DNA from: Corynebacterium hindlerae
GTDB lineage: Bacteria; Actinomycetota; Actinomycetes; Mycobacteriales; Mycobacteriaceae
Length of the DNA: 64,000 nt
Assembly: GCF_014117265.1 (NCBI RefSeq)
Contig: NZ_CP059833.1
Location: 1,395,069-1,459,068, forward strand
Reading direction: 5' to 3'
The position numbers and the translations under genes are program-made. Each line of letters starts with the position of its first letter. Position 1 is the stretch's first letter. Below, piece by piece: positions 1-64,000 of this stretch. Under the pieces are notes generated by a model that saw nothing but the letters and a program-made list of their open reading frames with translations, was not told the DNA's origin and ran no database searches.

Positions 1-2
1 GA

Positions 3-824
3 GTGGACTTTTTCGGTACCTTCGATGGCGAACTCACAGACTCCGTCAATGTCCAGATTCTGTCTGGCGACGCCAACCTAGCCAACCGCGACGGGATTTT
101 GCTGGACGAAACCACCGCGAAGAAGCACCAGGTAGCCGTCGGAGATAGTATCACCGTCTTCTCCAATAACGGAGACTCCACAGACGTGCCAGTGACCGGA
201 ATTTTTAAGCCCAACGTCGCAGTGGGCAACGGAGTAATCTCCACGCAGAGTGCGCTCACCCTTGTGCCTGAGCAACAGTTGCAGCTCATCAATGTCCTCA
301 TCGATGCGAAGGCAGGCACAGACCTCGATCAGCTTCGCACAGATCTGGAAAATGCCACGGCTGATGACCTGGTCGCCGTAGTGCAGGACCATGAGGATCT
401 CAAGGGCACAGTCGGCCAGCAAATCACGGTGATGCTCAACATCCTGTACGCGCTGCTCGCACTGTCCGTGATCATCGCGGTGCTGGGCATCATGAATACC
501 CTTGCGCTGTCCGTCTCGGAGCGACGCCAGGAGATTGGCATGCTCCGCGCCGTAGGTATGCAGCGCCACCAGGTGTCTCGAATGATTCACCTCGAGGCGA
601 TCGTCATTGCCCTTTATGGCGCGGTCATCGGTTCCCTTATCGGACTCGGTCTGGGCTGGGCATTCATTAAAACCCTCTCCGAACTGGGCCTCTCCACCAT
701 TTCCGTGCCGTGGCTCCAAGTGGGCATCGTTGTTGTGGCGTCCGGCTTAGTCGGACTGGTTGCCGCCTTCCTGCCAGCGCATGGCGCTGCAAAAACTAAA
801 CCGCTGGAGGCTATTGCGGAGTAG
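3..824 (+). CDS. ABC transporter permease, FtsX/MacB type (C-terminal part)
   Basis: This is the C-terminal 273 residues of an FtsX-family ABC permease. The reading frame is open to the window edge, so the GTG at base 3 is probably internal. Residues 1-130 look like the extracytoplasmic MacB-type periplasmic-core region. Three hydrophobic segments follow at about 140-165, 190-220 and 235-262, the usual FtsX layout. Between the first two lies SERRQEIGMLRAVGM, the cytoplasmic coupling motif typical of MacB/LolC-type permeases. The partner ATPase should lie upstream, outside the window. The transported substrate cannot be told; relatives export lipoproteins, peptides or drugs, or transmit mechanical force. 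The ORF ends 25 bp before a convergent gene. Confidence 0.85.
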   Translation: MDFFGTFDGELTDSVNVQILSGDANLANRDGILLDETTAKKHQVAVGDSITVFSNNGDSTDVPVTGIFKPNVAVGNGVISTQSALTLVPEQQLQLINVLIDAKAGTDLDQLRTDLENATADDLVAVVQDHEDLKGTVGQQITVMLNILYALLALSVIIAVLGIMNTLALSVSERRQEIGMLRAVGMQRHQVSRMIHLEAIVIALYGAVIGSLIGLGLGWAFIKTLSELGLSTISVPWLQVGIVVVASGLVGLVAAFLPAHGAAKTKPLEAIAE

Positions 825-848
825 CCACAACACGAAGGCGTCTGGCCG

Positions 849-1535
849 TTACACCGTTAGAAAAAGCAGACTAATCACAGTTGCTGTAGCGAGGGTGTTA
901 TTCACGATGTGAGCGATCATCGACGCCCACAGGTTGCCGTGCCACAGGCGCAACAATCCCCACAACAGCCCGCAGGCTAGCAAGGCTGGGAACAGGGGGA
1001 AGGCTAGGTGAACCGCCATGAATATGGCAGCTGAGATACCCACAGTGAGCACCGGCCCGAACCGGGTGCCTAGCTGACGCATCAAAACGCCGCGGAACAC
1101 GATTTCTTCCAGGATCGGCGTCACGATGGTGTACGAGATGACAGCGAGGAACAACAATCCCAGTGGCACTTCGCCGGAGGTGGCAGCTTTATCTAACGAA
1201 GACTCCGGCGGGGAGGCATTGGGATCGAAGGCTTGCGTCACCAACATCTGCACAATCGGCGGGATAGCGATGACGATCGGCAACTGCCACAACAGATGCC
1301 AGAGACTTCGTTTACCCTTGCAGATTCCGATTTCCTGCCACGACACCTCACTTTTTCGGATGTGAGCGAGCACTGCCACGAGCGTAACTAACGGCGCGAT
1401 GAACAAAGTGAGGAAGAGGGCGGGAACCGCAGTGTCTGGGCTCGGATGGGCAAGTAGCACACACCCGAGTAGTAGCAGCGACGGCCCGAAGCACACCCCA
1501 ACGAGCAGTGCGAAAATCTGCAGGGTAAAGCGCAT
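849..1535 (-). CDS. CPBP family intramembrane metalloprotease
   Basis: A 228-residue, strongly hydrophobic protein of the CPBP (CAAX protease / bacteriocin-processing) family. The diagnostic motifs are visible: an EEIVFRGVLMRQ segment near residues 142-153 (EExxxR), FMAVHLAFPL (FxxxH) and a late HIVNN, which together form the membrane-embedded metal site. Members cut membrane-anchored substrates, confer bacteriocin self-immunity or only scaffold other proteins; nothing here says which. Its ATG lies 3 bases after the stop codon of the succinate-semialdehyde dehydrogenase gene, so it may be translated from the tail of the catabolic operon, though a role in that pathway is unlikely. Confidence 0.85.
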   Translation of the reverse strand: MRFTLQIFALLVGVCFGPSLLLLGCVLLAHPSPDTAVPALFLTLFIAPLVTLVAVLAHIRKSEVSWQEIGICKGKRSLWHLLWQLPIVIAIPPIVQMLVTQAFDPNASPPESSLDKAATSGEVPLGLLFLAVISYTIVTPILEEIVFRGVLMRQLGTRFGPVLTVGISAAIFMAVHLAFPLFPALLACGLLWGLLRLWHGNLWASMIAHIVNNTLATATVISLLFLTV

Positions 1536-1538
1536 GCC

Positions 1539-2996
1539 CTAACTATATGGGTTTTCAACACCGATGTATTGCAGGGAGGTGTACTCCTCGATGCCCTCAG
1601 CGGCACCTTCGCGCCCCATACCGGAGTGCTTCACACCACCGAACGGGGCGGCGGCGTTGGAGATGACGCCGGAGTTAAAGCCCATGAGCCCGAATTCGAG
1701 GCCATCGGACAGCCGGTACATTCGACTGGAGTCCTCAGTGAATACATAGGAAGCCAGCCCGTATTCGGTGTCGTTCGCTAGATCGATTGCTTCGTCTTCA
1801 GTGCTGAAGGTAATGATCGGGGCGACAGGTCCAAAGATTTCTTCGCGGATCACGCGTGCATCCTTCGGGACGTCGACAAGCACGGTCGGCTGGTAGAAGT
1901 AGCCCTCGCCCTCAACCCGCTCGCCACCGACCAGGACGCGGGCGCCGCGCTGCACCGCGTCGTCCACCAACTCCGCCACGTTATCGACGGCTGCCTGCTC
2001 CACCAGCGGGCCACACGTGACACCTTCCTCGAGACCGTTTCCGACCTTTAGCACACGGATCGCTGCGGCGAACTTCTCGGAGAATTCCTCCACGACGCTC
2101 TCATGCACAATGAAGCGGTTCGCCGCAGTGCACGCTTCACCGATATTGCGCATCTTAGCGCCCATCGCCCCCTTGACCGCCTTGTCCATATCAGCGTCCT
2201 CGAACACGATGAACGGCGCGTTTCCGCCGAGCTCCATGGACGTACGCAGCACGTTCTCCGATGCCTTGGCGAGGAGCTTTTGCCCCACCGGGGTGGAGCC
2301 GGTGAAGGACACCTTGCGCAGTCGGGAGTCCTCCATGAGCGGATTAGAGATCGCGGAAGCAGACTTACCGGATACCACGTTCAACACGCCGGCAGGCAGG
2401 CCAGCATCGAGCATGGTTTGCGCGAAGTATTGCGCGGTCAATGGGGTCAATCGAGCGGACTTCAGCACCATCGTGCATCCCGCCGCCACCGCAGGAGCGA
2501 CCTTGCGGGTTGCCATCGCCAACGGGAAGTTCCACGGGGTGATGAGAAGGCACGGCCCCACCGGCTTGCGCTTCGTAATCATCGGGAATCCAGCTTCGGG
2601 AGCAGACGTGAAGCGGCCGTAGTCTCGTACCGCCTCTTCCGCGAACCACCGCAAGTATTCCGCACCGTATTTCACTTCGCCATGGGCCTCCGCCAGGGGC
2701 TTGCCCATCTCGAGCGTCATCAGCGTTGCGAACTCCTCCGCACGCTCCGTTACCAGCTCAAAAGCACGGCGCAGAATTTCGGAACGCTCCCGGGCTGGGG
2801 TACGCGCCCAGTCCTTCTGCACGGCGCACGCGGCATCCAGGGCCTTCATTGCATCCTCGGAGCCGGCAGACTGCAATGTTGCGATAACCTCTCCAGTGGC
2901 TGGGTTTTCCACATCATAGGTTTCACCCGTAGTCGCAGTCACCCACTCACCGTTAATGAGCAGGCCAGTAGGTACTTTTGCGAGCAGATCCTTCAT
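1539..2996 (-). CDS. gabD: NAD(P)-dependent succinate-semialdehyde dehydrogenase
   Basis: A 485-residue aldehyde dehydrogenase, full length for the GabD family. The general-base glutamate lies in MELGGNAPFIV and the catalytic cysteine in GEACTAANRFIV. The N-terminal half carries the Rossmann cofactor domain (PWNFPLAMATRKVAPA). In this context the substrate is most likely succinate semialdehyde released by the HpaI aldolase, oxidised to succinate for the TCA cycle. The start codon overlaps the stop codon of hpaI by one base (TGATG), so the two genes are translationally coupled. It is the last catabolic gene of the leftward operon. Which cofactor it prefers cannot be read from sequence. Confidence 0.88.
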   Translation of the reverse strand: MKDLLAKVPTGLLINGEWVTATTGETYDVENPATGEVIATLQSAGSEDAMKALDAACAVQKDWARTPARERSEILRRAFELVTERAEEFATLMTLEMGKPLAEAHGEVKYGAEYLRWFAEEAVRDYGRFTSAPEAGFPMITKRKPVGPCLLITPWNFPLAMATRKVAPAVAAGCTMVLKSARLTPLTAQYFAQTMLDAGLPAGVLNVVSGKSASAISNPLMEDSRLRKVSFTGSTPVGQKLLAKASENVLRTSMELGGNAPFIVFEDADMDKAVKGAMGAKMRNIGEACTAANRFIVHESVVEEFSEKFAAAIRVLKVGNGLEEGVTCGPLVEQAAVDNVAELVDDAVQRGARVLVGGERVEGEGYFYQPTVLVDVPKDARVIREEIFGPVAPIITFSTEDEAIDLANDTEYGLASYVFTEDSSRMYRLSDGLEFGLMGFNSGVISNAAAPFGGVKHSGMGREGAAEGIEEYTSLQYIGVENPYS

Positions 2997-3760
2997 CAGT
3001 TAAACCTTTCCACCAGCGCGTCACTGGCCTTCACTAACAACTGAACATCCGCGCCAACCGCGATGAAGTCAACACCTGCGTCTAGGTAGACGCGGGCTTG
3101 AGCATCATCGAACGCGTTGACGCCTACATATTTGCCAACAGCTTTGGCAGCGGAGATCGCAGTGTGTACCGCCGCCACCACCTCCGGATGGCTTTGTTGC
3201 CCAAGGTACCCCATTGACGCTGCCAAGTCTGAGGGTCCGATGAAAATAGCGTCCACGCCATCGACCGCCACAATGTCAGCTACCTGATCCACCGCTGCCG
3301 CGCTTTCAATCTGCACAATGCAGGTCAGAGTGTCCGAAGCAGTCGCGAGATAGGAAGGGACTCGGTTCCAACGCGCAGACCGCGCCAGCGCGGACCCGAC
3401 GCCACGCACGCCCCGCGGCGGGTAGTGCATTGCTTGCACTGCTGCTTCGGCTTCCTGGGCGGAATCCACCATCGGGATCATCAGGTTTTGTACGCCCAGG
3501 TCAAGGTATTGTTTGATCAACGCGGTGTCGTTTACAGGCACGCGCACTACCGGATCAACATCATAGCCCTGCACGGCCCGCAGCAATGAGGCAATGGTCT
3601 CTAGCCCGATTGGGGAGTGCTCGCCGTCGATAAGCAGCCAATCTGCCCCACTGCCTGCGAGGATCTCCGCAGCAACAGGTGAGCCTGAGCAGACCCAAAG
3701 GCCTGTTTTAGCGACTTCCCCGAGTCCGGAATGAAATGGTGGTGCTAGACGAATCGACAT
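2996..3760 (-). CDS. hpaI: 4-hydroxy-2-oxoheptanedioate aldolase, HpcH/HpaI family
   Basis: A 254-residue class II pyruvate aldolase of the HpcH/HpaI family, normal length. Family motifs include LLIDGEHSPIGLETI near the N terminus, QIESAAAVDQV with a metal-ligand glutamate, and IFIGPSDLAASMG with the second metal-ligand aspartate. In the homoprotocatechuate pathway it cleaves 4-hydroxy-2-oxoheptane-1,7-dioate into pyruvate and succinate semialdehyde. It overlaps the hpaH gene by 16 bp upstream and gabD by one base downstream, so the last three pathway steps are made as a tightly coupled block. Confidence 0.9.
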   Translation of the reverse strand: MSIRLAPPFHSGLGEVAKTGLWVCSGSPVAAEILAGSGADWLLIDGEHSPIGLETIASLLRAVQGYDVDPVVRVPVNDTALIKQYLDLGVQNLMIPMVDSAQEAEAAVQAMHYPPRGVRGVGSALARSARWNRVPSYLATASDTLTCIVQIESAAAVDQVADIVAVDGVDAIFIGPSDLAASMGYLGQQSHPEVVAAVHTAISAAKAVGKYVGVNAFDDAQARVYLDAGVDFIAVGADVQLLVKASDALVERFN

Positions 3761-4530
3761 GTGATCGCTCCTAAAGTGCCGTAATCAGCATGGACAGTGT
3801 CGCCCGGCTGCACCCACATTGGCTTGGTGAAGGAACCCGCAAGAATGATCTCGCCGGGCTGTAAGGTGTCGCCGTGGGCGGACAGTTTGTTCGCTAACCA
3901 CGCCACGCCCATAGCAGGATGGTTGAGGACGGCTGCGGCGACGCCGGTGTCCTCGATAGTTTCATTGCGGTAGAGCAGTGCGGATACCCAACGCAGATCC
4001 ACCTCTGTCGGTGCCACCGGGTTACCGCCGTAGACCATACCTCCCATGGCGGCGTTGTCTGAGATGGTGTCCACGATGGTGCGTCCTTCCATCTCAATTC
4101 GGGAAGAAAGAATCTCCAATGCTGGCACCACGTATTCGGTGGCCCGCAGCACATCGAAAATTGTGCAGTTTGGGCCAGTGAGCTGGTATTTCAGCACGAA
4201 GGCAAGCTCGACTTCGATACGGACGTTAGAAAACTGCGCATGCTCGATCTCGGAGCCGTTTTCAAAAACCATGTCCTCGAAAATGGCACCGTAGTCGGGC
4301 TCGGTGATGCCGGTGGCTTCCTGCATCACCTTGGAGGTCAGGCCGATTTTACGGCCTACTGGGCGCCGACCAGCTTCAATGCCTCGCCGACGCCATTCGT
4401 TTTGCACCGCGTAGGAATCCTCCACCGTCATGTCCGGGTACTGTGCAGTCAGTCGGGGGATCATGGTTCGGTTTCGTTCCGCCGCGGCTAAGTCGTCGGC
4501 GATCTTAATGATCTGGTCTTTACTCAGCAT
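3745..4530 (-). CDS. hpaH: 2-oxo-hept-4-ene-1,7-dioate hydratase
   Basis: A 261-residue member of the hydratase/decarboxylase family (HpaH, MhpD, DmpH). The pattern GRKIGLTSKVMQEATGI followed by PDYGAIFEDM and the acidic metal-binding stretch VRIEVELAFVL fits this family, as does the C-terminal ILAGSFTKPMWVQPGD. It would add water to 2-oxohept-4-ene-1,7-dioate to give the HpaI substrate. Length and position between hpaD and hpaI favour hydratase over 4-oxalocrotonate decarboxylase. The ATG is 28 bp after the hpaD stop. Confidence 0.88.
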   Translation of the reverse strand: MLSKDQIIKIADDLAAAERNRTMIPRLTAQYPDMTVEDSYAVQNEWRRRGIEAGRRPVGRKIGLTSKVMQEATGITEPDYGAIFEDMVFENGSEIEHAQFSNVRIEVELAFVLKYQLTGPNCTIFDVLRATEYVVPALEILSSRIEMEGRTIVDTISDNAAMGGMVYGGNPVAPTEVDLRWVSALLYRNETIEDTGVAAAVLNHPAMGVAWLANKLSAHGDTLQPGEIILAGSFTKPMWVQPGDTVHADYGTLGAITCRFV

Positions 4531-4558
4531 CGTTTTGTCCTTGCAGTGTCAGGGAAGC

Positions 4559-5653
4559 TTACAGCTGGTGGCCCAGCTTGTATTCGCCCTTCTTCCAATT
4601 TGGCATCTCTTCCGTATCGTCTTTGCGAGTGTAGGAGAAGCCATCTGCGCCAATGGTTTCTTCCAGTTCGGACGCATCAGTGCGGGCGACCAGTGGTACC
4701 AGGTTGCCGTCGAGGTCCAAGACACGGGAGGCATCGGTGTACCAAGATGGCACGACGGGGGTGCCCCACCAGTCGCGACGCTGGTTGTCGTGAACGTCCC
4801 AGGTGACGCGGGGATTGTCTGGATCTCCGGTCCAGTAGTCCTGGGTGTAGATTTCGACACGGTGGCCATCTGGGTCGCGAAGGTACAGGTAGAAGGCGTT
4901 GGAGACGCCATGGCGACCCGGTCCGCGTTCAATGTGGTCGGAGATTCGCAGTGCACCTAGTTTGTCGCAGATCGCGAGGATGTTGTGCTTTTCGTGTGTT
5001 GCGAAGGCAATGTGGTGCATCCGCGGGCCGTCGCCACCGGTCATGGCGGTGTCGTGCACGGTTGGCTTGCGGCGCATCCATGCTGCGTATTGGGTGCCTT
5101 CTTCGTCCTGAATGTCCTCGGTAACACGGAAACCGAGGTCTTCCATGTATTTTACGGCCTTCGGAACGTCTGGGGTGACCTGGTTGAAGTGGTCGAGGCG
5201 CACCAACTGGCCGGGTGTGGTGAGGTGGTAGTGCCAGGCGAGGCGCTCGACGTGGTCAACGTCGTAGAAGAATTCGTAGGGGAATCCCAGTGGGTCCTGT
5301 ACACGGACAGAATCGCCGATCCCCTTAACAAAGCCTTCCTTGCGACGCTCCACGCGACACCCAAGCTCCTTGTAAAACGCCTCTGCCTTATCGACGTCTT
5401 CCGGCGTACGCACGCGGTAGGAAAACGCTGCAACAGCGGCTTCTGGGCCTTGGCGTAGCACGAGGTTGTGATGGATGAATTCCTCGGAGGTACGGAGGTA
5501 GATAGCGTTATCGTCCTCGGTGGTGACGGTGAGTCCAAGCACGTCTACGTAGAACTCTCGGGACTTCTGCAGGTCAGTGACAACGATTTCCATGTAAGCG
5601 CAGCGGATGACGTCTGGCGCTGGTGAGGTGGGGGTTGGGATGGTGTTAGTCAT
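4559..5653 (-). CDS. hpaD: 3,4-dihydroxyphenylacetate 2,3-dioxygenase (type I extradiol)
   Basis: I start this at the ATG at 5653 (MTNTIPTPTS), which follows AAAGGA at a proper distance; a start 10 codons upstream is possible. The 364 residues match the actinobacterial homoprotocatechuate dioxygenases of Brevibacterium and Arthrobacter, which have two vicinal-oxygen-chelate modules. The expected metal ligands are visible as His in RLDHFNQVTPD, His in MHHIAFATHE and Glu in HRVEIYTQDYWTGDP. The enzyme opens the aromatic ring next to the diol to give 5-carboxymethyl-2-hydroxymuconate semialdehyde. The metal may be Fe(II) or Mn(II); both occur in close relatives. Confidence 0.93.
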   Translation of the reverse strand: MTNTIPTPTSPAPDVIRCAYMEIVVTDLQKSREFYVDVLGLTVTTEDDNAIYLRTSEEFIHHNLVLRQGPEAAVAAFSYRVRTPEDVDKAEAFYKELGCRVERRKEGFVKGIGDSVRVQDPLGFPYEFFYDVDHVERLAWHYHLTTPGQLVRLDHFNQVTPDVPKAVKYMEDLGFRVTEDIQDEEGTQYAAWMRRKPTVHDTAMTGGDGPRMHHIAFATHEKHNILAICDKLGALRISDHIERGPGRHGVSNAFYLYLRDPDGHRVEIYTQDYWTGDPDNPRVTWDVHDNQRRDWWGTPVVPSWYTDASRVLDLDGNLVPLVARTDASELEETIGADGFSYTRKDDTEEMPNWKKGEYKLGHQL

Positions 5654-5692
5654 TTGGGGGTCCTTTGTCGGGTGTGTGATCATCGATCAGGG

Positions 5693-7186
5693 CTAGTCCT
5701 GTTTGCCGAAGACTGGGTTGTGAACCGCACCGAGGTTGATGTGAACTGCCTGCTGGTCGGTGTAGAAGTCGATGGAGCGGTAACCACCCTCGTGGCCCAG
5801 GCCGGAAGCCTTTACGCCACCGAATGGAGTGCGCAGGTCACGAACGTTGTTGGAGTTCAACCACACCATGCCGGCTTCAACGTTTTGTGCGAAGTTGTGG
5901 GCACGCTTGAGATCAGAAGTCCAGACGTATGCGGCGAGGCCGTACTTGGTGTTGTTAGCCAGTTCGAGTGCTTCTTCCTCAGTGTCGAATGGGGTGATGG
6001 CAACAACTGGGCCGAAGATCTCTTCCTGGAAGATACGGGCGGTTGGTGGGACATCAACGAAGACGGTCGGCTGGACAAAGTTACCCTCTGGGAAGCCTTC
6101 TGGGCGACCGCCACCTGCAACAAGGCGGCCTTCGGACTTGCCGATCTCCACGTAGGACATGACCTTTTCAAAGTGCTCTGGGTGAACCAGCGCGCCAACC
6201 TCGGTCTTTGGATCAGAAGGCAGGCCGACCTTGACGCGCTTGGCCTGCGCTGCGTATTTCTCCACGAACTCGTCGTAAATTCCGCGCTGGACCAAGATGC
6301 GGGAGCCGGCGGTGCAGCGCTCACCATTGAGGGAGAATACACCGAAGATGCAGGCGTTGACCGCTTCTTCCAGGTCAGCGTCCTCGAAGACGATGGCTGG
6401 GGACTTACCGCCGAGCTCCATCGACAGACCCTTGAGGTACGGCGCGGCATTGCCGAAGATGATTTGGCCCGTGCGGGACTCGCCGGTGAAGGAGATCAGT
6501 GGGACGTTCGGGTGCTTTACCAGTGCGTCACCAGCGGTCTCACCAAAGCCGTTGACCAGGTTGAACACGCCTTCTGGCAGGCCTGCTTCCTCGAAGATTC
6601 CGGCCCACAGGGAAGCCGACAGCGGGGTGAACTCGGCAGGCTTGAGCACAACGCAGTTACCGGTAGCGATAGCCGGGGCGAGCTTCCAGGACTCGAGCAT
6701 GAACGGGGTGTTCCACGGGGTAATCAGGCCCGCAACACCAATCGGCTTGCGGTTGACGTAGTTCACCTGGCGACCAGGAACCTTGTAAGTGTCATCGCTT
6801 TGCGCGACGATGAGGTCAGCGAAGAAGCGGAAGTTCTCCGCGGCACGACGCGCCTGCCCGAGAGCCTGGGTGATTGGCAGGCCGGAGTCATAGGATTCCA
6901 TTTCTGCCAGGATCTGTTCGCGCGATTCCACGATGTCCGCGATCTTGTGCAACACGCGGGAGCGTTCGCGTGGCAGCATTTTTGGCCATGGACCTTCTTT
7001 GAAGGCCTTGGTAGCAGCTGCGACAGCGGCGTCGATGTCTTCTTTTTTACCCGAGGCAGCCTGAATGTATGCCTCGTTGGTGACTGGATTCAGGACATCG
7101 AAGGTGTCGCCATCAATGGAATCGACAAACTTGCCGCCAATGTAGTGCTGAATCTTCTCTGGGAGGTGCTGTGGCTGTGAGGTCAT
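5693..7186 (-). CDS. hpaE: 5-carboxymethyl-2-hydroxymuconate semialdehyde dehydrogenase
   Basis: A 497-residue aldehyde dehydrogenase with MELGGKSPAIVF (general base Glu) and GERCTAGSRILV (nucleophilic Cys). The N-terminal HYIGGKFVDSIDGDTFDVLNP is typical of HpaE and related hydroxymuconic-semialdehyde dehydrogenases. It would oxidise the HpaD ring-cleavage product to 5-carboxymethyl-2-hydroxymuconate with NAD+. It lies 39 bp upstream of hpaD and 12 bp downstream of the GntR gene. A purine-rich AAGGAACACACC precedes the ATG. A second aldehyde dehydrogenase in the operon (1539-2996) is assigned to the last step, because this one lies next to the ring-cleavage gene. Confidence 0.9.
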   Translation of the reverse strand: MTSQPQHLPEKIQHYIGGKFVDSIDGDTFDVLNPVTNEAYIQAASGKKEDIDAAVAAATKAFKEGPWPKMLPRERSRVLHKIADIVESREQILAEMESYDSGLPITQALGQARRAAENFRFFADLIVAQSDDTYKVPGRQVNYVNRKPIGVAGLITPWNTPFMLESWKLAPAIATGNCVVLKPAEFTPLSASLWAGIFEEAGLPEGVFNLVNGFGETAGDALVKHPNVPLISFTGESRTGQIIFGNAAPYLKGLSMELGGKSPAIVFEDADLEEAVNACIFGVFSLNGERCTAGSRILVQRGIYDEFVEKYAAQAKRVKVGLPSDPKTEVGALVHPEHFEKVMSYVEIGKSEGRLVAGGGRPEGFPEGNFVQPTVFVDVPPTARIFQEEIFGPVVAITPFDTEEEALELANNTKYGLAAYVWTSDLKRAHNFAQNVEAGMVWLNSNNVRDLRTPFGGVKASGLGHEGGYRSIDFYTDQQAVHINLGAVHNPVFGKQD

Positions 7187-7198
7187 GGTGTGTTCCTT

Positions 7199-7867
7199 CT
7201 AGGTTAAGTTGAGATATCGATTAATGGTCGTAAGTCGGTGGTTACGTGCGAGCTTTTCGATGTATTCTCGATCCGCCTTCAGCTCGATCAGCCCTAGGAG
7301 CTGATAGTGCTCCTCGACCGAGGCCGGAGCCCGATCAGGGACGAAGGCGAAGGTGGATTCCCGCAGGTAGTTCAGGCGATCCCATTCTGTTGCGATTAGT
7401 TCCACCAAGTGCTTGTTAGGGCATCTGGTGTAGAGGGTTTCATGAAACTTCCGGTTGAGTGTGGTGAATTCCGTCGGCTGCAGGTCTGTCAACGAGGCTT
7501 CCATTTTTTCGTTGAGTTCCCTAGCTTTTGCCAAGGTGGCACCGTCGAGGTGTTCGGCAGCGAGCGCGGTGGCATGTCCTTCGAGGACCCCGAGGGTATG
7601 CATGCAATCTACGTATGCGCTGCGGTCGATCATCGCGACGCGGGCCCCTACGTTGCGTTCGAAATCCACCAGGCCTTCGGCCTCAAGCTGGCGGATCGCT
7701 TCCCGCACCGGAACCACACTGATATGTAGTAGATCTGCGATGGCAGCGAGCACCAAGCGGTGCCCCGGGGCGTATTCACCGCTGACGATGTTGCGTCGGA
7801 CGAGTTCATACGCCATTTGGGTCTTGCTGAGGCCGGACTCCAGGAGTTCTTCAACGTGGCTAGTCAT
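7199..7867 (-). CDS. GntR-family transcriptional regulator, FCD subfamily
   Basis: A 222-residue regulator with an N-terminal winged helix-turn-helix (about 15-75; APGHRLVLAAIADLLHISVVPVREAIRQL) and a C-terminal all-helical FCD ligand domain. Candidate metal or ligand histidines are seen in NRKFHETLY and EHYQLL. Such proteins usually repress aromatic or sugar-acid catabolic operons and are released by a pathway intermediate. Its ATG overlaps the end of the upstream fusion gene by 8 bp, so it is made from the operon it probably controls. The palindromes at 9410-9421 and 10946-10957 are the likely binding sites. That assignment is inference. Confidence 0.85.
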   Translation of the reverse strand: MTSHVEELLESGLSKTQMAYELVRRNIVSGEYAPGHRLVLAAIADLLHISVVPVREAIRQLEAEGLVDFERNVGARVAMIDRSAYVDCMHTLGVLEGHATALAAEHLDGATLAKARELNEKMEASLTDLQPTEFTTLNRKFHETLYTRCPNKHLVELIATEWDRLNYLRESTFAFVPDRAPASVEEHYQLLGLIELKADREYIEKLARNHRLTTINRYLNLT

Positions 7868-9371
7868 GTGTTCTATTGTTCATCACCCCGGGCACCGGGT
7901 AGGGGTTGTCCTGCAGCCAGGCGGTGAATTCTTCTTTCCACTTCCCCACTGGCGGGAATAGCCCGTCCACCGGATTGCCTTCCGCTACTCGTGCAGCAAC
8001 CCACTCATCTTCGTGTTCTTTCTTCAGCGCGGCGATTGCTACCTCTTCGGCTATCTCACGCGGAATGACAATCACTCCGTCGTCATCGCCAACAATCACG
8101 TCGCCGGGGATAACCGTGGCGTTGCCACATCCAATGGCGACATCCATTTCCCAAGGGACATGCTTGCGCCCTAGCACGGCCGGGTGGGCTACCTGACCAA
8201 ACACCGGCAGCCCGATCTCCTTGACCGCTGCGTAGTCACGGATTCCACCGTCAGTGACTACTCCTGCTGCGCCCAGGTGCTTAGCGCGTAACGCCAACAC
8301 GTCGCCGAGGGTGCCGGAGCCGGATTCGGAGCGCGCCTCAACTACCAGAACTTCTCCAGGCTTTACGGAATCAAATGCTTGCTTTTGAGCATTAAACCCG
8401 CCACCGTACTTCTTAAACAGGTCCTCGCGACCGGGAAGAAAACGCAGCGTCTTTGCTACGCCAACCATCTTGGTCCCCGGGGTCTGTGGGTGTACCCCTT
8501 CAATCACGACCTGGTTCAGGCCACGGTTGCGCAGTTGGGCAGATAGCCCGGCGGTTGGTGCGGCCATGAGCATTTCGCGCAGGCGAGCTGGAATCGCATT
8601 GGAGTCTTCCGGCAGACCTGCCTCGGCCCGAGAGCCCCACGCTTCTTCGCGTTGCTTGTCGTCAATGTACGGAAGCATGCCGAGTGCTTCATCAAAGCTT
8701 TCGGTTCCCGCCACTACCGTGGTAGTCAATTTCCCGGAGGTCGGGGCGCCTGGCGCGTTCGGGGCATCGACCTCGATTTCAACGACGTCACCAGGCTTAA
8801 TCACCGTGGAACCCGCTGGCGTACCGGTCAAAATAATGTCCCCAGGCTCTAGCGTCATATGCTGCGATAGGTCAGCCACGAACTGCGCCAACGGGAAGAT
8901 CAAATCCTCCTGGGAAGTACCGCCTTCTTGGGCCAATTCGCCATTCACCCAAGTGCGAATGCGGAGCTCTTCCGGGGTGACGGTACGGGCGTCGATAAGC
9001 TGCGGCCCAAGCGGAGTGTAGCCGTCACGGCTCTTCGAGCGAGTGTTGGAGCCTTTGTCCTGTGCGCGGTAGTCGTAAATGCCGAGGTCGTTCGAGGCGG
9101 TGACGTGGGAAACGTACGACCACGCATCAGCGAGCGGCACCCGTCGCGCTTGCTTACCGACGACCAGTGCAATTTCACCCTCGAATGCCATGAGTTCACA
9201 CCCGGCGGGGAGCACTGCTTCACCACCTGAAGCCGCGAGCGAACTGGTCGCCTTCATGAAGTACGAGGGCTGCTTAGGGCGACGGCCACGTTGCGCCGCT
9301 CTGGACTCAAAAGCCACATGTACGGCAATGATTTTTCCCGGTTTGCTCGGAAGTTGGGGGGTAGGGGACAT
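7860..9371 (-). CDS. hpaG: FAH-family isomerase/decarboxylase fused to an RraA-like domain (HpaG-like)
   Basis: A 503-residue two-domain protein. Residues 1-225 are a fumarylacetoacetate-hydrolase fold with the metal-binding pair in FEGEIALVVG, then SNDLGIYDYRAQDKG and PGDIILTGTPAGSTVIKPGD. Residues 250-480 are an RraA/HMG-aldolase-like domain with the signature GVVTDGGIRDYAAVKE. In E. coli HpaG two FAH modules carry the isomerase and decarboxylase steps; here the second module is replaced by an unrelated fold. The likely task is decarboxylation of 5-oxopent-3-ene-1,2,5-tricarboxylate, isomerisation, or both. RraA-fold enzymes are known as aldolases and decarboxylases. The ATG has a strong AGGAGAGG site and is the first gene of the leftward operon. 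Confidence 0.8.
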   Translation of the reverse strand: MSPTPQLPSKPGKIIAVHVAFESRAAQRGRRPKQPSYFMKATSSLAASGGEAVLPAGCELMAFEGEIALVVGKQARRVPLADAWSYVSHVTASNDLGIYDYRAQDKGSNTRSKSRDGYTPLGPQLIDARTVTPEELRIRTWVNGELAQEGGTSQEDLIFPLAQFVADLSQHMTLEPGDIILTGTPAGSTVIKPGDVVEIEVDAPNAPGAPTSGKLTTTVVAGTESFDEALGMLPYIDDKQREEAWGSRAEAGLPEDSNAIPARLREMLMAAPTAGLSAQLRNRGLNQVVIEGVHPQTPGTKMVGVAKTLRFLPGREDLFKKYGGGFNAQKQAFDSVKPGEVLVVEARSESGSGTLGDVLALRAKHLGAAGVVTDGGIRDYAAVKEIGLPVFGQVAHPAVLGRKHVPWEMDVAIGCGNATVIPGDVIVGDDDGVIVIPREIAEEVAIAALKKEHEDEWVAARVAEGNPVDGLFPPVGKWKEEFTAWLQDNPYPVPGVMNNRTHD

Positions 9372-9409
9372 AACCTCTCCTGAACATTGCTTCTTGACTC
9401 GTTGCCAAG

Positions 9410-9421
9410 ATCGTATATGAT
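9410..9421. promoter_or_regulatory. Candidate GntR operator ATCGTATATGAT
   Basis: This near-palindromic 12-mer lies in the 148-bp gap between the divergent hpaG-type gene and the MHS transporter gene. An 11-of-12 match on the other strand occurs at 10946-10957, upstream of the FAD monooxygenase. FCD-type GntR proteins commonly bind short palindromes with a TATA/GTATAC core. On the minus strand its TATA core falls about where the -10 element of the leftward operon would be, after TTGCGC, so a bound regulator would block transcription. Binding by the 7199-7867 regulator is inferred. Confidence 0.55.
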
Positions 9422-9519
9422 TCCCTGTAGTTGCGCAAGTAACCTACATCACGTCAATCACCGGCTGAGTTGCAGATCACCCAATTACCGCTCGGCAAAA
9501 CCGCATTGAAAGATCCAAC

Positions 9520-10911
9520 ATGACAGACCAAACCACAGCGCACCCCACGACATCTACAGCTACTGAGGCAGCGTCCTCCCCCAGCGAGCAGCGACGCGTA
9601 GCTGCTGCTACCGTTGTCGGCACCGCCATCGAGTGGTACGACTTCTTCCTGTACGCTGCCGCCGCCGGCCTAGTGTTTAAGCAGCTCATGTTCAGTCCCA
9701 TGGGCCCGGCCGCCGCGACCATTGTCTCCTTCCTCACGGTCGGACTCAGCTTCCTGTTCCGACCACTGGGAGCCTTCCTTGCAGGCCATTTCGGTGACAA
9801 AATCGGACGCCGAAAAATCCTCATGATCACGCTCATCATGATGGGCGTCGCCACCACCCTCATCGGCGTACTGCCGACCTACGCAACCATCGGCATTGCC
9901 TCCCCGCTCCTCCTCGTCCTCCTTCGCATTATTCAGGGCATTTCCGCAGGTGGTGAATGGGGTGGCGCGGTACTGATGGCTGTGGAACATGCCCCCGTGA
10001 ACAAACGCGGACTGTTCGGCGCCTTCCCGCAGATCGGTGTTCCCATGGGCCTACTGATGGCGTCCGGAATGCTCGCCATCATGGCAAAAGTCGCCCCTGG
10101 TGATGCCTTCCTCGACTGGGGTTGGCGCGTCCCCTTCCTGCTGAGCTTTGTGCTCATCCTCATCGGTTTTGTCATTCGCCACGGCGTCGAGGAATCTCCT
10201 GTTTTCGCCGAAATTGCAGAACGCGCCGAACATGCAAGCGCGCCGATCCCCAAACTCCTGCGCGAGCACCCGGTTCTGGTGTGCATTGCCGCCCTCATTT
10301 TCGCTGGTAACGGCGCCGTTGGCTACATGACCACCGGTGGCTACATTCAGAACTACGCCACTGACCCTAATGGCCCCATTGGTCTGCCGCGCGGAGAGGT
10401 GCTGACCGCCGTCACCATCTCAGCTTCAAGCTGGCTACTGTTCACTCTCTTGGCAGGCTGGGTGTCTGACCTTATCGGACGTCGCAACACCTATATTGTT
10501 GGCTTCCTCCTGCAGCTCGCTGGCGTAGCCGCGCTATTTCCTATGGTCAACACCGGTTCCATCGCCAACATCACCATTGCGCTTTGCTTCCTCACCATCG
10601 GGCTTGGCTTCACCTACGGCCAGCAAGCCGCGCTGTACGCAGAGCTTTTCCCAGCCTCAATTCGCTTCTCCGGCGTTTCTATTTCCTACGCGATTGGCTC
10701 GATCGTGGGAGGCGCTTTCGCCCCGACCATCGCAGCTGCCCTCGTTCAGCGCACCGGAACCACCACCTCTGTCACGCTATACCTCGCTGGGATGACAATT
10801 CTTGGCCTGTTTGCCGTGTTCTCACTTCGGGAGCGCAAAGGAATCCCGCTGGGTCCAAATCACGAAGCAGAACAAGCACAGAGCCCTATTCGGGGATTTG
10901 CGAAGGTATAA
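9520..10911 (+). CDS. MFS transporter, metabolite:H+ symporter type (aromatic acid uptake)
   Basis: A 463-residue, 12-helix major facilitator permease of the MHS subfamily (ShiA/ProP/KgtP-like). The opening is the family signature AAATVVGTAIEWYDFFLY. The loop 2-3 motif GHFGDKIGRRKILM and its repeat SDLIGRRNTYIVG are present. It sits divergent from the homoprotocatechuate operon and upstream of the monooxygenase, so the cargo is probably a hydroxyphenylacetate or hydroxybenzoate taken up with protons. The substrate cannot be deduced from sequence alone. The ATG has only a weak purine site (GAAAGATCC). Confidence 0.87.
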   Translation: MTDQTTAHPTTSTATEAASSPSEQRRVAAATVVGTAIEWYDFFLYAAAAGLVFKQLMFSPMGPAAATIVSFLTVGLSFLFRPLGAFLAGHFGDKIGRRKILMITLIMMGVATTLIGVLPTYATIGIASPLLLVLLRIIQGISAGGEWGGAVLMAVEHAPVNKRGLFGAFPQIGVPMGLLMASGMLAIMAKVAPGDAFLDWGWRVPFLLSFVLILIGFVIRHGVEESPVFAEIAERAEHASAPIPKLLREHPVLVCIAALIFAGNGAVGYMTTGGYIQNYATDPNGPIGLPRGEVLTAVTISASSWLLFTLLAGWVSDLIGRRNTYIVGFLLQLAGVAALFPMVNTGSIANITIALCFLTIGLGFTYGQQAALYAELFPASIRFSGVSISYAIGSIVGGAFAPTIAAALVQRTGTTTSVTLYLAGMTILGLFAVFSLRERKGIPLGPNHEAEQAQSPIRGFAKV

Positions 10912-10945
10912 GCAGTTTTGTAATCCGCGACACAAAACGCGATTG

Positions 10946-10957
10946 ATGATATACGAT
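10946..10957. promoter_or_regulatory. Second candidate GntR operator ATGATATACGAT
   Basis: Read on the opposite strand this is ATCGTATATCAT, matching the site at 9410-9421 in 11 of 12 positions. It lies about 90 bp before the start codon of the FAD monooxygenase, suggesting that this gene and the leftward hpa operon respond to the same regulator. It is one of only two such sites I noticed while reading the island; no formal scan was done. Confidence 0.5.
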
Positions 10958-11047
10958 TGTGTGCAATAACTGAGAGCTGCAGCACAGCGCGTCGGCAAGC
11001 GCGTGCAACGACATGTGACCGAGAAGTTTCATTTAAGGAGTAATTCC

Positions 11048-12904
11048 ATGCATTTCCACCACCACGGGTACGTTTCCGAAGACCCCCGCACGCTCCCCGC
11101 TGCTGGCATCGGTCTGAATCGGCCGGCCGAGCTTCCCGACGAAATGGATGTGCTGATTGTCGGCACCGGCCCAGCCGGAATGATCGCAGCGGCGCAGCTC
11201 TCCATGTTTCCCAACGTACACACCCGAATCATCGATCGCCGCCCACACCGGTTGGAAATCGGCCAAGCTGACGGTATTCAGGCCCGTAGCGTCGAAACGT
11301 TCCAGGCTTTTGGATTTGCAAACGAAATCATCGACGAGGCTTACCGGATTACCGAAATGTGTTTCTGGAAGCCTAACCCAGACAATCCGGCCGAGATTAT
11401 TCGTACCGCACGCACCCCGGACGATCCGAACAACATCTCTGAGTTCCCGCACCTCATTGTGAATCAGGCGCGCGTGCTCGACCATTTTGCAACGTTTATG
11501 AAGCGATCTCCTTCCCGGATGGAGCCTGATTTTGGTTGGGAGTTCCTCGGCCTCGAAATCACCAAAGCGGAGGACTACCCGGTTGTCGTATCGCTGCGTG
11601 GTACCGGCCCGAGCAACGAGGGCGTTGAGCGCACCGTCCGAGCCAAATATGTCGTAGGCTGCGATGGCGCGCGTTCTGGTGTTCGCAAGGCAATCGGCAG
11701 AACGCTTGCTGGTGACGCCGCCAACCATGCCTGGGGCGTGATGGATGTGCTGGCGGATACCGATTTCCCAGATATCCGTACCAAATGTGCCATTCAGTCA
11801 TCGCAAGGTTCGATTCTTCACATTCCGCGCGAAGGTGGTCATTTGTTCCGCATGTACGTCGATCTCGGCGTGGTGCCGGAAGGTGACAATGGGGCGATCC
11901 GAAAGACCCCAATCGAAGCTGTGATTAAGAAGGCGAACGAAATCATGGCTCCTTACATGGTGGACGTGAAAAACGTTGCCTGGAGCTCAGTGTATGAAGT
12001 GGGGCACCGCGTCACGGACCACTTCGACGACTGCTCCGACAAGGGTGGCACGCCGCGAGTCTTCATCACCGGCGATGCGTGCCATACCCACTCGGCAAAA
12101 GCAGGTCAGGGAATGAACGTGTCCATGCAGGACGGTTTCAATATTGCCTGGAAGCTGGGCGCAGTCATCTCTGGGCTGTCCCCTGCGTCCTTGCTGAGTA
12201 CCTACTCCGCAGAGCGCCAGGTGGTCGCGCAAAACCTCATCGACTTCGACAAGGAATGGTCTACGCTCATGGCGAAGCCTGCCGAGGAGTTTGAGGATCC
12301 AAAGTTCCTGGAAGAGTTCTACGTTAAGACTGCCGAATTCCCGGCCGGCTTTATGACACAGTACGAGGACTCCCTGATCACTTACGGTGCCAGCGATCAG
12401 TCCTTGGCAACCGGATACCCGCTGGGTAAGCGGTTCCGCTCCGCTGAGGTCGCCCGGGTATCCGACGGCAACCCGATCCACCTCGGGCACCAGGCCGTTG
12501 CTGATGGTCGCTGGCGAATCTACGTGTTTGGTGACGCCGCGGGCACCACGGTGAACGACTGGGCTGCGTGGTGGGGTTCTGCGGAGTCACCGCAGCGTTT
12601 CACTCCGGTCGACGGTGACACGGACGCGCTTTTCGACATCCGTGTGATTTACAACAGTGAGCACCCAGAAATCGATATCCCAAGTGCTCCTGCGGCATTT
12701 AAACCCCGCGTAGGCAGCTTCGGAATTGAGTACTGGGAGAAGATCTACGGAATTATTCCGGGTAACAGTATCTTCCCCGAGCGCGGTATTGCAGACACCG
12801 GTGCGGTGGTAGTAGTACGTCCAGACCAATATGTTGCGGGAATTTTCGCGCTGGATGATACTGCCACTCTTAATGACTTCCTCACGCCAATTTTCACCAC
12901 TTAA
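11048..12904 (+). CDS. Single-component FAD-dependent aromatic hydroxylase (MobA/phenol 2-monooxygenase type)
   Basis: I start at the ATG at 11048, preceded by AAGGAG at 7 bases, giving 618 residues; a longer in-frame start at 11003 lacks such a site. The Rossmann FAD motif is VLIVGTGPAGMIAAAQL, the DG motif is YVVGCDGARSGVRKAIG and the GD motif is RVFITGDACHTHSAKAGQGMN. A thioredoxin-like C-terminal domain follows, as in phenol 2-monooxygenase and 3-hydroxybenzoate 4-monooxygenase. Next to a homoprotocatechuate operon without the usual HpaBC pair, it may hydroxylate a monohydroxyphenylacetate; 3-hydroxybenzoate is a real alternative. A terminator follows the stop at once. Confidence 0.87.
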   Translation: MHFHHHGYVSEDPRTLPAAGIGLNRPAELPDEMDVLIVGTGPAGMIAAAQLSMFPNVHTRIIDRRPHRLEIGQADGIQARSVETFQAFGFANEIIDEAYRITEMCFWKPNPDNPAEIIRTARTPDDPNNISEFPHLIVNQARVLDHFATFMKRSPSRMEPDFGWEFLGLEITKAEDYPVVVSLRGTGPSNEGVERTVRAKYVVGCDGARSGVRKAIGRTLAGDAANHAWGVMDVLADTDFPDIRTKCAIQSSQGSILHIPREGGHLFRMYVDLGVVPEGDNGAIRKTPIEAVIKKANEIMAPYMVDVKNVAWSSVYEVGHRVTDHFDDCSDKGGTPRVFITGDACHTHSAKAGQGMNVSMQDGFNIAWKLGAVISGLSPASLLSTYSAERQVVAQNLIDFDKEWSTLMAKPAEEFEDPKFLEEFYVKTAEFPAGFMTQYEDSLITYGASDQSLATGYPLGKRFRSAEVARVSDGNPIHLGHQAVADGRWRIYVFGDAAGTTVNDWAAWWGSAESPQRFTPVDGDTDALFDIRVIYNSEHPEIDIPSAPAAFKPRVGSFGIEYWEKIYGIIPGNSIFPERGIADTGAVVVVRPDQYVAGIFALDDTATLNDFLTPIFTT

Positions 12905-12915
12905 CCTCTAATGCT

Positions 12916-12954
12916 GCTTAAGGCCCGACGCCCTTGTGGGCTCGGGCCTTAAGC
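12916..12954 (+). terminator. Strong terminator hairpin after the monooxygenase gene
   Basis: Perfect 13-bp arms GCTTAAGGCCCGA / TCGGGCCTTAAGC surround a loop that itself contains GCCC and GGGC and can extend the stem. It begins 12 bases after the stop codon. There is no long T-run, but the stem is very stable and would end the rightward transcript. Confidence 0.8.
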
Positions 12955-13210
12955 ATTCCTGGGATACAAGGCGGATCCTTAGGATCGTGGAAACACCTGA
13001 CCGTGATTGCAGGTGTGTGGGGTCCCCTCGGTGGGATCCTAAAGCGGAGGTTGTTGAGCAGCTGTGCTCGTTGGTCCGCGACAGTCGTAGCGTCCGCGAC
13101 GCAGCGGAGGAATGGGGACTGAACCACAATGGGGCTTCTCGCAGGAAGAAAACTATTTCCAAGCCCGGTGCATTATCACCTGGGTTGTTTCGGTCGGGCA
13201 CACAGCTACC
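12955..13210. other. Non-coding debris between the catabolic island and IS remnants
   Basis: No convincing gene. A short plus-strand reading frame at about 13030-13140 reads like a helix-turn-helix fragment (VRDSRSVRDAAEEWG), the sort of thing found at the start of transposases. It has no credible start or end and is too short to assign. Confidence 0.35.
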
Positions 13211-13623
13211 CAGGGTTAAGAGGCAAAATGTGTGCCTGAATTCCACAGTAAAGCCAGGTCAGGGCACGTAAACAGGTGCTGTATATTGTTCCTGCTAGCA
13301 GGTGCGGTTACCCAACTCCAGTGATGAAAAAACGACCCGATGCCCCGTCTGCCTGGGACAAAAGCAAAAACAACGGCACTACCAGGTGACACTTGGACCA
13401 CCAAAACCAAAGATGATCACACACGCGGCGATCTTTTCGGGCCTTCTATGCTTATGCTGTCGGCTCAACCGCAATGACCGATACTGCAGGCTCGTTGGGT
13501 ATCTCCCGATGGAGCACGCCAATCGGGTAACAGTCCGATCTGCTCTGTTGCGTCAACGGCTATGCCAGTCGACTGTTAACACATCAGTTCCTGGCCGGAC
13601 ACATATTTTGTTGCTTAACCCTG
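13211..13623 (+). mobile_element. Internally deleted IS1249-like element with terminal inverted repeats
   Basis: Both ends carry the same roughly 26-bp sequence in opposite orientation. The left end 13211-13236 starts CAGGGTTAAG and ends ATGTGTGCC; the right end 13597-13623 starts GGACACATATTTTG and ends CTTAACCCTG. Between them lies the broken start of a transposase gene. At about 410 bp the element is far shorter than a working IS and cannot move unaided. A third copy of the end sequence, in the orientation of the right one, sits at 13794-13823. Confidence 0.55.
13324..13595 (+). pseudogene. Remnant of an IS1249-type transposase N terminus
   Basis: From the ATG at 13324 the frame reads MKKRPDAPSAWDKSKNNGTTR and then stops. 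A neighbouring frame supplies the zinc-ribbon half TTRCPVC. After a further frame change, FYAYAVGSTAMTDTAGSLGIS resembles the FLDWLLGS...A..LGIS helix-turn-helix part of IS1249/IS256-like transposases. The gene is broken by stops and frameshifts and lacks the whole catalytic domain. Family assignment is from memory of the N-terminal pattern. Confidence 0.5.
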
Positions 13624-13625
13624 TA

Positions 13626-13724
13626 AAACCCGGGAAGTATTCCCCGGGTTTCGGTGATTTTTTAGGCTTTACACTTGCTATTTCGCTGTTTTTGGTCCGA
13701 GATCCGGGGAATGCTTCCCGGGTT
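13626..13724 (-). repeat. Two-hairpin CCCGGG intergenic repeat, copy 1
   Basis: On the minus strand this copy consists of a hairpin around CCCGGGAAGCATTCCCCGG, a core with AAAAACAGCGAAATAGCAAG, and a second hairpin with arms AAACCCGGG / CCCGGGTTT. The same order and spacing occur at 41663-41760 and 57441-57545. It lies between IS remnants here, with no intact gene to terminate, so it is not simply a terminator. Confidence 0.7.
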
Positions 13725-13793
13725 TTAGTAAGAAACTTCAGGGGCCGTGGCCAAAGACCCAGGGGTGAGGTAACAACCGACAACACGCCCACC

Positions 13794-13823
13794 GGACACA
13801 CATTTTGTCCTTTAACCCCTGGG
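13794..13823 (+). repeat. Solitary copy of the IS-remnant end sequence
   Basis: GGACACACATTTTG followed by a few bases and TTAACCCCTGGG repeats the right end of the element at 13211-13623 with small changes. It abuts the left inverted repeat of the IS3 element within two bases, so it may be the end of another partly deleted copy that the IS3 element cut into. Confidence 0.5.
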
Positions 13824-13864
13824 CTGTGTCAAGTTTTGTTGACGGTTAGACCCGTTTGTTTTGG

Positions 13865-14731
13865 TTAGGCTGCAAGGGCCTCGGGGAGTAATTCGGGGCT
13901 GGGGGTCAGGAAATCGGCCATCGCCTCAGCGGGAATGAGGCCGGTCGCACTATGGCGGCGCTGTCGGTTGTAATACGTCTCAATCCACGACAGTGTCTCT
14001 AGGCGGGCGTGCTGCTTGGAATCGAATTGTTTGCGCTCATGCAGCAGGTGAAGTTTCAGCGTGGAAAAGAAGGATTCCGCCACCGCATTGTCCCAGCACA
14101 CGCCAACAGAGCCGACAGACAAGCGAACGTCGAGTTCTTCGGCGCAGTCAGCGAACACCTTTGAGGTGTACTGACTGCCTCTATCCGAGTGGAATATCGC
14201 ATCACCAGCAACGAAGCCTCGATCATGGGCCATGGTCAAGGCATCCACCACAAGCTTCGAGCGCATGGAATCGGCCATCGACCAGCCCACCACCATCCGG
14301 GTGCCCAGATCCATGACTGTGGCCAGGTACATCCAGCCTTCACGGGTGCGCAGGTACGTAATATCTCCGCACAAGACCGTGGTGGGCACTGGGGGATAAA
14401 ACATCCGCCGCAGGTAGTCTTTGCGCAGGTCAGCGTCAGGATCCGCAATGGTGGTGCGTACCTTCTTGCGTCGGTACTTCGTGACTAAATTGTTCTGCGC
14501 CATGATGGTGCGCACCGCGTACAACGTGGTGTCAATACCTTCAGCGACCAGGTCAGCAAAAATGGTGCGAGCACCGGCAAACCCTTTGTGCTTGGTCGTG
14601 AAAAGCTCTGTGACGCGGGCACTGATGGCAAGCCTGCGCCCCCTGGGAGAAGATGCAGCCACAGGGGTGTGGTGGCGTTTCTTCCAGGCGTAGTAGCCGG
14701 CTCTGCTGACGTTAAGGACGCGTGCCATCAT
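13865..14731 (-). CDS. IS3-family transposase OrfB (DDE catalytic part)
   Basis: 288 residues from the ATG, but the frame is open upstream to the slippage site at about 14833, so the natural product is the OrfAB fusion. An N-terminal HTH_21-type segment precedes the integrase core. The catalytic triad appears as Asp in CGDITYLRTREGW, Asp in FHSDRGSQYTS and Glu in NAVAESFFSTLK, the D-D-35-E spacing of IS3 elements. It cuts and joins the IS ends. The C terminus NRQRRHSATGLIPAEAM is typical and complete. Confidence 0.92.
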   Translation of the reverse strand: MMARVLNVSRAGYYAWKKRHHTPVAASSPRGRRLAISARVTELFTTKHKGFAGARTIFADLVAEGIDTTLYAVRTIMAQNNLVTKYRRKKVRTTIADPDADLRKDYLRRMFYPPVPTTVLCGDITYLRTREGWMYLATVMDLGTRMVVGWSMADSMRSKLVVDALTMAHDRGFVAGDAIFHSDRGSQYTSKVFADCAEELDVRLSVGSVGVCWDNAVAESFFSTLKLHLLHERKQFDSKQHARLETLSWIETYYNRQRRHSATGLIPAEAMADFLTPSPELLPEALAA

Positions 14732-14802
14732 GGTGACCGAGTATCTGGGCTTGGTCGTGCCTTCTTTGTCGAAGTGGTAGATGACGCGGAAGAAGTCGTC
14801 TT

Positions 14803-15096
14803 CTACTGCTCCTTGGCAAAGAAGGCGCTGACTTTTTTTAAGAACTCGTTTTCAAGCTCCAGCTCCCGGATTCGTTTGGTCATTTCAGCTGGGTCTTGGG
14901 AGTTGGGGTCTGCTTTGCGCAGGTGAGAGCCGCGGCCGGTGCCTTGGGTGCCTTTGGCTTTGGCCACCCACCGGCCCAGAGCTGAGGAGGAGATCCCGTA
15001 CTCGGCAGCGACTTCCTCGCGTGTCTTGCCCAACACGAGAACCGCATCCACGCACTGCTGTTGAAATTCTTTTGGATAAGCCTTCGGCATAATCAC
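14803..15096 (-). CDS. IS3-family OrfA (helix-turn-helix)
   Basis: A 97-residue protein with an N-terminal helix-turn-helix (KTREEVAAEYGISSSALGRWV) that recognises the IS ends, and a C-terminal leucine-zipper-like region (MTKRIRELELENEFLKKV). Near its end the minus strand reads TTA AAA AAA GTC at 14841-14830. A -1 shift there continues without a stop into the orfB frame, reading SQRLLCQGAVEDDFF. OrfA alone normally acts as a repressor of transposition. Confidence 0.9.
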   Translation of the reverse strand: MIMPKAYPKEFQQQCVDAVLVLGKTREEVAAEYGISSSALGRWVAKAKGTQGTGRGSHLRKADPNSQDPAEMTKRIRELELENEFLKKVSAFFAKEQ

Positions 15097-15164
15097 ACAT
15101 CCTTGTCGTTGAGGGTTTCACCGTCAACAAGAATCATGACAGCTCACCCCACACCAAAACACAA

Positions 15165-15269
15165 AAAGAGGCGTGTGCGGAACACAACCTGTTCCACACA
15201 CCCCATCTTTTAACTAGATGACGAAAAGCGGTGTGTCTAGGACTTCACATCCTACACACACCGCTTTTC
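15165..15269 (-). terminator. Tandem intrinsic terminators of the rRNA operon
   Basis: Two hairpins lie just downstream of the 5S gene. The first (15223-15269) has perfect 14-bp arms GAAAAGCGGTGTGT / ACACACCGCTTTTC. The second has 12-bp arms at 15173-15184 and 15190-15201 with one mismatch, followed on the minus strand by CTCTTTTTG. Paired terminators are usual for highly transcribed rRNA operons. Confidence 0.85.
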
Positions 15270-15286
15270 ATGTTTGAAGTTTTTAG

Positions 15287-15403
15287 GCCGGCAGTGACCT
15301 ACTCTCCCACACCCTCCCAGGTGCAGTACCATCGGCGCAGCAAGGCTTAGCTTCCGGGTTCGGAATGGGACCGGGCGTTTCCCTCACGCTAACAACCACC
15401 GAC
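15287..15403 (-). rRNA. rrf: 5S ribosomal RNA
   Basis: The minus strand contains the conserved 5S loop CCCATTCCGAACCCGGAAG and ends GAGAGTAGGTCACTGCCGGC. The ends were set by helix I: GTCGGTGGT at the 5' end pairs with ACTGCCGGC at the 3' end, giving 117 nt. It is the last gene of the rRNA operon, 113 bp after the 23S gene. Confidence 0.93.
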
Positions 15404-15516
15404 ACAACCAACAACACAAACACACACACCGTGTGCTGCGTCAGACACTGCACAATGAACACGAACAACACTTAATTTCCACCCAACGTTTAGCACTACA
15501 TGTGCACCCAAAGGCA

Positions 15517-20452
<4,936 letters not shown>

Positions 20453-20867
20453 AACCATTCGATAATCAGCCATATGAAAAGCCAAAAACCTAGCAAAACA
20501 AACAACCAGCACAAACATAATGATGATTGTCCAAAAAACAGTTCCTGGTACATCCGACGAGGAAGACACCAAAAACCACAAAAAATTGAGTATTAAAGCG
20601 CTTACACAGACCACTCCTGGCCTGCCGGCACCAACACACAACCAAAAAACAAAAAATAAAAGTACTTGGCACACTATTGAGTTCTCAAACAACACACGCA
20701 CAACCAACCCACACCAGCAAAACCAGCGAAAGAAAGAAGGCTTGTCCATCAGCGACTCGTTTTCCTACCGCCACACACACTCAAGCGGGGCGTTGTCGGT
20801 CGCGCTGACTCACATAAAGTTACACACACCCAACCAACAATACAAACCCGCAGGTAAAACAGGGTTT
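20453..20867 (-). promoter_or_regulatory. rRNA operon promoter and leader region
   Basis: 415 bp without a gene. Reading leftward, a weak hairpin (AAACCC / GGGTTT) follows the membrane-protein gene. Next come candidate promoter elements around 20845-20820: TTGTAT, 17 bases, TAACTT, or alternatively TTGTTG, 17 bases, TTATGT. At 20697-20669 the strand reads TTTGAGAACTCAATAGTG, the boxA-like motif conserved in actinobacterial rRNA leaders. Promoter placement is tentative. Confidence 0.6.
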
Positions 20868-21899
20868 TTAGAGGTTTATCTTTTGTCCTTGCCCCATCAT
20901 CTCTCGTAGGCCTGAGGATCCGAAGTATCCACTGCGCGCTCTTTTTGGCAGGTACCCAACCAAAGCAATTAGCCACGCGAGCGCTACCACGACGGTCACG
21001 GCGATGGTGGGGCGTTGTTCTTCTCCATAGAGACCAAAGACTATGGATAGACCAAATAGCGCGATGAAGAGCAACAGCGGCGTCGCCACACCAATTTTTC
21101 GGTATGCGGCAAGCAGAATCGCCATGTGCAAGTAAAGACTGAGCGCAAACAAGGGCAGGAAATGCCACCATTCATAGGACGCGCTCCGAACCAGCCCTAC
21201 GATCACGTTTGCCAGGAACATTGCGGTGACCAAACCTCCGGTGCTGATCGCAACATCTCGGTAGATGTTCGTTGGTGCTCGCCCATAGAGCTTTGATACT
21301 GAGGTTTGGTTTTTCAACATCACTGCGCATCCCGTGATTACTGCGGCGCCGTATCCCATACTCGTGGGAATAATCTCGCTTACGGCATCAACTTTCCCTA
21401 TTCCTGTTATCAGGTACATAGCGATGATGGCCGCCGGGATAATGAGCCAAAAAATCATCGGCCGATAGATGATGTCGTAACGAATGCCCCTTACAGTGTC
21501 TGTGTAGAACGTCCATGGCTGTCGCGCTTCGAATGATTTTTCCGGTGCGCGACGCAGCTGCACTCCGATCCCTACGACACTGCCTGCGACTGCACCCCAG
21601 AAGCTATTGTTGCCGCTGATGAGCCAGCCTGGGAGCAGTCCGAGAGTGATAATGAGAGCCACAACTCCGGCGTGGGTGAGGCGATTTCGGCGGATCCGGT
21701 TCTGCGAGAGCCCGTACAACCTTGCCCTTCCGGGGTCTACACTTATGAACCCGACGATCAATGCGGAACCGAGGAATACTGCCACTTCAATGAATGCGCC
21801 GTTGACGATGTTCAACAGCGGCAGATAACAGATGAAGAATACGTACCACAGCAGCACTTTCGGATCGATGTAGAGCTGCACTATTGAGGTCCATTTCAT
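20868..21899 (-). CDS. Polytopic membrane protein, likely permease partner of the adjacent ABC ATPase
   Basis: 343 residues with about eight to nine hydrophobic segments and short loops; I do not recognise a specific family. The ATG overlaps the stop of the upstream ATPase gene in an ATGA arrangement, so the two are translated together. Regulator, ATPase and membrane protein in this order recall the YtrA-type ABC operons of Gram-positive bacteria, which answer cell-wall stress. On that basis I infer that this is the membrane half of an ABC exporter or sensor. Residues 215-250 include a basic loop (RRAPEKSFEARQPW-like region at about 115-130). Confidence 0.6.
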   Translation of the reverse strand: MKWTSIVQLYIDPKVLLWYVFFICYLPLLNIVNGAFIEVAVFLGSALIVGFISVDPGRARLYGLSQNRIRRNRLTHAGVVALIITLGLLPGWLISGNNSFWGAVAGSVVGIGVQLRRAPEKSFEARQPWTFYTDTVRGIRYDIIYRPMIFWLIIPAAIIAMYLITGIGKVDAVSEIIPTSMGYGAAVITGCAVMLKNQTSVSKLYGRAPTNIYRDVAISTGGLVTAMFLANVIVGLVRSASYEWWHFLPLFALSLYLHMAILLAAYRKIGVATPLLLFIALFGLSIVFGLYGEEQRPTIAVTVVVALAWLIALVGYLPKRARSGYFGSSGLREMMGQGQKINL

Positions 21900-22738
21900 C
21901 GTTGCGCCTCCTGGAGGGCCAGTACTGCAGTTTCCAAATCTACTGGGCTTGTGCGCACGTGAGCGCCGTTCGGCAGCTCGGTCCCGCCACGCGCATCGAC
22001 GATAAGTTTGGTTACTCCCCCGACGGTTTCCTTCACGAGCACCCGCTGATCCCAGTGGCCAAGAACTTCAGCAGGTCCTGCGACCGAGAAAATTTCACTT
22101 GTTAGCGTTCCTACATCGGAGGACAGATGCACATGCCCGTCTCGGATGAGGTGCACCGCATCAAGAACGCGCGCACTTTCGTTGATGTGGTGGGTAGAGA
22201 GCAGGATCGTGCGCGGGTGTTTTTCCTGTTCTTCCAGGAGGATGCGGTAGAGCAATTCGCGCCGCTGCGCGTCGATGCCGAGGTAGGGTTCGTCGAGAAG
22301 CGTGAAGGGGCAGCCGGCCGCGAGCGCAAATACCACAGCGACGGCGGATTTTTGGCCGAGCGAGAGCTTTCCGTAGGCTTTGTCGGCGGGGACGTCGAAG
22401 CGTTGGAGCAGCTCGTATGCCCGGTCGAGGTCGAAGGTGTGCCAGCGCTTGGCCCCGAGACCGAAGATCTTTTTCGCTTTCCAGTTCATCGGGAACGCCA
22501 TGTCCGCGCCGGAGAAGACGATGCCATCCATCGCCCGCTCGTTGTCGAAGGGATCCGCGCCGAAGACTGATAGCTCGCCATCGTGGGGCAGTTGGGCAGC
22601 CAGTACACGCATCAAGGTGGTCTTTCCGGAGCCGTTGGGGCCGATGAGTCCGTGAATCATGGTCGGCGCCAGCTCAAGAGATAGATCTTGTAGCACTGGC
22701 TCTTTGTATTTCGCGGTGAGGTTACGGGCGGTAATCAT
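21896..22738 (-). CDS. ABC transporter ATP-binding protein
   Basis: A 280-residue ABC ATPase. Walker A is GLIGPNGSGKTTLMRV, the signature region is KLSLGQKSAVAVVFALA (LSLGQ in place of LSGGQ), Walker B is PFTLLDEPYLGID and the switch His is in LLSTHHINES. The C-terminal 60 residues are a variable extension. It lies two bases after the GntR gene and overlaps the membrane-protein gene. The substrate is unknown; the YtrA-like neighbour points to envelope stress or small-molecule export. Confidence 0.88.
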   Translation of the reverse strand: MITARNLTAKYKEPVLQDLSLELAPTMIHGLIGPNGSGKTTLMRVLAAQLPHDGELSVFGADPFDNERAMDGIVFSGADMAFPMNWKAKKIFGLGAKRWHTFDLDRAYELLQRFDVPADKAYGKLSLGQKSAVAVVFALAAGCPFTLLDEPYLGIDAQRRELLYRILLEEQEKHPRTILLSTHHINESARVLDAVHLIRDGHVHLSSDVGTLTSEIFSVAGPAEVLGHWDQRVLVKETVGGVTKLIVDARGGTELPNGAHVRTSPVDLETAVLALQEAQR

Positions 22739-22740
22739 GG

Positions 22741-23118
22741 TTACTCCTTGTATAGGCCACGGCTTTCGGCTACCTGGTCGATGAGTTCGTGCAGGTGGCT
22801 GCGGGCGACGCCAAGTTTGACGGCTTCGTCGATGAGGGGAGCAAGGTAGTCGGCAGCGAAGGCTTCACGACGCCGGTTCACAATCAACACGGGTGCTTCG
22901 GCGGTGACGAACATGCCGATTCCCCTTCGTTTTTCCAAAACCCCACTGTCTACGAGTAGGGCCAGACCTTTCCGGGCGGTAGCCGGATTGATCCGATGGA
23001 AGGCTGCAAGCTCATTCGTTGACGGCGCTTGCTGCCCGACCCTAAGTGATCCCTCAACGATCGAATCTTCAATAAGGTCAGCTATCTGCCGGAACAGTGG
23101 CACCGTTGACTCGTCCAT
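22741..23118 (-). CDS. GntR-family regulator, YtrA subfamily
   Basis: I start at the ATG at 23118 (MDESTVPLFRQIADLIEDSI), which follows GGGGGCGG; an upstream in-frame start would run through the promoter region. The 125-residue product has a winged helix-turn-helix (ELAAFHRINPATARKGLALLVDSGVLEKRRGIGMFV) and a short helical dimerisation tail but no large ligand domain, which defines the YtrA subfamily. These proteins normally repress the ABC operon they head. Two GTTACTTG repeats and a GGTTGG/CCAACC palindrome lie just upstream. Confidence 0.85.
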   Translation of the reverse strand: MDESTVPLFRQIADLIEDSIVEGSLRVGQQAPSTNELAAFHRINPATARKGLALLVDSGVLEKRRGIGMFVTAEAPVLIVNRRREAFAADYLAPLIDEAVKLGVARSHLHELIDQVAESRGLYKE

Positions 23119-23128
23119 ACCGCCCCCA

Positions 23129-23159
23129 GTTACTTGGTTGGTTACTTGCGTAGCCAACC
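23129..23159. promoter_or_regulatory. Candidate operator of the YtrA-type regulator
   Basis: Immediately upstream of the regulator gene are the direct repeats GTTACTTG at 23129-23136 and 23141-23148, overlapped by the inverted repeat GGTTGG (23136-23141) / CCAACC (23154-23159). Autoregulation through a site at this place is usual for YtrA-type proteins. The actual footprint is unknown. Confidence 0.4.
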
Positions 23160-23321
23160 ATAACACCGCACCACGACGTTGACAATGGGTACTAAAAAAT
23201 TTTTGCTCTTAAACCCGCAGGACACCGTCAACTTGTGGGAATTTTTCGACGTAGGCACCCGTTATAAGGCATGCTGGTTATACACAACTTAGTTACAACA
23301 AATGAACGGAAATTAGGAGCC

Positions 23322-24503
23322 ATGCTTGAACGAACACTTGTCTATGTGGACACGTCTTACCTGCTTGCAAGCTTTTACAACTCTTGGGAAACTGGGGCAC
23401 GAGCCCAATTAGAAATTGACCTTCCGGAAGTAGTTGCCGTCCTCGGCAACATGATCGAAAACCAAATTAAGCAGCCAATTCACCGCCAGTTCTGGTACGA
23501 CGGTATCCCCGACACCGGCCCGCACCGCTATCAGCGGGCACTACGCACGTGCGATGGCGTGCAACTGCGCGCTGGGCAGCTGATCGAGTGGGGCGAGCGT
23601 CGCACGCAAAAGGCCGTGGATACGCGACTCGTTGCCGATCTCGTGCTCGCTGGGGTGCGCGGAACTTGCTCTGACATCGTGCTGGTTTCTGGCGATGCCG
23701 ACATGATTCCCGGCGTCCAGGAAGCCGTCAACGCCGGCGTGCGCGTGCATCTGTACGGCTTCGGCTGGGATTCCATGTCCTCGGCGCTGCGCCACGCCTG
23801 CGATTCCACCACCATTTTGGACCCTCGGGAAGACTTCTCCGAGTGCATGCAGCTGCAGGTTCTCGAGGGCCCACTGCCTCCGGTGGTGCGCACAAAACCG
23901 ATCGGCGATGCGGAACCGATCGACGAGGACGGCACGACGAGTTTCGACGACGCCGAACCTCATTTCCCAGCGCGACCGGGGGAACCGGCCGTCGAAAAGC
24001 CCGGCGAAACAGAGGCAGACTGCCTCACCGAAGGCGAACGCAACCAGCTTGCCGACGCCAAGCCCGTCGCTCCCTCGCCGGCACTCCTCGCCCAGCAGGC
24101 CGCGAAAGCCCAGGCCGAACCCGAGTCTGATGACGAGGAGGAGACGGCGACCCGCCCAGCTCCTAACCCATCCATGATGGCGCCCCGCCGGAAGCTGCGC
24201 TCCCGCTACGTACCACTCCCCAATGAGGTGTGGGCGTCGGCAGGATTCCAAACCCCGTTTGACGTGGGACAACAGTACGCTTCCTGGTGGTATGACAACG
24301 CTGCCTCCCCAGAGCAGCGCGACTCCGCGCACCTGTTCTCCGGTGGCGGACTCCCACCCGAAATCGACCGGCCGCTGCTGCAGTTCGCCTGCGAAACGCT
24401 GCACGAATACACGCTGACTGAGTCACAGCGCGTCAATCTGCGCGACGGTTTCCACTCCGGAATCCGCGGCGTGCTCATCAACTTGAACCGGCGCGATTCC
24501 TAA
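23322..24503 (+). CDS. NYN-domain (PIN-like RNase fold) protein with acidic linker and C-terminal domain
   Basis: I start at the ATG at 23322, 3 bases after AGGAGC; the earlier ATG at 23271 has no such site. The 393-residue product opens with a NYN domain (1-165), a PIN-like fold. Conserved acidic residues are seen as Asp10 in LVYVDTSYL, Asp100 in QKAVDTRLVAD, and Asp125 and Asp127 in LVSGDADMIPG. Residues 185-300 form a charged, Pro/Ala/Glu-rich linker. The last 90 residues are a compact domain with conserved Trp residues (VWASAGFQTPFDVGQQYASW). The likely activity is RNA cleavage; the target is unknown. A bidirectional terminator separates it from pspA. Confidence 0.75.
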   Translation: MLERTLVYVDTSYLLASFYNSWETGARAQLEIDLPEVVAVLGNMIENQIKQPIHRQFWYDGIPDTGPHRYQRALRTCDGVQLRAGQLIEWGERRTQKAVDTRLVADLVLAGVRGTCSDIVLVSGDADMIPGVQEAVNAGVRVHLYGFGWDSMSSALRHACDSTTILDPREDFSECMQLQVLEGPLPPVVRTKPIGDAEPIDEDGTTSFDDAEPHFPARPGEPAVEKPGETEADCLTEGERNQLADAKPVAPSPALLAQQAAKAQAEPESDDEEETATRPAPNPSMMAPRRKLRSRYVPLPNEVWASAGFQTPFDVGQQYASWWYDNAASPEQRDSAHLFSGGGLPPEIDRPLLQFACETLHEYTLTESQRVNLRDGFHSGIRGVLINLNRRDS

Positions 24504-24505
24504 CC

Positions 24506-24534
24506 AAAAATGCTCCCCCAAGGGGAGCATTTTT
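24506..24534. terminator. Bidirectional terminator
   Basis: Perfect 13-bp arms AAAAATGCTCCCC / GGGGAGCATTTTT around a 3-base loop. It starts two bases after the NYN gene stop and ends two bases before the end of the convergent pspA-like gene, with a T-run on both strands. Confidence 0.93.
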
Positions 24535-24536
24535 CG

Positions 24537-25337
24537 TTACTGCTCTTCTGCGGGCTCCGCATCCTCGCCGGGAGCATCGGCCGGAGACTCACCCGCAGTG
24601 AGCTCCTGGTTTTCGGCGTTCATCGCCGCCCGGATCTCTTCCAGGCGCGCGTTCGCCTTCAGGTCCACCCCCTCGGACTGGATCTCTGCCATGCGGTCAC
24701 CGATCGTGGACTCGGTCAGTTCCTGAGCACCCAACGCATTGGCGTAACGACGCTCGATCTTCTCACGCACCTCATCGAGAGTCGGAACGGCGTCATCGTC
24801 CTTGCCGAACTGATTGATGGTGTCCATAGACCTAGCCACCTTCTCCTGCATCACAGCCTGATCGGCTTGCGCAGTGAGCTCATCAATCTGAGACATCTGC
24901 TCCTTGAGGCGCATCTCAGATTCCTTCTGCTGCTTCTTCGCCTGCTCAGCGGCGGCCGCGCCCTGGGAATGCATCGCCTTCGTCTGCTCCAGCTGCTGCT
25001 CCACAGCCACCAGCTGAGATGCGAAGATCTCGGCAGTGTTCGTAAACTCGGCAGCTTTCGCGTCATCTCCATCCGCGCTGGCCTTATCAGCCGCCATAAT
25101 TGCCTGGCGGGCCTTATCCTGCAGGCTGGCTTGCTCCTTCACCAGCCGATCCAGGCGCATCTCCAGTTGCCGCTGGTTACCAATCACCGCAGCGGCCTGC
25201 TCAGTAACCTTCCGGTGCTGCTCCTTCGCAGCGTCAACCGCCTGCTGGATCTGCACCTTCGGGTCAGCATTCTCATCAATCTTCGCGTCAAGCGACGCAG
25301 TCAGATACTTCCAACCCTTGCTGAATGGATTCGTCAT
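24537..25337 (-). CDS. pspA: PspA/IM30 family phage-shock protein
   Basis: The ATG at 25337 (MTNPFSKGWKYLTASLDAKI) follows AAGGAAG; a TTG three codons earlier is less likely. The 266 residues are almost wholly helical and coiled-coil, with Glu/Gln/Lys/Ala-rich heptads from about 25 to 220, as in PspA, IM30 and YjfJ. Such proteins bind the inner face of the membrane and oligomerise to limit proton leakage under envelope stress. The C-terminal 30 residues are acidic and low in complexity. No PspBC-type partner is nearby. Confidence 0.88.
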   Translation of the reverse strand: MTNPFSKGWKYLTASLDAKIDENADPKVQIQQAVDAAKEQHRKVTEQAAAVIGNQRQLEMRLDRLVKEQASLQDKARQAIMAADKASADGDDAKAAEFTNTAEIFASQLVAVEQQLEQTKAMHSQGAAAAEQAKKQQKESEMRLKEQMSQIDELTAQADQAVMQEKVARSMDTINQFGKDDDAVPTLDEVREKIERRYANALGAQELTESTIGDRMAEIQSEGVDLKANARLEEIRAAMNAENQELTAGESPADAPGEDAEPAEEQ

Positions 25338-25494
25338 AAGAGTCAACTTCCTTCACTAATTTCAAATCGGTTTCCCCTCAGTGTAGGGCGAATCCAGCAC
25401 AAATTCAGGGCAAATGAATATCTATCAACGTTCTGTTACCTTCGGCAGACATCGTTTAGCGCAGTGTTGAAGTTACGCGGGGGAAGAAAAATCG

Positions 25495-25542
25495 AGCGTA
25501 CGGATGGGACGATCCAGGCTTTGAAAATCCCATCGGTACGCT
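25495..25542 (-). terminator. Terminator of the thioredoxin gene
   Basis: 15-bp arms beginning AGCGTACGGATGGGA, pairing with TCCCATCGGTACGCT with one mismatch. On the minus strand the stem is followed by CGATTTTTC. It lies 18 bp after the thioredoxin stop codon. The rest of the 25338-25559 gap holds no gene. Confidence 0.85.
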
Positions 25543-25559
25543 AAATCTCGCGCGGAACC

Positions 25560-25919
25560 CTACTCCTGCTCTGCTACCTGTCGGCGCACGTCATCCATAT
25601 CCAGTCCCTTGATCTGGGTGATGAGGTCTTCGAGGGCTGGGGCTGGGAGGACGCCAGCCTGGCGGAATACCATGATGCCGTCGCGGAATGCCATCAGGGT
25701 TGGGATGGACTGAATCTGCAGCGCGGCGGAGAGCTGCTGGTTGGCGTCGGTGTCTACCTTGGCGAAAACGGCGTCGGTGTGGTTATCGGAGACCTTTTCA
25801 AATACCGGGGCGAACTGACGGCATGGACCGCACCAGGATGCCCAGAAATCGACGAGGACGATCCCGCCGTCCATGATGGTTTTTTCAAAGTCAGCTTCGG
25901 TGATGTTTACGGTTGCCAT
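25560..25919 (-). CDS. trxA: Thioredoxin
   Basis: A 119-residue thioredoxin with the active site FWASWCGPCRQFAPVFE near residue 30 and the cis-proline segment IQSIPTLMAFRDG. It reduces protein disulfides in the cytoplasm using electrons from thioredoxin reductase, which is not encoded here. The ATG follows CAAGGAGAAACC. It is transcribed away from the copper genes; copper stress and thiol oxidation are linked, but the pairing may be chance. Confidence 0.93.
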   Translation of the reverse strand: MATVNITEADFEKTIMDGGIVLVDFWASWCGPCRQFAPVFEKVSDNHTDAVFAKVDTDANQQLSAALQIQSIPTLMAFRDGIMVFRQAGVLPAPALEDLITQIKGLDMDDVRRQVAEQE

Positions 25920-26099
25920 GGTTTCTCCTTGATGTTTCGAGTTTTTATTAACTCGTACAACCTTACCTATCTGTCACTTATTCCCGCGGACCTTGTTGTG
26001 ACCAGCCACACGTTTACTACTTTTGGGATTGACTGGTAGATAATAATTCGTAGAAGAATATGAGTATTATCCTGCCAGTTCGAAAGGGCTTGATTTTCA

Positions 26100-26303
26100 G
26101 TGACTAAGAATTACCAGATCGAGGGCATGACCTGCGAGCACTGCGTGAAGGCTGTTGAGGCCGAGGTGAACGAGGTTCCTGGCACCCAGGGCGTGGACAT
26201 CGATCTTGCGAGTGGTCTCATGGCCGTTCATGGTGAGGATTTTTCTGACGACGCCATCATTGAAGCCGTCATTGAGGCTGGCTACAAGGTGGTTGAGCGC
26301 TAG
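26100..26303 (+). CDS. copZ: Copper chaperone, heavy-metal-associated domain (CopZ)
   Basis: A 67-residue single HMA domain with the metal motif EGMTCEHCVKAVE at residues 6-18, starting at GTG. Such proteins hand Cu(I) to P-type ATPases and to copper sensors. It lies just upstream of the copper ATPase gene but has its own terminator, and the ATPase gene has its own CsoR-type operator, so the two appear to be separate transcripts. An AT-rich stretch (TAGATAATAATTCG) upstream probably contains its promoter. Confidence 0.9.
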   Translation: MTKNYQIEGMTCEHCVKAVEAEVNEVPGTQGVDIDLASGLMAVHGEDFSDDAIIEAVIEAGYKVVER

Positions 26304-26310
26304 TTGCCGC

Positions 26311-26333
26311 AGGGCCCTGTGGGGCCCTTTTTC
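26311..26333 (+). terminator. Terminator after copZ
   Basis: Perfect 7-bp arms AGGGCCC / GGGCCCT with a 4-base loop, followed by TTTTCT. It lies 8 bases after the stop codon and 13 bases before the CsoR-type operator of the next gene. Confidence 0.88.
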
Positions 26334-26345
26334 TCTCCCACCCAT

Positions 26346-26362
26346 ATACCCCCTAGGGGTAT
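26346..26362. promoter_or_regulatory. CsoR-type copper operator overlapping the -10 of copA
   Basis: ATACCCCCTAGGGGTAT has 7-bp arms ATACCCC / GGGGTAT and matches the known class of CsoR operators that control copper-export genes. Its right arm overlaps TATGAT (26360-26365), a good -10 hexamer 28 bases before the start codon. Apo-CsoR bound here would block the promoter and Cu(I) would release it. No csoR gene is in the window. Confidence 0.8.
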
Positions 26363-26392
26363 GATGGCTGCCATCTCGATCAAGGAGGCCCC

Positions 26393-28531
26393 ATGACCGT
26401 GCAGCATGTTGACTTAGGCGTGACCGGAATGACATGCACGTCGTGTTCGTCGCGCGTCGAGCGGAAGCTGAACAAAGTCGATGGTGTTGAGGCTACTGTC
26501 AATTTCGCCACGGAGACCGCCTCGGTATCGTTCGACCCCACCAAGGTGGACGTGCCACAGCTCATCGCCGTGATCGAAAAGACCGGCTATGGGGCGTCCG
26601 AGGTGCAGGATGATGAGCCGGAACCGGCGGGTGACTTATCGCGTCGGTTAGCGTTTGCGTGTGTGTTTGCCGTACCCGTCATGGTGCTGTCAATGCTTCC
26701 TGCCTGGCAGTTTCCCTACTGGCAGTGGGTGGTGTTGGCGCTTGCCACGCCGGTGTACCTGTGGAGCGGGTGGCCGTTTCACCGTGCGGCTGTGATCAAT
26801 CTGCGCCACGGCGCGTTCACCATGGATACGCTCATTTCGCTGGGCACCACCGCGGCATTCGCCTGGTCACTGATAGCCCTGGTGTTTGGTGACGCCGGCC
26901 GTCCTGGCATGACCATGCACATGAGTGTCACGGCGCATTCCTCGCACGGGATTTACCTCGAGACCGCGTCGATGGTGATCGTATTTCTCCTGCTCGGCCG
27001 GTGGTTTGAGGAGCGGGCGAAGGGGCGCAGCTCCGCCGCACTCAAGGCGCTGCTGGACCTTGGCGCGAAGGACGTCGCCGTGCTTATCGACGGCGCAGAG
27101 CGTCGCATCCCCATCGCCCAGCTACGTCCTGGCCAGCAGTTTTCCGTGCGCCCCGGGGAGAAAATCGCTACCGATGGCGTTGTGGTCTCTGGCTCCTCGG
27201 CGGTGGACGAGTCGATGCTCACAGGCGAGTCGGTACCGGTGGAGATTGCTCCCGGCAGCCAGGTAACCGGCGCAACCATGAACCTTTCCGGGCACGTGGT
27301 GGTGGAAGCCACCCGCGTCGGCCCTGATACTACCCTGGCGGCAATGGGCCGGTTGGTCAGCGATGCCCAGGCCAAGAAGGCGCCGATCCAGCGGACCGTG
27401 GATAAGGTGTCACAGGTGTTTGTGCCGGTGGTCATCATCGCGTCCCTGGTCACGCTGGCCCTCCATCTGCTACTCGGATCCACCACCACCGATTCCTTCG
27501 GCGCCGCAGTCGCGGTGCTCATTATCGCCTGCCCGTGTGCGTTGGGCCTGGCCACCCCGACCGCGCTGCTTGTGGGAACAGGACGCGGCGCGCAGCTGGG
27601 GCTGCTAATTAAGGGACCCGAGGTACTTGAGGCGACGCGCCGCGTTGACGCGATCGTCTTTGACAAGACCGGCACCCTCACCACCGGTCACATGCAGGTA
27701 ACTCAGGTACACGGCCCGAAGAATACGCTTGCGCTCGCTGCGGCTGTGGAACATGGCTCCCAGCACCCCATTGCGCTTGCGATTGTGGCGGCAGCCTCAA
27801 ACTTTCCTGAAGCTAAGGATTTCCAATCCGAGCCAGGCCAGGGTGTCTCTGCTGTGGTGGCAGGCCAGCGGGTCAGAGTGGGGCGCCCCGAATCCGGCGG
27901 GGAGCACGTCGAGGCGGCTCGCGCGCAGGGCGCTACTCCCGTCGCGGTGTACGTCAACGACACCTGCTACGGCATTATCGTGGTCACCGATACTCCGAAA
28001 CCCGCAGCTCGCGAGGCGATCGCTCAGGTGAAGGAGTTGGGAATCCAACCATGGTTACTCACCGGCGACAACGAGGGCGCGGCACGGGACGTCGCGAAGC
28101 AGCTTGGCATCGACCACGTCGTCGCCGATGTTTTGCCTGCCGAGAAGGTGGCGCACGTTGCCCAGCTGCAACAGCAGGGCCGACGCGTGGCTATGGTGGG
28201 CGACGGCATTAACGACGCCGCAGCCCTAGCGCAAGCCGACCTAGGCCTGGCAATGGGCGCCGGCACTGACGTCGCGATCGAAGCTAGCGACATCACGATC
28301 ATGAATGACGACCCTCGCTCAGCAGTCGATGCGATACGGCTGTCGCGGTCAACATTGCGAATCATCCACGGCAACCTGTTTTGGGCCTTTGCCTACAACG
28401 TGCTGCTCATCCCGGTGGCCGCCATCGGCTTGCTCAACCCCATGTTCGCTGGCGCAGCGATGGCGCTCAGCTCAGTGTTCGTGGTGAGTAACTCGCTGCG
28501 CCTGAGAAAATTCCGGAGCACTTTCCGGTAA
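26393..28531 (+). CDS. copA: Cu(I)-exporting P1B-type ATPase
   Basis: A 712-residue P1B-type ATPase with one N-terminal HMA domain ([12 protein letters not shown], residues 11-22). Eight predicted membrane helices follow. The transport motif [13 protein letters not shown] lies near residue 380, the phosphorylation site [10 protein letters not shown] near 423, the P1B-specific HP pair in GSQHPIAL, and [11 protein letters not shown] near 602. CPC plus the late membrane motifs fits Cu(I)/Ag(I) export from the cytoplasm. RBS AAGGAGG is 6 bases before the ATG. Controlled most likely by CsoR through the operator just upstream. Confidence 0.93.
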
Positions 28532-28549
28532 ACCACCTTCCCACCTCTG

Positions 28550-28584
28550 CTAATTAAGTAATGTGTCTCACAGACATTAGTTAG
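28550..28584. promoter_or_regulatory. Imperfect inverted repeat before the MFS gene
   Basis: TAATGT (28559-28564) and ACATTA (28574-28579) form an inverted repeat that widens to CTAATT on the left and AGTTAG on the right. It lies 10 bases upstream of the start codon of the permease, over its RBS region. This looks like a repressor site, but the regulator is unknown. Confidence 0.35.
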
Positions 28585-28593
28585 GGAGGTCAC

Positions 28594-29742
28594 ATGCAGT
28601 GGTTTCGAGTCGCCCTGGGCATGTTCATCATTGCCTTCGGCGCAAACAGCTTCGCCCCGATGCTGTTGACCTATCGTTACGAGGCTGGGCTCAGCGAAGC
28701 AACAGTCACATTCCTGCTCGCCGCCTACATTTTCGGGCTCATTCCCGCGCTCCTCATCGGCGGTCGCCTATCGGACAGGGTCGGACGACGCGCCCTCATG
28801 CGCCCCGCGCTGGTCATCTCCGCGGTGTCGTCGCTGATCATCCTCTACGGTGGCCTCGGTCAGGTCTGGGCACTCACGCTCGGCAGGTGGATCTGTGGCA
28901 TCGCCGTCGGCTTTGTCATGGCCTCCGGGGCAGCCTGGCTCCGCGAGGTGTCCGACGCCCCCGTTGCCGTCAGTGCCCGGCGCGCCACCATCGCCTCCAC
29001 CGCAGGCTTCGGTGGTGGCCCCATCGTCGCCGGCGTGTTAGCTGAATTTGGCCCCAACCCGCTGATCCTGCCTTGGCTGTTCCACGCCGTCGCCACCGTG
29101 CTCCTTGCCCTGGTGGTGTGGCGTCTTCCGGAAGTCCCAGTCTCCGGCACGGTTCAGGGCCGATTCTTCCCCAAGACGGCGCTGAGTTCCCGGTTCTTGT
29201 GGAGCGTCGCGGCCTGGGCGCCGTGGGTGTTCGGCTGCGCATCCACCGCGTTCGCGATCCTCGTGTCCCTCACCAGCTCGCACTTTGAGCACAAGTTCGT
29301 GTTTGCTGGGGTTGTCGCGGGAATCACCATGCTGGTGGGTGTGGCTGTTCAGCCACTCGTGCCCCGGCTGGGTAGTGGATTCGTGCCGCCCGCCGTCGTC
29401 GGCCTCGCTTTCGCTTTCCTTGGGATGATCTTCAGCTACATCATCGCCCGCACAAACCAGCCACACTGGATCTGGCCAGCGGCCCTCGCACTCGGGTCCG
29501 CCTACGGCATCATGATGGTGTCCGGGCTGCGCGAGGCGCAGATGATGGCGCCACCATCGGAGCTGGGCTCCCTCATCGGCATCTTCTATTCGATGACGTA
29601 CCTCGGGTTCTGTGTTCCTTTCGTGGTGTCCTTCATCGGGCCCGCCTACGGATACGACACCGTCTTTATCATCGGCATGGTCGTCATCGCCGCCTCGGTA
29701 TGGCCCGTGACGCACGTGATCAAGAAGTACGAGCCGCGATAG
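28594..29742 (+). CDS. MFS transporter, DHA-like
   Basis: A 382-residue major facilitator with 12 predicted helices and the loop motif GGRLSDRVGRRALMRPA between helices 2 and 3. Length and the short loops fit the drug:H+ antiporter 12-helix group (sugar-efflux and drug-efflux permeases). GGGAGG precedes the ATG. It follows the copper ATPase but has its own upstream region, so a role in copper is not implied. Substrate unknown. Confidence 0.83.
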   Translation: MQWFRVALGMFIIAFGANSFAPMLLTYRYEAGLSEATVTFLLAAYIFGLIPALLIGGRLSDRVGRRALMRPALVISAVSSLIILYGGLGQVWALTLGRWICGIAVGFVMASGAAWLREVSDAPVAVSARRATIASTAGFGGGPIVAGVLAEFGPNPLILPWLFHAVATVLLALVVWRLPEVPVSGTVQGRFFPKTALSSRFLWSVAAWAPWVFGCASTAFAILVSLTSSHFEHKFVFAGVVAGITMLVGVAVQPLVPRLGSGFVPPAVVGLAFAFLGMIFSYIIARTNQPHWIWPAALALGSAYGIMMVSGLREAQMMAPPSELGSLIGIFYSMTYLGFCVPFVVSFIGPAYGYDTVFIIGMVVIAASVWPVTHVIKKYEPR

Positions 29743-29755
29743 GGCGCCTCAACAA

Positions 29756-30571
29756 TCAGCAAAAATCGACAGGGTTCTCAATCTCTCCCAGCCCCTCGAT
29801 CTCCACTCGAACCACGTCCCCGTCGCGCAGGTAGCGCTTGGGGTCCCGGGCATGGCCGACGCCCTCTGGGGTACCGGTGGCTATGACGTCGCCCGGCTGC
29901 AGGGTGTAGATCCGGGAGATGAACTCGATGAGCTGCGCTGGGCTGAAGATGAGGTCCCCGGTGGAGTCCTGCTGCATGACGTCTCCGGAGACGGTGGTGG
30001 TCAGCTGCCCACCCGGCTCAAAGGTAGTGTCCAGCCACGGGCCAAAGCCCGCGGTGTGTTCGAAGGACTTTCCTTGGTGCCACTGCTTGGTCTGATTTTG
30101 AAAGTCCCGCATGGTGAAGTCATTGATGATGGAGTAACCGGCGATGTAATCGTCAGCGTCCGCTGCCGCGACGTTTCGAGCGGGTGATCCGATGATGACG
30201 GCCAGTTCCCCCTCGAAGTCCGCTGCCGTGTTGGCAAAAGCCGGCACCTGCGAGCTGTCATACGCACCGATGAGCGCCTCGGGGAACTTGATGAACAGCG
30301 TGGGCACCTCGGGGAAGTCATGCCCCATTTCCCGAATATGCTTAGCGTAATTCAAGCCGACGCAAATGATTTTGCCTGGGCGCGGTATGACGGGGGCGAA
30401 ATCCTCCCGGGACACGTTCACCACGGGACCGGTGGGCCCGATGTGTTCCCAGCCGGGTTGCGTGAGCAGGGCGGTGACGTCGGGAAGGCCGTCGTAAAGC
30501 GTGGCGGTGGTGTCGGACTCCATGCGGGCGGCACAGGTGCCGTCGGTGGTCCGGAGCGTGGCGATGCGCAT
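29756..30571 (-). CDS. Fumarylacetoacetate hydrolase family protein
   Basis: I use the ATG at 30571 (MRIATLRTTDG), one base after the dnaB stop; a longer frame runs back into dnaB and is spurious. The 271-residue protein has the FAH catalytic fold in full: ICVGLNYAKHIREMG, the metal ligands in DFEGELAVIIG, then NDFTMRDFQ and GDVIATGTPEGVGHA. Relatives hydrolyse or isomerise 2-keto diacids such as acylpyruvates. It is distant from the catabolic island and in tandem with dnaB, so the substrate is open. Confidence 0.85.
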   Translation of the reverse strand: MRIATLRTTDGTCAARMESDTTATLYDGLPDVTALLTQPGWEHIGPTGPVVNVSREDFAPVIPRPGKIICVGLNYAKHIREMGHDFPEVPTLFIKFPEALIGAYDSSQVPAFANTAADFEGELAVIIGSPARNVAAADADDYIAGYSIINDFTMRDFQNQTKQWHQGKSFEHTAGFGPWLDTTFEPGGQLTTTVSGDVMQQDSTGDLIFSPAQLIEFISRIYTLQPGDVIATGTPEGVGHARDPKRYLRDGDVVRVEIEGLGEIENPVDFC

Positions 30572-30572
30572 G

Positions 30573-32009
30573 TTAACCCCTAGCAAGATCGACGAAACGG
30601 GAGTAGTGCAGCTGGTGGGCGACCGGGATCGTATCGATCGGGCCGCCACGGTGCTTAGCCAAGATAATATCGGCCTCGCCGGCGCGTTCGTCGTCTTTAT
30701 CCTGAGAATCCGGGCGGTACAGCAGCATGACCATGTCGGCATCCTGCTCCAGCGAGCCCGATTCACGCAGGTCAGCAATCTGCGGGCGCTTGTCCGTGCG
30801 GGATTCGGGGCCACGGTTCAGCTGGGAAATCGCGATCAATGGGACGTCGAGTTCCTTGGCGAGCAGCTTCAGGGAGCGGGAGAATTCGGACACTTCCTGC
30901 TGGCGGGATTCGACGCGCTTGCCGGAGCTCATCAGCTGGAGGTAGTCCACCACGATCATCTGTAGGTCGTGCTTCTGCTTGAGTTTTCGGGCCTTGGAGC
31001 GGATTTCCATCATGGTGAGGTTGGCGGAGTCGTCGATGAAGATGGGGGCGTCCTCGATCTGGCCGACCCGGTTCGCGAGCTTCGCCCACTGCTCGTCCGT
31101 CATCCTGCCCGAGCGCATGTCGGTGAGCTTGATGTCCGTCTCCGCCGACAGCATACGCATCAAGATCTCGGACTTGGACATTTCCAGCGAGAAGATCACG
31201 GAGGTTTTGCCGTGCTTGATAGAACAGGAGCGCATAAAGTCCAGTGCAAGGGTCGACTTACCCACGCCGGGACGGGCCGCGATGATGATCATTTGGCCAC
31301 CGTGCAGGCCATTGGTGAGGTTATCCAGGTCCACGAAGCCCGTGGGCACACCCTTGGCCAGGCCACCATTTTCGGCAATCTGACTGAGCTCGTCCATAGT
31401 GGAATCCAGGATGTCAGCGAGCACTTGGTAGTCTTCGGTGGCCTGGCGTTGCGCGATGGCGAACACTTCCTGTTGGGCCAGGTCAAGCACCGCGTCGATC
31501 TCTGCACCTTCGGTTCCCTCGTAGCCCAGCTGGACGACGCGCGTCCCGGCGTCGACAAGGCGGCGCAGGATCGCTTTCTCAGCCACGATTTCGGCGTAGA
31601 ACCGCGCATTCGCTGCCGTCGGGACGCTGGAGACCAGGTCATAGAGGTAGGGGGCGCCGCCCACGCGCTCGAGGTCATTGCTTCGATCCAGTCGGCCACG
31701 CACCATGAGTGCGTCAACTTCGGCGCCTTCGGTGAAGAGCTCCAGGATCGCGCTGTAAATGATCTGGTGGCGCGGGTGGTAGAAGTCCTCCGGGGAGAGG
31801 ACTTCCACGACGTCTTCGATGGCGGTGACGGACATCAGCATGGCGCCCAACACGCCCTTTTCGGAGTCGGAATCGTGCGGTGGCTGCCGCCCGAACTCGC
31901 GACCTTCCGGGATGTCGCGGTCATATTTCCTGTTGCGCCGGTAGGTGTTGTCCTCGGCTGGTTCCGGGGGGAGCGGAACGGACGAATCGTCAAAGTGTGG
32001 TGTGGTCAA
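30573..32009 (-). CDS. dnaB: Replicative DNA helicase DnaB
   Basis: A RecA-fold hexameric helicase. I choose the TTG at 32009, preceded by GGAGAGG, because the longer frame would overlap the tetR end; the product is 478 residues. After a charged N-terminal tail come the helical N-domain (about 45-150), the linker, and the ATPase domain with Walker A ARPGVGKSTLALDFM near 247 and Walker B in MIVVDYLQLMSSG. SQLNRGPESR and the late LYRPD segment are also typical. No intein is present, unlike in some mycobacterial DnaB proteins. It unwinds DNA ahead of the replication fork. Confidence 0.95.
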   Translation of the reverse strand: MTTPHFDDSSVPLPPEPAEDNTYRRNRKYDRDIPEGREFGRQPPHDSDSEKGVLGAMLMSVTAIEDVVEVLSPEDFYHPRHQIIYSAILELFTEGAEVDALMVRGRLDRSNDLERVGGAPYLYDLVSSVPTAANARFYAEIVAEKAILRRLVDAGTRVVQLGYEGTEGAEIDAVLDLAQQEVFAIAQRQATEDYQVLADILDSTMDELSQIAENGGLAKGVPTGFVDLDNLTNGLHGGQMIIIAARPGVGKSTLALDFMRSCSIKHGKTSVIFSLEMSKSEILMRMLSAETDIKLTDMRSGRMTDEQWAKLANRVGQIEDAPIFIDDSANLTMMEIRSKARKLKQKHDLQMIVVDYLQLMSSGKRVESRQQEVSEFSRSLKLLAKELDVPLIAISQLNRGPESRTDKRPQIADLRESGSLEQDADMVMLLYRPDSQDKDDERAGEADIILAKHRGGPIDTIPVAHQLHYSRFVDLARG

Positions 32010-32034
32010 TTGCCTCTCCCCTATCCGGTTTTTG

Positions 32035-32622
32035 TTAGCGTTTCCAGTCTCCCAGACTGCCTTCCAGACCGCCAACGACGGCCTCTATTATGGGCCATTT
32101 TTCCTCCTCAGGACACCCGCGTTGCACCCACGTCCGTGTGGCTGCCTGCAGTATTCCGTGGAAGGCTGCTACCGCATAGAAGTCACGGGCGCTGTCATTG
32201 GGGCGCACGATGTCCCGCAGGGTCTGCGCGAATCCGTGTTCATCGAGGCGTCGGACTTCGCTGGCGCGGGCGTCGTCGTGCCCAAACAGCACGTGTTGGG
32301 TTTCGTGGGGACGCTGCAGCTTAACGACGTAATCCAGTTGCGCTTCTACCAGTGCCACGACCCGGTCTCTGGTGGATGCTTTTCCGGTGACTGCGTGGCG
32401 TTGCAACTCCCTGAGCTGCTGGAAGTGCTGCTCCAGCACTGCGGCGAAGAGTCCGGATTTTGAGTCGAAGTACTTGTGCACCAACGCCACGGACACTCCG
32501 GCGGTTTCTGCCACGGCGGCGACCGATACGTTTTGGTAAGAGTGCGTGGCGAAGGCCGACCGCGCGGTGTCCAGGATGAGAGCCTTGCGCTGCGCTGGGT
32601 TCATTCGGGTTCGCTGGGACAT
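32035..32622 (-). CDS. TetR-family transcriptional regulator
   Basis: 195 residues with an N-terminal TetR helix-turn-helix (AAVAETAGVSVALVHKYFDSKSGLF, about 32-58) and a helical ligand domain. It is transcribed divergently from a GH13 hydrolase gene and shares with it a 75-bp gap containing a strong palindrome, so it most likely represses both genes. It also lies 25 bp upstream of dnaB on the same strand; whether it shares a transcript with dnaB is unclear. Ligand unknown. Confidence 0.88.
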   Translation of the reverse strand: MSQRTRMNPAQRKALILDTARSAFATHSYQNVSVAAVAETAGVSVALVHKYFDSKSGLFAAVLEQHFQQLRELQRHAVTGKASTRDRVVALVEAQLDYVVKLQRPHETQHVLFGHDDARASEVRRLDEHGFAQTLRDIVRPNDSARDFYAVAAFHGILQAATRTWVQRGCPEEEKWPIIEAVVGGLEGSLGDWKR

Positions 32623-32640
32623 GTTGACAGCATAGCGCGA

Positions 32641-32673
32641 GTTAGTGCAAGATACTCACTAACGTAAGTGAGT
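32641..32673. promoter_or_regulatory. Palindromic operator between tetR and the GH13 gene
   Basis: ACTCACTAACGTAAGTGAGT at 32654-32673 is a 20-bp palindrome with one mismatched pair. A second inverted repeat, GTTAGTG (32641-32647) / CACTAAC (32657-32663), overlaps it. This fits a TetR dimer-pair site controlling both divergent genes. Binding is inferred from position and symmetry. Confidence 0.7.
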
Positions 32674-32697
32674 TGCATATACTAAGGAAGTTTTTAC

Positions 32698-33855
32698 ATG
32701 TCACACTGGTCAGAACACACAATTTGGTGGCACGCTTACCCGTTGGGGTTCACCGGCGCGCCCGTGCGCCCCACGCCAGAGGAACGCGCTCTCACGCATC
32801 GGCTTGATTACCTCACCGACGCCCTCGACCACCTCATTACCCTCGGCTGCAACGGCCTCGCACTCGGCCCCATTTTCACTTCCCACACGCACGGCTACGA
32901 CACGACCAACTACTTCGACATTGATCCGCGCCTGGGAACCATGGCGGATTTCCAGAAACTAGTAAGCGCCTGCAAGCAGCGGGGAATCCGGATCATGCTG
33001 GACGGCGTTTTCAATCACGTGGGCGCGGGCTCGCATTACGAGCACCTCGTCCGGCCCGACACGGTTTTCGAAGGCCACGCCGACCTACACACCCTGGACC
33101 ACTCGCGCGAGGAGACGTCCGACCTGGTGGCTGAGGTGATGAATTTTTGGCTCGACCATGGCATTGACGCCTGGCGTCTCGACGCCGCCTATTCCGTGCC
33201 ACTCGAGTTCTGGCGGGCGACCCTACCCAAAGTGTACGAGAAGCACCCCGACGCCTGGATCATGGGTGAAGTCATCCACGGCGACTACGCCGCTTTCGCT
33301 GACGCCATGAATTCGGTGACCCAGTACGAACTGTGGAAGGCTATCTGGTCCTCCCTCAAGGACAACAATCTCTTCGAGCTCGACTGGAACCTGCAACGCC
33401 ACAACACGTTCCTGGATTCCTTCACGCCGTACACATTCATCGGGAACCATGACGTCACCCGCATCGCCACCCAGGTGGGTCTTCCCAAAGCAGCGCTAGC
33501 CCTCACCATCCTCATGACGGTTGGGGGCGTGCCTTCGATCTACTATGGCGACGAGTTCGGCTACGAAGGACTGAAGGAGGAGCGCCTCGGCGGGGACGAC
33601 GCGGTGCGCCCCATGTTCCATTTGGGCGATTCCCCTATGTTGGCCCTCCACCAGGAGCTCATTGCTTTCCGACGCCGCCACCCATGGCTCACCACTGCCC
33701 GCACCACATCCACGTCACTGGAAAACACCCGCATGAGCTACCGCAGTACCGGCCCAAACGGGGAATATGTGGACGCCACTATTGAGCTTGAACCTGAGCC
33801 CGTCGCCCACATCGTCAGCCCCAATGAGCCCACAATTACCATTCAACTCACATAG
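32698..33855 (+). CDS. GH13 alpha-amylase-family glycosidase
   Basis: A 385-residue TIM-barrel protein with the GH13 regions in order: LDGVFNHVG (region I), DAWRLDAAYS with the nucleophile Asp (II), IMGEVIHG with the acid/base Glu (III) and FIGNHDVTRIA with the third Asp (IV). No signal peptide, so it is cytoplasmic and likely acts on small oligosaccharides or glucosides. It is short for the family; the C-terminal beta domain is reduced to about 50 residues. AAGGAAG precedes the ATG. Divergent TetR gene and shared operator suggest substrate-induced expression. Confidence 0.87.
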   Translation: MSHWSEHTIWWHAYPLGFTGAPVRPTPEERALTHRLDYLTDALDHLITLGCNGLALGPIFTSHTHGYDTTNYFDIDPRLGTMADFQKLVSACKQRGIRIMLDGVFNHVGAGSHYEHLVRPDTVFEGHADLHTLDHSREETSDLVAEVMNFWLDHGIDAWRLDAAYSVPLEFWRATLPKVYEKHPDAWIMGEVIHGDYAAFADAMNSVTQYELWKAIWSSLKDNNLFELDWNLQRHNTFLDSFTPYTFIGNHDVTRIATQVGLPKAALALTILMTVGGVPSIYYGDEFGYEGLKEERLGGDDAVRPMFHLGDSPMLALHQELIAFRRRHPWLTTARTTSTSLENTRMSYRSTGPNGEYVDATIELEPEPVAHIVSPNEPTITIQLT

Positions 33856-34083
33856 TTATCCACAACTATGTGTGGACAACCATGTGGAGTAGTAGCATCG
33901 TTGCAGGTGAGAGGTTTATTACCCGTTATTCACAGCTGTTTGCTGACATTTTAGCTGGTCAGAGCATGTTTTTACTTTGGCATTTTTCATGACCAGGGGA
34001 TTTGACAAAACGTCTTTTTGCGTTCCTTCTCGCCTCCGCCGCTCTCACCTTGACGATGGTTATCCACAGGATGTTGTGGATAA
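33856..34083. other. Cluster of five DnaA boxes in a non-coding region
   Basis: Boxes: TTATCCACA at 33856-33864 (+), TGTGGACAA at 33871-33879 (-), TTATTCACA at 33926-33934 (+), TTATCCACA at 34060-34068 (+) and TGTGGATAA at 34075-34083 (-). The first two and the last two form convergent pairs with the same 6-bp spacer. The whole gap from 33856 to 34522 (667 bp) is free of genes. The chromosomal oriC should be near dnaA-dnaN, which is not here, so this may be a DnaA-titrating or accessory site. Confidence 0.7.
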
Positions 34084-34241
34084 CTTATAGTTGATAGCGA
34101 TTTGTCCTGCGCAACGAATCCCTGTCCAAGAACCCGAGAAAACAGGTTAAGTCGCAAAATCTACGTCGAGATTCCGTGGCGAGGCCAGGGCAGGACTGGT
34201 ACATCGAGGGTTTCCTTCACAGGTGAGCGCTATCTAACACA

Positions 34242-34344
34242 GTTGGTGGAGAACGGTTGGTAGAGAGTTCGAGTAGAAATTAACCTCTACCCCCTGTGTG
34301 ACGCGACTTCCTCTCGAACTCTCTACCAACCGTTCTCTACCAAC
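34242..34344. repeat. 32-bp inverted repeat with 39-bp loop
   Basis: The arms are 34242-34273 (GTTGGTGGAGAACGGTTGG...) and 34313-34344 (CTCGAACTCTC...GTTCTCTACCAAC) with a single mismatch, which would be a G-U pair in RNA. The arms themselves contain the repeated unit ACGGTTGGTAGAGA / GTTGGT(A/G)GAGA. There is no T-run, so it is not a plain terminator. A perfect 12-mer palindrome TACACCGGTGTA follows at 34349-34360. Confidence 0.85.
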
Positions 34345-34425
34345 CGCCTACACCGGTGTAGTGCCGCTTCAACCGCCAATTTCGCTACATAACCCCGACA
34401 TAACCCACGACTTCACCCGAGAAAA

Positions 34426-34470
34426 CACTAACCGGGCCCCACCTCGATACAAGGTGAAACCCGGTTAGTG
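34426..34470 (-). terminator. Terminator of the rpsF-ssb-rplI operon
   Basis: Perfect 11-bp arms CACTAACCGGG / CCCGGTTAGTG with an inner CACCT/AGGTG stem. Read on the minus strand it is followed by TTTTC. It lies about 50 bp after the L9 stop codon. Confidence 0.88.
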
Positions 34471-34522
34471 CGCTGTTGTCGTTGGGCTATGGAATTAGCC
34501 GCCGTTGCATGTGCCTAAGGGC

Positions 34523-34975
34523 TTAGGCTGCAACGACCTTAAAGTTGATCTTGCCGTTAATATCGTCGTGCAGCTTGACCAGTACCTGGTAGGAACCCAG
34601 AGCCTTGATGTGGCCCTTTGGCAGGTCAATGTTGTGCTTCACGAGAGATGGGCCGCCGGCAGCCTTAACTGCATCGACGATGTCCTGCGTGGTGACAGAA
34701 CCGAAGAGCTTGCCGGAATCGGCGGTGCGAACCTTAACCTCGACACCTTCCAGGTTGTCGAGCTGGGTGCGAACCTCGCGAGCGTGGTCGATGTCGCGAA
34801 TTGCGCGTTCCTGCTGGGCACGCTTGATGCCCTCAACCTGCTTCTCAGCGCCGCGGGTGGCAACGATTGCCAGGCCGCGTGGCAGCAGGTAGTTACGTCC
34901 GTAGCCGTCCTTGACCTCTACGATGTCGCCTGCGACACCGAGCTTGTCAACGTCGGCGGTGAGGATCAGCTTCAT
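34523..34975 (-). CDS. rplI: 50S ribosomal protein L9
   Basis: 150 residues, full length. The N-terminal domain [40 protein letters not shown] start matches L9, followed by the long connecting helix and a C-terminal domain ending FKVVAA. It binds 23S rRNA domain V near the base of the L1 stalk. It follows ssb by 62 bp. As in other corynebacteria, no rpsR lies between ssb and rplI, unlike the mycobacterial order. Confidence 0.96.
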
Positions 34976-35037
34976 GATCCCTGCCTTTCAAAGTTTCTAA
35001 AGTGAAATTCAGCAATTATCTGGAGTGTGAGCCGCGT

Positions 35038-35631
35038 TTAGAACGGTGGCTCGTCGTCTGCTCCACCGAATCCACCACCGGCAGGAGGTGCGCTGTTCCA
35101 TGGATCATTGTCCGGAACCTGCTGGGAGTTTTGGTTTCCACCAAAACCGCCCTGCTGCTGGCCGCCGCCAAAGCCACCTCGCTGTTGCTGCTGTGGCTGT
35201 GGTTGTGCGGAACCCTGCTGGTTGTTGTTGAACTGCTGGCCACCGCCGTAGTTGCCGCCACCCTGAGAAGGGGTGCGGGTAACTTGTGCGGTTGCGTACT
35301 TGAGGGATGGGCCGACTTCGTCCACTTCGATTTCGAAAATGGTACGCTTCTCACCCTCGCGGGTCTCGTAAGAACGCTGCTTGAGGCGTCCTTGGACGAT
35401 GACTCGCATACCCTTCTTCAACGACTCGGCTACGTTTTCAGCAGCCTGGCGCCACACATTGCAGGTGAGGAATAGCGCTTCACCATCTACCCACTGGTTC
35501 GAGTTACGGTCGAACGTGCGGGGGGTGGAAGCGATTCGGAAATTCGCCACCGCTGCACCGGATGGGGTGAAACGGAGTTCTGGATCGGCAACGATGTTGC
35601 CGACCACGGTGATTACGGTATCTCCGGCCAT
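35038..35631 (-). CDS. ssb: Single-stranded DNA-binding protein
   Basis: 197 residues: an OB-fold DNA-binding domain (1-110; [20 protein letters not shown] and [20 protein letters not shown]), a Gly/Gln/Asn-rich flexible tail, and the acidic tip DDEPPF that recruits partner proteins. It coats single-stranded DNA during replication and repair. Gene order rpsF-ssb-rplI is the standard actinobacterial ribosomal/SSB operon. Confidence 0.97.
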
Positions 35632-35687
35632 GTCCTTACCTTTCTGCGTTTTAGTTCAGTGTGAATTCGAGTGTAGGCGAGCGCTGA

Positions 35688-35975
35688 TTAAGCGTCTACG
35701 CGCAGTACCTTGGTACGCAGAACGTCGTCGCTGAGGTTCAGCAGACGGTCAAGCTCGAGAACGGTTGCGGACTCGCACTTGAGATCGATGACGGCGTAGA
35801 TGCCCTCATCCTTCTTGTTGATTGGGTAAGCCAAACGGCGCTTACCCCAGATGTTTACCTTTTCCACGGTGCCGTTTTCCTTGCGGACGACTTCGAGGAA
35901 CTTATCCAGGGACGGGGCTACGGTGCGCTCATCCTGAGATGGATCAAGAATGATCATGAGTTCGTATTGACGCAC
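35688..35975 (-). CDS. rpsF: 30S ribosomal protein S6
   Basis: I use the GTG at 35975 ([16 protein letters not shown]), matching the conserved S6 start; AGGAGG lies upstream. The 95 residues have the S6 fold, including [21 protein letters not shown]6 binds the central domain of 16S rRNA with S18. It is the promoter-proximal gene of the rpsF-ssb-rplI operon, and a 96-bp gap with the probable promoter separates it from the next gene upstream. Confidence 0.96.
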
Positions 35976-36083
35976 GGACCTCATCACCTCCTATGGTCTA
36001 GTAATTTGAATCGGCCACACCCATCGGTAGGCATGGCAGGAGGGTCGTTGCGTCAGCAACCTATTTAAGGTACACCAGGGCAA

Positions 36084-36278
36084 CTACTGAATCCAAGTCG
36101 TTCCCCATCCGATCGCCTGGCTCACCGGGAGGATCGTGAGGAACACAACGGCGCACGCCACCAACGCCCACACCAACTTGAGCGGCTTTTTATACATGAA
36201 ACATGCAAACGCGCTCATCATGAACAAAAAGCCGATGAAAATCTCCCCGACCATGATGAACATTGCGGTATTAGACAT
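36084..36278 (-). CDS. Small membrane protein coupled to the GT87 gene
   Basis: 64 residues with two hydrophobic helices (about 4-24 and 34-55) separated by a short basic loop (MYKKPLK). I start at MSNTAMFIM, whose ATG overlaps the end of the upstream GT87 gene by 8 bases and follows GAGGAAA. This coupling suggests the two proteins are made in fixed ratio and may work together in the membrane. No known domain recognised. Confidence 0.7.
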   Translation of the reverse strand: MSNTAMFIMVGEIFIGFLFMMSAFACFMYKKPLKLVWALVACAVVFLTILPVSQAIGWGTTWIQ

Positions 36279-37776
36279 GGGTTTCCTCACGAGTTGTGGT
36301 GGCAGTGGACGTCGTTAAGCGCGGCGAAAGGCGAAATGGGCCAGCCAGCGGGTCGCGCCCTTCGTGCACATCTGTGACCTTATCAGCGCGCAGTCCGAGC
36401 ATCGTCCGAATAATGAGCACGCACATGACGACGACAAATCCATCGCGAACCAACACCGCAGCATTCAGCAGTTCCGCCGGCGCACCCAACTTATCCTCCC
36501 CCATCATGTGCCACGTCAGAATCGGCCACAGTATCGCCTCGGACAGCATCCACGACAGCAACAACCGCCACTGCGGCAACGCCAACACCGCGAGTGGTAC
36601 CAGCCACAAGGAATACTGCGGGCTCCACACCTTGTTACACAGCAAAAACCCGGCGACGATTAGGAAACCCAACTGCGCCACCCGTGGTGTGTGAGGTGCG
36701 CGAAGCCCAATCCACAACACCGCCAGGCAGAACAGCCCAAACAGGGCAAAACTCACAAAATTGAGTTGTCCAGGGGTCAGGCTCGGCACACCCATCCGAG
36801 TAAGCACCGCGTACACGGTGGTCCACTCTGCGCCTCGCTCCCGATTCAGACGGAAAAACTCGTTCCACGCCTGCGGATACAGCGCCAACACGGGAAGGTT
36901 CACCACCAACCACGACATCGCAGCCATCAGCGTCATCTTCACCCATGGGACAAAGTTCCGCCCTCGAAGCGCGAGCACTAGATACGCACCCAAGATGAAC
37001 AGCGGCCAGAGCTTAAACGCCGTCCCTAGCCCGATCCACACGCCAGCCACGCCAGGACGCGACCGCTTCACCGCCACCAATGCTGCAACGACGCACAGCA
37101 CCGGAAGGATATCCCAGTTAGAAAACGCATGAACAGCCACGACGGGAGACGCCGCCATCAGGACCGTATCCCACACCCGGTTCCCCGCCAGCTCCGCAAC
37201 CATTTTCACCGCGATGGTCCAACAGGCCGCCAGCACCAGAGCCGTGACCATGAAATAGACAGTGACCTGAGGTATCGCGTGCCCAGGAAAAGCATCCACC
37301 ACCCGGTACACCGCATTGCCCACTAGCGCGCAGACCCACTGAAACAGGCCGGTGAGCACCGGGTATTCCATGTAGCGAGTAGTACCGCCTTCAAGCCAGG
37401 AGTGCGCGTAGGGGAAGGTTCCATGCGCGTAGTCATACACTCCAAACAACGGGACAATGTCGTTGTAGCACGCTGAGACATACTGACGATTCCCGGACCA
37501 GTCCAGCGTCACCCCGGCATCGCCACGCTTGCCCATCAGGCAGTTCGTTTTAGACAAAAACCCAAACGCCAAGAACACCAACGACGTCAGCACAAAAACC
37601 CGCAGCGGTGTCCACCACCGCTGGGTCCCCACAGCAGCGTGACGCCCCAGCGGGCCGCCCAGGAACTCAATGAACCCGCGCGCCATCGACTCCGTCGCCG
37701 CGGGGCTCACCCGCTGGCTTACCGACTGCTTCGCGTGCTCAGGCACCGTACCCAATGTGTATTCGTCCGGACTCAC
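36271..37776 (-). CDS. GT87-type membrane glycosyltransferase (DUF2029, Rv0051-like)
   Basis: A 501-residue protein with about 11-12 membrane helices and a large early extracytoplasmic loop, the layout of polyprenyl-phosphate-mannose-dependent GT-C enzymes of family GT87. It lies between ponA and rpsF, as Rv0051 does in M. tuberculosis. A role in making mannosylated lipoglycans or other envelope glycans is plausible, but the acceptor is unknown. The C-terminal 60 residues are charged and cytoplasmic. Downstream the small membrane protein overlaps it. Confidence 0.8.
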   Translation of the reverse strand: MSPDEYTLGTVPEHAKQSVSQRVSPAATESMARGFIEFLGGPLGRHAAVGTQRWWTPLRVFVLTSLVFLAFGFLSKTNCLMGKRGDAGVTLDWSGNRQYVSACYNDIVPLFGVYDYAHGTFPYAHSWLEGGTTRYMEYPVLTGLFQWVCALVGNAVYRVVDAFPGHAIPQVTVYFMVTALVLAACWTIAVKMVAELAGNRVWDTVLMAASPVVAVHAFSNWDILPVLCVVAALVAVKRSRPGVAGVWIGLGTAFKLWPLFILGAYLVLALRGRNFVPWVKMTLMAAMSWLVVNLPVLALYPQAWNEFFRLNRERGAEWTTVYAVLTRMGVPSLTPGQLNFVSFALFGLFCLAVLWIGLRAPHTPRVAQLGFLIVAGFLLCNKVWSPQYSLWLVPLAVLALPQWRLLLSWMLSEAILWPILTWHMMGEDKLGAPAELLNAAVLVRDGFVVVMCVLIIRTMLGLRADKVTDVHEGRDPLAGPFRLSPRLTTSTATTTREETHV

Positions 37777-37863
37777 ACCGTGGATACTACCAATGGTTAT
37801 TCGCTCCTTAGTACATACACAAACTGCCCAGTGCAGGGCACAAGGGCAGTTCGTCGGGAAAAA

Positions 37864-40002
37864 CTACAACAAGCTGTTCAGCAAGTCGTTGAGGCTAGGA
37901 GGTGGCGGTGGTCCCTGCGGCCCCGGGGCTGGAGCTGGAGCCACTGGTTCCACGCCAGGAACGTCCGTTTCCTCTGATGCGGATGGATCCTCAGTGGACT
38001 CCGTATCCTTCTTGCTTGGCGCGGCCGGTGCCGGCGCTTGGTTGCGGTAGAACTTGTTCGGGTCGGGGATGATCGGGCCTGCCTCTGGGAAGTAGGCAAA
38101 GTTCTGGCCCGCGAGCGACTTGTCCATCACGGACTTCCAGATTTGCGTCGGCAAGCCAGCGCCATACATGTTGCCGCCCCACGCGTTGCGCAGTGGCGAA
38201 TTGTCCACCGTGCCCACCCACACTGCGGTGGCCAGCTGCGGGGTTGCGCCGATCATCCACGCGTCCTTGTTGTAGCCCGTGTCGCCGAGCTGCACCGTAC
38301 CAGTCTTTGCAGCGGAAGGCCTACCACCAGCGAGGGTACCATTTGACCAGCCCGCGATCGGCCCCATCGCCTTGATCGTGTTATCCGCGGCAACCTTGCT
38401 GATGCGACGCTCACCGTTGCCAACCTCATGCTGGTACAGCACCTCACCGTCAGCGGTCTCCACCTTCTCCACGAAGTGTGGCTTGTGCCAAATACCTTCG
38501 TTAGCCAAGGTGCTCAGGCCCACTGCCATGTCCAGCGGACGAGTCTGGTACTGGCCAAGAATGACGCCCTCGTACGGGTCCCCACCATTTTCAGACAAGG
38601 TCTTGTCAATGCCAGGAACGGAACGCGCCACGCCAAGAGCATGCGCCATATCCGCGGTATCCTTCGGGCCATGCGCCAAGTCCTTCTGCAGTCGGATGAA
38701 GGACGTGTTCAGGGACTCCTTCAACGCCTGGCTGATGGTGCAGGTACCGCAGTTACCACCGTCGGAGTTGTTCACCGTGACGTTACCCGTCTTTACCGGG
38801 GCAGAACTGTAGTAGGCATTCGGGGAAATACCCTGCTGCATAGCGGCTGCGAAACCGAAAATCTTGAACGTAGAACCAGTTTGCATCGCCGAGTTGGCAA
38901 AATCCCAGCCGCTGGCTTCCTCACCACCGTAGTAACCACGCACTGCGCCCGTCTTCGGATCAATGCTGACGGTAGCGGTACGAATTTTCTCGTCCTCGCC
39001 CTGCAGCAACGTCTGCACGGAATTCACAGTGTTTTCCTGGACACGCGGATCGATCGTGGTAGTCACGCGGAGGCCGCGGGTCTGGACAACATCCTCCGTG
39101 ATGCCCAAATCTGCGAGCTCCCACATCACTTGGTTCTTAATCAGACCATTGGTGCCGGTTGCCTCCGTGTACGCACGGTTCTGAGCAGGATCAGTGGTCT
39201 CTGGGTACACCAAAGAGTCACGTTCTGCCTGGGACAAAGTGCCGGTGCTGACCATGCCGTCCAGCACGTAGTTCCAACGATCCTCAGCCCCAGCCCGGTT
39301 AGTCCACGGATCTAGCTGGCTCGGACGCTGAATGGAAGCCGCTAGCACTGCCGCTTCCGCAGGGCCAAGTTCCGAAAGATCCTTACCAAAGTACGCCTTC
39401 GACGCCGCGGCGACACCGTAAGAATTACGACCAAAGTAAATGGTGTTCAGGTAGGCGGCCAGGATCTCGTCCTTCGACCATTCCTTCGTCATCTTCGCGG
39501 AATAGATCAGCTCATGGATCTTGCGCTTAATAGAGTGCTCGTTACCCACCACCGTATTCTTGACGTACTGCTGGGTAATGGTCGAGCCACCGCCGGCAGA
39601 GGCGTCGCCACGGAGCTGGCCCAGCGCGGCGCGGGCAAAACCGGTCAGGGAGTAACCACGGTTGGTATAAAACTCACGGTCCTCAGCCGCCAGCACAGCA
39701 TGGATCACTGGCTGTGGAATCTGGTCAATGCCGACGGTGGTGCGGTTACCTTCGGCTGGCACCACACGCGCCAACTCCGACGAGCCGTCCGACGCCAAAA
39801 TCAGGGAAATCTGCTTGTTAGCAAGCTCCTCTGGTTCTGGAACATCGGCCGCCACGTACATGCTGCCCAAGATGAAGGCCGGAATAGCAATAGCGACGGC
39901 GATGATCGCGGCGATCGTGCCCCACAGGCTCTTTTTGCTACGCTTCCGGCGCCGTTTGCCCTTCGTAGTCCGGGTGTTACTGGTCACTGTACTTTTGTCC
40001 AT
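37864..40002 (-). CDS. ponA: Bifunctional penicillin-binding protein 1A
   Basis: 712 residues: a basic cytoplasmic tail (about 1-25), one membrane helix (about 28-50), a GT51 transglycosylase domain with AAEDREFYTNRGYS and GGSTITQQYVKNT, and a penicillin-binding transpeptidase domain with the nucleophile in GSTFKIFGF, the SLN triad in KESLNTSF and KTG in AAKTGTVQLGD. The last 70 residues are Pro/Ala-rich. It polymerises and crosslinks peptidoglycan in the periplasm. Position next to GT87 and DUF5318 genes matches Rv0049-Rv0051. Confidence 0.95.
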   Translation of the reverse strand: MDKSTVTSNTRTTKGKRRRKRSKKSLWGTIAAIIAVAIAIPAFILGSMYVAADVPEPEELANKQISLILASDGSSELARVVPAEGNRTTVGIDQIPQPVIHAVLAAEDREFYTNRGYSLTGFARAALGQLRGDASAGGGSTITQQYVKNTVVGNEHSIKRKIHELIYSAKMTKEWSKDEILAAYLNTIYFGRNSYGVAAASKAYFGKDLSELGPAEAAVLAASIQRPSQLDPWTNRAGAEDRWNYVLDGMVSTGTLSQAERDSLVYPETTDPAQNRAYTEATGTNGLIKNQVMWELADLGITEDVVQTRGLRVTTTIDPRVQENTVNSVQTLLQGEDEKIRTATVSIDPKTGAVRGYYGGEEASGWDFANSAMQTGSTFKIFGFAAAMQQGISPNAYYSSAPVKTGNVTVNNSDGGNCGTCTISQALKESLNTSFIRLQKDLAHGPKDTADMAHALGVARSVPGIDKTLSENGGDPYEGVILGQYQTRPLDMAVGLSTLANEGIWHKPHFVEKVETADGEVLYQHEVGNGERRISKVAADNTIKAMGPIAGWSNGTLAGGRPSAAKTGTVQLGDTGYNKDAWMIGATPQLATAVWVGTVDNSPLRNAWGGNMYGAGLPTQIWKSVMDKSLAGQNFAYFPEAGPIIPDPNKFYRNQAPAPAAPSKKDTESTEDPSASEETDVPGVEPVAPAPAPGPQGPPPPPSLNDLLNSLL

Positions 40003-40026
40003 TCCTCTATCTATTGAGCGGATCCC

Positions 40027-40386
40027 TCAGGCTGCAGCTGTTGCGGTCTGCAGCAGATGGTTCCATCGGCAGTCCGGACACACCTCTACAGTGTGTACCG
40101 TGAACGGCTTGTGAGTCAGCGCAATCCGTTCGATCTCTGAGAGATCACGTGCAGTACCTGCCATTTTCCCTAAGTGCTCGCCAAATATCCAAAGCACCAC
40201 GCGAAGATTTTCGCTTTCACACACTGGACACGGCGTTTGTGCAGGTTGGCCGTGGAACTTTGCGGCCGTAACAAGAAGGAAATCTGCGTCACACAACTCT
40301 TCTTTCCGCTTTAATCCTGCTCGCCACTGCCTCAGGACCCGCTTCCGGGGAAGCTGATGGCTGACAACTGCACTAAAGACGACCAC
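40027..40386 (-). CDS. DUF5318 family protein (Rv0049-like)
   Basis: 119 residues with two CxxC knuckles, CPVC (about residue 53) and CPDC near the C terminus, which likely bind zinc. The spacing and the segment RARDLSEIERIALTHKPFTVHTVEVC-like tail fit DUF5318, found next to ponA across the Mycobacteriales. It lies 24 bp upstream of ponA on the same strand and is probably cotranscribed with it. Function unknown; conservation beside PBP1A suggests cell-wall growth. Confidence 0.82.
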   Translation of the reverse strand: MVVFSAVVSHQLPRKRVLRQWRAGLKRKEELCDADFLLVTAAKFHGQPAQTPCPVCESENLRVVLWIFGEHLGKMAGTARDLSEIERIALTHKPFTVHTVEVCPDCRWNHLLQTATAAA

Positions 40387-40537
40387 CGGGACAGTATATT
40401 GCGTCTGTCAACACCACTCTAGCGGGCGGTTCTGAATCGATTAACCTCGCTTCTTTATCGATCAAGCCCCTTTCAAGATGCACCAACCACACTAGGTTGG
40501 TAGAGGTTACATCCCATTTAGGAAGTGAGAATCTAAG

Positions 40538-41626
40538 TTGAGCGAATCTAAAGTTCGGGTCGCCATCGTCGGTTGCGGCAACTGCGCAACCTCCCTCGTA
40601 GAAGGCGTCCAGTTCTACCGCGACACCCCAGCCTCCGAAACCGTGCCAGGCCTCATGCACGTCCAATTCGGCGACTACCACATCTCCGACGTTGAATTTG
40701 TCGCAGCATTCGACGTCGATGCCGACAAGGTAGGCAAGGATCTCTCCACCGCCCTGCGCTCCAGCCAAAACTGCACGATCCAGATCGCCGAGATTCCACA
40801 CCTCGGCGTCGAAGTGCAGCGTGGCCCAACCCTCGACGGCCTGGGCAAGTACTACCAGGCAACCGTCACCGAGTCCGAGGCAGAAGCCGTCGACGTAGCG
40901 CAGGCGCTTCGCGACGCCAAGGTGGACGTAGTCGTGTCCTACCTGCCGGTCGGCTCGGAGCAGGCAGACAAGTTCTACGCGCAAGCCGCTATCGACGCAG
41001 GCTGTGCCTTTGTCAACGCACTCCCAGTCTTCATCGCCTCCGACCCGGAGTGGGCTGCCAAGTTTGAGGCTGCTGGCCTGCCAATCGTCGGCGACGACAT
41101 CAAGTCCCAGGTTGGCGCTACCATCACCCACCGTGTCATGGCCCGTCTGTTCGAGGAGCGCGGCGTGCGCCTAGAGCGCACCATGCAGCTCAACGTGGGT
41201 GGCAACATGGACTTCAAGAATATGCTCGAGCGCGAGCGCCTGGAGTCCAAGAAGATCTCCAAGACCCAGGCCGTGACCTCCAATCTGAAATCTTCTCCAA
41301 TCGCCGGGAAGATCGAAGACCGCAACGTCCACATCGGCCCATCCGACTACGTTGAATGGCTCGACGACCGCAAATGGGCCTACGTCCGTCTGGAGGGCAA
41401 GGCCTTCGGCGAGGTGCCACTGAACCTGGAGTACAAGCTGGAGGTGTGGGACTCCCCTAACTCTGCGGGCATCATCATCGACGCCGTCCGCGCCGCCAAG
41501 ATCGCCCTGGACCGTGGCCTCTCCGGCCCGATCCACCCAGCGTCTTCCTACCTGATGAAGTCCCCTCCTCGTCAGCTCCCTGACGACGAAGCCCGTGCTC
41601 AGCTCGAAGACTTCATCAAGGGCTAG
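40538..41626 (+). CDS. ino1: Inositol-3-phosphate synthase
   Basis: 362 residues from a TTG start. The Rossmann motif [18 protein letters not shown] opens the protein. [15 protein letters not shown] and the Lys-rich [13 protein letters not shown] are hallmarks of actinobacterial myo-inositol-phosphate synthases, with SYLMKSPP near the end. It converts glucose 6-phosphate to inositol 3-phosphate for phosphatidylinositol, lipoglycans and mycothiol. It is divergent from DUF5318/ponA, as in M. tuberculosis. A two-hairpin repeat follows it and may end its transcript. Confidence 0.96.
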
Positions 41627-41662
41627 CGCTGGTTTGTGGGAATTTCTTTTCATCCCCTAATC

Positions 41663-41760
41663 TCCGGGAAGCGTTTCCCGGATCTTGGAAGAAATAAGCA
41701 GAAATAGCAAATACGAACCATATTTTTGCTCCGAAACCCGGGAAACGCTTCCCGGGTTTT
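41663..41760 (+). repeat. Two-hairpin CCCGGG intergenic repeat, copy 2
   Basis: Hairpin TCCGGGAA-gcg-TTTCCCGGA (41663-41682), a core with GAAATAGCAA, and a second hairpin AAACCCGGGAA...TTCCCGGGTTT followed by more T residues. Same layout as the copies at 13626-13724 and 57441-57545. It lies 36 bp after ino1 and its T-tailed second hairpin would end that transcript. Confidence 0.75.
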
Positions 41761-41817
41761 TTACGCTGAGGGGATCCCCAAACCCATGTCTCAGTGACCA
41801 GCTACACCCTTTTTGCG

Positions 41818-41857
41818 ACAAAACATTTTCGAATATGGAAACACTAATGTGTTTTGT
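41818..41857. promoter_or_regulatory. Candidate autoregulatory operator of malR
   Basis: ACAAAACATT (41818-41827) and AATGTGTTTTGT (41846-41857) form an imperfect inverted repeat just upstream of the MarR-type gene start at 41872. MarR proteins usually repress their own genes from such sites. Not verified against a known MalR motif. Confidence 0.45.
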
Positions 41858-41871
41858 GGTTCTATTGATCC

Positions 41872-42327
41872 ATGAGCACAGCTGATTCCTACGAAAATTT
41901 TTCGCCAGAGGCGGTTTCGGAGCAACTTCGTCCAGCGATGACGAAGCTTTATGTGACTTATTTCCGACGGGCGGCCCAGTCTTCCCTTACTGGACCTCAA
42001 CTGACTATCCTCACTCATCTTGCTGAGGTTGAGGCGGAGCGGATCAGTGAGATCGCTAAGAAAGAAGGCATCCGGATGCCGACTGCTTCCAATACGTTGC
42101 ACCAGTTGGAGCAGCGGGAGTTAGTGGAGCGTGTCCGCGACAAGGCTGATCGGCGTGGTGTGTTGGTGCAGATTACTGAGACGGGTCGTCGGGAGTTGGC
42201 GAAGGTGGGTGAGGAGCGTACTCGCTATTTCGCGGAGATGCTGGGCACGTTGGATCCTGAGGAGTTGGAGCAGATAGCGAAGATTGTGCCGCTGATTACC
42301 AAGATGTCGAATCTGTACACCAACTGA
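41872..42327 (+). CDS. malR: MarR-family regulator, MalR-like
   Basis: 151 residues with the winged helix of the MarR family: an N-terminal dimerisation helix pair, then LTGPQLTILTHLAEVEAERISEIAKKEGIRMPTASN-type DNA-binding region (about 42-78) and the wing DKADRRGVLVQITETGRREL. In C. glutamicum the MarR regulator MalR lies in the same neighbourhood, with a universal-stress gene beside it, and governs envelope-stress genes; the name is given on that synteny and is not certain. An inverted repeat upstream suggests autoregulation. Confidence 0.78.
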   Translation: MSTADSYENFSPEAVSEQLRPAMTKLYVTYFRRAAQSSLTGPQLTILTHLAEVEAERISEIAKKEGIRMPTASNTLHQLEQRELVERVRDKADRRGVLVQITETGRRELAKVGEERTRYFAEMLGTLDPEELEQIAKIVPLITKMSNLYTN

Positions 42328-42434
42328 TTTACCTCGGTTTCGGTATGGGCTGTTAGACTCCAAGTAGTTAACCTTGTGTTCATAGTTTTTCGGCACAGGG
42401 GCGTCCGTTTTCCGCAACTGTAGAACAACTCTAA

Positions 42435-43385
42435 ATGGCGAAAATTTCCCCCCAGAACTCTTCGGAGATCCGGATTCTTGTCGCTGGTAAGCCTCATCAC
42501 GGCGACAAATCTAAGGGCAATGCTGCACTTGATTATGCGGCGTGGCTGGCCCGGACTTCCCCTATCCGAATTCAGATTGTGTCCACGTTTGTGCGGCCGT
42601 GGCCGTCGACAAGCTTTGCCAAACTTGGTGGCAAGTACAAGAAGTGGCATGCCAAGGAGACTGCGGCGTGTGTGTCGTGGGCGCGGAAGAGTTTGTTGGC
42701 GGCGGGGATTCCGGAGGAAAGCTGGAGCGATCCGGTCGCGCTGTTTCTTGATGGGACGTCGGAGACGGCGTTGCTGGCGAAGGCCGCCGCGGATTTTGAA
42801 GCGACGATTATCCTCATGAATTCGTCTGATGTGACGGTTAAGGGCCGGTTCCTGGCCGGGTCGACCATGGAAACGCTGTTGCATTCGACACCGAAGCTGG
42901 TGGGGCTGATGCCTGACAGCACCAAGCTGTCCAAGCGGGGCGTCACTCGGTTGACCTATGGGTTCATCGACGGCGAGCAGAACGACGATGCGCTGCGTGA
43001 GACCGCAGAGCGCGCCGAGGCGTGGGGCATTCCGCTGCGCATCGTTGCCTTTGCCCCGGACATTTTGGATGATTCGGTCCTCCTTGATTCCACGAAGCTC
43101 CAAACTGAGATTTCGATCCAGTGGCGCGAGCACCTGTTCGCCGTCCTTGACCGGGCAAAGGACCTGGTCGCCGCGGAGTTCCCTGGCGTGACCGTGGAAA
43201 CTGAGGTGGGTAGTGGTGGCAATTGGGCCGGTGCTATCGATGCCGTGAAATGGAAGAAGGGGGACCTGCTTTGCCTGTCCAGCTCCCCGATGAATCCCCT
43301 GGAGCGGGTGTTTGTGGGCTCCGCGACCAGCCACATTCTGCAGTATTCGCCGGTGCCGTCGATTATTAGGCCGGTGCTGCGATGA
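42435..43385 (+). CDS. Universal stress protein with two Usp domains
   Basis: 316 residues in two Usp (Rossmann-like) repeats, about 10-150 and 165-315. Each has the terminal ATP-binding type loop, LAGSTMETLLHSTP in the first and FVGSATSHILQYSP in the second. The N-terminal ILVAGKPHHGDKSKGNAALDYA begins the first repeat. Tandem Usp proteins are stress-response factors of uncertain mechanism. It follows malR by 107 bp and overlaps the SDR gene by 4 bp (ATGA), so the last two are cotranslated. Confidence 0.87.
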   Translation: MAKISPQNSSEIRILVAGKPHHGDKSKGNAALDYAAWLARTSPIRIQIVSTFVRPWPSTSFAKLGGKYKKWHAKETAACVSWARKSLLAAGIPEESWSDPVALFLDGTSETALLAKAAADFEATIILMNSSDVTVKGRFLAGSTMETLLHSTPKLVGLMPDSTKLSKRGVTRLTYGFIDGEQNDDALRETAERAEAWGIPLRIVAFAPDILDDSVLLDSTKLQTEISIQWREHLFAVLDRAKDLVAAEFPGVTVETEVGSGGNWAGAIDAVKWKKGDLLCLSSSPMNPLERVFVGSATSHILQYSPVPSIIRPVLR

Positions 43386-44023
43386 AAACTGCTGTGGTCA
43401 CTGGCGCCAGCGGGGGCGTCGGCCTGGAGGTCACCCGCATGCTGCTTAACGACGGCTGGTCAGTCCACGCCCAGTACCGCACCGCACCCGGCCCCTTGGA
43501 TGCCCACTGGTGGCAGGCGTCATTCCCCGACACCAGCGGCGCACCATCGTTGGATTCTCTGGACGCGCTGATTCATTGCGCAGGCGTGTGTTCATTGGGA
43601 TCAGTGTCTAATCCTGACATGGCCGAATGGTCCGATACAGTTGCTGTGAACGTCCTGGCCCCCGTGGAGCTGACCGCCCACTACCTGCCACTATTGCGGG
43701 CTGCTCGTGGTGATGTGGTGTACCTGAATTCCGGTGCTGGGTTGCGCGCTAATCCGGGGTGGGGCTCCTACGCGGCCTCGAAGTTTGCGGCGCGCGCCTG
43801 GTGTGATGCGTTGCGGCTAGAAGAACCCGACATTCGGGTAACTAGCGTTTACCCGGGTAGGATTGACACTCCAATGCAGGAGGCGGTGGTCGCGGCAGAA
43901 GGTGGGGAGTACTGTCCTGCAGCGTATCTATCGGCAAGTACTGTTGCGGCAGCTGTGCTGCACGCACTAAACACCCCCGAAGACGGTCACCAGCATGAGG
44001 TTATTTTGCGTCCCCGGGGCTAA
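43382..44023 (+). CDS. Short-chain dehydrogenase/reductase
   Basis: A 213-residue classical-type SDR, short for the family. Cofactor motif VTGASGGVGLEVTRML at the N terminus, then NSGAG and the catalytic SYAASKFAARAW (Tyr and Lys). The C terminus is trimmed after IDTPMQ. Substrate unknown; relatives beside Usp genes are not well studied. Start overlaps the usp stop. Confidence 0.87.
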   Translation: MKTAVVTGASGGVGLEVTRMLLNDGWSVHAQYRTAPGPLDAHWWQASFPDTSGAPSLDSLDALIHCAGVCSLGSVSNPDMAEWSDTVAVNVLAPVELTAHYLPLLRAARGDVVYLNSGAGLRANPGWGSYAASKFAARAWCDALRLEEPDIRVTSVYPGRIDTPMQEAVVAAEGGEYCPAAYLSASTVAAAVLHALNTPEDGHQHEVILRPRG

Positions 44024-44057
44024 AGTGAATACCTAGCACATTGTGGGAGGAGCACAA

Positions 44058-44516
44058 ATGACCGAGGACAACGGATACCGCATTGACCCGGAACTCGATC
44101 GCGTCCCGGAAGGTAAACGCCATCGCGTCACTGAGCTCGATCTCATGGCAAGCCCGGAGCTACGCCGTTCCCGGGCGCGCCTATCTATCAAGCAGGCAAT
44201 TTGGTACACCATCTTCGCCTGCGTTGGATCCATCGTGATCGCCCTCATCATCATCGGGTTCTCAAAAGCCCAGGGCGGGCCGATGTGCTTCGAAGGGTCC
44301 CGGACTCTGATCTGTTCACGCCGCTACGAAATCCTCTTCCCCACCGTGACCGGCGGGTTTTCCATGCTCACCGTGATCGGCGCGATGGTGATCCTGTACC
44401 GGAAGTGGAAGCGCTACGAACTGTGGCAACCGTGGTTCGGCGTGATCTGGTTCCTCATCCCGTGGGCGATGACCATCATGACGGGGTTCGGCACGATGGC
44501 CATCGTCGGGCAATAG
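44058..44516 (+). CDS. Membrane protein of unknown function
   Basis: 152 residues from the ATG at 44058 with GGGAGGAG upstream. A charged 50-residue N-terminal tail is followed by three hydrophobic helices (about 52-75, 97-118 and 126-150). Two cysteines flank the first extracytoplasmic loop (MCFEGSRTLICSRR), possibly a disulfide. No family recognised. It lies 34 bp after the SDR gene and likely belongs to that transcript. Confidence 0.7.
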   Translation: MTEDNGYRIDPELDRVPEGKRHRVTELDLMASPELRRSRARLSIKQAIWYTIFACVGSIVIALIIIGFSKAQGGPMCFEGSRTLICSRRYEILFPTVTGGFSMLTVIGAMVILYRKWKRYELWQPWFGVIWFLIPWAMTIMTGFGTMAIVGQ

Positions 44517-44520
44517 CCAG

Positions 44521-45168
44521 CTACTTTAAGCACAGCGGTGTAGCATCCGCTCCCCCACCCGCCATAGGGACGGAGAGGAAAACACATTCGTTCCATCCCG
44601 CTGTTCGGATGGCGCTCTTTACCTGGCCCCACTGCTCTGCACTCAGATTGGGCGTGCGCGACAGCACGAAGCCAGAGAGGCGATTCGGGCTACCAACGAC
44701 TGCGAGGGAGTAGTCCTCAGCTAGCCAAGTCACCCGATAGTTCGCGGGACCATTAGGATCCTGGAATGGAACACCAGGGAAATTGACCCGCAGGGAGGAC
44801 TCCGACAGTGGCGTTGCTACCCCCTCAATGTCGGAGCGGGAGCCGAGAAGTGTGCCACAAGAGTTATGGACTGCTACGGTGCCGTCGTCAAGCAGGCGGT
44901 ACTCGGCAGTGGTGTTGTTAGCACATTGCAGGGTGTACGGCTGCGGAATGGCGGCTACCTGGTACCAGGTACCCATGTAGCGCTCCAGGTCGACGGGGCG
45001 CCCGAGTTCTGGGAGTTCACCAGGAATGACGGACGACCCTACTGGAACGACCTGGGAGGATCCGCCGGCGAGGCGTCCCCCGTCGAAGATGTCGGCTGCG
45101 GCAGCAGTTGGGAGGCTGAGCGCCCCAACGAGTGCACAGGTAGCGAGGCTAGAAAGTAAAGAGCGCAT
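44521..45168 (-). CDS. Secreted lipocalin (Blc-like)
   Basis: I start at MRSLLSSLATCALVGA, whose ATG at 45168 follows GAAGGGATC; 215 residues. A Sec signal peptide (about 1-25, ending TAAAA) precedes a lipocalin barrel with the conserved first motif ERYMGTWYQVAAI and a later YRVTWLAEDYSLAVVG. No lipobox cysteine at the cleavage site, so it is secreted and not lipid-anchored. Bacterial lipocalins bind small hydrophobic ligands at the envelope. Convergent with the previous gene, with only 4 bp between them. Confidence 0.85.
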   Translation of the reverse strand: MRSLLSSLATCALVGALSLPTAAAADIFDGGRLAGGSSQVVPVGSSVIPGELPELGRPVDLERYMGTWYQVAAIPQPYTLQCANNTTAEYRLLDDGTVAVHNSCGTLLGSRSDIEGVATPLSESSLRVNFPGVPFQDPNGPANYRVTWLAEDYSLAVVGSPNRLSGFVLSRTPNLSAEQWGQVKSAIRTAGWNECVFLSVPMAGGGADATPLCLK

Positions 45169-45303
45169 ATAGATCCCTTCGGTTGTTAGTGTAACTATTT
45201 GATCATATCTGAGTAGATCCCCCTCCACTATAGTTATTTTTATTAGCACGTGTGTTCGATTTCATTTTCCAAGCTGTCTTCCGCATGTTTTACAATTCGA
45301 ACC

Positions 45304-46728
45304 ATGAACACATTAGAGCGCGCACAGGGGCTGCTAGCTGGCATATTATCCAGCCAGCACGAGCTGCTGCATGCTCTTGGCCAACCGGGATTCAGTGCGG
45401 AACAAACCAGGGAATTATTAGCTAGTGTGCGCGAAGTTGACCGACTAGCGGATCTACTAACAACTCGATTGCTGTCAGAGTTGCAGCACTCCCAAGGCTT
45501 CGAACCGAACTCGCGCGCGAGCTTCAACAAGCTGATGCACGAAGGCAGGTTTAGCAGAAAGCAGCTTAAGGATCTTTCCCGACTGTCAACTGAATTGTTT
45601 GACTCCCCGCCTTCGGTCGGACACACCGACGGTATCCCTGCCCGGTTGCCTCACACCGCAGCAGGCATGGCCAAAGCAGCATTTGGCGCGGAATCTGCCA
45701 CGGTAATCTCGAAGACACTGGATGCGATCCCCAAGGGCACTCCCCCGGACACTGTTGCGTGGGTAGAGGAAGTCATGGCGAGCATGGCTCACCAGTTGGC
45801 CCCAGACGATCTCGTTCGGGCCGGGCAGAAGATCCTGCAAGGGCTCAACGCCGATAGCGAACCCAGCGACGAGGAACGTCAGCACAAGCGCAGCGTGAAG
45901 CTCTCCGCCCAGGACAGTGAGCTGATGGGCAAGCTTGCCGGCACCGTCACCCCGGAACTTCACGCTTTGTTATCGCGGTTATTTGCTGACTACGCGGGCC
46001 CAGGCGACCTCCTACCGGAGGTCGAGAAGGAAAACGACAGCCGTACCCAGGACCAGCGCAACCACGACGCACTGGTGAAAGCACTGAAATACGCGCTTAG
46101 CGGGCCTATGCGCCCGACGCGCGGCTGCTCCACCGTGGTTGCCACAATGACAATTGAGCAGCTGGCGACGGCCGCTGGAGTGGTACCGACGGACGTCGGC
46201 ACGCTGCTGTCCGTGCAGGATTTGATCCGCCTCGGCGCGGACAAAAACGCTTTCCTGGCGATCTTGGATCCAGACACCGGCAACCTAATCGAGCTGGGTA
46301 AAACCAGCCGGGCCGCTAATCTTTACGCCTACCTCGGCCTAGTGGCCTCCCAAGGCGGCGATATGACGCCGGGGTCCTCGCTGCCCGCGGCGCTGTGCGA
46401 AATTCACCATCTGCTGGCCTGGCGCTTCAGCGGCCGCTCGACAGCGGGAAACATGAGCCTGATCGGCCACAACACACACCGAAACGTGGATGATGCGCAA
46501 GAAAATCCGAAAAAATGGTGGACACTATGCTCGGAGACCGGGCAAATGCTGTGGATCCCACCTGAAAGCATCGACCCGAAACGAAGACCCCAGGCCAATT
46601 TCAACCCCATGACCTGGTTTAACCCAGGGCAGATGATACGTTTCGGGCTACATGATTCAAGGCCGGTTCCCCCATTCCAGCGACCCAGATCCGTCACCTG
46701 CCCGCGCTGCAACTACCCGGCGGCGTGA
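45304..46728 (+). CDS. DUF222 / HNH-endonuclease-like protein (13E12 type)
   Basis: 474 residues from the ATG at 45304. A long helical DUF222-type region (about 10-350) is followed by an HNH-like segment [20 protein letters not shown] with [13 protein letters not shown]. Typical HNH members keep Cys-x2-H..H and a closing LC..HH; here the final CxxHH has become IGHNTH, so activity may be reduced. These proteins are abundant and multicopy in actinobacteria, with no settled function. Its 3' end overlaps the convergent trhO gene by 16 bp. Confidence 0.75.
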
Positions 46729-47642
46729 GCCTGCTTCCGCACCACCTCGGCACACTCATCCCTGCCGCAGGTGCGCTTCGCCGGATCCGCTGCACACGAA
46801 GGACACATCAGGGTCTGGGTGCGGCACTCCAAGTTGCCACAGTTCTCGAACTTGTTCGTTGGGGTACCGCAGTGCACACAGTGCCCAAGCTGCACAAATC
46901 CCGGGTCCTCGGTGCCCATGCCGAACTCTGTGTGCATCCGCTTGTCAAAAACATATAGCGAGCCTTCCCACAGCCCATCATTGCCATACTTTTCGCCATA
47001 GCGGACAATGCCACCGTCGATCTGGTAGACCTCTTTGAAACCGCGGTTCTTCATAAGCGCCGACAGGATTTCGCAGCGAATACCACCGGTGCAATAGGAA
47101 ATGACTGGCTTGTCCTTCATCCAGTCATACTTGCCGGATTCCAGCTCCCTAATGAAGTCATGCGTGGTGTTAACATCCGGCACCACGGCGTTCTTGAACT
47201 TACCGATCTGCGCCTCCATGGCGTTGCGGCCATCGAAGAACACGACTTCGTCGCCACGTTCTTCCACCAGCTTGTTCACCTGCGCTGGCTTGAGGTGCAC
47301 GCCACCACCGACGACACCGTTTTCATCCACCTTGAGTTCCCCCGGCGCGCCGAACGCCACAATCTCATCGCGGACCTTGACGGACAGACGTGGGAAGTCC
47401 TCCGCGCCGCCCTCGGACCACTTGAATTCCATCTTGCCGAAGTACTCTTTGCACTTCTTTACGTACTCTTTACAGGCAGCCATGTCGCCACCGACGGTGC
47501 CGTTGATGCCGTGCTCGGAAATCAGGATGCGCCCGCGCAGGCCGAGGCGTTCGCAGAGTTCGCGCTGCCACATCATCACGGCCTTGGGATCGGACAGGGG
47601 AAGGAACTTGTAATACAGGAGGATCTTGCTGATGCGCTGCAT
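46713..47642 (-). CDS. trhO: tRNA uridine-5-hydroxylase, rhodanese-domain (TrhO/YceA, UPF0176)
   Basis: 309 residues with an N-terminal acylphosphatase-like domain ([13 protein letters not shown]) and a rhodanese domain with the active loop [11 protein letters not shown]-terminal cysteine-rich patch (CVHCGTP...[16 protein letters not shown]) is likely a zinc site. E. coli YceA/TrhO forms 5-hydroxyuridine at position 34 of tRNAs. Full length for Gram-positive members. It overlaps the convergent HNH gene by 16 bp. Confidence 0.9.
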
Positions 47643-47652
47643 GTATTCGAGT

Positions 47653-48168
47653 TTAGTGGTAGGCCGCGGAAAACCCTAAAGCTTCCACCATCGCCTCCTC
47701 GGACCCTAAACGTGGCCCTAGCAGGTACAACACGTAAATGAATGTGGCGAACGCAATAGTGCACCAGCGCCAGAACCTATCCCACGGCAGCCATTTCGCC
47801 ACCACGGCGCCGACCAAAGCGCCGAAAGTATTGAGGATCAAATCATCCGTATCCGAAATGCCAAGCGCAAAGACAAATTGCAGGACCTCAATCGTAAGCG
47901 ATATCCCCAGGCCAAGGGCGACCGTGCGACGGACGTCGCGAAGCAGCTGGTAGGCGATCAACCCCAGTGGCACAAACAGCACCACGTTGCCTACCACGTT
48001 AAATAATGGGCCGAACCAGCTACTGGGGGCGATGAGGTCATTGAAGGGGACTAGTTGGATTTCACGCAGGTGGTGCGCTTCCTTTCGCCACAGGTGACCA
48101 ATCACAAAGTATCCCTTAAGCAGGGTCAACAAGACGATGACTGGGAAATAATAGAGGAGAGTTTTCAA
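47653..48168 (-). CDS. VanZ-family membrane protein
   Basis: 171 residues with five hydrophobic segments and the VanZ signature regions [54 protein letters not shown]. VanZ proteins confer low teicoplanin resistance in some enterococci; in most genomes their role is unknown. Ends 10 bp before trhO on the same strand, likely cotranscribed. Confidence 0.87.
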
Positions 48169-48234
48169 TGGTTACTCCCGAAACGTAACCCCCGGGTGAG
48201 AAGGAGAACGAAATTGAGCATACGTGCACAATAC

Positions 48235-49296
48235 CTAGGTGTGTGTCGGAGTTTCATCCCACTCCACACCCGGGTCAGTGAGCCAGGCCAGAGCTTTGTG
48301 CCATTCCATGAGGATTTCGTCCGTGTGTTCATCAACGTAATGCGGATCCTCGGGGCGTAGCGTCTCATCCACCGCGACCCACCGAAGCGAGCGCACATAC
48401 TCATAGAAATCACAGATCTGTCGACTATCCGGCAGCGTAGTGAAATTCCTGATGAACTCCGTGGAGCCCCATTCAGCGGCAACGCCAACAACATCGCTGC
48501 TTGACACGCCTGCGAGGTCATCCGCATGGGCTGGAGCACGACCAGTCAAGTGGTCCGGAAGCGACACCGCACCGAGCAGGTGCATGAGCGGCTGCGCTGC
48601 CTTATCACACCAGCTGAGCTGCGTCGCTTCTTCCATGATTTCCGTGCTGCGATCCCCGAGAGTAACCGCCTCCACAAACGCGCGTTCCCGCGGGGAGAAA
48701 GCGGCGAATGCATCGGGCATCCGTTGGTTAATAGGTGCGATGATGTTCTCGTTGTGGTGCCACGCCACCGCGATTTCTGAAACAACGATCAGTGCGCAGG
48801 CACGGCAGGCAACGTCCCGCGCGTCGCGCAGCTGTATTTCGTGTTCGCTACGAACCGGTGGCAGATCATCCAGCACGTTGATGCCGAGCACCCCGAGTTC
48901 GGCGCGGATGCGGCTGGCGCGCATGCGGGCGTCTGGATGGTAAGGGACAGAGTATTGGTTAGCAGGGTCCAGCAGGTCCTCACCATCGATATTGTGCAGC
49001 TTATGCTCATCCAGGAAGATTGCGTTGGCGTCCTCGGCCCATTTCTCATCAGGCAGCTGCGCGAACTCGTAAACCACTTGTGTTGCGCGCGCATGCTCAA
49101 AGGTGGCAAACAAACCTGCATTCATTTGTCTGCCCGCGCGCTGCAATCCTTTTGTGGTGACCAGGTGTTTGACCTGTTCGATCGGGCCGATAAAGGACTG
49201 GAATTTGGTGATGTCGGCGATGTCCTGGAAGGTTGTCGCCGTTGACCACGTCCCCGGGATGATATCGCGGACGGTGGCCAGCGCAGTGATTGTCAT
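48235..49296 (-). CDS. DUF4272-like protein
   Basis: 353 residues, no membrane segments or signal. The central part (about 130-260) has the DUF4272 pattern: LPPVRSEHEIQLRDARDVACRACALIVVSEIA, then a FSPRERAFVE segment and a conserved Trp/Leu helix. Residues 290-345 are acidic with several Trp. Function unknown. It is not tightly linked to its neighbours, with a 66-bp gap to vanZ and a divergent gene upstream. Confidence 0.6.
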   Translation of the reverse strand: MTITALATVRDIIPGTWSTATTFQDIADITKFQSFIGPIEQVKHLVTTKGLQRAGRQMNAGLFATFEHARATQVVYEFAQLPDEKWAEDANAIFLDEHKLHNIDGEDLLDPANQYSVPYHPDARMRASRIRAELGVLGINVLDDLPPVRSEHEIQLRDARDVACRACALIVVSEIAVAWHHNENIIAPINQRMPDAFAAFSPRERAFVEAVTLGDRSTEIMEEATQLSWCDKAAQPLMHLLGAVSLPDHLTGRAPAHADDLAGVSSSDVVGVAAEWGSTEFIRNFTTLPDSRQICDFYEYVRSLRWVAVDETLRPEDPHYVDEHTDEILMEWHKALAWLTDPGVEWDETPTHT

Positions 49297-49347
49297 ACTT
49301 CAACAGCCTATTGCAGGGTTCGCCCTTGTGCGCTCGGGACAGGTAAG

Positions 49348-49408
49348 TAAAATTCTGCATCTGGGCCTCAAAAATGGCCGTTTTCCGACCGAAAATGTGG
49401 AATTTTAC
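49348..49408 (+). repeat. Long imperfect hairpin upstream of the 2H phosphoesterase
   Basis: GTAAAATTC at the left pairs with GAATTTTAC at the right, with CAT/ATG pairs inside and a central part containing GGCC...GGCC and TTTTCCGACCGAAAA. The right arm ends at the proposed GTG start codon, so the structure could mask translation initiation. It differs in sequence from the CCCGGG repeats. Confidence 0.6.
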
Positions 49409-49918
49409 GTGTCTTCTCCAGAAAACCTTTTGCTCTACTTGTCTCCCGAGCACGATGCCGCGATCCGGCAGCTTTTTGACCAGCTAGCGGAGCGCGGTTT
49501 CCCGAGGCAGCAGCAAACCCCGCACATTACGCTCACGTTTTCTCCCGCGATGTCGCCGCGCGTGGTGGAGCGCGCCGCCGAACTGCTACCCGGGTTGGTT
49601 CCGGCTGAGTTTCGGAGGGTCGGCACCGTTGTCTTTGGCACTAAGTCCAAGCAAACCGTGGCGTTGCTGCTGGAAACCACCGATGAGCTGGAGCGCGCCG
49701 CCCGGGAACTCAGCGCTTTGAACCCGGATGGCCGCGGTGATCGCTGGACCCCGCACCTCACGGTTGGACTGCGGCTTCCTCGTGCGATCGTGCCCGACTA
49801 CGTGGCAGCACTCGACGAGCTGCGACCTCCCACCCAATTGCTCGCTGTTCGGGCCGGGTATTGGCGCCCGGTGCAGCAGGAGCTGACTACACTAGCTCCA
49901 TGCCCGAAGGCCACGTAA
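49409..49918 (+). CDS. 2H phosphoesterase / 2'-5' RNA ligase-like protein
   Basis: About 169 residues from a GTG at 49409, with no clear RBS; the frame is open upstream but the sequence before this point is a hairpin. The two HxTx motifs of the 2H superfamily are present: PHITLTFSP near residue 40 and PHLTVGLRL near 115, forming the catalytic pair. Members cleave cyclic phosphates or join RNA ends. It overlaps the following glycosylase gene by 19 bp, so the two are co-expressed. Confidence 0.78.
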   Translation: MSSPENLLLYLSPEHDAAIRQLFDQLAERGFPRQQQTPHITLTFSPAMSPRVVERAAELLPGLVPAEFRRVGTVVFGTKSKQTVALLLETTDELERAARELSALNPDGRGDRWTPHLTVGLRLPRAIVPDYVAALDELRPPTQLLAVRAGYWRPVQQELTTLAPCPKAT

Positions 49919-50700
49919 TCCACCGACTCGCCCGCGACCTCACCGAGAAATTCGCAGGCCAGCGCGTTCGTGTTTCGTCGCCGCAGGGTCGGTTCGCTGC
50001 CTCCGCCGCGCTTATCGACACCCACGTCCTCACCCACGCAGACGCCTACGGCAAACAGTTGTTTGTTCATTTCGCTGGGCCTCATGTGGTGAGCATCCAT
50101 CTTGGTTTGATCGGCAAGTTGAGGATCCAGCCCTTGGCGGACCCCGGCCCCACGGTGCGACTGCGCATCGCCAACTCGAACACCGCGGCTGATCTGATTG
50201 GACCGCAGTGGTGCCGTCTGATCACAGAGTCCGAGATGGCGACTGCCGTGGCGAAGCTCGGCGCCGACCCCTTGCGCGCAGATGCGGATCCCGAGTGGCT
50301 GTGGTCGCGGGTGAGCCACTCCGGACGCACGATCGCTTCGCTGCTCATGGACCAGAAGTTGTTTGCCGGCGTGGGCAATATCTACCGGGCTGAGCCGTTG
50401 TTTCGCTTGGGGTTAAGCCCGTTTACTCCGGGGCGGGAACTGAGTCGGGGCCAGTTCGATGCGCTGTGGCGCGACCTCGTGACGCTCATGAAGGCTGGGG
50501 TAACAGCTGGCAGGATCGATACGGTTCGGCCCGAGCACACCCCGGAGGCGATGGGGCGCGAGCCTCGTAAGGACGACCACGGCGGGGAGGTTTATGTCTA
50601 CCGCCGGGCGGGCCTGCCCTGCCATGTGTGCGGGACTCCGATTAGCCACCAGGTGTTAGAGGGCCGGAACTTGTTCTGGTGTCCCGCCTGCCAGTGCTAG
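49900..50700 (+). CDS. Fpg/Nei-family DNA glycosylase (Nei2 type)
   Basis: 266 residues starting MPEGHVIHRLARDL, where Pro2 is the catalytic amine and Glu3 assists; the PEGH start marks the actinobacterial Nei2 group and sets Fpg (PELP) aside. The beta-hairpin Lys is in DAYGKQLF, the helix-two-turn-helix in LFAGVGNIYRAEPLFR, and the zinc finger in CHVCGTP...CPACQC. It removes oxidised pyrimidines and nicks the strand by beta,delta-elimination. It overlaps the upstream 2H gene. A 69-bp direct repeat starts right after its stop codon. Confidence 0.9.
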   Translation: MPEGHVIHRLARDLTEKFAGQRVRVSSPQGRFAASAALIDTHVLTHADAYGKQLFVHFAGPHVVSIHLGLIGKLRIQPLADPGPTVRLRIANSNTAADLIGPQWCRLITESEMATAVAKLGADPLRADADPEWLWSRVSHSGRTIASLLMDQKLFAGVGNIYRAEPLFRLGLSPFTPGRELSRGQFDALWRDLVTLMKAGVTAGRIDTVRPEHTPEAMGREPRKDDHGGEVYVYRRAGLPCHVCGTPISHQVLEGRNLFWCPACQC

Positions 50701-50702
50701 GA

Positions 50703-50771
50703 CATGTACACGCCTTAAACATTTCCCCGAAACGTGTCGATTTTTAGGCTCCAAATGTACATATTACCTTT
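50703..50771 (-). repeat. 69-bp direct repeat R1 (downstream of fic)
   Basis: CATGTACACGCC...CGAAACGTGTCGATTTTTAG...CAAATGTACATATTACCTTT. It matches R2 at 51848-51916 with only four differences. On the minus strand it carries GGTAATATGTACATT and TTTAAGGCGTGTACATG, that is, the same leader that precedes fic. Here the ATG is followed after one codon by a stop (ATG TCC TAG). Confidence 0.93.
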
Positions 50772-51850
50772 TATTGGGTCAATACCTCGAGCACAGCCAG
50801 GTTCTTAAAGATTTTTTCTCGACCGATCGTTTGTTCACTCAGCACACCGTTCTCAGCCAGCAGAGCAAGCCACTTCGAGGCGGTTTGGCGCTGGGCTATA
50901 TCAGCTTCCGTAACGTCGCCAATACGCACATATGGGTTCTTCACCAGGACTTCAGCCAACTCTTTTGCCGGTTGTATCCCGAGGTCACGAATCCGATCAG
51001 CTAGCTGCTCCTGGACTTTGGTTACCGCTTCAATGAGACGTATTGCTTCTTGCGCAGCACGTTCCACAGCCCTAACCATGAACAGGATCCACTCTTCCCA
51101 GGCCCCTTCTACCGTGACGGCCCTCAACAATCGGTAGTACTCAGACTTGTGGGCAACGATCTGTCCGGAAAGATATAGCACGGGGAGAGCTAGCATTTCT
51201 TCCTGTACCAACAGCGCCACATTCAGAATTCGCCCTGTGCGACCATTGCCATCATAAAAAGGGTGAATGGCTTCAAATTGGTAGTGAGTCAATGCCATGA
51301 GCACCAGCGGATTCAGGCCATGGTCACTGTAGATGAATCGCTCCCAGGCAGACAGGTGTCGCTCAATGACCTCTCTCCCTTCCGGAGGGGTGTATGCCCT
51401 CTGTTGAGTAGATGGGTCTCCAATGTAGGTGCCGGGAGTTGATCGCACCTCATTCCGCCCGTCTTGCAACACCCCGCACACCTCTTTAGCTAACTTTTCC
51501 GAGACCGGAAGTGTCCCCAGTCCGGAAACCGCAAAATGGAGCGCATCGTTATAGCGGAGTGCCTCCTTTGTGGCAGGTGTTGGCGTGGCATCTGCGCGCC
51601 AAGCTGCTCGGAACAGCTCATCGTTTGTGGTGACGATGTTTTCAATTTCGGTGGAAGCCTGCGCCTCCCGAAGCGGGATAGTCGACGTAATGATCGCAGG
51701 ATTTGGAATCAGCCGACATGCCATATTGAGCGCGGATATGGCAGATTGCGCGTCGATGACGGCCTTGAGCACCCTCACTGTTTCCACAACGTCTGAAGGG
51801 GGCAACGGAGGGAGATCGTTATAGGGCACTTCGGGATTGAAATTGCTCAT
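50771..51850 (-). CDS. Fic-domain protein (AMPylase fold, class II)
   Basis: I start at MSNFNPEVPYND (ATG at 51850), with AAGG 7 bases upstream inside repeat R2; 359 residues. The Fic motif is intact: HPFYDGNGRTGR at 196-207, with catalytic His196. The N-terminal inhibitory helix carries STEIEN at 66-71, the (S/T)xxxE(G/N) motif that blocks ATP binding in class II Fic proteins. A winged helix-turn-helix follows the Fic domain (about 290-359). Such chromosomal Fic proteins modify proteins with AMP; targets are usually unknown. The whole gene is bracketed by 69-bp direct repeats, pointing to acquisition or duplication as a cassette. Confidence 0.9.
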   Translation of the reverse strand: MSNFNPEVPYNDLPPLPPSDVVETVRVLKAVIDAQSAISALNMACRLIPNPAIITSTIPLREAQASTEIENIVTTNDELFRAAWRADATPTPATKEALRYNDALHFAVSGLGTLPVSEKLAKEVCGVLQDGRNEVRSTPGTYIGDPSTQQRAYTPPEGREVIERHLSAWERFIYSDHGLNPLVLMALTHYQFEAIHPFYDGNGRTGRILNVALLVQEEMLALPVLYLSGQIVAHKSEYYRLLRAVTVEGAWEEWILFMVRAVERAAQEAIRLIEAVTKVQEQLADRIRDLGIQPAKELAEVLVKNPYVRIGDVTEADIAQRQTASKWLALLAENGVLSEQTIGREKIFKNLAVLEVLTQ

Positions 51851-51916
51851 GTACACACCTTAAACATTTCCCCGAAACGTGTCGATTTTTAGTACCCAAA
51901 TGTACATATTACCTTT
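51848..51916 (-). repeat. 69-bp direct repeat R2 (promoter/leader of fic)
   Basis: Nearly identical to R1 at 50703-50771. On the minus strand it begins at the stop codon of the mscCG-like gene, contains GGTAATATG as a possible -10 and ends with the RBS and start codon of fic. Small ATGTACAT palindromes lie near each end. Confidence 0.93.
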
Positions 51917-53342
51917 AGGGGGTCTCCTGAACTGGGGTTTCTCCAACCTCCGGGGCCACGGGTTCTGTCGCTACCGGTTCTGACGTAGCTTCCGGCGTCG
52001 CCGGGACGGTCGGCTCAACGGTGGGCTCAAAGGTTTCCTCAGGCGTCGGAATGTAGGTTTGTGGCACTTCCGAGTACACGGGAGGCGCTGGTGCCGGCGC
52101 GGGAGCCTCGGGTGTCTGCGTCACTACGGGGTCGGGAGCTAGCCATCCGGCTTGGCCTCCTTGCTGCCCGTCAGAAAGTGTCATCGATCCCAACATTCCG
52201 ACGATGAGCAGGCCGATCATCAGCAGCGTCGTAGAGGGGCGCACTCGCCCACCGAGCGAAAGGATTCCGGAGACTTTCCGTGGTTTCTCCGGCGCATCGG
52301 AGCGTTCCACAATTTCCTTCATCACCTGTTCGCGTGGCACGTCAGCGTTTTCTGCGGCGTTGGCGAGCGCTTCGAGCTCCCCGGTATCCGTTGCCTTAGG
52401 CGGGGCCGGTTTGATGGCCGCTGCTGGGATGGGACGAAACTCTTCCGTATCAAGCAGGTGCCGGAGGGAATTGTTGACGTCGTCGTCAAGCAGCGTCGTT
52501 TCGCTGGCGCGCTTGCCGTAGTCCTCCCACCATTCGTCCAGCACGGCGGCGCGGACGGCGCGTTCGACGAGCCATTGTTTGCCCGGCGCGACGTCGATCA
52601 TGAGGCGCATCGTGGCCGTCCATGGCAGGCCCATGGCGGTCGGTGGGGTGACGGCGGTGGCGGGGTGGAAGGTGATTTCGCTGCGGATATGCTCGCTTAT
52701 CGACGGCTCAAGCAGCGCATCTTCTGCCGCCGCCAGCGATCGCGCGTTGATTTCATCCATTGAGCTACCGGCCGTGATCGGCACTGGAATGTTGACCACG
52801 GCGCGGGCCCAGCGTGCCGAAGAGTTGACGCACATGCGGGCTTCGCCGTTGGGGACGGTGATTTCGTCGCCATTGATGGTGCGGATCGTGGTGGCGCGCA
52901 GCGTCATGTCCACGACGTCGCCTTCGACGGTGGCTGCCGTTCCGTAGAACTTCACCCAGTCGCCGATACCGTATTGCTTTTCCGTGATGATGAAGAAACC
53001 ACCCAGGAGGTCGCCAATGATTTTCTGCGAACCGAAACCAACCGCGGCGGAAACGACAGTCGCGGGGATGGCAGCTGCAGCCAGGTTGATCCCGAGGTTC
53101 CGCATTCCGAAAATAATCAGGAACGTGTAGGCGATGGCTTCAGCGATGTAGACCATCGCACCTACCAGGGCTTTTCGCCCCTTTGCAGCTTCGCTGCCTT
53201 CGTCAACGGCTTTGCCTGCTCCGGCGATGATGCGACGTCCGACTCGGGGGATGAGGAAGCCGATGATCACCAGCATGGCAAGGAAAATGCCATGGGCAAC
53301 AATCCACTGTTTGATTTCTTCGAGTATTAACTCCACTGGCAT
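51915..53342 (-). CDS. mscCG: Mechanosensitive channel, MscCG/MscS family
   Basis: 475 residues from the ATG at 53342 (MPVELILEEIKQWIVAHG); a longer frame upstream is unlikely. It has the three N-terminal MscS helices, with the pore helix in AAAAIPATVVSAAVGFGSQK, then the beta-domain TEKQYGIGDWVKFYG and the cage. As in C. glutamicum MscCG, a long acidic linker and a fourth helix (about 395-415; STTLLMIGLLIVGML) follow, and a Pro/Glu/Thr-rich tail ends the protein. In C. glutamicum MscCG releases glutamate on membrane tension. The stop codon sits at the edge of repeat R2. Confidence 0.9.
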   Translation of the reverse strand: MPVELILEEIKQWIVAHGIFLAMLVIIGFLIPRVGRRIIAGAGKAVDEGSEAAKGRKALVGAMVYIAEAIAYTFLIIFGMRNLGINLAAAAIPATVVSAAVGFGSQKIIGDLLGGFFIITEKQYGIGDWVKFYGTAATVEGDVVDMTLRATTIRTINGDEITVPNGEARMCVNSSARWARAVVNIPVPITAGSSMDEINARSLAAAEDALLEPSISEHIRSEITFHPATAVTPPTAMGLPWTATMRLMIDVAPGKQWLVERAVRAAVLDEWWEDYGKRASETTLLDDDVNNSLRHLLDTEEFRPIPAAAIKPAPPKATDTGELEALANAAENADVPREQVMKEIVERSDAPEKPRKVSGILSLGGRVRPSTTLLMIGLLIVGMLGSMTLSDGQQGGQAGWLAPDPVVTQTPEAPAPAPAPPVYSEVPQTYIPTPEETFEPTVEPTVPATPEATSEPVATEPVAPEVGETPVQETP

Positions 53343-53545
53343 AGGCACCAGAGTAATAGCGTTGGGCGTATTGGTTCTGCTTCTTCGGAAGTGATCCGCT
53401 GTGGTTACTTTTCGAACTTCCTTAAGGCACGTTGAAACCCAAATGGGGGAAGTTGAATGTGACAAGAAGGGCATATATGAAAAAAGTTATGTTTTCTATT
53501 CCGTTCAGAGTCCCTACGGACTAAATTAATTTTTAGCTTCCTTCT

Positions 53546-53575
53546 GGGTGTTACTGCCCGTGTGCAGGCATGACC
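53546..53575 (+). promoter_or_regulatory. RAT-like antiterminator RNA site in the bglG-type leader
   Basis: GGGTGTTACTGCCC, GTGTGC, AGGCATGACC read together follow the ribonucleic antiterminator consensus of LicT/SacT targets (GGxTTGTTACTG...GCAGGCxxxACC). It lies 35 bp upstream of the antiterminator gene. The 3' half GCAGG (53564-53568) can also pair with CCTGC (53592-53596), giving a competing stem, though no U-run follows. Thus the protein would control its own leader and the PTS gene behind it. Confidence 0.75.
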
Positions 53576-53609
53576 GGATGTTTACGCTTCCCTGCCCCGA
53601 GGAGCCCCC

Positions 53610-54434
53610 ATGCCCGAATTTAGAGTAAGACGAGTCTTGAGCAACAACGCTCTGATTGTGTCTACCGCAGGGGAAAACGCCATTGAAAGCGTGCGGGTAG
53701 GTAAAGGAATTGGGTTTGCTAAGAAACCCGGTGATCTCATTGAATCGCCACTCGACGGTCGCGAATACGTCGAGATTAGTGAGCAGCAACGCGCCGTGCT
53801 GGATTCGCTCCGCGAACTGGACGATCATTTGCTCACCGTCATCAGCGCCAGCATTGATTTGGCCAGTGACATGCTCGGAGACCTCCATCCCAGCGTCTAC
53901 GTGATTCTGGTGGAACACATCGCATTCGCTGTGGAGCGGACCACCCGGGGCGAAGTGATCCATAATTCTCTCATCGCAGAAACCAGGGCCGTCATCCCAG
54001 AAGAGTTTCATACTGCCGAACTGATCGTGCACTACCTCAATACCCACCTCGACCAGCTAGACCTACCCCTCGATGAAGCGGCCTACATCGCACTTCATCT
54101 TCACGCCGCCCGCTCAGGTGCCAGTGTGAAACAACCGTTGGCCGTGGCCAATACTCTCGGGCAGGCCACCGCTACGGTTAGGCAGTTACTCGGGGATGCG
54201 GGGGACCAGGACGCACTGTCTATGGAGTTGGCGATGCTCCTCAGGCGCCTCAAACAGGGGCGATTGCGCGCGAATGCGCTGCAGCGGGACGTCGAAAAGC
54301 GACTGCCCAAAGAATTTGATGTTGCCAATCGGATTATCGCGAACTTATTGAATCAACCCACGACCGCTCCGGAAGCGCGGGGCGAAGCAGCATTTCTCGC
54401 CATGTTCTTGCATGGCTGGACGCAGGATATTTAG
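53610..54434 (+). CDS. BglG/LicT-family transcriptional antiterminator
   Basis: 274 residues: an RNA-binding CAT domain (1-58; RVRRVLSNNALIV...GKGIGFAKKPGD) and PRD domains. PRD1 (about 65-170) keeps histidines in LHPSVYVILVEHI and HTAELIVHYLNTHL. The second PRD (about 175-274) is divergent and short, and histidines expected there are hard to find, so control by phosphorylation may rest on PRD1. Active protein would bind the RAT-like site in its own leader and permit transcription through the PTS gene. Strong GAGGAGCC precedes the ATG. Confidence 0.88.
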   Translation: MPEFRVRRVLSNNALIVSTAGENAIESVRVGKGIGFAKKPGDLIESPLDGREYVEISEQQRAVLDSLRELDDHLLTVISASIDLASDMLGDLHPSVYVILVEHIAFAVERTTRGEVIHNSLIAETRAVIPEEFHTAELIVHYLNTHLDQLDLPLDEAAYIALHLHAARSGASVKQPLAVANTLGQATATVRQLLGDAGDQDALSMELAMLLRRLKQGRLRANALQRDVEKRLPKEFDVANRIIANLLNQPTTAPEARGEAAFLAMFLHGWTQDI

Positions 54435-54446
54435 AAAGGAAAAGTC

Positions 54447-56018
54447 ATGGGAACTGTAATGCAGTCATTACAACGCCTCGGCAAAGCCCTGATGGGCGCG
54501 GTGGCCGTCATGCCGGTGGCAGCCCTCCTCATGGGCATTGGCTACTGGATTGACCCCAAGGGATGGGGCTCCGATAACGTCCTAGCAGCCGTGTTCATCC
54601 AGTCGGGTTCGGCTGTGCTGCACAACCTCGGGTGGATCTTCGCCATCGCCATCGCCTTCGGGCTGGCCAAGGACTCCAACGGTGCCTCTGCTCTGTCGGC
54701 GTTCGTCGGTTTCGCCACCGTCACTGCGCTGATCGGCCCGAAAGCGGTGGCCAGCTACAAGGGGATTGAAGATCCGAAAGCGCTCACCGGCGATGAAGCC
54801 TTGCATTGGGCTTCCCAAGGCTGGGATGCCATCGGCGGGAAAAACGTGCTATTCGGCATTCTGGTCGGTATCCTCGCGGCGTGGGTCTACAACAGATTCC
54901 ATAACGTGAAACTACCGGACTTCCTGGCGTTCTTCTCCGGCCGTCGGCTGGTCCCCATCCTGACCTCTCTGTTCTCCATTGTGCTCTCGGGAATCCTCTA
55001 CGTCCTGTGGCCACTGATTTACACCGCACTGTTCAACTTCGGTACCGCTATCCAGGGCATGGGCCCACTGGGCGCTGGCCTTTATGGCTTCATCAACCGA
55101 CTCCTGATCCCGACGGGCCTGCACCACGCAGTGAACTCGATCTTCTGGTTTGACGTCATCGGCATTAATGACATTGGCAAGTTCCTCGACGGCGGTAAAA
55201 CCATCGCCGCTGCCCAGGCCGCTACCGACGCCGCATCCTGCCCTGGCAACTGGGTCAACAACACCTGCGAAGTGGTTGGCGTTATCGGTCAGTACCAGGG
55301 CGGATTCTTCCCGATCATGATGTTCGGCCTCCCAGGCGGTGCGCTCGCTATCTACCTGCGTTCCAAGCCAGAGCGTCGTAAGGCTGTGGGCTCGCTCATG
55401 CTGGCAGGCGCACTGGCTGCCTTCTTCACCGGTGTGACCGAACCGCTGGAGTTCTCCTTCATGTTCCTCGCACCGGCACTCTACCTGGTCCACGCGCTGC
55501 TAACGGGCCTGTCTTTGGCGATCGCAACCTTCTTCCACTGGACCGCGGGCTTCGGTTTCTCCGCCGGTTTCATCGACATGCTGCTGTCCGCCCAGAACCC
55601 ACTGTCCAACAAGTGGTGGATGCTGCTGGTCCTCGGCGCGATCTACTTCGCCCTCTACTTCGCGATCTTCTACGTCCTCATCGGCGCGCTCAACCTCAAG
55701 ACTCCAGGCCGCGAGGATGACGAAGAGATCGCTGCAGCAGAAGAGGCCGGGGATATGGAAACCTCCAAGGCCGCTAGCCACATCATCACTGGTCTCGGCG
55801 GTGCAGAGAACATTGATGCGCTGGACTACTGCGCTACGCGGCTGCGTGTCACTGTGAAAGATGATGACCTGATTGATGAATCCACCATCAAGAATGCCGG
55901 TGTCGCCGGCATCATCCGCCCAGGTGCGCGCAGCATCCAGGTCATCATCGGCCCCCAGGTGCAGTTCATGTACGACGAGGTATCCCGCCAAGTCTCCGGA
56001 TCCACTGCCATAAGGTAG
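54447..56018 (+). CDS. PTS sugar permease EIICB, glucose superfamily
   Basis: 523 residues in C-B order. EIIC (about 1-415) has the glucose-superfamily start GKALMGAVAVMPVAALLMGIG, then GLHHAVNSIFWFD and GVTEPLEFSFMFLAP. EIIB (about 440-523) has the phosphorylated cysteine in ALDYCATRLRVTVKD. Sequence style is closest to N-acetylglucosamine/glucose EIICB proteins. There is no EIIA domain or gene nearby, so an EIIA from another system must serve. It begins 12 bp after the antiterminator gene with AAAGGAAAAG as RBS. Sugar uncertain; BglG-type control often goes with glucosides. Confidence 0.9.
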   Translation: MGTVMQSLQRLGKALMGAVAVMPVAALLMGIGYWIDPKGWGSDNVLAAVFIQSGSAVLHNLGWIFAIAIAFGLAKDSNGASALSAFVGFATVTALIGPKAVASYKGIEDPKALTGDEALHWASQGWDAIGGKNVLFGILVGILAAWVYNRFHNVKLPDFLAFFSGRRLVPILTSLFSIVLSGILYVLWPLIYTALFNFGTAIQGMGPLGAGLYGFINRLLIPTGLHHAVNSIFWFDVIGINDIGKFLDGGKTIAAAQAATDAASCPGNWVNNTCEVVGVIGQYQGGFFPIMMFGLPGGALAIYLRSKPERRKAVGSLMLAGALAAFFTGVTEPLEFSFMFLAPALYLVHALLTGLSLAIATFFHWTAGFGFSAGFIDMLLSAQNPLSNKWWMLLVLGAIYFALYFAIFYVLIGALNLKTPGREDDEEIAAAEEAGDMETSKAASHIITGLGGAENIDALDYCATRLRVTVKDDDLIDESTIKNAGVAGIIRPGARSIQVIIGPQVQFMYDEVSRQVSGSTAIR

Positions 56019-56042
56019 CTGGGCCCAGGTAGTATCTCTGGG

Positions 56043-57413
56043 ATGTACACCGCTGATGCCTTGCACTGGTTCCGTGACGACCTCCGCCTCGAGGACAACC
56101 CAGCCCTCAGCGCCGCCACCTCCCACGGAACCACAATCGGGCTTTATGTGCTGGAAACCCCGGGCACTGGGGTCCGGTCACTCGGCGGGGCAACGAAGTG
56201 GTGGTTGCACCACAGCCTCCGCGCTCTCGCCACTGAGCTGGCAGAACATGACATTCCCCTGCTGGTGATGGCAGGGGATCCGCGGGCAGTGGTGCCACAG
56301 GTAGCGTCCCAGGTGGGGGCCCGGTTTGTGTCCTGGACTCGCCGCTACCACCAGCCACAACGAGATATCGATGCCACTGTCAAGGACAACCTCCGCAGCG
56401 CAGGCCTCGAAGCGCACAGCTATCCCGGTTTCCTCCTGGCCGAGCCGTGGGAGGTTCGCACGCAACAAGGCGCGGGCTATAAGGTGTTCACCCCGTACTT
56501 TGCCGCGTTGGATAAGTTCCTTGCCGCGCAGCAGTGGGAGGGGTGTGAACTGGCCGTCGGCAAGCTGGGGCCTGGGGCGGGTGTGGCTGCCACCGCGCGG
56601 ATGATCGATGACCTCGCGCTGCTGCCCACGCACCCGGCCTGGCGCGAACCCGACTGGACCCGTGGGCTGGCCGAGCGCTGGACCCCAGGTGAGCGTGGCG
56701 CCACCGAGCGGCTCGAGGATTTCCTCGCTAAGCCGGACTACGCCCGCAACCGGGATTTTCCCGCCATCGACGCCACCAGCAACCTCTCCCCGCACCTGAG
56801 GTTCGGGGAGATCAGCCCGCGCGCCGCCTGGCAAGCCAGCAGCTCCGAGACCTTCCGCAAGGAGCTCGGCTGGCGCGAGTTCGCCTGGCACCGCCTCTAC
56901 CACGTGCCCACCATGACGCAGGACACCATCCGGCCCCGCTTCCAGAATTTCCCCTGGTATTGGATGCCCCGCGACGGCGCCAGCCACCCCGCCGCAGCCG
57001 ACCTCACCGCCTGGCAGCGCGGCGAAACAGGCATTGAGCTTGCCGACGCCGGCCTGCGCGAACTCATCCACACCGGATACATGCACAACCGGGTACGCAT
57101 GGTGGTGGGCTCCCTGCTGACGAAGAACCTCGGGATTCACTGGCGCCACGGCGAAGAATGGTTCTGGGACACCCTCGTGGACGCCGACCCAGCCAGCAAC
57201 GCCTTCAATTGGCAGTGGGTCGCCGGCTGCGGGGACGACGCCGCCCCCTACTTCCGCATCTTCAACCCGGACACCCAAGCCAAAAAGTTCGATCCCGACG
57301 GCCACTACCGGGACAAATGGATCCCAGACCGCCACAGCCCGGCCTACCCGCCACCGATCGTAGATCTGAAAGAATCTCGCGCCATGGCACTGGAGATGTA
57401 CCGGGCTTGCTAG
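56043..57413 (+). CDS. phr: Deoxyribodipyrimidine photolyase
   Basis: 456 residues of the class I photolyase/cryptochrome family. The N-terminal alpha/beta antenna domain starts HWFRDDLRLEDNPAL. The C-terminal FAD domain includes LSPHLRFGEISPRAAW, WREFAWHRLYH and the highly conserved MHNRVRMVVGSLLTKNLGIHWRHGEEWF and DADPASNAFNWQWVAG regions (given here as positions 345-405). It splits UV-made cyclobutane pyrimidine dimers with blue light. It begins 24 bp after the PTS gene. A two-hairpin repeat follows its stop. Confidence 0.93.
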   Translation: MYTADALHWFRDDLRLEDNPALSAATSHGTTIGLYVLETPGTGVRSLGGATKWWLHHSLRALATELAEHDIPLLVMAGDPRAVVPQVASQVGARFVSWTRRYHQPQRDIDATVKDNLRSAGLEAHSYPGFLLAEPWEVRTQQGAGYKVFTPYFAALDKFLAAQQWEGCELAVGKLGPGAGVAATARMIDDLALLPTHPAWREPDWTRGLAERWTPGERGATERLEDFLAKPDYARNRDFPAIDATSNLSPHLRFGEISPRAAWQASSSETFRKELGWREFAWHRLYHVPTMTQDTIRPRFQNFPWYWMPRDGASHPAAADLTAWQRGETGIELADAGLRELIHTGYMHNRVRMVVGSLLTKNLGIHWRHGEEWFWDTLVDADPASNAFNWQWVAGCGDDAAPYFRIFNPDTQAKKFDPDGHYRDKWIPDRHSPAYPPPIVDLKESRAMALEMYRAC

Positions 57414-57440
57414 TGGTTTAGGTTTTAGAGCCACTTCACG

Positions 57441-57545
57441 GAGAAACCCGGGAAGTGAAACCCGGGTCTCGGAAGAAAAACAGCAAAATAGCAAGTGTGC
57501 AGCCTTATTTTGTGGCGAAACCCGGGTTTTGTTTCCCGGGTTTCA
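57441..57545 (+). repeat. Two-hairpin CCCGGG intergenic repeat, copy 3
   Basis: Hairpin with arms GAGAAACCCGGG / CCCGGGTCTC, a core GAAAAACAGCAAAATAGCAAG, then a second hairpin with arms GAAACCCGGG / CCCGGGTTTC. The best preserved of the three copies. It sits between two convergent genes (phr and the YbjN-like gene), so it could end both transcripts. Confidence 0.8.
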
Positions 57546-57557
57546 CTGGGAGCGGCG

Positions 57558-58481
57558 CTAGTTGGAGGCAGTTTTTTCCATGGCTTGAAGCCGCTGAAGG
57601 CAGCGCCAGTGCAGATGGTTGTGGCCCCAGACGGCGTCGCGCAGCGCCTCACCCAACTGTGCGGCGGTCATGCCAATGGAAATGAAGGTGTTGGATTCGC
57701 AGCGAAGCTGGTGGCCGTCACCGTCGGGAAGCACGCAAAAGCGGGAGCTCTGTTCCTCAATGTTGAGTTCGTTGGCAAGATCAAGGAGGAGGCCGTTCAA
57801 GTGAGTGGTTTCTCCGATAGTGGTGGCCACTTGGAGCCAGGTACCGCCGTCGAGAATCCTGCAACAGTGGTAAACATCGTTGCTACGGAAGGTGACGTCC
57901 CCACTGGGGTGCTCAAAGATATCTTCAGCCTCAAGGATCTCGAGAGTCTTTTCGATGCGCCCATTCGTGACCGGCAACGTGAGGTCAAGTTCGTCGGCAT
58001 CGAAGTTGGCGAGGAATCCCGGTTCGGTGTGGGTGAGCTCGGGGAACTCGATCGCCACAGCACGTGCCGCCCTGTTGATGCCACTAAACATGGTGTCGAT
58101 GTTCTCGCGGAGCTGCGCATCAGACATACCGCCCTTGAGGGAGACGAAAGCACCAACATGCACGGTCAACCGCTCATCGCGCTTGAAGAAGCTCAACGTC
58201 GGCTGGTGGCACTCACTGTTGTAAGCAGCTATCCACGACATCAGCTCTGGCAGTTGCCGAATGTGCATATCGCCCCACAGTCGGGCCTTGAACAGCAGCG
58301 TTGGTTCAAACGGCCCATCCCAGATGACGTGCACAATGTAGCCCGGCCAGCTGGCCCACATCTCATTGTCGTCCTCCTCGTCCACCCGGTACCGGATGCC
58401 AAGGTCAGTCATCGCGCCCATCAGCCGCGTCATCGTCACCGGTGCGACGTCGTTGTCCGACAAAATTCGGTCGAATTCCAT
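57558..58481 (-). CDS. YbjN-domain protein
   Basis: 307 residues from the ATG at 58481 (MEFDRILSDNDVAPVTMTRL) with GGAGGGC upstream. Two repeats of about 140 residues each resemble the YbjN/type III chaperone-like fold: an N-terminal helix, a beta sheet with Trp/Asp residues and a C-terminal helix (RENIDTMFSGINRAA; GEALRDAVWGHNHLHW). YbjN proteins are linked to stress and motility phenotypes in enterobacteria, without a biochemical role. No operon partners. Confidence 0.65.
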   Translation of the reverse strand: MEFDRILSDNDVAPVTMTRLMGAMTDLGIRYRVDEEDDNEMWASWPGYIVHVIWDGPFEPTLLFKARLWGDMHIRQLPELMSWIAAYNSECHQPTLSFFKRDERLTVHVGAFVSLKGGMSDAQLRENIDTMFSGINRAARAVAIEFPELTHTEPGFLANFDADELDLTLPVTNGRIEKTLEILEAEDIFEHPSGDVTFRSNDVYHCCRILDGGTWLQVATTIGETTHLNGLLLDLANELNIEEQSSRFCVLPDGDGHQLRCESNTFISIGMTAAQLGEALRDAVWGHNHLHWRCLQRLQAMEKTASN

Positions 58482-58681
58482 GATGCCCTCCTGCTCTCTC
58501 ACTGGAACACCCCTCACGCTAACAAGCAGGGCGGACACGCTTTTATGGAAAGTCGCACGCATGTGCGGTTTTGGCACTATTTGTCCAGCGTAGCAGCAGG
58601 GACGGCGTGACTGGGAGGCCGTTCTCGACGCCGAATCGAACTTAAGTTTTGGCACATTTGTTTCCTGGCAGGTGGGCAGAG

Positions 58682-59458
58682 CTAGAGTTCATCCCCCTCT
58701 TCCATGAGTGGCGTAGGCGTAGCCCCGTAAAGTGGATCTTCTAGGTTTCTTGGCGGCTTGGAAACGCATTCCCGAACGCCGTCCACGTGTTCGTTGAGGC
58801 TATTTGAGACATTGGCCCACATAGGATCCAAAATGAAATCGATTCCAGATCGTCGAGCGTGCTTGGCTGCAGGTACAAAGTCACTGTCACCGGAAATCAT
58901 GACGATTTGGTTGACTAGACCTCGTTCCGCTAGCGATGCAATATCGAGGCCGATGCGCATGTCGACACCCTTTTGCGTGATATCCAGAGAAAAGTCCGTC
59001 TCACAGAGATCAGTAACTGAAATGTCACCTCGGCAGAGCTTCTTCAAAGGCCCGGGTTTGAGTGTGTATCCGTTCTGAGTTTCTAACTCTTCTCCGCGCC
59101 TCAACGCTACTTTTCGCTTCTTGACGATCTCTTCAAGAAATGCCGTCATCCATGCATACTCTTCCGACTTGCCCAAATTCTGCTGGCTTTGAGTTAGCGG
59201 ATGGTACAGTACTTTGTTTGAAGGAGGACAATCATAGTAAAAGATCCGATAAAGACTGCTCTCGGACTCACGGATGTGCCGCCGACAGTAAACCAAGAGT
59301 TCATCCGCCCGCTCACGCGGAGTTTTTTCTCCGAATAGTTTCTTGGCTCGCTTTCGATAGAATCCGCCATCCACCATGATGGCAGTTATGATAGGTCGCC
59401 GTGGAAAATTCGTTGCCGACCTACCTAAATGATGCTTCCCCAATTTCCACTCCCCCAT
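58682..59458 (-). CDS. NYN-domain putative RNase
   Basis: 258 residues of the LabA/DUF88 NYN class (PIN-like fold). Conserved acids are all present: Asp30 in AIMVDGGFYRKRAKK, Asp166 and Asp172 in KGVDMRIGLDIA, and Asp191 and Asp193 in MISGDSDFVPAAKHA. It would cut RNA with a divalent metal. The ATG at 59458 has no good RBS; an 18-codon leader ORF with a strong RBS lies just upstream. It is on the same strand as the Z1 helicase and 334 bp downstream, in the same low-GC block, so it may be an accessory part of that defence locus. Confidence 0.8.
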   Translation of the reverse strand: MGEWKLGKHHLGRSATNFPRRPIITAIMVDGGFYRKRAKKLFGEKTPRERADELLVYCRRHIRESESSLYRIFYYDCPPSNKVLYHPLTQSQQNLGKSEEYAWMTAFLEEIVKKRKVALRRGEELETQNGYTLKPGPLKKLCRGDISVTDLCETDFSLDITQKGVDMRIGLDIASLAERGLVNQIVMISGDSDFVPAAKHARRSGIDFILDPMWANVSNSLNEHVDGVRECVSKPPRNLEDPLYGATPTPLMEEGDEL

Positions 59459-59477
59459 AGAGTTTGAGCCCAGTCAT
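59421..59477 (-). CDS. Possible leader peptide overlapping the NYN gene start
   Basis: ATG at 59477 preceded by AAGGAGAGTGCCG, the best RBS in this gap. It reads 18 codons (MTGLKLYGGVEIGEASFR) and stops inside the NYN gene, out of frame with it. It may serve translational coupling. The alternative is a sequencing or evolutionary frameshift at the start of the NYN gene. Confidence 0.3.
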   Translation of the reverse strand: MTGLKLYGGVEIGEASFR

Positions 59478-59792
59478 CGGCACTCTCCTTATAGGTGGAG
59501 GGTCAACGGCTGGACTACGTGAGCTTATCCTAACACTGAGTGCAACTCAGATGCCAACCGCTAAGCCTCTCAAAAATGCCGTTAACCCCGCCGAGCTTTC
59601 TCTGTCCGCCAAAGCCGTCTATTGAACCTTCTGCAAGTGGGCGTTCTAGATTACCGAGGTTTCCACACCGGATGTTGCACCACATGCTGAGCGAATAGGC
59701 TCCACGGCAAGCGCTTGCGAACAATCTCCCGAGCAGCGCCGCTGGTCTGTTTCTCGGAGAACCAACACATTTCAAATGATTCAAGAGGTTCT
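59459..59792. other. Gap between the Z1 and NYN genes
   Basis: 334 bp on the minus-strand axis of the defence block. A Cys/Gly-rich 84-codon frame (59530-59784, TTG start directly after the Z1 stop) is open, but it resembles no family and has poor codon character. No terminator hairpin is evident, so read-through from the Z1 gene into the NYN gene is possible. Confidence 0.5.
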
Positions 59793-62700
59793 CTAGCCGT
59801 CGTCAGTTTCGGTTGCATCGACTATGACATCATCCTTCTCCGATTCGACTCGGACGCCCCACTTGACCGGGCCGGCAGATTTCAGAGCTTCGAATGGAGT
59901 GCTTAGGACAAACTGTATTCCGATGTGTTCGGAACCCCGCTTTCCTGCTTTCTTCCAAACTTCCGAAAACGGCTCCACTTTTCGCGCATCTTTGTCGCGT
60001 TCATCGAAGAAGTAAATCAAAAGTCCGGCAAGCTTCCGCGAAGGTTCCAGAGGCACAGGTAGCTGACGATAGGCATCAAACTTGCCAGCAAGTCGTGGCT
60101 GAAATTCTTTGAGCTCAGCCAATTCTTCTTTGCGAGGAACCCTTAGATCACAGCCCATCGAAATAGATGTCAATGCATAGACATGCTTACGGTCAGCGCC
60201 GGCAATATCATGACGTTCGCCCTTCTTCTTTCCACGGCGCATACGACTGACTACAGGAACAGGAAATTGGATTCCATCGACATCAATGAGTGATTCGGTC
60301 CCCTGTTTACCTGGGATTGGCATCATGACAATGACGTCATCCAGCTCGCCCTTTTCGATCAGATCTTGAACATAGCAAAGTCGCGGAATGACATTCACCT
60401 GGAAATACTCTGCACGCGGTTCGTCGACGCTTGTGTCCCCATAGAACTGGACTCCGCTGGAGAAGTATTCCAGGAACTCGTTTCCACTGATTCTTGCCAG
60501 CCTGACATTGAAGTAGTCTGCGGAGATTATTGGCTTGCCACCAGTCAGTTGACCTTCACGACGGTAGTAGGCGACCTTATGCTCCTCACCCATGCGCTCG
60601 AGCAAGAATCTGCCAAAGTGCTCGAAGTTGTCCCGCCTTGCTCCCGGATTCGTAGTGGCACCATTGAATTCCTTCGCGATTGGTGAAGAAGCCATCGACT
60701 TCACATAAGCGTTAAACATCTTGTTGCGCGCTGTTGGCAAGAGCCCTGGAAGAGTTTGCTGAACAAGCGGCGCCAACTGAGCTGGGGTGATGACCGGCCG
60801 TCCGTCATCGTGCAAATCTGCGTAGTAGGCGACCTCTTCGCGGAATTGTTCCTCGTCACGCATCGAGGCTTCGAACATCTCAACCAGACTTGGTGGTGCG
60901 TAAAGTCGCACCAGGTCTTGGTATCCCTTACGGAAACCGAACCAACGTCCGGTTTGCATGAGTGTATCGGCGGTACCAGCTTTGCGACGGAAATAGCTGA
61001 CTGTCAGACCTTCCACCGTGTACCCGCGTGACAACTTCGCGCCACCGACCAGGATTTTCCACACCTTGCCACGTTCGAAGTCAGCTTCCTCGCCACCTTC
61101 GGAATCTACCTGCAAAATTGGAACCTGCTTGTCCATTGGCAAGTCGCCAATGATCTCATTAACAGCTTCAGAAATATAAGGAATGAGCTCGTCAAAAGAT
61201 CCCGGAACTGGGTTGCCGCCAACATACTCCGGGACTTGCAGGACTGGGTAAACGTCTTTCTCGTACAGCGACCGCAAGTGTTCAGTAGCAGCGCCGATGG
61301 CATACCCTCGCTTATTCCATATGTCACTGAGCATCTCTACGGAAGCGCCATGGTGCTCGTTCTTTACAGATTCGTGGACAAGCATTGTGTGATGTTTGAA
61401 CCGGAGGTTCGGATCTCGCGCCTCACGGAACTTCTTGATCGCACCAGTGAGGACGAACATGTCCAGAGCGGTTTCAAACTCCTCCAGCTTTAAGTCTTGG
61501 AAGTAGTCAGTTCCTTCTTCCTCTGCGATACCCGGCTCTGCGAGATCACGAACAAACGCAAGACTGTTGGATTGCTCAAGTGTCGGATTGTCATCGGCCG
61601 AAAACTTCCACCGATCATGGAACCAATCTGCTCCACGATAAGGTTTCGGCTTTGCAAGCATGAGCACGAAGTCCTTTGGATAAAGATCCTCAGGATCTTC
61701 AGGGTTGATGAAGACGTTGGCAAACGGAGTCGCAGTGTAACCGACGTATTGAGCCCGGGGAAGGTTGCGAAGCAGCGCCACAACCTCCCGGTTCACCGCA
61801 GTTCGCTCGGTTTCCTTCTCGGGATTCTTGTTTTTCGAAGTGTTGACTGATGCTTGGTCAGACTCATCGTCGATGATTAGCGCCGGAAGTTTCTGTAGGT
61901 TACGGTTGCTGGACAGCCGCCCAAGCTGTGTATTCAACTTTTGAAGAACTCGAGAATTCTTCTTCACCACCGCGACATAGCACGGCGTCCGCATCAGTCT
62001 TTCTTCGGTGAGGAAGTTATCATCGATGTCATCGCCAAGTTCAATGTTGGCTGTACCAGTTTTAGCAACATCAAAATCTGCCGCAGAGCTGGTCAATCGT
62101 TTAATTCGAGGATATCCGTGGATCTTACCTGGCCGATCACCGTGGCTGAGGAAGAGACCGTTATCCCAATCCGGATCACCGGAGAAATAAGTCTCTGCCT
62201 TAAGTTCTGGCCCAGCCAACTGACTGATATCACGGCCATCCAGGACGGCCTCAGTGCCGAATAATTCCAAATCCAAGCGTCTCTGAGTTTGATTACGCAA
62301 GTTATCTAGCGTGCCCGCCAAAACGATAATCATCCGATATCCGGCATCGATCGCTTTAGCCATCACAGCAGTGAAATTGGCGGTTTTTCCTGATTGCACA
62401 TAACCGACCACTAGCCCCCGGCGCGGGTGTGTGCCCGGGTTGAGTGGATCCTCGAGGCGACGGATCACATCGATGGCCTGCTGGTTAACACTCGCAATAG
62501 CGTCAGCTGTCCAACCATTCTTCTGCAACACCCCTCGGTAGGCTTTCCAGTAGTAAGGGTGTTGCTTCTGTCGCTCTGGGGTGTACCAATCGTAGAATTC
62601 TTCGTCAACGATTACTGGCTTGGACAATCCATTTACTATCCGGGAGAACTTCTCGGTGAATTCGCTGATCCCCAGCTCAGAAAACACAAAACTTAGCCGC

Positions 62701-62963
62701 TCCGTTGAATTCGGAGCGGTTTCGGTAGCCGGATAGAGGGTTTCTGGAGCGGCCTCCAGCATCGTGTACAGATGCTCAAGGAAGTTCGCGAGTTGCGCAT
62801 CATTGGCCTCGGAAAAATACTCGCGCAGAAGATCCTCAGCGTAACCGACCTGAGGCACGTTGACCTGCAAACGCTGGAGCAGCGGCATCGCGATTACTAG
62901 GGGATTTCCAAAGTAGAAGCCAATGTCGCTGTTCAAACGGTTGTAAAGATCGTCATTGGACAT
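59793..62963 (-). CDS. Z1-domain superfamily II helicase/ATPase of a restriction-type defence system
   Basis: 1056 residues. Helicase motifs: Walker A GYVQSGKTANF at 187-197, Walker B LIIDDESDQAS near 367, a TATPFAN motif (III-like), GGAKLSRGYTVEGLT near 640 and the arginine-finger motif QTGRWFGFRKGYQDL near 672. This combination with YTATPFANVFINPED defines the Z1 domain. The C-terminal 300 residues form a separate, less conserved domain. Z1 proteins occur in operons with a MutL/MORC-like GHKL ATPase, a PD-(D/E)XK nuclease and a cytosine methylase. It starts 3 bp after the DUF4420 gene stop. Base composition is visibly lower in GC than the flanking core genes. Confidence 0.9.
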   Translation of the reverse strand: MSNDDLYNRLNSDIGFYFGNPLVIAMPLLQRLQVNVPQVGYAEDLLREYFSEANDAQLANFLEHLYTMLEAAPETLYPATETAPNSTERLSFVFSELGISEFTEKFSRIVNGLSKPVIVDEEFYDWYTPERQKQHPYYWKAYRGVLQKNGWTADAIASVNQQAIDVIRRLEDPLNPGTHPRRGLVVGYVQSGKTANFTAVMAKAIDAGYRMIIVLAGTLDNLRNQTQRRLDLELFGTEAVLDGRDISQLAGPELKAETYFSGDPDWDNGLFLSHGDRPGKIHGYPRIKRLTSSAADFDVAKTGTANIELGDDIDDNFLTEERLMRTPCYVAVVKKNSRVLQKLNTQLGRLSSNRNLQKLPALIIDDESDQASVNTSKNKNPEKETERTAVNREVVALLRNLPRAQYVGYTATPFANVFINPEDPEDLYPKDFVLMLAKPKPYRGADWFHDRWKFSADDNPTLEQSNSLAFVRDLAEPGIAEEEGTDYFQDLKLEEFETALDMFVLTGAIKKFREARDPNLRFKHHTMLVHESVKNEHHGASVEMLSDIWNKRGYAIGAATEHLRSLYEKDVYPVLQVPEYVGGNPVPGSFDELIPYISEAVNEIIGDLPMDKQVPILQVDSEGGEEADFERGKVWKILVGGAKLSRGYTVEGLTVSYFRRKAGTADTLMQTGRWFGFRKGYQDLVRLYAPPSLVEMFEASMRDEEQFREEVAYYADLHDDGRPVITPAQLAPLVQQTLPGLLPTARNKMFNAYVKSMASSPIAKEFNGATTNPGARRDNFEHFGRFLLERMGEEHKVAYYRREGQLTGGKPIISADYFNVRLARISGNEFLEYFSSGVQFYGDTSVDEPRAEYFQVNVIPRLCYVQDLIEKGELDDVIVMMPIPGKQGTESLIDVDGIQFPVPVVSRMRRGKKKGERHDIAGADRKHVYALTSISMGCDLRVPRKEELAELKEFQPRLAGKFDAYRQLPVPLEPSRKLAGLLIYFFDERDKDARKVEPFSEVWKKAGKRGSEHIGIQFVLSTPFEALKSAGPVKWGVRVESEKDDVIVDATETDDG

Positions 62964-62966
62964 GGC

Positions 62967-63989
62967 TTAACCTTTCGTCTCTTCGAAATAGCTTCCCACT
63001 GCGGAACCCAATTCAGGGAGACCGCCTAGGGAAATGCGGTAAGAAATGTTGCTAATACGTTCATCGAAGTCTCCGCTGAGCCGCGGGAAATTCGTGTCAA
63101 CGTTGTAAAAGGCAATAGGTGTACGCAGCAACCAACGAGTTGTGTAAAGGTGTTGATTTTCAGCGATGATGCCAACCCGAGCGAGCTTGGTCTCCAGTAA
63201 TTCCGCCGCATGGGCGTCGTGAAGCTGCGAGCGGAGCCCGTCAATTGCCTCCATGAGGGTCTCGCCCCCTTCGGCGGTTTTTGTTACCTGGAGGGACGCG
63301 AAGAGTAAGTTTTTGCCCAGAGTTGCTTGCAGTTGTGATAACGAGGAGATTATGTGAGATCGTTCTTCACTAGAAGTTGTTTTCACTTCAATATCGCAGG
63401 TAGCGAAGGTAAAGTCGTGTTCTTCTGCGAGTGGCCCCAGCCATGCAGCGACGGCTTCGTCGACGGTTTTGAGCCCACTGCGGACAAGGTGACGGAGAAC
63501 CATAACCTCACCTAGCAGGCCAATTTCAGTTGCCTGGGAAACCATTTTGAAGCCTTGCAGCAATTCACGAAAGCCTGAGACGGAGTCTCGAATTGCGACC
63601 ACAGGGGAGACTCCGTATTGCTGGATCAGCGTGGCGATGTTGCGGAGGAAGTAATAAGGCGCGGTGAGATTGGATCCGTCAACGAGAACTTCGACGATCG
63701 CTTTCTCGGCGTCATCGAAGCGCTCTTCCTTGCGCAATCGGAGATTCCTCAGATCGCCGATGCCGGTCTGGTCTTTTTCAAAGTCGAAGCCGCTAGCTTC
63801 GACGCGTAAACCAAGGTAACGCTCACGAGGATTGATAATGAGACTGACGTCAGTTCCCTGTTGCAAGGAGATATCGGTCAATTCGCCGGTTGCCCAGCGG
63901 TTCTCAATCCAGGAAATCGGCAAATATTTCTGCCCAAGACCGGCTGTCATCGGTCCGGTAACGGCGCCTTCGCGGTGTTCCAGGCTCAT
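62967..63989 (-). CDS. PD-(D/E)XK motif protein (DUF4420), restriction nuclease of the Z1 system
   Basis: 340 residues. The nuclease core is EIGLLGEVMVLRHL (Glu161), EEHDFTF (Asp192) and DIEVKTTSSEER (Glu201, Lys203), the E...D-ExK pattern of the DUF4420 family. GAGAGCGTCG at the window edge provides an RBS for the ATG at 63989, so the gene is complete. It would be the DNA-cutting subunit working with the Z1 helicase encoded 3 bp downstream. Other members of the set (GHKL ATPase, methylase, AIPR protein) are expected upstream, outside the window. Confidence 0.88.
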   Translation of the reverse strand: MSLEHREGAVTGPMTAGLGQKYLPISWIENRWATGELTDISLQQGTDVSLIINPRERYLGLRVEASGFDFEKDQTGIGDLRNLRLRKEERFDDAEKAIVEVLVDGSNLTAPYYFLRNIATLIQQYGVSPVVAIRDSVSGFRELLQGFKMVSQATEIGLLGEVMVLRHLVRSGLKTVDEAVAAWLGPLAEEHDFTFATCDIEVKTTSSEERSHIISSLSQLQATLGKNLLFASLQVTKTAEGGETLMEAIDGLRSQLHDAHAAELLETKLARVGIIAENQHLYTTRWLLRTPIAFYNVDTNFPRLSGDFDERISNISYRISLGGLPELGSAVGSYFEETKG

Positions 63990-64000
63990 CGACGCTCTCC

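What the first reader, a model, noticed from the sequence alone, without database searches (positions are those of the whole stretch)
58682..63989. Z1-helicase / DUF4420 nuclease defence operon with a NYN RNase behind it
The minus strand carries a PD-(D/E)XK protein and a Z1 helicase three bases apart. This pair belongs to the restriction systems built around MutL/MORC-like GHKL ATPases described by Iyer, Abhiman and Aravind. A NYN-domain protein with a complete set of acidic catalytic residues follows on the same strand. A DNA-targeting core joined to an RNA-cutting effector would be an unusual design, perhaps a back-up that acts when restriction fails. The block is lower in GC than its neighbours, as expected for transferred islands.
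Basis: partly seen in the sequence, partly recalled or inferred. Interest (0 to 1): 0.7.

Follow-up and report, generated by a model that had tools for sequence, protein, structure and literature searches.

The report
Mobile RNase gene with RNA partner
Next to an ordinary DNA-restriction gene cluster sits an unrelated mobile unit, a small folded RNA followed by a gene for a probable RNA-cutting enzyme, which recurs in phages and chromosomes of distantly related bacteria and looks like an undescribed RNA-controlled toxin or defence module.

Summary

New: directly upstream of NYN lies a ~55-nt structured RNA with strong covariation and a promoter-like site. It precedes NYN in 66 of 80 viral loci (25 of 39 held out of the model) and in named phages of Bacillota and Pseudomonadota. 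26 of 201 related genomes have it, 11 of them without NYN. In 9 of 15 Corynebacterium NYN genes the frame is broken while the RNA stays intact. A viral copy matches Rfam TEG147, an S. aureus sRNA.

Best explanation: a phage-spread RNA plus NYN nuclease module that works like a type III toxin-antitoxin. Toxicity, RNA-protein binding and phage defence are untested; no fold prediction could be run.

The parts
59467..59516 (-). structured RNA element directly upstream of NYN (model R1 match 59462-59521, 73 bits; this copy is one of the rows of the model): P1 closing stem, invariant middle helix, CCUCC/GGAG hairpin
   Evidence: Covariation in 13 Corynebacterium copies; model match; fold z -3.1
59527..59557 (-). 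sigma-70-like promoter candidate, TTGGCA (59557-59552), a long 19-nt spacer, TAGGAT (59532-59527), ending 5 nt before the RNA model start
   Evidence: none of 200 shuffles scored as high for this copy; in 17 of 24 Corynebacterium RNA loci at most 5% of shuffles did
58682..59443 (-). NYN nuclease gene (phrog_5783 family), probable TTG start at 59443; the longest ORF starts at ATG 59458
   Evidence: Pfam PF01936, phrog_5783 3.6e-81, conserved acidic residues; start inferred
59793..62963 (-). [not shown]
   Evidence: Pfam PF10593 5e-51, PADLOC MzaC 2e-65
62967..63989 (-). DUF4420 PD-(D/E)XK nuclease, MzaD-like; restriction operon
   Evidence: Pfam PF14390 5e-42, PADLOC MzaD 2e-19
63904..64000 (-). 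3' end of the GHKL ATPase gene, MzaB-like, which continues outside the window to about 65619 (L002 6972-8687)
   Evidence: Pfam HATPase_c_3 1e-21, PADLOC MzaB 6e-27

Best explanation
[not shown]
Against: No tandem RNA repeats, a usual feature of type III systems. No toxicity, binding or defence data exist here, and NYN's fold could not be predicted. Corynebacterium copies have only a weak U-run after P1, so termination there is doubtful. 14 of 80 viral loci have no model match (L242 holds no upstream DNA). Of eight named NYN records tested, E. coli ev099 and Proteus Brookers had no significant match at the right place, and the Campylobacter (E 0.008) and Thermus (E 0.034) matches are hardly stronger, or weaker, than off-site matches in the same search (E 0.013, 0.024). 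P2 pairs in only 79.5% of viral cells. NYN-less RNAs score lower, 32-76 bits, than the NYN-bearing copies, which were largely in the model. The 9 broken NYN genes include two pairs at shared sites, so the events are fewer, and assembly errors are not excluded. Teg147 is among the sRNAs that a second study did not annotate as such.
Confidence: 0.55

Rival explanations
1. The RNA is a purely cis-acting leader (attenuator or sensor) that controls NYN expression, for example by conditional termination at P1; NYN acts as a nuclease without any RNA partner.
For: Position in the 5' leader, with P1 followed by a U-run in many phage copies; Rfam types TEG147 as Cis-reg. The AbiF paper describes one RNA that does both (passages).
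Against: Nine Corynebacterium copies (32-76 bits) and two viral copies (L279, L283) have no NYN, yet the nine keep the fold and five of them a promoter-like site. Teg147 is reported as an independent sRNA (passages).
Confidence: 0.25
2. The RNA is a working part of a NYN ribonucleoprotein, a guide or scaffold that directs cleavage, rather than an inhibitor.
For: RNA and NYN occur together in 66 of 80 viral loci, and many copies share a hairpin loop like ACYAUAA.
Against: No variable guide-like segment is visible in the alignments; the RNA is kept in genomes where NYN is lost.
Confidence: 0.12
3. [not shown]
For: Adjacent and on the same strand; a NYN relative sits between a helicase and an N-6 methylase next to brxL on a Thermus plasmid, so such genes can join defence operons.
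Confidence: 0.05

Closest known systems
AbiF with RNA RCd22 (Clostridioides difficile prophage; Rfam RF03085), a type III-like toxin-antitoxin
   Same: Prophage-borne; promoter, structured RNA, terminator, then toxin gene (PMC12373285, abstract and passages).
   Different: Protein is Abi_2/AbiF, not NYN; RCd22 has two abiF motifs, here one different hairpin; RF03085 was not among the Rfam matches reported for the loci searched.
ToxIN / AbiQ / CptIN / TenpIN type III toxin-antitoxins
   Same: RNA gene upstream of a toxin RNase gene, with a terminator between (as described in PMC12373285 passages).
   Different: Tandem RNA repeats and a ToxN-like toxin there; a single RNA motif and a NYN domain here.
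TEG147 sRNA (Rfam RF03535, Staphylococcus aureus)
   Same: The RNA upstream of NYN in viral locus L193 matches it at 58.3 bits, gathering score 56.1; listed as a 60-nt bona fide sRNA (passages).
   Different: The window copy and the other Corynebacterium copies searched gave no match to it; the passages I saw mention no NYN gene.
phrog_5783 (phage proteins, unknown function) and NYN/LabA-like nucleases (PF01936)
   Same: NYN matches phrog_5783 at 3.6e-81 and PF01936 above cut-off.
   Different: The PHROGs entry gives no function and no RNA partner.
MzaABCDE and the MORC/paraMORC restriction operons (Iyer et al. 2008)
   Different: Scores far below the NCBIfam Mza cut-offs; no AIPR found; type ISP enzyme and DUF3800 upstream. 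This is the neighbour, not the RNA-NYN module.

Membership tests
Type III toxin-antitoxin | RNA gene upstream of and co-oriented with a nuclease gene | tested here: met
Type III toxin-antitoxin | RNA antitoxin made of tandem repeats | tested here: not met
   Elements aligned hold one copy of the motif; L212 has a second copy, but downstream of NYN
Type III toxin-antitoxin | Terminator between RNA and toxin gene | tested here: inconclusive
   U-run after P1 in many phage copies; weak in Corynebacterium
Type III toxin-antitoxin | Toxin of the ToxN/AbiQ family | tested here: not met
   NYN-domain protein by Pfam, no other family listed; no solved relative by sequence at E <= 0.1; fold prediction could not be run
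Type III toxin-antitoxin | Toxicity, neutralised by direct RNA-protein binding | not testable with these tools
   Needs bench work
NYN (PF01936) | Profile score above gathering cut-off and conserved acidic residues | tested here: met
   32.8 bits against 24.2; D30, D166, D172, D191, D193 invariant in 29 aligned; their catalytic role is recalled
Rfam RF03535 TEG147 | Score at or above gathering score | tested here: not met
   Window copy: no match at E up to 1 (L004, L002); the viral L193 copy meets it
MzaABCDE | NCBIfam equivalog cut-offs for MzaB, MzaC, MzaD | tested here: not met
   98.3 of 850, 277.9 of 1500, 98.3 of 420 bits
MzaABCDE | AIPR protein (that Mza includes AIPR is recalled) | tested here: not met
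   No AIPR among 9 proteins scanned to the right of the window
MORC/paraMORC restriction operons (Iyer et al. 2008) | GHKL ATPase, SFII helicase with DThhQXuRhFG motif and RE-fold nuclease in one operon | tested here: met
   definition from passages of PMC2292703

The most novel reading that the evidence does not exclude
A widespread, undescribed class of mobile RNA-nuclease modules: one ~55-60 nt structured RNA holds a NYN nuclease in check (type III-like), spread by temperate phages, plasmids and defence islands across phyla. RNA-only derivatives, Teg147 among them, would persist as antidotes that protect cells or phages from incoming NYN modules.
Probability: 0.5. Interest if true: 0.85.

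Novelty: new variant of a known kind. Interest (0 to 1): 0.72.

Why it matters
It ties a small RNA without known function in the passages seen (Teg147/RF03535), a phage protein family of unknown function (phrog_5783) and a recurrent prophage position into one testable unit. If the RNA restrains the NYN nuclease, this adds a new protein family and a new RNA family to RNA-controlled toxin-antitoxins, and the copies that keep only the RNA become candidate antidotes. It also corrects the reading of the window: the nuclease beside the restriction operon is a passenger, not its effector.

Full report

What lies beyond the window. On the same strand upstream come a GHKL ATPase (PADLOC MzaB), a DUF3800 protein, a type ISP restriction-modification enzyme in two overlapping frames, and a HipA-like gene; then other genes. 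No AIPR protein was found among the nine proteins scanned there.

NYN is a phage gene. It matches phrog_5783 at 3.6e-81. A scan of viral contigs gave 116 encoding a relative, of which the best 80 were kept; 15 phage records and 166 plasmid records also have one. Among 31 of these 80 loci examined, a recurring integrase-like family follows within four ORFs in 15, directly in 11, and a regulator-like family of 17 members lies upstream (names by eye). Streptococcus phage Javan85 shows regulator, NYN, integrase; E. coli phage ev099 and Proteus phage Brookers have NYN behind a LexA-type regulator. In Moraxella phage Mcat4 NYN follows a terminase gene instead. A Thermus plasmid has a relative between a helicase and an N-6 methylase next to brxL, and a Campylobacter plasmid behind an SNF2-type gene.

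The new element. Comparing DNA around the 15 Corynebacterium copies showed a ~40-45-bp block just upstream of NYN, 87-96% identical to the window copy in most of the others, although the coding part is only 65-75% identical. It folds: on 13 copies (two near-identical ones left out) 98.6% of 208 cells pair, six pairs show changes on both sides, and sliding the partner by one to three columns gives at most 58%. RNAalifold finds the same fold. The window copy folds at -21.1 kcal/mol, z -3.1. The six Corynebacterium loci given to and L002 gave no Rfam match to a family of this kind; in L006 a weak sub-threshold sX4 match that begins in the neighbouring tRNA gene runs across the stretch.

Named records. 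Of eight tested, four match strongly at the right place: Dorea 45.3 and Streptococcus 57.8 bits, Lactococcus 46.4 and Moraxella 32.1 bits. The Streptococcus copy is identical to a model row and the Lactococcus copy nearly so, so Dorea and Moraxella are the independent ones. Campylobacter (E 0.008) and Thermus (E 0.034) match weakly at the right place, but off-site matches in the same search reach E 0.013 and 0.024; the Thermus stretch folds with z -5.8. E. coli and Proteus have no significant match there. So Corynebacterium (Actinomycetota), Bacillota and Pseudomonadota are shown; two more phyla are candidates. An exact pattern of the RNA core hit seven viral contigs: five, all already in the set, have NYN right behind it, and two new ones (L279, L283) have no NYN.

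A known relative. The RNA of viral locus L193 matches Rfam RF03535, TEG147, above its gathering score. Teg147 is listed among bona fide sRNAs of S. aureus HG003, 60 nt long; the same paper names it among sRNAs with slight expression differences that another study did not annotate as such (PMC5826253, passages). It is said to be expressed from a genomic island (PMC3053349, one passage); the Rfam family came from a course (PMC7779021, one passage). None of the passages seen mentions NYN.

RNA without NYN. The RNA is in 26 of 201 related genomes, all in the genus: 15 with NYN, 11 without, two of the 11 marginal. The nine better copies score 32-76 bits, keep 95.8% of 144 cells paired and have 12 double-change cells; no NYN remnant was found by profile in the loci held, about 1.5 kb on each side in most. 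At one site (L267, the same place as L038 and L040) the RNA remains while the interval behind it, of similar length, holds no recognisable NYN. Of the 15 NYN genes, 9 are frameshifted, stopped or truncated, two pairs of them at shared sites; their RNAs score 62-80 bits, most being rows of the model. A promoter-like pair of hexamers ends 5-8 nt before the model start; in 17 of 24 loci at most 5% of shuffles score as high, including five of nine NYN-less loci.

What argues against it. There are no tandem repeats; the terminator is weak in Corynebacterium; 14 of 80 viral loci lack a model match; nothing is known here of toxicity; NYN-less RNAs score lower than the others and may be relics; the fold of NYN could not be predicted because the machine was busy at every attempt.

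Noticed in passing
L002 11718-11728 (C11 on +, G11 in the gene; outside the window, about window position 68650): The type ISP restriction gene is split into two frames exactly at an 11-G run in its methylase part; five relatives have an unbroken frame and no such run there. Runs of 8 or more G occur at only 7 sites of this genome. Looks like a phase-variable (contingency) gene; a sequencing error is not excluded.
   Followed up: partly
G000:C1:1663483-1663495 (L083 1499-1511): The longest G run of the genome, 13 G, lies about 40 bases before the longest ORF of a large surface-protein-like gene (label by eye): a second candidate phase-variable locus.
   Followed up: partly
[not shown]
   Followed up: partly
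L271 1501-1561 with ORF 824-1567(-): A NYN-less copy of the RNA lies directly before a SocA/Panacea-domain gene (an antitoxin-type domain), Pfam 4e-10. Chance neighbour or second partner.
   Followed up: no
L212 8958-9013 (+): A second, strong copy of the RNA between NYN and the integrase-like gene of the same viral contig.
   Followed up: no
[not shown]
   Followed up: partly
window about 23601-23807 (G000:C1:1418669): A different, larger NYN-like protein occurs in most genomes of the genus and gives the weak matches.
   Followed up: no
NYN proteins of alignment A7: 26 of 29 NYN proteins scanned also match PADLOC candidate HEC-09 (best E 3e-6).
   Followed up: no
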